From Dechloromonas sp. (GTDB taxonomy: Bacteria; Pseudomonadota; Gammaproteobacteria; Burkholderiales; Rhodocyclaceae): a stretch of DNA of 32,134 nucleotides. The notes beneath the pieces were generated by a model. The model did not search any database. It had not been told where the DNA came from and saw only the letters and a list, made by a program, of their open reading frames with translations. Shown here piece by piece: positions 1 through 32,134 of this stretch (its first letter is position 1; every line of letters starts with the position of its first letter). Position numbers and translations under genes: made by a program. The DNA lies in the NCBI GenBank assembly GCA_008933675.1, contig WBUO01000023.1, positions 1 to 32,134 on the forward strand, given 5' to 3'.

Positions 1-282
1 GGTATGGGTGATCTCATCTTGACCTGTACCGGTGATCTGTCGCGTAATCGGCGTGTCGGTCTGGCGCTTGCCGAAAACAAGTCATTGCCGCAGATTCTCG
101 ATGAGCTGGGGCACGTGGCCGAGGGGGTCTACACGGCACGCGAGGTCGATCGTCTGGCGCGCGAACTGGCCGTTGAGATGCCAATCAGTGCTGCCGTGGC
201 GGCTGTTCTGGATGGTCGCCTGACGGCGCGGCAGGCCGTCGATCAATTGATGGCGCGCGATCCGAAGGAAGAACAGGCCTAG
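1..282 (+). CDS. gpsA: NAD(P)H-dependent glycerol-3-phosphate dehydrogenase, C-terminal part (truncated by window start)
   Basis: Frame open to window start; [23 protein letters not shown]...[15 protein letters not shown]...[13 protein letters not shown] is typical of the GpsA C-terminus. Confidence 0.93.
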
Positions 283-743
283 TCGGCGCCGTGAAAACCT
301 TGCTGTCGCCAGGCTTCGAAGATGGTGACTGCGGCGGCATTGGACAGATTCAGGCTGCGTTGCCCGGGGCGCATCGGCAAGCGCAGGCGTCGTTCGGCCG
401 GGAACTCGGCAAGTATCTCGGCAGGGAGACCGCTGGTTTCCCTGCCGAAGACGAACACATCGTTTTCCTCGATTGTTGTCGAAAAGAGCCCGTCCGTGCC
501 TTTGGTGGTCATCGCGAACAGGCGGCGACCAGCCAGTGCGTCTTTGCAGGCAATCCAGTCCGGGTGGTGCAGTACGCGGGCGTACTCGTGGTAATCCAAC
601 CCGGCCCGGCGCAGTCCCTTGTCGGTGATCGAGAAGCCAAGCGGCTCGACCAGGTGCAGTTCGGCGCCTGTATTGGCGCAGAGACGGATGATGTTGCCGG
701 TGTTGGGGGGGATTTCCGGCTGGTAGAGGACGACGGCAAACAC
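279..743 (-). CDS. trmL: tRNA (cytidine(34)-2'-O)-methyltransferase (SPOUT family)
   Basis: [37 protein letters not shown]...FGRETSGLP...[20 protein letters not shown], TrmL/YibK motifs. Confidence 0.95.
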
Positions 744-786
744 GTGTGCAAGCGATTGAATGGCTGGGCCGCGATTAAATCATGGA

Positions 787-1506
787 TCAGTGTTTCAAGG
801 CGCGAGCGACGACAGCGACCGTTATCTCTCTTGCCCCGTGCAGCTTCAGTACCCGGGAGCATTCCCGGGCTGTCGCGCCGGTGGTCATTACATCGTCCAC
901 CAATATGATGTGTTTCCCTGTCAGATCGGCCGTGCAGGCAAAAGCACCGCGTACGTTGCTGCGCCGCTTGCCCGGAGGGAGTTCGGTCTGCGCCGCGGTG
1001 GCCCGCTCACGGACAAGGCAGTCTGCGAGCAGGGGCAGCTTCAGCCGACAGGAGGCGGCACGGGCGATCTCGCCGGCCTGGTTGAAGCCGCGCTCGCGCA
1101 GGCGCGTCGGATGCAAGGGCATCGGAACGAGGTATTGATCATCGGCATGCAGATGCCCTGCAAGGTGTTTTCCCAGCCAGTCGGCAATGGCTATCCGGTG
1201 CTGGTATTTGAGCGCATGAATGATGCGATCGACAGGAAACTCATAGAGCCACACCGCCAGCGTCCGCTCAAAAGGCGGCGGATCCTTGAGGCAGGCGCCA
1301 CAGCGCTCCCCGTGCGTGGTTGGTTCGGCACATTGAGGGCAGGTATGGCCCGTAAGCTTGGGGAGTTCGGCGGAGCACCGGGAACACAGCAGACTGCAGC
1401 CTGCATCCTCGCCGCAAAGCAGGCAGCTGGCGGGCAGCAGCGCGTTGTGCATGCGCCGCGAAAGATGTCTTATGGGGGCTGTCAGTGCCTGAGGTAAAAT
1501 TGACAT
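787..1506 (-). CDS. ComF family phosphoribosyltransferase-like protein
   Basis: N-terminal Cys clusters (CLLCGEDAGCSLLCSRC, CPQCAEP, CGACL) and PRPP motif IILVDDVMTTGAT; start chosen at MSILPQ (1506), with 1509 also possible. Confidence 0.9.
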   Translation of the reverse strand: MSILPQALTAPIRHLSRRMHNALLPASCLLCGEDAGCSLLCSRCSAELPKLTGHTCPQCAEPTTHGERCGACLKDPPPFERTLAVWLYEFPVDRIIHALKYQHRIAIADWLGKHLAGHLHADDQYLVPMPLHPTRLRERGFNQAGEIARAASCRLKLPLLADCLVRERATAAQTELPPGKRRSNVRGAFACTADLTGKHIILVDDVMTTGATARECSRVLKLHGAREITVAVVARALKH

Positions 1507-1538
1507 CATTAGCCCCGTCTTTAATAATTCATAATTAC

Positions 1539-1553
1539 GGTCAATTTTTGACC
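1539..1553. promoter_or_regulatory. Inverted repeat GGTCAA-TTT-TTGACC in the comF/bioB divergent intergenic region
   Basis: Read directly; perfect 6-bp arms, followed on + strand by CGTTTTT. Confidence 0.45.
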
Positions 1554-1585
1554 CGTTTTTGTGCATTTCTTACGCAAGGTTCTAC

Positions 1586-2569
1586 ATGCAAGTCCGTTCC
1601 GCCACTGCTGTTCCTGTCATTCCGTCTTCGAGTACGCAACGTCACTGGACCGTCGCCGAGGTGCTTGCACTTTATGACTTGCCGTTGATGGACCTCATCT
1701 GGCAGGCCCAAGGCGTCCATCGCCAGCATTTTGATGCCAATGCCATTCAACGCTCGACGCTGCTTTCGGTCAAGACCGGTGGCTGTTCAGAGGACTGCAG
1801 CTATTGTTCACAATCTGCACGTTACGATACCGAGCTTGAGCGCGAGCGCCTGATGCCGCTGGATGAGGTGCTGGCTGCGGCGCGTCTTGCCAAGGAAAAA
1901 GGAGCTTCCCGATTCTGCATGGGGGCTGCCTGGAAGGGGCCGAAGGATAACGACCTTGATCGCGTTCTCGACATGGTGCGGGAAGTCAAGGCGCTTGGCA
2001 TGCAGACGTGCGTGACGCTGGGCATGCTCAAGGAAGGGCAGGCAGCAAAGCTCAAGGATGCAGGCCTTGATTACTACAATCACAATCTGGATACCGACAA
2101 GGAGTTCTACGGTCAGATCATCAAGAGCCATACTCACGATGATCGGCTGGATACGCTTGAGCAGGTGCGCGATGCCGGCATCAACGTCTGTTCCGGTGGC
2201 ATCATCGGCATGGGTGAATCGCGCCGGAACCGGGCGGCGCTGATTGTCCAGCTGGCCAACTTGCCCCAACCGCCGGAGTCGGTGCCGATCAACAATCTTG
2301 TGCCGATTCCGGGAACGCCTCTGGCTGACGTGCCGCGTCTCGATCCGTTCGAATTTGTGCGTACCATCGCTGCGGCGCGCATTGCCATGCCGACTTCCTG
2401 GGTTCGCTTGTCGGCCGGTCGGCAGGAAATGAGTGATGAGCTGCAGGCGCTTTGCTTCCTGGCTGGTGCCAACTCCATGTTCTATGGCGACCATCTGCTG
2501 ACCACCGGAAATCCCGAGGTTGACCGCGACGACGCGCTGTTTGCCCGCCTGGGTGTGAAGGCCGTTTGA
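1586..2569 (+). CDS. bioB: Biotin synthase (radical SAM)
   Basis: [15 protein letters not shown] (CxxxCxxC), [24 protein letters not shown]. Confidence 0.97.
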
Positions 2570-3444
2570 GCAGCCAGTTCGTCGATTCCCGGTTGGTCGC
2601 CCGGCGCTTTGCCAGGGCGGCCGGTCGGTACCACGAGAGTGATTTCTTCGTGCGTGAGATTGATCGGCGCATGCAGGAGCGACTCGATTATGTGACGCTC
2701 TCGCCAGGCCGGGTTGTTGATCTCGGATGCAGTCGGGGTGGCAGTTTCCCCGGCTTGGCCGCACGTTATCCCGATGCTGAACTGATTGGTGTCGATCTGG
2801 TGCCGGCCATGCTCAAGGTTGCATCGACGCCACCCCCCGTCTGGCAGCGCTGGTTTGGCCTTGGGCGCCCCTCCGGCCCCCTGCGTCTTGCCGCCGATGC
2901 TGTCTGCTTGCCTCTGGCTGCTGGCAGTGCGGGGCTGCTCTGGTCCAATCTGCTCTTGCACTGGCTGGATGATCCGCTGCCGGTAATGCGTGAAGCCCAC
3001 CGTGTCATAGAGACAGGAGGCTTGTTCATGTTTTCCACTCTGGGGCCCGATACTCTTAAGGAATTGCGCAAGGCTTTCGGAGATGGCTATGTGCATACCC
3101 AGCGCTTCATCGATATGCACGATCTTGGTGACATGCTGCTTGCCGCGGGATTTGCCGATCCGGTCATGGACATGGAGGTCGTCACGCTGACTTATGACGA
3201 CCTGGATTCCTTGCTTGCCGAGCTGCGCGCTGCGGGTTCCGGTTGTGCGATGAATGGGCGCCTTGCCGGATTATGCGGACGTCGGACTTGGCACGAGGCG
3301 CGCCTCGCATACGAAAAAATGCGCCAGCAGGGCAAGTTGCCGGCAAGCTTCGAAGTGGTTTACGGACATGCCTGGCGTGCTGCTCCGAAAGCCAGTGGGG
3401 ATGGGCGGTCAATCATCCGTTTTGACCGGGAGCGCAGGCGGTGA
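2566..3444 (+). CDS. bioC: Malonyl-ACP O-methyltransferase
   Basis: TTG start overlapping the bioB stop; SAM-methyltransferase motif [51 protein letters not shown]. Confidence 0.93.
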
Positions 3445-4107
3445 TCAGTCGGGTTTTTTTCTGAAGAACCTGATCGGTTTTGCGTCCTCATGGCGTGAAA
3501 AGGGGATGGCCTTGCGTCGCCGCTCCCTCATGCGCCAGCCGAGAAGCAGGCTCAAGACCAGCGTATAGCCGAGCGGCCAGCCCAGGGCGCCAGCATCAGC
3601 CAGCCAGAGGTAGTGCGCGCAGCCAAGAATGCCAATCAGATAGACATTTCGGTGCAGTTCCTGCCAGCGGCGTCCGCCAAGGCGACGCAAAGCCCATTGA
3701 TTCGACGTTGCCGCCAACGGGATGAGCAGCGCCAGCGCAGCAAATCCGGGGCTGACGTGAGGGCGCTTGATCGTATCCATGGCGATCGCTGAAATCTCGA
3801 ATGAATGTTCCAGTCCGATGAATGCCAGAAAATGCAGTGAGGCATAGGTAAAGGCGAACAGACCAAGCATGCGGCGTAGCCTTAATAACCAGTGCTGCTG
3901 GGTGATGGTGCGCAAAGGTGTGATGCTCAGCGTTAGCAGCAGCAGGGTTAGCGCCCAGTAACCGGTCCAGCGTTGGATGAATTCAACAGGCTCACCCGGA
4001 ATCGTCCTGCCGTAAGTCTTCGCCAACAGATAAGCCAAAGGGGTCAGGCAGAGGACGAACAGCGTGCTTCTGAGTGCAAGCAGTTGCCGGGGGATGTATT
4101 GCTGCAT
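3445..4107 (-). CDS. msrQ: Heme-binding membrane subunit MsrQ (ferric reductase-like transmembrane protein)
   Basis: Multi-TM protein with TGYWALTLLLLTLSITPLR, RRMLGLFAFTYASLHFLAF, RLGGRRWQELHRNVYLIGILGCAHYLW. Confidence 0.9.
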   Translation of the reverse strand: MQQYIPRQLLALRSTLFVLCLTPLAYLLAKTYGRTIPGEPVEFIQRWTGYWALTLLLLTLSITPLRTITQQHWLLRLRRMLGLFAFTYASLHFLAFIGLEHSFEISAIAMDTIKRPHVSPGFAALALLIPLAATSNQWALRRLGGRRWQELHRNVYLIGILGCAHYLWLADAGALGWPLGYTLVLSLLLGWRMRERRRKAIPFSRHEDAKPIRFFRKKPD

Positions 4108-4149
4108 TTCTGAGTAGGTCAGGCGACCAATGGGGAAGGCTTGCTTCTG

Positions 4150-5004
4150 CTAGAGGGCCAGGGAGCTTCGCAACTCGCGGATATCGTCCTCCGCCTCGTC
4201 CAGCAGATCAGCGAACCTGGCTCGATCACCAATGGCTTTTTCGGCCCAGTCCGGGTCGATCTCGGTTGGCAGGCCGTGAGTGGAATCCATGGCTAACAGA
4301 TTGGCGAAATAGAGGATGTCCCGGATGCTGGAAGGTGTCTCAACGTTCTGTGGCTGATCGTGCTCGCGGACCGCTTCCGTGATGTGCTCGGGCAGGCCGA
4401 GAATGTGCAGCAGGCTCTCACCGATGCTTTCGTGCCATCCTTTGAGAAGGTCCAGCATGGCTTGCCGATTGTCACGGTACTCCGGGTACTCGGCAGCCCG
4501 GAAGAGCAGGTAGAAGATACCGATATCGTGGACCAGTCCGGCGAGCATGGCTTCATCGGGGTTGACGCGGCCGAGGCGACGGGCGAGCACGCGGGCGATG
4601 GCGGCAACCTGAAGGGAGTGCTCCCACGCCTGGTGCGCTATATCGTCGTACGCTGCCAGGTTCCTCGATTTCAGCATCTGGTCCATGGCGACAGCCAAGG
4701 AGGTGGTGCGTACGGCCTCAAAACCAAGGCGGCCGATTGCTGTGGACAGTTCGCTGACGCGTTTGCCGGAGGGGTTGTAGCTGACGGAGTTGGCAAGGCG
4801 TAACAGCTTGCTGGAGATCAGGGGTTCTATACCGACTACCTGAACAACACGCTCAATCGTTGCCAGCGGATCCTTCAGGGTGTTGCGAACCAGTATGGCG
4901 GCATCCATGCAGGTCGGGAAATTGACGTCACCCGATAGGTCGCGGGCGATGTTTTCCAGAATGCGGAAATGAATTCGTGGGTCGAGATCAGGCATTTCAG
5001 CCAC
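4150..5004 (-). CDS. HDOD domain-containing protein
   Basis: LPTCMDAAILVRNTLKDPLATIERVVQVVGIEPLISSKLLRLANS..., LAGLVHDIGIFYLL, typical HDOD architecture. Confidence 0.88.
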   Translation of the reverse strand: MAEMPDLDPRIHFRILENIARDLSGDVNFPTCMDAAILVRNTLKDPLATIERVVQVVGIEPLISSKLLRLANSVSYNPSGKRVSELSTAIGRLGFEAVRTTSLAVAMDQMLKSRNLAAYDDIAHQAWEHSLQVAAIARVLARRLGRVNPDEAMLAGLVHDIGIFYLLFRAAEYPEYRDNRQAMLDLLKGWHESIGESLLHILGLPEHITEAVREHDQPQNVETPSSIRDILYFANLLAMDSTHGLPTEIDPDWAEKAIGDRARFADLLDEAEDDIRELRSSLAL

Positions 5005-5428
5005 TGATATAGCGTTCTAGCTGGGCAATCAGGAACTGTTGTGAACTGATGGTTTCCTTGACCATGTCGCCAATGGATATCAGTCCGGCCACCGTGCCGT
5101 CTTCGTCAAGGACCGGGAGGTGACGGAAACGCTTTTCCGTCATCAAGGCCATGCATTCCTCAAGGCTGGCGCTCTTTGTAACATAGGCGACGCGGTCGCT
5201 CATGACATCGCGCACCGGTGTTTCGCGGGAGCTCTTGCCTTGCAGGATCATTTTCCGCGCGTAGTCCCGCTCGGAAAAGATGCCAACCAGTCTTTCTCCT
5301 TCAAGAACCAGCAGCGCGCCGACATCATGTGCAGCCATGACCGACAGAGCGTGAAATACCGAGTCTCCTGGTGCAACGACTGCCAGCGGGCGCTGTTTTT
5401 CTGCCAGCAACTGTTTGAGTGTTTTCAT
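4997..5428 (-). CDS. Tandem CBS domain protein
   Basis: [11 protein letters not shown]...[39 protein letters not shown]...VRDVMSDRV...[23 protein letters not shown]. Confidence 0.93.
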
Positions 5429-5506
5429 CGTTGTCTCCTCTCCATTGGGGATGCTTGCTGGATCAGTCTATCCCCAGTGTCATGTGCTGCCAAGCCTGAA
5501 AAACAA

Positions 5507-5528
5507 AAAGGCAGCCGAAGCTGCCTTT
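5507..5528 (-). terminator. Intrinsic terminator of the cytochrome c4 gene
   Basis: Minus strand AAAGGCAGC-TTCG-GCTGCCTTT followed by TTGTTTTT. Confidence 0.85.
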
Positions 5529-5546
5529 CGTTGTCATGGCCCCCGA

Positions 5547-6182
5547 TCAGCGCAGGCCGGCGGCGTATTCGGATACGGCCTGAATTTCGACGTCAGACAG
5601 CTTGGCGGCAATCGTGCGCATCATCTTTTCCGGATCATTCGCACGCTGCTCGGCGCGGAATGCCTTCAGTTGGGCCTCGGTGTACTCGGGGAACTGACCG
5701 GCCAGGCGGGGATATTGTGCGGGCAATCCGGCGCCCGCCGGGCCGTGGCAGCCGGCACATGCTGGCACGCCCTTCTTGAAGTCACCCTGGCGCCACAGGC
5801 GCTGGCCGAGGGCGATCTTGCTCTCGTCCTTGGCAACGGCCGGAGTGAGCTTCTGGCTGGCGAACCAGGCCGATACGTTGCGCATGTCTTCTTCCGTCAG
5901 TGCGGCCGCCATGCCGGCCATGATGGCGTTGTCCCGGACGGCAGGTTTGCCATCGATCGACTTGAAGTTGCTCAGTTGCTTGTAGATGTAATCTTCAACC
6001 TGGCCGGCCAGATGGGGATTTGCTGCAGACATGCTGTTGCCGTCTGCACCGTGGCAGGCGACACAGATCGTTTCAGCGACGATTTTGCCTTTGGCAGGAT
6101 CAGCCTTGCTCTTGGCACCTTCGGCTGCATGAGCGATGACAGTGGTGGCAAGAAAAATTGCCATTGCCGCGGAACGAATCAT
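5547..6182 (-). CDS. Diheme cytochrome c4-like protein
   Basis: Signal peptide plus two CxxCH motifs (CVACHG, CAGCHG) with AGQ...YPRLAGQ repeats. Confidence 0.93.
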
Positions 6183-6290
6183 TTGCGAGCTCCTTGTACG
6201 CGTTTGTGGGCGCTTTGGCCGGAACGGGAAGTTTCAAACCTGTTATTCTATAACACTTCACCCAGCCTTGGCGGGTCTTCCGAGTTTTTT

Positions 6291-6953
6291 ATGCCACTGT
6301 TCCAACAGGCGGTTTTTCTTACAACCGTCGCCAATCTTCGTGATCTGCCGCAGGATTCGGTGCGCGAAGTCGCCTTCGCCGGCCGCTCGAATGCCGGCAA
6401 ATCGTCCGCCATCAACACGCTTGCCGGTCGCGTCCGCTTGGCCTATGTCAGCAAGACGCCGGGGCGCACGCAACACCTGAACTACTTCACGCTGGCCGAT
6501 GGCAAGTATTTCGTCGATCTGCCCGGTTACGGTTATGCCAAGGCTCCAGAAGCCATTCGTTCGCAGTGGGAAGGGTTGATCGGGCCTTATCTGAACAAGC
6601 GGGCGCAACTGGCTGGGCTGGTCGTCATCATGGACGTTCGCCGGCCAATGACCGACCTCGATTTGAAGCTGATCGACTGGTTCCGGCCGACCGGCCGGCC
6701 GATCCATATCCTGCTGTCGAAGGCCGACAAGTTGAGCCGGCAGGAGCAGACCAAGGCGCTACGCTCGGTCAAGGCCGAGGTGGCGACCTGGGGCGATGCC
6801 GAACTGTATTCGGTGCAGTTGTTTTCCAGCCTGAAGAAAACCGGCCTGGAAGAGGCCGAGGCGGTACTTGCTAGCTGGCTGGACATTCCGCACAAGGCGC
6901 TGGAAAACAAAGGGCCCCCGGATAAGGGGGGTCCGGGGGCCAAAATGCCTTGA
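6291..6953 (+). CDS. engB: Ribosome biogenesis GTP-binding protein YsxC/EngB
   Basis: [13 protein letters not shown] (P-loop), [30 protein letters not shown]; true start MPLFQQAVF at 6291. Confidence 0.95.
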
Positions 6954-7018
6954 CGTGGTCAAGACACCCGCTCAGGGAGGTGAAGCGGGAGACAGCGCGT
7001 GCCATCTGGTTGCTCTGA

Positions 7019-8089
<1,071 letters not shown>

Positions 8090-8106
8090 GCGCTTGCCGT
8101 GAACGG

Positions 8107-8136
8107 CGGGCGGTCCCTTGGGCCGCCCGTTTTCGT
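8107..8136 (+). terminator. Intrinsic terminator after hemB
   Basis: GGGCGGTCC-CTT-GGGCCGCCC followed by GTTTTCGTTT. Confidence 0.75.
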
Positions 8137-8745
8137 TTACCCGCCCGGTGCGCCGGATTGTGAGAGGCAAGCGAAATACAGCATCGGCCATTGCTGCGGC
8201 CACTGGGTCAGCGGTTCGCGGGTGAAGCCGGAGCGGGCGTATTGCTCCCAGCGGCCGACCGCGTAGCAGCGCAGCAGGTTGGCCAGGGCGCCGAAATCGG
8301 CGTCCGGCTTCAGGTTGTCCTGCGTGGCGGCGACGCGCAGGGCCTGTTTCAGGGCCGCCTCGATCTTGTCGAGCAGCGCGTTGATGCGCGTCTGCAGGCG
8401 CTCGTTTTCATTGACCAGGGCATCGCCGATCAGCACCCGGGTCATGCCGCGATTCTTCTGGGCGAAGCGCAGCAGCAGGCTGATGATCAGTTCGACCTGC
8501 TTGAAGCCCTGTTCCTCTTCGCGGGTGATCTGGTTGATGACGCCGAACAGGCTCTGTTCGATGAATTCGATCAACCCGTCGTACATCTGCGCCTTGCTGG
8601 CGAAGTGTCGATAGAGCGCGGCCTCCGAGCATTCCAGCTTGGCGGCCAAGGCCGCTGTGGTGATTTTTTCCCCCTTCGGCGTCTCCAGCATGCCGGCCAG
8701 GGTTTGCAGGATCTGCAGGCGGCGTTCGCCGGGCTTGGTGGCCAT
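8137..8745 (-). CDS. slmA: Nucleoid occlusion factor SlmA (TetR family)
   Basis: MATKPGERRLQILQTLAGMLETPKGEKITTAALAAKLECSEAALYRHFASKAQMYDGLIEFIEQSLFG. Confidence 0.93.
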   Translation of the reverse strand: MATKPGERRLQILQTLAGMLETPKGEKITTAALAAKLECSEAALYRHFASKAQMYDGLIEFIEQSLFGVINQITREEEQGFKQVELIISLLLRFAQKNRGMTRVLIGDALVNENERLQTRINALLDKIEAALKQALRVAATQDNLKPDADFGALANLLRCYAVGRWEQYARSGFTREPLTQWPQQWPMLYFACLSQSGAPGG

Positions 8746-8777
8746 GTCGTGTCCCCCCTCGAATTGTTGTCCGAAGA

Positions 8778-9419
8778 TTATAGACGGCCGCAGTGCCGGG
8801 GCAAATCGAGGACCGAGCGTACCGTGACGTCGACGTAAGGCGAGCGACGTAAGCCAGTGCTCACCAACACGGTCCGCATGCCGAGTTTCTTCGCCGTGAC
8901 CAGATTGCTCAGACTGTCCTCGACCATGATGCAGCGCCGCGGGTCGAGATGCTCAGCGCGCAGCACCGTACGGAATCCGGCCGGCTCCGGCTTGGGGCGG
9001 AACTTGAGGTGCTCGACCGAATACAGCGCCGAGAAACAGCGCTCCATGCCGGTGAGGCGCAGCACGGCTGCGGCGTAATGATGCGGCGCGTTGGAGAAGA
9101 CGATCTTACGTCCCGGTAGGCGACGCAGGATATGCAGCAAGGGCTTTTCGAACACCAGCATCCGCTGCAGGTCGGGGAACTGGTGGGTTTCGCGCAGGAA
9201 GTGCAGCGGGTCGACGGCGTGGTGGCGGATCAGGCCGAGCAGCGTGGCGCCATAGCGCTGCCAGTACTCCTGGCGCAGGCGATTGGCCGCTTGCTCGTCG
9301 AGGCCGAGGTGGCGCTCGATGTACTCCCGCATCGACCGGTTGATATGCGGGAAGATGTGCGGGGTCGCGTTGTGCAGCGTGTTGTCGAGATCGAACAACC
9401 AGACGCGGTCCCCGCGCAT
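8778..9419 (-). CDS. HAD-family pyrimidine 5'-nucleotidase-like protein
   Basis: VWLFDLDNTLHNATPHIFPHINRSMREYIERHLGL, KIVFSNAPHHYA, MVEDSLSNLVTAKKLGMRTVLV. Confidence 0.88.
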   Translation of the reverse strand: MRGDRVWLFDLDNTLHNATPHIFPHINRSMREYIERHLGLDEQAANRLRQEYWQRYGATLLGLIRHHAVDPLHFLRETHQFPDLQRMLVFEKPLLHILRRLPGRKIVFSNAPHHYAAAVLRLTGMERCFSALYSVEHLKFRPKPEPAGFRTVLRAEHLDPRRCIMVEDSLSNLVTAKKLGMRTVLVSTGLRRSPYVDVTVRSVLDLPRHCGRL

Positions 9420-9423
9420 GGGA

Positions 9424-10395
<972 letters not shown>

Positions 10396-10812
10396 TCAAT
10401 CGATGGCCAGCCGCTTGCTCGGGCTGGCGATGCGTTTGGGTAGAGTCAGCTCCAGTACGCCATCATTGAAGCGGGCGCTGGCCCGTGCGTCATCAAGATC
10501 CTGCTCCAGTTGGAAGGAACGGGATACTTTGCCGTAGTAGCGCTCCGAGCGCAGAACCCGGTCGCCTTCCTTGACCTCCTGATCCTGCTTGACCTCGGCG
10601 CTGATCGATACCAGGTTGCCGTCGACGACGACATGGATGTCCTCTTTCTTGACACCGGGTAGTTCGGCATGAACCTGGTATGAATCGCCCTGTTCCTTGA
10701 CATCCATCTTGATTGACGGGGCCTGCTGCTGGTTGCCGTTGAAATCGACGGGGCGGACGAAAAAGCCGCGGAACAGATCGTCGAAGGGATCACGTCGGGA
10801 AATGTTGGCCAT
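10396..10812 (-). CDS. Hsp20/alpha-crystallin family small heat-shock protein
   Basis: MANISRRDPFDDLFRGFFV...IKMDVKEQGDSYQVHAELPGVKKEDIHVVVDGNLVSISAE...FNDGVLELTLPK. Confidence 0.94.
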   Translation of the reverse strand: MANISRRDPFDDLFRGFFVRPVDFNGNQQQAPSIKMDVKEQGDSYQVHAELPGVKKEDIHVVVDGNLVSISAEVKQDQEVKEGDRVLRSERYYGKVSRSFQLEQDLDDARASARFNDGVLELTLPKRIASPSKRLAID

Positions 10813-10870
10813 GGTTTCTCTCCTTGGTTGAAAGTCCGGTATACCCAATATAGGGTCCTCCGGAGTGCTT

Positions 10871-11320
10871 TCAAGTACGGGAGAGTACCTTGGGCAGCAG
10901 CCGGATGGCATCGCGGTTGCTCCATGAAAAACAGCGATCAGCTGCTTCCTGACAGGGCAGCCAGAGCCAGTCGCGATGCTCGTTGGGGGCCGGGGTGATG
11001 GGCATGCGCGACGGCAGGCAGAGGCCGAAGACATGCTCGACGTTTTCGCTGACTCCATCGGGGTAGCGGTGACGCCAGGCCGGGAAAATGGTGTAGGTGT
11101 TGGCGATGTGCCAGTCGGCAAGGATTCCACAGTCGGGCGCGATGCCGGTCTCCTCCGCGACCTCGCGACGGGCCGTGGCGCTCAGGCTCTCATCGGCCTC
11201 GCGGCTGCCGGTGACCGACTGCCACAGGCCGGGATGGGGGGCACGTTCGAGCAGCAGGACGTCCAGTTCGCGGGTGTGAATGACCACCAGTACCGAGATC
11301 GGCTGCTTGTTGCCGCTCAT
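10871..11320 (-). CDS. nudB: Dihydroneopterin triphosphate diphosphatase (Nudix)
   Basis: Nudix box GSREADESLSATARREVAEETGI; ISVLVVIHTRELDVLLLERAPHPGLWQSVTG; start MSGNKQP at 11320 overlaps the barstar stop by ATGA. Confidence 0.88.
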   Translation of the reverse strand: MSGNKQPISVLVVIHTRELDVLLLERAPHPGLWQSVTGSREADESLSATARREVAEETGIAPDCGILADWHIANTYTIFPAWRHRYPDGVSENVEHVFGLCLPSRMPITPAPNEHRDWLWLPCQEAADRCFSWSNRDAIRLLPKVLSRT

Positions 11321-11757
11321 CGCTCGGGAAAGGGAGGGACGCCAGAGAGCGGCCGGTCGACGAGAATCCATAGCGGTCGGCCGTTGTCGCTGCACTCCGC
11401 GCTGGCAGCACTCAGTGCTTCAAGGAGCTTGTCGGTGCCCTTGCGATCGGCTTTACGCAACCGGTCCACTCCGGCAAGCATCAGGATGTCGCCACCGGAT
11501 GCTTGCCAATCGGGGTCACACAGGCAATCGACCAAGGCATCGAGGTTGGCGCCGTACCAGTCAGGAAAGGACAGGATTTCGCCTATGGTCTGCAGGCATG
11601 ATCCGGGGGAGCGACATTTGCTCAGATCAAGGCTGTGCAGACGCAGGCCGGCTGCGGTCGCCTGGGGCACCAGGGCGGTCCGCTGCTCGGCATTTAGATG
11701 GAAGAGGCCGCAGCGGGAGGCGTCGGCGAGGAGCTTGTCAGTCATACCTCTGTTCAT
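11317..11757 (-). CDS. Barstar-like ribonuclease inhibitor
   Basis: LHSLDLSKCRSPGSCLQTIGEILSFPDWYGANLDALVDCLCD resembles the barstar core (FPxWYGxNLDALxDCL). Confidence 0.88.
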   Translation of the reverse strand: MNRGMTDKLLADASRCGLFHLNAEQRTALVPQATAAGLRLHSLDLSKCRSPGSCLQTIGEILSFPDWYGANLDALVDCLCDPDWQASGGDILMLAGVDRLRKADRKGTDKLLEALSAASAECSDNGRPLWILVDRPLSGVPPFPER

Positions 11758-12110
11758 TCGCGAATACGCCGGAAGGACTTGTAGTGGTCCTCGGTATAGT
11801 AATACTCAGCAGCCTGTCCGGCGACGATGCGGCGCGGACCGCGGTCCTTGCGCCCCGGTGTCTTGACCGTGTATTCGCGGTAATAGCCGCGTGACTGCAG
11901 CGGCAGCAGCTTTTCAAAATTGTTGAAGACGATGCCGTCGCGCTTGTATGGGAATGGACCACCCTGCTTGATCAGGGCCAAGGTTTCCCGGGCTTCAGGC
12001 GGCAGACGGTCGACGTGGATCGTCTGCCTGTCGGCGCTGCCGTTCCAGAATGCAAAAGCGCTTCCGATCGCCAGCAGAAAGACGATCAGGAAGCGCTGCC
12101 AGTGGCGCAT
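11754..12110 (-). CDS. Guanyl-specific ribonuclease (RNase Sa/barnase N1 family), putative exported
   Basis: N-terminal signal-like MRHWQRFLIVFLLAIGSAFAF; FNNFEKLLPLQSRGYYREYTVKTPGRKDRGPRRIVAG...EYYYTEDHYKSF, matching the RNase Sa pattern with conserved E, R and H. Confidence 0.87.
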   Translation of the reverse strand: MRHWQRFLIVFLLAIGSAFAFWNGSADRQTIHVDRLPPEARETLALIKQGGPFPYKRDGIVFNNFEKLLPLQSRGYYREYTVKTPGRKDRGPRRIVAGQAAEYYYTEDHYKSFRRIRE

Positions 12111-12116
12111 GGCGGG

Positions 12117-13916
12117 TTAGCCCGGGCTGACCTCCACCTGGGTTTCGACCTTCTGGCGCAGGCGGACATGCAGTTCGCGCAACTGCTTTTCGTCGACGGC
12201 CGATGGGGCGTCGGTCAGCAGGCACTGGGCACGCTGGGTCTTGGGGAAGGCGATCACGTCGCGGATCGACTCGGCACCGGTCATCATCGTGACGATGCGG
12301 TCCAGGCCGAAAGCCAGGCCGCCGTGCGGCGGCGCACCGTACTTCAGCGCGTCGAGCAGGAAGCCGAACTTGGCCTGCTGTTCGTCAGGGCCGATGTTGA
12401 GCGCGGCAAACACCTTCTCCTGCACGTCGGCGCGGTGAATACGGACCGAGCCGCCGCCCAGCTCCCAGCCGTTCAGTGCCAGGTCGTAAGCCTTGGCCAG
12501 GCATTTGCCCGGATCGCTGGTCAGCAGGTCGAGATGTTCGTCCTTCGGGCTGGTGAACGGGTGGTGGCAGGCGGTCCAGCGCTTGTTCTCGTCGTCGTAC
12601 TCGAACATCGGGAAATCGATGACCCACAGCGGCGCCCACTTGGCGCCGGTGACGAAGCCCTTCTCGTGGCCGATCTTGATGCGCAGCGCACCGAGGGCGT
12701 CATTAACGACCTTGGCCTTGTCGGCACCGAAGAAGATCAGGTCGCCGGACTGGGCGCCGGTGCGCTCGATGACGGTCTTCAGCGAGGCTTCGGAGAGGTT
12801 CTTGACGATCGGCGACTGCAGGCCCGTCTCGTTGATCTGCGTGACGTCGTTGATCTTGATGTAGGCCAGGCCCTTGGCGCCGTAGATGCCGACGAACTGG
12901 GTGTAGGCGTCGATTTCGCCGCGGGTCAGCGTGGCGCCGCCCGGGATGCGCATGGCGGCGATGCGCCCACCTTCGCTGTTGGCCACGCCGGCGAAGACCT
13001 TGAAGGCGACATCCTTGAAGGCGTCGGTGACTTCGGTCAGCTCGAGCGTGACGCGCAGGTCCGGCTTGTCCGAGCCGAAGCGGTGCATGGCTTCGGCGTA
13101 GGTCATGCGCGGGAATTCCGGCAGCTCGACATCGATGGCTTCCTTGAACACGCGGCGGATCAGCTGTTCCATCAGGGCGGTGATCTCGGCCTCGCTCATG
13201 AACGAGGTCTCGATATCGACCTGGGTGAATTCCGGCTGGCGGTCGGCGCGCAGGTCCTCGTCGCGGAAGCACTTGGTGATCTGATAGTAACGGTCGAAGC
13301 CGGCGACCATCAGCAGCTGCTTGAACAGCTGCGGCGACTGCGGCAGCGCGAAGAACTGGCCCGGATGCACGCGCGACGGCACGAGGTAGTCGCGGGCGCC
13401 TTCCGGCGTGGACTTGGTCAGCATCGGCGTTTCGATATCGACGAAGCCGTTGTCGTCGAGGAAGCGGCGGAAGGCGCGGGCCGTCTTGTAGCGGAGCATC
13501 AGGTTGTTCTGCATCTGCGGGCGGCGCAGGTCGATGACGCGATGGGTCAGACGGACGTTCTCGGTCAGATTCTCGTCGTCGAGCTGGAACGGTGGCGTCA
13601 CGGACGGATTGAGTACCTCGATTTCGTGGCAGAGAACTTCGATCTCGCCAGACGCCAGGTTCGCATTGGTCGTGCCGGCCGGCCGCGGACGCACCTTGCC
13701 GGTAATCTTCAGGCAGAACTCGTTACGCACGGATTCGGCGATCTTGAAGGACTCGGCGCGATCCGGGTCGCAGACGACCTGGGCCAGCCCCTCACGGTCG
13801 CGCAGGTCGATGAAGATGACGCCGCCGTGGTCGCGACGGCGGTGGGCCCAGCCGCACAGGGTGACGATTTGCCCGTCGAGGGCGGCATTGAGTTGTCCGC
13901 AGTAATGGGTACGCAT
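12117..13916 (-). CDS. aspS: Aspartyl-tRNA synthetase (bacterial type)
   Basis: [43 protein letters not shown]..., [36 protein letters not shown]. Confidence 0.98.
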
Positions 13917-13936
13917 GAAACTTTCCGTGGGGTTGC

Positions 13937-14566
13937 TTAGGTATGAGTGATGACGCGCGGGTGTGGCGGCGGGGCCACGACACCCATCGAGATGATGTAC
14001 TTGAGGGCTTCGTCGACCGTCATTTCCAGCTCGATGACGTCCTGTTTCGGCATCATCAGGAAGAAGCCGGAAGTCGGGTTCGGTGTCGTTGGTACGTAGA
14101 CGCTGACGTAATCGCCTTCCAGATGATTCTTGATATCACCGCCAGGACGTCCGGTCAGGAAGGCAATCGTCCAAGCACCCTGGCGCGGATACTGGACCAG
14201 CAGCGCCTTACGGAAGGCATTGCCGTTCGGTGCAAAAAGCGTGTCAGAAACCTGCTTTACCGCTTTGTAAACCGAGTTGACAACGGGGATGCGCGAGAGC
14301 AGCGCATTCCACCAGCTGACCAGTTTTTCGCCAATGAAATTGGCGGCCAGCAGGCCGGTCAGCAGGATCATGGCCAGTGTGAGCAGGGCACCGACGCCGG
14401 GAATCGAGAAACCGAAAAGGTTTTTCGGGTGCAGGATTTCCGGCAGCAGGTGCAGCGATTGATCCAGGGTGTTGACGATCACAGACAACACCCAGGCTGT
14501 AATGACCAAGGGTACCCAGATCAGGAGTCCGGTGATGAAATAACGTTTGATCAGTTGGCCGCGCAC
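13937..14566 (-). CDS. DUF502 family membrane protein
   Basis: [22 protein letters not shown]...[19 protein letters not shown]...[21 protein letters not shown]. Confidence 0.9.
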
Positions 14567-14802
14567 GACGAACAGCTTCCTTCCCCTGTCTGGCAGGGAG
14601 GCGGAGTCTTGGGCTTGCTGCCGCCCTTGAAATCTGTGGCATACCAGCCGTTGCCCTTGAGTTGAAAACCTGCGGCAGAGAGCAGCTTGCTATAACTTTC
14701 CTTGCCACATTCCGGGCAGGCAGATAGCGGGGGATCACTGATTTTTTGTAGATGCTCTTTCTGGAAACCACAGGAATCGCAGCGATATTCGTAGATCGGC
14801 AT
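14551..14802 (-). CDS. FmdB-family zinc ribbon protein
   Basis: MPIYEYRCDSCGFQKEHLQKISDPPLSACPECGKESYSKLLSAAGFQLKGNGWYATDFK. Confidence 0.93.
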   Translation of the reverse strand: MPIYEYRCDSCGFQKEHLQKISDPPLSACPECGKESYSKLLSAAGFQLKGNGWYATDFKGGSKPKTPPPCQTGEGSCSSCAAN

Positions 14803-14872
14803 GAGAGTCCTCCAAAACCTTGAATTGTATCCGAAACCGGGAGAGCCTTATATCAGGGCAAAAGTGGAGGTT

Positions 14873-15724
14873 TCAAGCAATCAGGCCAAGATAGCTGCGC
14901 GTGATGGCATCGCCCCAGAAAATGGCAATGAAGCCCGCCGCTGCCAAGTAGGGACCAAAGGGGATCGGTACGTTACGCCCGTGCCGGGCGGCAACGATCA
15001 GCGCGATACCTACGGTTGCACCAACGATGGAGGATAGCAGGATGATTGCAGGCAACATCTGCCAACCAAGCCAGGCGCCGAGTGCTGCGAGCAACTTGAA
15101 ATCGCCATACCCCATGCCCTCTTTCCCTGTCGCGAGCTTGAATAGCCAGAACACCGACCACAGCGCAAGGTAGCCAGCCATCGCGCCAACTACTGCAGAT
15201 GACAGGTTGGCGAAGGCGCCGGTGAGATTGAAAGCAAGACCGAGCCAGAGGAGTGGCAGGGTGATGGAGTCTGGCAGAAGCTGCGTATCCAGGTCGATCG
15301 CGGATAGTGCGATCAGTGCCCAGATCAGCAGTAATGCGCCTGCTGTCTGGATGGTTGGGCCGAAGTGCCATGCCGCGTAGGCGGACAGGAGACCACTGAT
15401 CAGTTCAACGATGGGGTAGCGCGGGGAGATGGGCTGGCCGCAACCCGAGCATTTGCCTCGGAGGATCAGCAGGTAACTAAATAGCGGAATGTTTTCCAGA
15501 GCGCTGATGGCATGGCCACAGTGAGGGCAACGTGAACGCGGTTTGGCCAATGATAGCGGAGCTTCGTCTACTGCGGTTTCCCCGCGTAACTCTGCGCACT
15601 GGTTTTGCCATTCGCGCTCCATCATTTTCGGCAAGCGATGGATCACTACGTTGAGAAAGCTGCCAACACACAATCCAAGCAGCCCGGCGATGGCAGCCAG
15701 GCTACCTTGTGATTCGGGAAGCAT
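14873..15724 (-). CDS. pilD: Type IV prepilin peptidase/methyltransferase
   Basis: Zn-binding CPHCGHAI...CSGCGQPI, SFLNVVIHRLP, AIDLDTQLLPDSITLPLLWLGL, GYGDFKLLAALGAWLGW. Confidence 0.95.
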   Translation of the reverse strand: MLPESQGSLAAIAGLLGLCVGSFLNVVIHRLPKMMEREWQNQCAELRGETAVDEAPLSLAKPRSRCPHCGHAISALENIPLFSYLLILRGKCSGCGQPISPRYPIVELISGLLSAYAAWHFGPTIQTAGALLLIWALIALSAIDLDTQLLPDSITLPLLWLGLAFNLTGAFANLSSAVVGAMAGYLALWSVFWLFKLATGKEGMGYGDFKLLAALGAWLGWQMLPAIILLSSIVGATVGIALIVAARHGRNVPIPFGPYLAAAGFIAIFWGDAITRSYLGLIA

Positions 15725-16950
15725 CAGACTACTGCGCCCAGTTTGAAGATCGGGAGGTACATGGCGACCACCATGCCACCGATCAGCGTTCCGAGAATCA
15801 CCATGATCATCGGCTCCATAAGGCTGGACATTGCCTCGACGGCGTCGTCAACCTCCTGTTCAAAAAAATCGGCGACCTTGGATAGCATGGAGTCAAGAGC
15901 ACCGGATTCCTCACCGATGGCTACCATCTGGGTCACCATATTTGGGAAGAGATTGACGTTCTGCATCGAGATTGTCAGGCTTGTGCCAGTCGCTACCTCG
16001 CTCTGAATCTGCTTGGTGGCAACCTTATATACATGGTTGCCGGCAGCCCCACCGACAGAGTCCAAGGATTCGACGAGTGGTACGCCCGCTGCGAACATTG
16101 TTGCCAGTGTCCTTGTCCAACGGGCAATGACTGATTTGCGGACGATGTCGCCAAATATGGGCAGGCGCAACAAAAGCCGGTCCATCGTCATTTGAACTTT
16201 CTCGGAACGTTTCCATGCCTCAAAAAATGCGAAGAGGCCGCCACCAATGATGCCAAAGATGGCCCACCAGTAGGCAACGAAAAAATCAGATATCGCGATG
16301 ACGACAAGGGTTGGTGCGGGTAAGTCAGCACCGAAGTTTGCAAATACATCCTTGAAGGCCGGAATCACGAAGATCATGATCACGGCCGTGATAATGAAGG
16401 CTACTACGATGACCGCAATCGGGTAGAAAAGGGCTGATTTGATCTTGCTCTTGATAGCGAGGATTTTTTCCTTGTACGTAGCCAGTCGATCAAGCAGGGT
16501 GTCGAGAATGCCGGCTTGTTCGCCTGCTGCAACCAGATTGCAGAACAAGGCATCGAACTGCAGAGGGTATTTTCGGAAGGCCTGCGACAGAGAACTGCCT
16601 GTTTCAACATCCGCTTTAATGTCAAGGAGCAGCTTGCCAACAGCTGGGTTTGAATGGCCGCGGCCAACGATATCGAAGGCTTGCAGGAGCGGGACGCCTG
16701 ATCTCATCATCGTGGCGAGCTGTCGGGTGAACAGGGCGATATCCTTTTCCGTGATCTTGCCGCCACTCTTGAATCGCAGCTTCTTGACCTTGGTGTTGGT
16801 TATCCCTTGGCGCCGTAGCATCGTCTGCACGACTGATTCGCTGGCGGCCCGCATTTCACCGCGGACGGTCTTGCCATCCTTGTTCCTGCCTTCCCAAAGG
16901 AATGCTATCTCCTTGACGGCGGATGTTCTCGGTTTTGCGGCGGTGGCCAT
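15724..16950 (-). CDS. pilC: Type IV pilus inner-membrane platform protein
   Basis: Type II secretion F domains; FTRQLATMMRSGVPLLQAFDIVGRGHSNPAV, MVAIGEESGALDSMLSKVADFFEQEVDDAVEAMSSLMEPMIMVILGTLIGGMVVAMYLPIFKLGAVV. Confidence 0.96.
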   Translation of the reverse strand: MATAAKPRTSAVKEIAFLWEGRNKDGKTVRGEMRAASESVVQTMLRRQGITNTKVKKLRFKSGGKITEKDIALFTRQLATMMRSGVPLLQAFDIVGRGHSNPAVGKLLLDIKADVETGSSLSQAFRKYPLQFDALFCNLVAAGEQAGILDTLLDRLATYKEKILAIKSKIKSALFYPIAVIVVAFIITAVIMIFVIPAFKDVFANFGADLPAPTLVVIAISDFFVAYWWAIFGIIGGGLFAFFEAWKRSEKVQMTMDRLLLRLPIFGDIVRKSVIARWTRTLATMFAAGVPLVESLDSVGGAAGNHVYKVATKQIQSEVATGTSLTISMQNVNLFPNMVTQMVAIGEESGALDSMLSKVADFFEQEVDDAVEAMSSLMEPMIMVILGTLIGGMVVAMYLPIFKLGAVV

Positions 16951-16965
16951 ATATCTTCCTTCCCC

Positions 16966-18681
16966 TTAGAGATTGGTCGTGCTCAGCACTTCGTCCAGTG
17001 AGGTCACGCCTTGTCTTACCTTGAGCAGCCCCGATTCACGCAAATCCTTGATGCCTTCAAGCTTTGCCTGTTGTGCCAGATCCAGCGACGTGGCACCACT
17101 CATGATCAGGCGCTGCATTGCTTCGGAGATTGGCATTACCTGATAGATGCCAACTCGGCCCTTGAAGCCGCTACCCTTGCAGCGGTCACAGCCGCCAGGC
17201 CCATAGAGCGTCCAAGAGCCATCGATATCTTCTTCCTTGAAGCCAGCGTCGAGCAATGCCTGTGTCGGTACGGTCATTGGCGTTTTGCAGTTGCAGAGAC
17301 GACGGGCGAGGCGCTGTGCCGTGATCAACTGGATGCTCGAGGCGATGTTGAAGGTTGGAACCCCCATGTTCATCAGTCGCGTCAGTGTCTGGGGGGCATC
17401 ATTGGTGTGCAGGGTCGATAGCACCATATGCCCGGTTTGCGCTGCCTTGATGGCAATTTCGGCGGTTTCCAGGTCGCGGATTTCACCGACCATGATGATG
17501 TCCGGATCCTGGCGGAGGAAGGCCTTGAGTGCGACCGGGAAAGTCAGACCGGCTCGATCGTCAACGTTGACCTGATTGATGCCGGCAAGATTGATTTCGG
17601 CGGGGTCTTCCGCAGTCGAGATATTTACGCCGTCCTTGTTCAGGAGGTTCAGGCAGGTATAGAGGGAAACCGTCTTGCCGGAGCCTGTCGGGCCCGTGAC
17701 GAGGACCATCCCGTAGGGGCGGTTGATGGCATCGAGCAAGGCCGCTTTCTGTTCAGGTTCATAGCCCAGAGCTTCGATGCCGAGGGTGGCTGAAGTCGGG
17801 TCCAGGATGCGCAGCACGATCTTTTCGCCCTGAAGTGTCGGTAGGGTGCTGACCCGGAAATCGATTGCGCGGTTTTTCGACAGCACCAGACGCATCCGGC
17901 CATCCTGTGGAACGCGTTTCTCGGCAATGTTCAGGCGAGAGATGACCTTGATTCGGGAGGCCAGCTTTTCCTTGATGGCGAGCGGTGGAGTGGCGATTTC
18001 GCGAAGAATTCCATCGACCCGGAAACGGATCCGGTAGAACTTCTCGTAGGGCTCGAAATGAATATCGGAAGCGCCGTCGTTAATTGCATCGAGCAGCATC
18101 TTCTGGATGAACTTGACGACAGGGGCATCGTCGATATCCTGGCCCGCCGCTTCGTCGCTCTTGGCATTGCTTTCTTCGTCAAGGAAATCGAGATTGATGT
18201 CATCGCCAGCCAGATTCTTTAGTGTATCGGCGGCCGACTCGGCGTATTTGGCGACCAGTGGCGCCAGTTTCGGTTGTTCGACGACGATGGGGTCGACCGC
18301 AAGACCTGTCTGGAAGCGAATCTCGTCCAGTGCGCGCAGATTGGTTGGGTCGGCGATGGCCACCGAGAGGCGGTTGCCCCGTTTGTTCAGGGGGATGACC
18401 TTGTGCGTTGCGATCAGCTTGCGGTCAATGGCATTCTCTGGAATGTGTGCATCATCGAAGGCCGTCAGGTCAAGCAAGGGGTAGCCGAACGTTTCCGAAA
18501 CAAAGCGGGCAATATCTACCGCGCTGGCCTTCTGGCTGAGAATGATCTGCTCGATCAGGGATATCCTGGCATTGTTTGCTTGTGACAGAAGTTGCTCGGC
18601 CTCGGCCTCCTTGAGTTGCCCGGCCTGTACCAAGGCGCGGGCCAGACCACTGAGCGGGGAGGAGGAGGGGGTTGCCGCCAT
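16966..18681 (-). CDS. pilB: Type IV pilus assembly ATPase
   Basis: GPTGSGKTVSLYTCLNLLN (Walker A), MVGEIRDLETAEIAIKAAQTGHMVLSTLHTNDA, CNCKTP...CDRCKGSGFKGR. Confidence 0.97.
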   Translation of the reverse strand: MAATPSSSPLSGLARALVQAGQLKEAEAEQLLSQANNARISLIEQIILSQKASAVDIARFVSETFGYPLLDLTAFDDAHIPENAIDRKLIATHKVIPLNKRGNRLSVAIADPTNLRALDEIRFQTGLAVDPIVVEQPKLAPLVAKYAESAADTLKNLAGDDINLDFLDEESNAKSDEAAGQDIDDAPVVKFIQKMLLDAINDGASDIHFEPYEKFYRIRFRVDGILREIATPPLAIKEKLASRIKVISRLNIAEKRVPQDGRMRLVLSKNRAIDFRVSTLPTLQGEKIVLRILDPTSATLGIEALGYEPEQKAALLDAINRPYGMVLVTGPTGSGKTVSLYTCLNLLNKDGVNISTAEDPAEINLAGINQVNVDDRAGLTFPVALKAFLRQDPDIIMVGEIRDLETAEIAIKAAQTGHMVLSTLHTNDAPQTLTRLMNMGVPTFNIASSIQLITAQRLARRLCNCKTPMTVPTQALLDAGFKEEDIDGSWTLYGPGGCDRCKGSGFKGRVGIYQVMPISEAMQRLIMSGATSLDLAQQAKLEGIKDLRESGLLKVRQGVTSLDEVLSTTNL

Positions 18682-18757
18682 TGGATATCGTCGAATGCCG
18701 TTTAGATCGCCCGATGATGCTACGCAGGCGCAGGTTTGTAAAGGTTGGATCGTCCGT

Positions 18758-20029
18758 CTAGCCTGAGTCTGGACGGTGTATGCGTGCGGTGATTACGCTA
18801 CGGTCGCGTGTTTGCAATACCTCGACGGGAACGCCGTTCAACTTGACACTAAGTCCGGATTCCGGAATGTCTTGGAAATGCTCCAGAATCAGGCCGTTGA
18901 GTGTCTTCGGTCCATCTACGGGAAGATCCAGCCCAAGCATTCGGTTGATGTCGCGCAGTGGGCGCGAGCCTTCAACGATGACCTCGCCATTGGCAGACCA
19001 AGCCAGGGTTTGGCCAAGTCCCGGAAGTGACGTGGTGAATTCGCCGACAAATTCCTCGATGATGTCCTCGAGTGTCAGCAAACCCAGTATCTCGCCGTAC
19101 TCATCCACGACGAAACCGATACGTTGCCGGTTTTCCTGGAAAAATGCCAATTGTGAGAAGGCTGGAGTGCCGGCAGGAATGTAGTAGGGTTGCACAATCA
19201 GGGAAAGCAGGACGGTTTCGTTGAAATCCTGCGTCCCAAGGCTGCCAAGCAAGCGACGGACTGGCAGGATGCCGATCAACTGGTCCAGCGACTCGCGGCA
19301 AACCGGAAGCCGGCTGTGATGACTGGTTGCCAGCTGGTCGAGAAGCTCATCCCAGGGGGTTTCCATATCCAGAACTTCAATGTTGCGTCGTGGTGTCATG
19401 ACATCCTCGACCGTTATGCTGTTAAGGTCGAACAGGCTTGCGAGAATCGCCTGGTGTTTCTTGGGGATGACATTGGATGATTCAAGTACCAGGCTGCGTA
19501 ACTCCTCTGGCGATAACGATGCGTGCTGGTCATCGTTTTTGGACGATAGGCCAATGGCCCGGAGTAGTGCTCCGGCGAAGAGGTTGACGAACCAGACGGC
19601 TGGATAAAACACCCTTAATAACGGAGTCAGGATGTAAGCGAAGAACAGCGCCAATCGGTCGGCATGCTTGGCGCCAATGATCTTGGGGGTGATTTCGGAA
19701 AAGACCAAAATGGCGAAGGTGATGATCAGCGTACCCGCGCCCAATGCCCATTTGTCATCTCCAAACAACTCAATGGCGATTACGCTGACCAGAGTTGCTG
19801 CCGCGGTATTGACCAGATTGTTGCCAAGCAGAATGACGCCGAGCATCTTGTCCGTCTGGTTGAGCAGGTCAAGCGCTAGTTGGGCGCCAGCATGTCCGGA
19901 CTGAGCCATATGGCGCAGGCGAAAGCGGTTCGACGCCATCATGGCGGTCTCGCTCATCGAGAAGAAGGCCGACATCGCCAGTAGTGCGACGAGTGCGGCA
20001 AGCATCGTCGTGACGGGAATGTCAAGCAT
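18758..20029 (-). CDS. CNNM/CBS-domain transporter-like protein (HlyC/CorC family)
   Basis: FSMSETAMMASNRFRLRHMAQSGHAGAQLAL, EITPKIIGAKHADRLAL, VEDVMTPRRNIEVLD, CBS and CorC_HlyC C-terminal domain; start MLDIPVTTML at 20029. Confidence 0.92.
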   Translation of the reverse strand: MLDIPVTTMLAALVALLAMSAFFSMSETAMMASNRFRLRHMAQSGHAGAQLALDLLNQTDKMLGVILLGNNLVNTAAATLVSVIAIELFGDDKWALGAGTLIITFAILVFSEITPKIIGAKHADRLALFFAYILTPLLRVFYPAVWFVNLFAGALLRAIGLSSKNDDQHASLSPEELRSLVLESSNVIPKKHQAILASLFDLNSITVEDVMTPRRNIEVLDMETPWDELLDQLATSHHSRLPVCRESLDQLIGILPVRRLLGSLGTQDFNETVLLSLIVQPYYIPAGTPAFSQLAFFQENRQRIGFVVDEYGEILGLLTLEDIIEEFVGEFTTSLPGLGQTLAWSANGEVIVEGSRPLRDINRMLGLDLPVDGPKTLNGLILEHFQDIPESGLSVKLNGVPVEVLQTRDRSVITARIHRPDSG

Positions 20030-20033
20030 GACT

Positions 20034-20873
20034 TCAGAGGTGGCCGAGGATGACTTCACCCACGAAGCGACTGCCAACGTAAGCCAGAATCAGCAGCGAG
20101 AAGCCTGCGAGTGTCCAGCGCAAGGCACGCTTGCCTCGCCAGCCCCAGGCGTGGCGGCCGATAAGTAGTGTGGCAAAAATACCCCATGAGGCGAAGGCAA
20201 ACAGGGTCTTATGGTCAATTTTGAACGGCTTACCGAACAGGGTTTCTGAAAAGAGAACACCGCTGCCAACCGTCAGAGTCAGCAATACGAAACCGATGGT
20301 CAGCATGCGAAAGAGCAGCGACTCCATGGCCATCAGAGATGGCAGGCTGGCCAGGCTGCGTTTTAGTGAACGCTTGTGCAATGCATTTTCGGTGAAGCCC
20401 ATGAATATGGCATGCAGTGCTGACAGCGTCAGCAGGCTATATGCCAGCATGGCCGCAAGAAAGTGCAATTTGAAGCCAGTGGCGCCCGCGTGTGCGACCA
20501 GGTGAACGTAGGGAAATAGAACCGGCAGGATGGTGCAGCCGGCAGCCAGCGGCAGTACCATGGGCTGCAGCCCTTCCATGCGCGCCATGAAGCTCTCCAG
20601 CCAGTAGATCAGAACAGCAAGCCACATCATCAGCGACAGGGCAAAGCTGAAGGAAAAGCGCATGCCGACTTCGGCGAATAGTCCGTCGTAGAGGCCCCAG
20701 GCATGTATTGTGAGGGCCAGGGCGATTGCCCCCCTTTCCCAAGGAAGCATCGGGCAGGCGACACATTGGTTTTCGCTTTCTCGCCAGCGGGTGTTCCAGA
20801 AATGAAATCCGAGCGCCCCGTAAATTAGGGTGGCGAGAATGTGCGGCAGAAGCTGAATTACAATGTCGGACAT
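20034..20873 (-). CDS. CcsA/YpjD-like cytochrome c assembly membrane protein
   Basis: Multi-TM; KIDHKTLFAFASWGIFATLLIGRHAWGWRGKRALRWTLAGFSLLILAYVGSRFV; divergent from ffh. Confidence 0.88.
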   Translation of the reverse strand: MSDIVIQLLPHILATLIYGALGFHFWNTRWRESENQCVACPMLPWERGAIALALTIHAWGLYDGLFAEVGMRFSFSFALSLMMWLAVLIYWLESFMARMEGLQPMVLPLAAGCTILPVLFPYVHLVAHAGATGFKLHFLAAMLAYSLLTLSALHAIFMGFTENALHKRSLKRSLASLPSLMAMESLLFRMLTIGFVLLTLTVGSGVLFSETLFGKPFKIDHKTLFAFASWGIFATLLIGRHAWGWRGKRALRWTLAGFSLLILAYVGSRFVGEVILGHL

Positions 20874-20902
20874 CCGCGAATTCTACTAGAAGCCCATCTG
20901 AC

Positions 20903-22270
20903 ATGCTCGACAACCTGACCACACGCCTTGCCCGCGTCATGAAGACGCTGAAGGGCGAAGCCCGCCTGACCGAAGCCAACATCACCGATGCCCTGCGCGA
21001 GGTTCGCATGGCTTTGCTCGAGGCCGACGTCGCGTTGCCAGTCGTCAAGGAGTTCATTGCGGCGGTCAAGGAAAAGGCGGTCGGTGAGGCGGTGATCGGT
21101 TCGCTCAGTCCGGGCCAAGCGCTGATCGGTGTCGTTCATGCCGAGTTGACCAGGATCATGGGCGCCGCTCATGAAGGCATCAGCTTCAATACGCAGCCGC
21201 CAGCGATCGTGCTGATGGCCGGCCTGCAGGGGGCTGGCAAGACGACTACCGTCGGCAAGCTGGGCAAGTTCCTCAAGGAAAACCACAAGAAGAAGGTGCT
21301 CGTCGTTTCCTGTGACGTTTATCGTCCGGCGGCCATTGAGCAGCTGAAATTCGTGGCCGGCCAGGCTGGCGTCGATTTCTTTCCCTCTGCCGTTGGCGAG
21401 AAGCCGGAAAGCATCGCTCTGGCGGCTGTCGACTGGGCCAAACGCCACTACCATGACGTGCTGCTCGTCGATACGGCTGGTCGGCTGGCCATCGACGAGG
21501 AAATGATGGCCGAGATCAAGCGTCTGCACGCCGCCGTCAGGCCGATCGAAACGCTGTTCGTCGTCGATGCCATGCTCGGTCAGGATGCCGTCAACACTGC
21601 TCGCGCCTTCAACGAGGCGCTGCCGCTGACCGGCGTCGTGCTGACCAAACTTGATGGCGACTCACGCGGCGGTGCAGCGTTGTCGGTCCGCCACGTCACC
21701 GGTAAGCCGATCAAATTCGCCGGCGTCGGCGAGAAGCTCTCCGGTCTGGAAGCCTTCCACCCAGAACGGATGGCCTCGCGCATCCTCGGCATGGGCGACG
21801 TGCTGTCGCTGATCGAGGAGGCCAAGAAAGGGCTGGACGAGGAAAAGGCCGTCGCCTTCGCCAAGAAGCTAAAGGCCGGCAAGGGCTTCGATCTCAGCGA
21901 TTTCAAGGAGCAGATGGCGCAGATGCGCAACATGGGGGGGCTGTCGGCGCTGATGGACAAGATGCCTGCGCAGATCGCCCAAGCAGCCGGTCAGTTGCCG
22001 GCTGGTGCCGAGAACAAGATGATCGGCCGGGTCGAAGGCATCATCAACTCGATGACGCCGGCCGAGCGGGCCAAGCCGGAACTGATCAAGGCCAGCCGCA
22101 AGCGCCGCATTGCTGCCGGCGCCGGTGTCCAGGTTCAGGATGTGAACCGCTTGCTCAACCAGTTCGAGCAGACCCAGAAGATGATGAAGCAGTTCTCCAA
22201 GGGCGGCATCGGTAAGCTGATGCGCGGCATGAAGGGCATGTTGCCCGGCATGGGCGGTATGGGGCGCTGA
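20903..22270 (+). CDS. ffh: Signal recognition particle protein Ffh
   Basis: MLDNLTTRLARVMKTLKGEARLTEANI..., GLQGAGKTTTVGKLGKFL, DTAGRLAID, TKLDGDSRGGAALS, methionine-rich C-terminus. Confidence 0.98.
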   Translation: MLDNLTTRLARVMKTLKGEARLTEANITDALREVRMALLEADVALPVVKEFIAAVKEKAVGEAVIGSLSPGQALIGVVHAELTRIMGAAHEGISFNTQPPAIVLMAGLQGAGKTTTVGKLGKFLKENHKKKVLVVSCDVYRPAAIEQLKFVAGQAGVDFFPSAVGEKPESIALAAVDWAKRHYHDVLLVDTAGRLAIDEEMMAEIKRLHAAVRPIETLFVVDAMLGQDAVNTARAFNEALPLTGVVLTKLDGDSRGGAALSVRHVTGKPIKFAGVGEKLSGLEAFHPERMASRILGMGDVLSLIEEAKKGLDEEKAVAFAKKLKAGKGFDLSDFKEQMAQMRNMGGLSALMDKMPAQIAQAAGQLPAGAENKMIGRVEGIINSMTPAERAKPELIKASRKRRIAAGAGVQVQDVNRLLNQFEQTQKMMKQFSKGGIGKLMRGMKGMLPGMGGMGR

Positions 22271-22312
22271 GCTGAAGGTGGTGCCTGCTGAGGGCGCCGG
22301 CGGAGGCCGTTT

Positions 22313-22924
22313 TCAGCGACCGGTCTGCGCCAGCCGGGCCGGTTTCTCGTAGCCCCATTGGTTTTGCCAGGCGGCGCGGACCATGTTCGGATATTCGGGC
22401 TTGCCGAGGCTGCCGTTGTAACGGCCCAAGGCGCGGTAGAGGTCGCCCTTCTCGATGTCCAGATAGTGGCGCAGGATGGTACAGCCGTAGCGAAGGTTGG
22501 TACGCAGGTCGAAGAGGGAGTCTTCCGGCCTGCCGATGACCTTGATCCAGAAGGGCATCACCTGCATGTAGCCGCGAGCGCCGACCGACGACACTGCGTA
22601 CTTGCGGAATCCCGATTCCACCTGGATGAGGCCAAGTACCAGCTGCGGGTCGAGGCCGGAGCGCGTGGCTTCGTAATGAACGCTGCGCAGCAGGTCGATA
22701 CGGTATTCGCGGTTGGGGATGCGCTTCTCCAGGCGGCGGGACATCTCGCTCAGCCAGTCGGTTGCCTCCATTGGCGTCCGGAATGAGCTGACCGCTGGCC
22801 GTGAGTCCGAAACGGCCTTGTGCAGGGCGGCCCGAACGCTGGCCGACATCGGCTCGTACTTCTGGGCGCCGGCATAGGCGGCCGACGCCCCGCACAGCAA
22901 CAGCGCTACTATCAGTCGGCGCAC
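22313..22924 (-). CDS. Lytic transglycosylase (SLT domain), exported
   Basis: Signal peptide [64 protein letters not shown]. Confidence 0.92.
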
Positions 22925-24642
22925 AGCTTCTTTTGCAGGAAGGTCATGATCTCGCCGCCAGCGATCATTGTCGCCTCGGCATCCCGGCGCCCCTTGTATT
23001 CGAGCATCCCCTCCTTCAATCCGCGCTCGCCGATCACGACACGATGCGGAATACCGATCAGCTCCATGTCGGCAAACATGACGCCGGGGCGCTCGTTGCG
23101 GTCGTCAAGGACGACGTCGATCCCCGCCGCCTTCAGATCGCCATAGATGCGGTCGGCCTCGGTCTTGACGGCTTCGCTCTTGTGGTAGCCCATGGGCACT
23201 ATGCAGACAGCAAAGGGGGCGATGGCGGCAGGCAGAATGATGCCGCGCTCGTCATTGCCCTGTTCGATGGCGGCGCCGACGATGCGCGAGACGCCTATAC
23301 CATAGCAACCCATTTCCATGATCTGGCTCTTGCCGTTCTCGTCTAGGTAGGTGCAGTTCAGTGCGGCAGCATATTTCTGACGCAACTGGAAAATATGGCC
23401 AACTTCGATGCCGCGCAGGATTTCCAGCCGTCCTTGACCGTCAGGCGAAGCATCGCCGGCCACGACATTGCGCAGGTCGACGACTTCCGGCTCCGGCAGG
23501 TCGCGGCCGAAATTGACGCCGCGCAGGTGGAAGCCGATCTCGTTGGCGCCGCAGACGAAATCGCTCATCGCGGCAACGCTGCGATCGGCGAAAACCAGAA
23601 CATCTTTGTTTGTCAGTCCGACCGGGCCAATGTAACCGGGCTTGCAACCCAAGTTGTCCTCAACCTCGGCTTCCGAGGCGAAACGAAACGGGGAGAGGGC
23701 GCCAATCTTGCTCGCCTTGATCTCATTCAGCTCGTGGTCGCCACGCAGCAGCAGCAGGGAGAAGGTTTTGCTGCCATCGTCTTTCTCGCTGACCACGGCG
23801 ATCGCCTTGACGATGCGCCCCAAGCCGATGCCGAAGAATTCGGCGACGTCGGTGCAAGCCGTCTTCCCGGGAGTGGCCACCTTCTCCATGACGGTGCTGG
23901 CTGGCGCGCGCGGCGATATCGGAGCGACAGCTTCGGCAAGCTCGACGTTGGCGGCGTAATCGGAATCCGGGCAGTAAGCAATGTCATCTTCGCCAGAATC
24001 GGCCAGGACATGGAATTCGTGCGAGCCGGTTCCGCCGATCGAGCCGGTGTCGGCCGCCACGGCGCGGAACTTCAGGCCCAGGCGGGTGAAGATGCGGCTG
24101 TACGTGGCGTACATGTTGCCGTACTCGCGCTGCAGATCCTCAAAGGATGTATGGAAGGAATAGCCGTCCTTCATCAGGAACTCACGGCCCCGCATGACAC
24201 CGAAGCGCGGGCGGATTTCATCGCGGAACTTCGTTTGAATCTGATACAGATGGATCGGCAACTGACGGTAGCTCTTGACGTCACGGCGTACAGCGTCGGT
24301 GATCACTTCCTCGTGCGTCGGGCCAATGACGAATTCGCGCTGATGGCGATCCTTGAAGCGCAGAAGTTCAGGGCCATACTGTTCCCAGCGGCCGGACTCC
24401 TGCCACAGTTCGGCGGGTTGGACAGCAGGCATCAGGAGTTCAAGAGCACCGGCGTGGTCCATTTCCTGCCGTACGATGTTTTCGACCTTGCGCAACACGC
24501 GCAGGCCGAGTGGCATCCATGTGTAGATGCCGGCGGCGGCGCGCTTGATGTAGCCGGCCCGTAACATCAATTTCTGACTGATTACTTCGGCGTCTGCCGG
24601 GGCTTCCTTGAGTGTCGTGAAAAAGAACTGCGAGGTGCGCAT
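22912..24642 (-). CDS. proS: Prolyl-tRNA synthetase (long form with insertion domain)
   Basis: [84 protein letters not shown]. Confidence 0.98.
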
Positions 24643-24753
24643 GGAATGCTCTTGAATTCGTTGGGAAAAGCTGATTTTACACGGAGCTCCCGCTTTGCAC
24701 CCATGGCGCCTTTGTGAAAGAATCGGGTCAATTATTAATTTTGCAGGATTCTC

Positions 24754-25299
24754 ATGCTCGATCGTGAAGGCTATCGCCCGAACGTCGGCATTATTCTTTG
24801 TAACGCAAAGGACGAGGTTTTTTGGGGTAAGCGCATACGGGAGCATTCCTGGCAGTTTCCGCAGGGTGGCATCAAGCGCGGCGAATCGCCGGAAGAGGCC
24901 ATGTATCGTGAACTGTACGAAGAGGTTGGGCTCCAACCGGAGCATGTGCGCATCCTCGGGCGAACCAAAGGCTGGTTGCGATATGAAGTGCCGACACACT
25001 GGATCAAGCGCGAATGGCGCGGTTCCTACAAGGGACAAAAACAGATTTGGTTCTTGTTGCGACTGGTTGGGCGTGATAACGATGTTAGTTTGAGGGCGAC
25101 CAATAAGCCGGAGTTCGACGCTTGGCGTTGGAACGACTACTGGGTGCCTCTGGATTCCGTAATCGAATTCAAGCGTGGCGTCTATGAACAAGCGCTATCC
25201 GAACTGATCCGGTTTCTCGACGCGGATCGACGAGGAAGGGGGCGTCGCGGAAGTGCGCTCCCGATCGCTGGCGATCAGGCCAAAACAGAAGGAAAATGA
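24754..25299 (+). CDS. rppH: RNA pyrophosphohydrolase (Nudix)
   Basis: [60 protein letters not shown]. Confidence 0.97.
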
Positions 25300-25303
25300 A
25301 ACC

Positions 25304-25813
25304 GTGTCCCGTCTTCTACGCGTTCTTCTGCTGCTGAGTGTGTTGACCGGTGGCGCCGTGTTGGCTGATTCTGATGACGATTTCGTTCCGCAGGCCTGGC
25401 GGGAACTCGAGGTTCCCTTGCCTGGCATCCCCGCGGATCAGAATCTTCAGCCGTTCTACGTGAGTGCAGTCGAAATCAATCGTTTTTACCTCGATACGGA
25501 AAGCTTGAGTATCGGCGCGGACGGGGTTGTTCGCTTCGTCCTGGTGGTCCTCACACCGGGTGGTGCGCGAAATGTGACATTTGAGGGAATGCGCTGTGAA
25601 ACCCGTGAGCGTCGCCTGTATGCCTCGGGGCGTCAGAATGGTGTTTGGTCAAAGGCGCGCTCAGTCGATTGGCAACCCATCAACGACGCTGCCATAAACA
25701 GGCATCACGCCGCACTTTTTCTTGATTATCTTTGCCCTGGTGGGGTCATGGCTTCCAGTGTCGCGGAAATCAAGGGGGCACTGCGGAGAACCGGATACCA
25801 GATAACCCCTTGA
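25304..25813 (+). CDS. CNP1-like family protein, exported
   Basis: GTG start; signal peptide VSRLLRVLLLLSVLTGGAVLA; conserved FYVSAVEINRFYLDTESLSIGADGVVRFVLVVLTPGGARNVTFEGMRC. Confidence 0.82.
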   Translation: MSRLLRVLLLLSVLTGGAVLADSDDDFVPQAWRELEVPLPGIPADQNLQPFYVSAVEINRFYLDTESLSIGADGVVRFVLVVLTPGGARNVTFEGMRCETRERRLYASGRQNGVWSKARSVDWQPINDAAINRHHAALFLDYLCPGGVMASSVAEIKGALRRTGYQITP

Positions 25814-25824
25814 GGAACGAGTAT

Positions 25825-26448
25825 ATGTCCGTTGATCTGGCTATCGTCGAGTTTGATCGCGCCTTGCGTTCACTGTTTGCGCCAGCACGAAGTACGCGTG
25901 TTGTACCGGGGGAAGCTGTCCCCGAAGCGATGCTTGATGAGGCGCAAAGGGGCCATGTCGTAGGATTGATGCGAGTCAACCACAGTGGCGAGATTTGTGC
26001 TCAGGCGCTTTACCAAGGGCAGGCTTTGACCTGTCGTGATTCGGTGCTCAGTGAAACCCTGCGTTCCGCTGCCGGCGAGGAGGTTGAGCATCTGGCCTGG
26101 ACCGAGCAGAGAATCGCGGAACTGGGGGGGAGGACAAGCTTGCTCAATCCGTTGTGGTACACGGGGTCATTAAGTCTCGGCCTGCTGGCGGGGGCGGTCG
26201 GTGACAAGTGGAACCTCGGCTTCCTCGCGGAAACGGAGCGGCAGGTTGAGGCCCATCTAGATGGCCACCTCGTCAGTTTGCCGTTGGCCGACGGCCGTTC
26301 GCGGGCGATAGTCGAGCAGATGCGTCTGGACGAAAGGGGCCATGCCAATATGGCTGTTGAGCTTGGTGCTGTTGAACTGCCCTTGATTGTTCGGCGCGCG
26401 ATGCAATTCGCAGCCAAAATCATGACCGCAGTTGCGTATCGGATATAA
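25825..26448 (+). CDS. coq7: Demethoxyubiquinone hydroxylase, Coq7 family diiron protein
   Basis: HVVGLMRVNHSGEICAQALYQGQALT, EEVEHLAWTEQRIAELGGRTS, ERQVEAHLDGHL, MRLDERGHANMA. Confidence 0.95.
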   Translation: MSVDLAIVEFDRALRSLFAPARSTRVVPGEAVPEAMLDEAQRGHVVGLMRVNHSGEICAQALYQGQALTCRDSVLSETLRSAAGEEVEHLAWTEQRIAELGGRTSLLNPLWYTGSLSLGLLAGAVGDKWNLGFLAETERQVEAHLDGHLVSLPLADGRSRAIVEQMRLDERGHANMAVELGAVELPLIVRRAMQFAAKIMTAVAYRI

Positions 26449-26451
26449 GCC

Positions 26452-26880
26452 TTAGTCTGCCTCGACGATTTCGAAGTCGTGGGTGATTTCGGCAACTTTG
26501 CCAAGCATGATGGAGGCCGAGCAGTATTTCTCTTTTGACAACGAGATTGCTCTGGCGACTGCGTCCGTCTTCAGATTTTTGCCCTTGACGCGATAGTGCA
26601 AATGGATGCGCTTGAATATCTTGGGGTCCGTTTCCGCTCGCTCTGCTTGCAGACTGACATCGCAAGCGGTGACCTTGTGGCGGCCTTTTTTTAGGATGAG
26701 CACAACATCAAAGGCGCTGCAACCGCCAGTGCCCGCAAGTAGCAGTTCCATTGGCCGAGGGCCCAAGTTGCGCCCGCCAGCCTCTGGTGCTCCATCCATG
26801 ACTAGCGCGTGGCCGCTGCCTGTTTCAGCGACGAAACTCATTCCTGAGTCAGTTCCTGTCCATTTAACGATGCATTCCAT
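26452..26880 (-). CDS. OsmC family protein
   Basis: GRNLGPRPMELLLAGTGGCSAFDVVLILKKGRHKVTACDVSLQAERAETDPKIFKRIHLHYRVKG. Confidence 0.92.
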   Translation of the reverse strand: MECIVKWTGTDSGMSFVAETGSGHALVMDGAPEAGGRNLGPRPMELLLAGTGGCSAFDVVLILKKGRHKVTACDVSLQAERAETDPKIFKRIHLHYRVKGKNLKTDAVARAISLSKEKYCSASIMLGKVAEITHDFEIVEAD

Positions 26881-27162
26881 TTGGGGCTCCCTGAAGGTAA
26901 AGGAATTCTAACGGAAATCGTCGCAACGATAGGGGCTTGCTGTCCAATGTTGCGCTGCATCAATATCGGTGGTTTGGTCATAGAGTCGCGACAGCGAGTT
27001 CTTGATTAAACATTGATTATTCTGTTATGAAAAATAATTTATTATTGTTTATTTTCAATATGTTGTTTTATATAGATCGTGCGAATCTGAAAATATCGCC
27101 ATCAATTGTGCGACGCACAAATTTTTCTTGCGCGAGACGGGGGCTTCGGGCACAATGCGAAG

Positions 27163-27273
27163 CGTACGGACTGTGATGACTTGTTGATTGTGAGTTTTCC
27201 GGTTCAGATTTGTCTCCTCCACCCTCCTCCTTTGGTGTGGATTTAACGCGGCTCAGCGAGCCGCGTTTTTTTT
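27163..27273 (+). ncRNA. Putative small RNA with CU-rich anti-Shine-Dalgarno motifs
   Basis: Non-coding gap between divergent osmC-like and rplM; candidate promoter TTGCGC-17-CACAAT (27128-27156); TCTCCTCCACCCTCCTCCTTT (27213-27233) followed by a strong terminator, all upstream of rplM's own promoter. 5' end is a guess. Confidence 0.55.
27245..27273 (+). terminator. Strong intrinsic terminator in the osmC-rplM intergenic region
   Basis: AACGCGGCTC-AGC-GAGCCGCGTT followed by T run; no ORF upstream on this strand. Confidence 0.9.
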
Positions 27274-27303
27274 GTCTGCAACCCTCTGGGTGAAGGAAAG
27301 TGA

Positions 27304-27333
27304 TTGACAGGGCGTCGGAGGTTCAACTAGAAT
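27304..27333 (+). promoter_or_regulatory. Sigma70-type promoter for rplM-rpsI
   Basis: TTGACA (27304-27309), 18-nt spacer, TAGAAT (27328-27333). Confidence 0.85.
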
Positions 27334-27381
27334 CCGCGCCTTTCTCCAATCCGCGCCCATATTTTTCAGGACGGCACACAC

Positions 27382-27810
27382 ATGAAAACGTTTTCCGCCA
27401 AGCCACATGAGGTGAAGCGCGAGTGGTTTGTGGTAGACGCCACAGACAAGGTGCTCGGCCGCCTCGCTACCGAAATTGCCCGCCGCCTGCGTGGCAAGCA
27501 CAAGGCTATTTATACGCCGCATATCGATACCGGCGACTTTATCGTTGTCACCAACGTCGACAAGCTGACCGTGACGGGTAACAAGGCCGATGACAAGAAG
27601 TACTATCGTCACTCGGGCTATCCTGGCGGTATTTACGAAACCAATTTCAAGAAGATGCAGCAGCGTTTCCCGGGGCGCGCCTTGGAAACGGCTGTCAAGG
27701 GCATGCTGCCCAAGGGCCCGCTGGGCTATGCGATGCTAAAGAAGCTGAAGTGCTACGCCGGCGATCAGCATCCTCACACCGCCCAGCAGCCGAAAGCTCT
27801 GGAAATCTAA
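27382..27810 (+). CDS. rplM: 50S ribosomal protein L13
   Basis: [56 protein letters not shown]. Confidence 0.98.
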
Positions 27811-27819
27811 GGGGTAATC

Positions 27820-28212
27820 ATGGCTGAAAGTTATTTCTACGGTACCGGTCGTCGCAAGAGCGCTGTTGCCCGTGTTTTCATGAAGCGCGGGTCGGGTGCC
27901 ATTGTTGTCAATGGCAAGCCGGTTGATCAGTTTTTCTCTCGCGAGACCGGTCGCATGATCGTTCGTCAACCGCTGGAGCTTGTCGCGCAGTTGAATGGCT
28001 TTGATATCAAAGTCAATGTGACAGGTGGTGGCGAATCCGGCCAGGCTGGTGCTGTCCGTCATGGTATTACCCGCGCGCTGATTGAGTATGATGCGGCTCT
28101 CAAGCCGGCTCTTTCCAAGGCTGGGTTTGTCACGCGCGATGCGCGAGAGGTTGAGCGTAAGAAGGTTGGCTTCCATAAGGCACGTCGCCGCAAACAATTC
28201 TCCAAGCGCTGA
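27820..28212 (+). CDS. rpsI: 30S ribosomal protein S9
   Basis: [21 protein letters not shown]..., C-terminus [17 protein letters not shown]. Confidence 0.98.
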
Positions 28213-28227
28213 GTTTCTGCGCAGCCA

Positions 28228-28253
28228 AAAAGGCCGCCCTTGGGCGGCCTTTT
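28228..28253 (+). terminator. Intrinsic terminator after rpsI
   Basis: AAAAGGCCGCCC-TT-GGGCGGCCTTTT. Confidence 0.88.
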
Positions 28254-28399
28254 GTCTTTCTGGTTGGGCGGGGTAATATGCGGCCTCTTGTGAGTCTGGG
28301 TGGATGGAAGGCGGCGTATAGCCGATTTTTTGCTGGCAGAGAGTTGTTCGCTTGTCTGGGGTCGCTGGTGGCCTCAGCTTCTGTTGTCTTTGGAGTGCT

Positions 28400-29140
28400 A
28401 TGCCTCTGCAAACTCCCTTCGTGAGCCTGAGGTTGCGCAGATTCCGGCGTCGTTTCGGTATTGCCGCACCTAAGGTTGTTGTACGTACCCATGTGCCTTG
28501 GCAGTGGTTCCTCTTTCCCGCCCTAGTCTTCTTGCTTCTGCTCTTTGTGGCGGCTTGGTTGTTTTTTCAGCGTAACGAGGCTGGTGAAATGGGGCGCGAA
28601 CTGCAGGACTTGCGAGGGCAAATTCTTTCCCAGCGTGCGGAGCTTGAGAGCTTGCGAACAACTGCCGGGACCCGAGTGAATGCGGTTAGTATCGAAAAAG
28701 CGACGCAGCGACAGTTGCTCTCGAGGATCAGGGAGCTGGAGTTGGAAAGTGCGGCGCTCAAGGAGGATATGTTGCTATTTGAGCGTTTGATACCGGTGCT
28801 CGGCGACGAGGCAGTCTTGCGACTTGAAAATTTCCGTGTTGTGCCTGAAGAGGATGCAAAATACCGTTATCGGTTGCTGGTCGCATTTCAGCCTAGTCGC
28901 CTGAATCCGGAGTTTTCGGGGAGGCTGCAATTGGTTGTTAGCTACACTCTTTATGGGCGCGAGCTGCAGTTGTTGCTTCCGGAAAAAGCATCGCAAGCGC
29001 CTGAGTACCAATTTAGTCTGAAGCATTTTTTGCGTCGTGAGGGAGGGTTCAAGTTGCCAGAGGGGGCCAGCTTGAAGGGGGTTGAGGCGCTAATTCTGCA
29101 GGGTGATACCGTGGCCGCTAGAAAGCGGGCTCAATTCTAG
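28400..29140 (+). CDS. DUF6776-like membrane-anchored coiled-coil protein
   Basis: One N-terminal TM (WFLFPALVFLLLLFVAAWLFF) then a coiled coil; sits directly upstream of bactofilin. Confidence 0.72.
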   Translation: MPLQTPFVSLRLRRFRRRFGIAAPKVVVRTHVPWQWFLFPALVFLLLLFVAAWLFFQRNEAGEMGRELQDLRGQILSQRAELESLRTTAGTRVNAVSIEKATQRQLLSRIRELELESAALKEDMLLFERLIPVLGDEAVLRLENFRVVPEEDAKYRYRLLVAFQPSRLNPEFSGRLQLVVSYTLYGRELQLLLPEKASQAPEYQFSLKHFLRREGGFKLPEGASLKGVEALILQGDTVAARKRAQF

Positions 29141-29149
29141 GAGAGCGTG

Positions 29150-29551
29150 ATGTTTGGGAAGAGGTCTGAAAATGTGCCGCAAGGACGAATTGACAGCCTG
29201 ATTGGTGCTGGGACTAGAGTCGAGGGAAGTATTCGATTCGCGGGTGGGTTGCGAATTGACGGGGAGGTTCAGGGTAGTGTGGAAGCGGCGGAGGGGGCTG
29301 CGTCATCCACATTGGTGCTCAGCGAACATGCGAGGGTGGAAGGGGCTATACGTGTTGCTCATCTGGTTACCAATGGTACGGTCGTCGGGCCTGTAAGCGT
29401 TTCTGATTCGCTCGAGATACAATCCAAGGCGAGAGTCCTTGGGGACGTGGAGTATGTGGTAATCGAGATGCATCAAGGGGCTGTTGTCGAGGGGCGCATG
29501 GTGCATCGGGATGGCAAGTCTGTGGAACTAAAGTTGGCAGTGAGTGCCTAA
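29150..29551 (+). CDS. Bactofilin (polymer-forming cytoskeletal protein)
   Basis: IDSLIGAGTRVEGSIRFAGGLRIDGEVQGSVEA...VLSEHARVEGAIRVAHLVTNGTVVGPVSVSDSLEIQSKARVLGDVEY. Confidence 0.93.
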   Translation: MFGKRSENVPQGRIDSLIGAGTRVEGSIRFAGGLRIDGEVQGSVEAAEGAASSTLVLSEHARVEGAIRVAHLVTNGTVVGPVSVSDSLEIQSKARVLGDVEYVVIEMHQGAVVEGRMVHRDGKSVELKLAVSA

Positions 29552-29613
29552 GTCTCGTCTGGCTGTGTGGTGTATTTATTCAATAGTATTTTGCCGTTTT
29601 TGGGAGTTTCAAA

Positions 29614-29964
29614 ATGAATGCAGTAGCGGAAGTCGCATCTCCTCTTCTTTTTACGGATAGCGCGGCGGCGAAAGTGAAGGAACTTATCGATGAAGAGGGT
29701 AATCCCGGCCTGAAATTGCGCGTATTTGTGACGGGCGGGGGATGCTCGGGTTTTCAGTATGGCTTCACGTTTGACGAGGATGTGAACGAAGACGATACCA
29801 CTCTCGAAAAAGGAGGGGTGACGCTACTAATTGACCCGATGAGTTATCAATATTTGGTAGGTGCTGAGATTGATTATTCTGAAGGTTTGGAAGGTTCGCA
29901 GTTTGTGATCCGTAATCCCAATGCGACCTCTACCTGTGGATGTGGCTCTTCGTTTTCCGCTTGA
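29614..29964 (+). CDS. erpA: Iron-sulfur cluster insertion protein ErpA
   Basis: [23 protein letters not shown]...[24 protein letters not shown]-type carrier Cys motif. Confidence 0.96.
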
Positions 29965-30297
29965 TTCGCTATAGAGGTTGCGCCAGTTTTTGTTGACCTT
30001 GGGAGGCGGTTTGGGGCTTGGATCGTTCGGATTTCACAACTGGTTGTGATCGCTCTAAAGGTTGTTCTCTCGGGGGCTCGACCCGGAGAATCGGAGGGGC
30101 GGCCATACAAGCCCCTGGGGCTCCGAATGGGCATTCATAAAAATGCCCGATAAGCGCCCCTCGGGTGAGTTCGGTCAGTTGCATGCTTGATGGCGAACTG
30201 CCTCCAGAGAAATGTATTGACCGAGCAGGATCTGTTCAAATTTTCCCGCTGTGAGGCTGCACCGGTTTTCGTCCCAGTGTTAACTGGAAATTTCCGG

Positions 30298-30946
30298 CTC
30301 CGATAAGACCTCCTTGGAGGCCTCTTTCCTGCACTGATCTGCGAATTCGGCGGGTGTCATCCAACCTTGTGCAGAGTGGGGACGATCCTCGTCATTGTAC
30401 TGCCGCCACGCCTCGATTTTGCCTTTGGCATCCTCCTGGGACAAGAATCAATGTGCGTTCAGGTATTCCTCTCGGAAGCGGCTGTTGAACGACTCGACCT
30501 TGGCGTTATCCGTTGGCTTCCCTGGTCGAGAGAAATCTAGTTCAACGCTGTGCTCGTAGGCCATTTTTTCCATTGCCTTCAAGATGAATTCGCTGCCGTT
30601 GTCGGTCTTGATCGTCTTGGGAGGCCCGCGGGTCATACGAAGTTGCTCCTGCACACGCACCGCATCCTCTCCCTTTAAGCTCTGTCCGATATCGATCGCC
30701 AAGCATTCGCTAGTGTAGTTATAAACGATCGGCAGGGTCCGCAGCCGGCAACCATCGAGCAAGGCATCGGCGACAAAATCCACATATCCAGAAGTCGTTA
30801 ATCCCTGCGGACTGTTTCTTGGGTTGCCGCAAGTAAGCCGCCTTGTTCCGCTTCGGGCGGCGATGGCGCAGCGACAAGCCCAGTTGCCGATAGAAGCAAT
30901 ACACTCGCTTGTGGTTGTCTTTCCAGCCTTCCCGTCGCGGCAACAT
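30298..30946 (-). pseudogene. IS3-family transposase (orfB) remnant: 5'-truncated, frameshifted, with internal TGA
   Basis: Fragments RREGWKDNHKRVYCFYRQLGLSLRHRRPKRNKAAYLRQPKKQSAGINDFW / DFVADAL...KTDNGSEF...NAKVESFNSRFREEYLNAH* / FLSQEDAKGKIEAWRQYNDEDRPHSAQGWMTPAEFA. Confidence 0.88.
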
Positions 30947-30970
30947 GGAGTTCCCAGGATTTAGTGGAGA
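30946..30970 (+). repeat. Terminal inverted repeat (orfB 3' side)
   Basis: TGGAGTTCCCAGGATTTAGTGGAGA. Confidence 0.92.
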
Positions 30971-31068
30971 CCTTTGCCTTGCTGCTTGAAGTTGGCCTCG
31001 AAATCATCAGGGCTGACGCCTGATAGATGCGAGTGTTTGCGCGTTCGATTGTAGAAGGTCTCAATGTG

Positions 31069-31857
31069 TTAGAAATGTTTTCCGTTGCGAGCGCGCGGCT
31101 TTTTGTAGATATGCTTCTTGATGAGCTCCTTCTTCAAACTGCCGAAAAAAGATTCCGCCACGGCATTGTCCCAACAGTTGCCTCTGCGACTCATGCTGGG
31201 TTCAAGGTGGTTGGACTTGCAAAAGCGCCTCCAAGCATCGCTTCCGTACTGTGAGCCTTGGTCAGAGTGAATCAAGGTTTCTTGTGGATGGCGACGGCGA
31301 GTGGCCATCAGCGCCGCGTCAAGAACGAGCTCACGTTGAATGCTGCCTCTGGTTGCCCAACCGACTACCTTGCGCGAAAACAGATCTATGACAACAGCAA
31401 GATAAAGCCACCCCTCCCAGGTGCGAACGTAAGTGATGTTCGTCACCCGCGCCTTATCAGGTTGTGAAACAGTGAACTGGCGCTGGAGTAGGTTTGGTAT
31501 CAAGACGGCTGGCTTTCCCGCAAACACACGTCTTATGCGAAACCCTCCGTGTGTTCTCAAGCCGTTTTCGCGCATCAGGCGTTCCACACGATGCTTGCTA
31601 CAAGTCTCACCTGCTTCACGAAGATCGAGAAAAACGCGAGGCGCCCAATAAATCCCGTGGCTGCGATCGAAAGAGGCGCGAAGCAACCTCGCATCTTCCT
31701 GATCTCGTTCAGAGATCGGCTTTTTTAGCCAAGCGTAATAGCCACTGGGCGCAACTTCGAGCACGCGGCACATGGTCTCAATGCTGAATCGGCCCTTGTT
31801 CGCCTCTATGAATTGGTGGGCAAGGCGGACATGACTGCAATTTTTTTTGGTGCCCAT
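31069..31857 (-). pseudogene. IS3-family transposase orfB with premature stop and first DDE aspartate changed to Asn
   Basis: HQFIEANKGRFSIETMCRVLEVAPSGYYAWLKKP...RVTNITYVRTWEGWLYLAVVIDLFSRKVVGW...LIHSDQGSQYGS...NCWDNAVAESFFGSLKKE...RNGKHF*HIETFYNRTRKHSHLSGVSPDDFEANF. Confidence 0.85.
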
Positions 31858-31898
31858 GTGAAGCCCCTCCCATGGGATAAGGATAGGTTATTTTTACC

Positions 31899-31923
31899 TC
31901 TCCACTAAATCCTGGGAACTCCA
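31899..31923 (-). repeat. Terminal inverted repeat (orfB 5' side)
   Basis: TCTCCACTAAATCCTGGGAACTCCA, exact reverse complement of 30946-30970. Confidence 0.92.
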
Positions 31924-31931
31924 GTTTGCTG

Positions 31932-31959
31932 TTGACGGTTGTTCGAATCTCTATATAAT
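31932..31959 (+). promoter_or_regulatory. rRNA operon promoter core
   Basis: TTGACG (31932-31937), 16-nt spacer, TATAAT (31954-31959), GC-rich discriminator GCGCACC. Confidence 0.82.
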
Positions 31960-32116
31960 GCGCACCTCTTCTGCGGCGGCGGGGTTTTCCGGCGGTTGAT
32001 GAAGAGGAGGGAGAGAAAAAAGTTAAGCGAAATTGCTTGACGGTTTGAAGGAAGTTCTTCATAATCTCGCCTCTCTGCTGCTGACGGATCGAACGAAACG
32101 GCGCGGCGGAAAGAGA

Positions 32117-32129
32117 AGTTCTTTAACAA
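32117..32129 (+). promoter_or_regulatory. rRNA leader boxA-like antitermination motif
   Basis: AGTTCTTTAACAA resembles rrn boxA (TGCTCTTTAACA) found just upstream of 16S genes. Confidence 0.78.
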
Positions 32130-32134
32130 TTTGG

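Follow-up and report, generated by a model that had tools for sequence, protein, structure and literature searches.

A small RNA of the RF02278 family beside rplM in Dechloromonas sp., a candidate member of the PhaR regulon

The intergenic region between an OsmC-family gene and rplM in a 32,134-nucleotide stretch of Dechloromonas sp. DNA, here called the window, harbours a small RNA (sRNA) gene which, by its sequence, is a new member of the known RF02278 family. We consider it probable, at roughly 70%, that its product is a trans-acting sRNA which stands under the control of the regulator PhaR and represses TRAP and ABC uptake genes. Family membership, a conserved promoter, a terminator, the fold, an operator-like site, the sharing of this site with a phasin gene and complementarity to the starts of target genes are directly apparent (Table 1). 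As an RNA the locus is ordinary; its interest is that of a regulatory lead. PhaR-type control of such an sRNA seems to be unreported in the literature searched, where no link between RF02278 and PhaR was found; the 2017 supplement and the 2019 NcS27 paper lie outside this literature.

Table 1. Positions in the window of the sRNA gene, its signals and its neighbours
Feature	Position	Strand	Basis
OsmC-family gene	26452..26880	-	PF02566; conserved left neighbour, adjoins the sRNA wherever a genus locus has sufficient flank
Putative PhaR/PhbF-type operator, palindrome TTGTGC-GAC-GCACAA	27106..27120		Rarity; phasin site; known sites
-35 element TTGCGC of the sRNA promoter	27128..27133	+	TTG-17 nt-NANAAT in 28/28 genus loci
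-10 element CACAAT	27151..27156	+	Same spacing in 28/28; start predicted near 27163 from spacing
Predicted primary transcript, ~111 nt	27163..27273	+	Promoter, terminator, fold
RF02278 core; likely processed short form, ~63 nt	27211..27274	+	Rfam, 64.4 bits; short forms in relatives
Site 1, UGUCUCCUCCA	27211..27221	+	First 7 nt single-stranded in fold
Hairpin 1 (stem 27218-27224 with 27234-27241, loop 27225-27233)	27218..27241	+	Fold; paired changes
Intrinsic terminator	27245..27273	+	10 bp, 7 GC, T8; stem with paired changes across families
Separate rplM promoter, TTGACA-18-TAGAAT	27304..27333	+	Sequence; TTGACA and TAnAAT largely kept in relatives
rplM (ribosomal protein L13)	27382..27810	+	Conserved right neighbour

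The assignment is based on a full-length Rfam match to RF02278, the 'Betaproteobacteria toxic sRNA' (model positions 1-64 of 64; cut-off 50 bits; E 5.8e-11 over the whole window), and the sRNA family is therefore not new. The first-pass annotation, which had proposed such a scan, had likened the RNA to the 'cuckoo' RNAs of alphaproteobacteria; this comparison holds as an analogy, while the family is RF02278 instead, and alphaproteobacterial sRNA families were not among the Rfam matches of the window, also with E relaxed to 1. The neisserial NmsRb model RF02877 scored 29.6 bits, below its cut-off of 52, which makes NmsRb a weak relative without shared membership. Published members of RF02278 are ncS03, ncS05, ncS27 and ncS62 of Burkholderia cenocepacia (PMC4603805; PMC5688073), four RNAs of Herbaspirillum seropedicae (PMC7011215) and S17 of Bordetella pertussis (PMC11722255). 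Matches to the family were present in 49 of 61 relatives and in 129 of 199 genomes sampled from the order, and in none of 14 control genomes; plasmid and phage collections yielded no match of this type.

A second copy in the same genome (31.8 bits) lies below the cut-off and was left out of the membership count. It is a weak RF02278-like double hairpin (L002:1501-1563, corresponding to contig C479:16305-16367, + strand) with CCCCTCCTC and CCCCCC stretches, situated divergently beside a 4Fe-4S protein gene with TGGAGGAGACACCATG in its start region, and the same pairing recurs in a further genome, G015. A genome from another family, G043, carries nine RF02278 matches with differing loops, two of which form a tandem spaced by 0.3 kb. 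The window itself also contains an anti-hemB sRNA (RF02837, Burkholderia RNA 7; 6905-6992, - strand) with 68.6 bits against an Rfam cut-off of 49.5.

From a strong terminator, a CU-rich stretch in front of it and the lack of a credible + strand open reading frame (ORF) upstream, an autonomous anti-Shine-Dalgarno (anti-SD) sRNA of about 110 nt had been proposed at first pass, a proposal supported by the Rfam assignment, by the conservation of promoter and terminator and by the comparisons among genomes. Both elements are present as described (AACGCGGCTCAGCGAGCCGCGTT with T8, and TCTCCTCCACCCTCCTCCTTT at 27213-27233), the ORF search returned no + strand ORF of at least 60 aa between 26912 and 27381, and the promoter found predicts a transcript of a length that agrees with the original guess. 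Within the osmC-rplM gap, TGTCTCCTCCACCCTCCTCCTTTGGTGTGGATTT stands before the terminator. CACC (27220-27223) and GGTG (27234-27237), read earlier as a stem enclosing a 10-nt loop, are in place, but their register differs: in the best fold UCCACCC pairs with GGUGUGGA in a 7-bp stem, which leaves the 9-nt loop UCCUCCUUU, Site 2, identical in letters to the 16S 3' tail. The 5' end of the core, UGUCUCC (27211-27217), is free as well, giving two unpaired anti-SD stretches and a CU-loop hairpin followed by an intrinsic terminator, as is characteristic of RF02278. Taken by itself, 27128-27280 has a modest MFE z-score of -1.74. As short forms are known in the family, namely S17S of 67 nt generated via RNase E (PMC11722255) and that of ncS27 (PMC5688073), a processed form is likely here too, and in certain paralogues the promoter appears to be placed such that the RNA begins directly at the core. 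Whether the upstream region might hold a sigma-54 promoter was also considered and rejected on visual inspection, since GCAC and TTGC are wrongly spaced.

Across 28 genus loci the core hardly varies in its letters whereas its flanks diverge, and the CU loop and the terminator, whose lack of conservation would, according to the first-pass annotation, have spoken against an sRNA, are both kept. In a set of 30 diverse cores, 95.9% of the tested cells of hairpin 1 are paired and three of the five pairs tested have changed on both sides, a result which exceeds slid controls and nearly all shuffles. The terminator stem shows paired changes across families in the same set too, so that the covariation looked for is present in both stems. 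Together, the Rfam score, the near-identical core between drifting flanks and the paired stem changes argue that the locus is more than chance. The order osmC, sRNA, rplM is found in 27 of the 28 genus loci, the remaining contig being cut, and rplM lies near 43 of 83 loci from the rest of the order, many of them viewed with only 600 bases of flank. That most genus copies lie directly before rplM and are co-oriented with it would suit an RNA that serves solely as an rplM leader or attenuator, truncated at the terminator and devoid of trans function; this is, however, very improbable, given that rplM has its own conserved promoter downstream of the terminator, as already recognised at first pass, that genus paralogues of the sRNA are located away from rplM and that the members of the family are separate trans-acting transcripts.

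Absent from the first-pass account is an operator-like palindrome upstream of the promoter. In its perfect form, TTGTGC-N3-GCACAA, it has three copies in the genome, at the sRNA, at a phasin pair (PF09361) and at an acyl-CoA-ligase-like gene, and it also marks phasin promoters in the genus; the reversed control pattern had no match over 61 genomes. As it recurs before phasin genes, its reading as a weak terminator, flagged by terminator prediction, was dropped. The genome encodes PhaR (PF07879 and PF05233), and thus combines a TGC-N3-GCA site at the sRNA promoter, a PhaR gene and the same site at a phasin gene, the features expected of the PhaR regulon. The footprinted consensus of H. seropedicae PhbF (PhaR), which represses phasin promoters, is TG[N]TGC[N]3GCAA (PMC3206438), and TTGTGCACTGCACAA, a 15-mer of the same type, is found in the phaP1 promoter of Sinorhizobium meliloti, which is shifted by PhaR (PMC12542648). 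We therefore take the palindrome to be a putative PhaR/PhbF-type operator. A TGC-N3-GCA palindrome is present at the promoter in 26 of 28 genus loci, just ahead of it and upstream of the -35 element (about -57 to -43), a position from which a regulator might activate instead of repress; moreover, sites as short as those of the PhaR type could be shared by other regulators.

On contig C239 of the same genome, the phasin pair with the palindrome lies ~3.3 kb from a DctP gene with a Site 1 complement. At five loci from several genus genomes, the palindrome closely precedes a conserved gene whose product has CoA-binding and succinyl-CoA-ligase-like domains, possibly a further PhaR target.

Across the family, TGCnnnGCA stands within 130 nt upstream of 79 of 118 RF02278 copies, whereas dinucleotide-shuffled sequence gives 8.0 (at most 14); five alternative palindromes of identical layout occur upstream of 0-5 copies, and the region 270-400 nt upstream contains the motif in four cases. 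Outside the genus, it is found in 39 of 52 PhaR-encoding genomes and in 8 of 23 without PhaR (Fisher p 0.0012, kinship uncorrected) and, counted by family, in 17 of 20 and 3 of 10 respectively (p 0.005), p-values which are guides only, since kinship is uncorrected, single genomes contribute several copies, one further genus member is counted among the 'others' and incomplete drafts may miss phaR. The exceptions, 13 of the 52 PhaR-encoding genomes without the core motif and the eight motif-bearing genomes without PhaR, would be accounted for if an uptake-repressing RF02278 sRNA were combined with a palindrome that serves another regulator, or if the PhaR link were limited to a few species; the B. 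pertussis sRNA, which follows the Bvg mode, and Neisseria NmsR, which responds to RelA, also point in this direction. We regard this as unlikely in view of the identical perfect palindrome at genus phasin promoters and of a sequence type which equals experimentally bound PhaR and PhbF sites.

Candidate targets were sought by searching for start codons preceded by the complement of Site 1. Perfect complementarity was required because, in DctP leaders, true sites could not be told apart from other starts by their ViennaRNA duplex energies. The pattern TGGAGGAGA-N-ATG occurs at nine sites in the genome, the reversed pattern at two, and three of the nine belong to DctP-type (TRAP) solute-binding proteins, for which the genome has seven genes in total (P 1.7e-7, a gene number of ~4700 being assumed). 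The 11-nt Site 1 complement TGGAGGAGACA stands before start codons of uptake genes, and ACA, the triplet which completes it, is the commonest one after TGGAGGAG (12 of 132 sites, compared with an expectation of 2.1, once self-matches of the sRNA are excluded). In relatives, genes for DctP and for Peripla_BP_6, an ABC-type periplasmic binding protein, recur behind such sites, next to chalcone-isomerase-like, ferredoxin-like, acyl-CoA dehydrogenase and acetyl-CoA-synthetase-like genes. As the matches include a strong SD, some of them may be plain good ribosome sites. The predicted targets agree with those published for S17, many of which are transporter proteins, and repression by S17S at the ribosome binding site of BP2158 has been shown (PMC11722255).

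With a Site 2 that matches the 16S tail letter for letter, the RNA could also act as a decoy, its loop UCCUCCUUU mainly sponging strong SDs such that translation is slowed globally. Sponging of this kind would explain the toxicity in E. coli after which RF02278 is named, and fits the attenuated growth of B. cenocepacia upon overexpression (PMC5688073). Yet Site 1 complementarity extends past the SD and shows enrichment at specific genes, and E. coli is barely slowed by overexpression of S17S, with no growth inhibition seen in exponential phase (PMC11722255), which makes a decoy quite improbable.

In the favoured reading, a PhaR-controlled sRNA with a limited set of targets, RNA polymerase with the housekeeping sigma factor would start near 27163 and stop at 27273, and the primary RNA would probably be trimmed to the 63-nt core. 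Its 5' end UGUCUCC(UCCA) and the loop UCCUCCUUU would then pair with Shine-Dalgarno regions, probably with involvement of Hfq, and translation would be blocked for a restricted set of genes, chiefly those of TRAP and ABC solute-binding proteins. Without PHB, PhaR would occupy the palindrome and keep the promoter low; once PHB granules bind PhaR it would leave the DNA and the sRNA would rise, so that a full carbon store would entail more sRNA and lower carboxylate uptake. Binding and its sign are inferred here from PhaR of Cupriavidus necator and S. meliloti, the latter of which acts as a repressor of mmgR, the gene of an sRNA. This alphaproteobacterial case of an sRNA gene controlled by PhaR adds to the plausibility of the circuit and takes from its novelty. 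Extended to the group, RF02278 sRNAs of Betaproteobacteria would be members of the PhaR regulon and, by lowering TRAP/ABC carboxylate uptake when the store is full, constitute a post-transcriptional arm of PHB signalling parallel to the PhaR-MmgR pair, a generalisation to which we incline at somewhat better than even odds. The 2017 family paper gave the regulator of these sRNAs as unknown and mentioned a common upstream motif, and the S17 preprint postulated an unidentified repressor. If PhaR is the repressor in PHB-making species, the 'toxic' RNA would be a feedback brake from stored carbon to carbon uptake, which, if true, would be relevant to bioplastic producers and to wastewater and plant-associated Betaproteobacteria.

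Among known systems, the PhbF/PhaR regulon of H. seropedicae and C. necator shares the operator consensus and the repression of phasin promoters, but no sRNA member has been reported for it in the literature searched. In S. meliloti, the gene of the sRNA MmgR (alpha-r8) is controlled by PhaR/AniA, has a TGC-N3-GCA palindrome that is bound, and is linked to PHB, although MmgR belongs to a different RNA family and to the Alphaproteobacteria and has a reported effect on phasin synthesis. The NmsR siblings of Neisseria (RF02877) are similar in carrying anti-SD1 between the hairpins and anti-SD2 in a loop and in their metabolic targets, and differ in RelA-linked control and in the subthreshold score of their model here. 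S17 of B. pertussis has the same core, occurs as a long form and an abundant RNase E-processed short form, and blocks ribosome sites, including those of transporter binding proteins, through Site 1 and Site 2; it adjoins coq7, a gene also found two genes from the sRNA in the window. On the other hand, S17 is under Bvg-mode control with a proposed unknown repressor, and its long form contains a 32-aa ORF, none being seen in the sRNA in the window. The B. cenocepacia RNAs ncS27 (bdhR1), ncS03, ncS05 and ncS62 likewise display two hairpins, two CU-rich unpaired sites and a U-rich end, and while the primary transcript of ncS27 is 92 nt long as compared with ~111 nt predicted here, the predicted targets of these RNAs, as in the present case, lie in uptake and metabolism.
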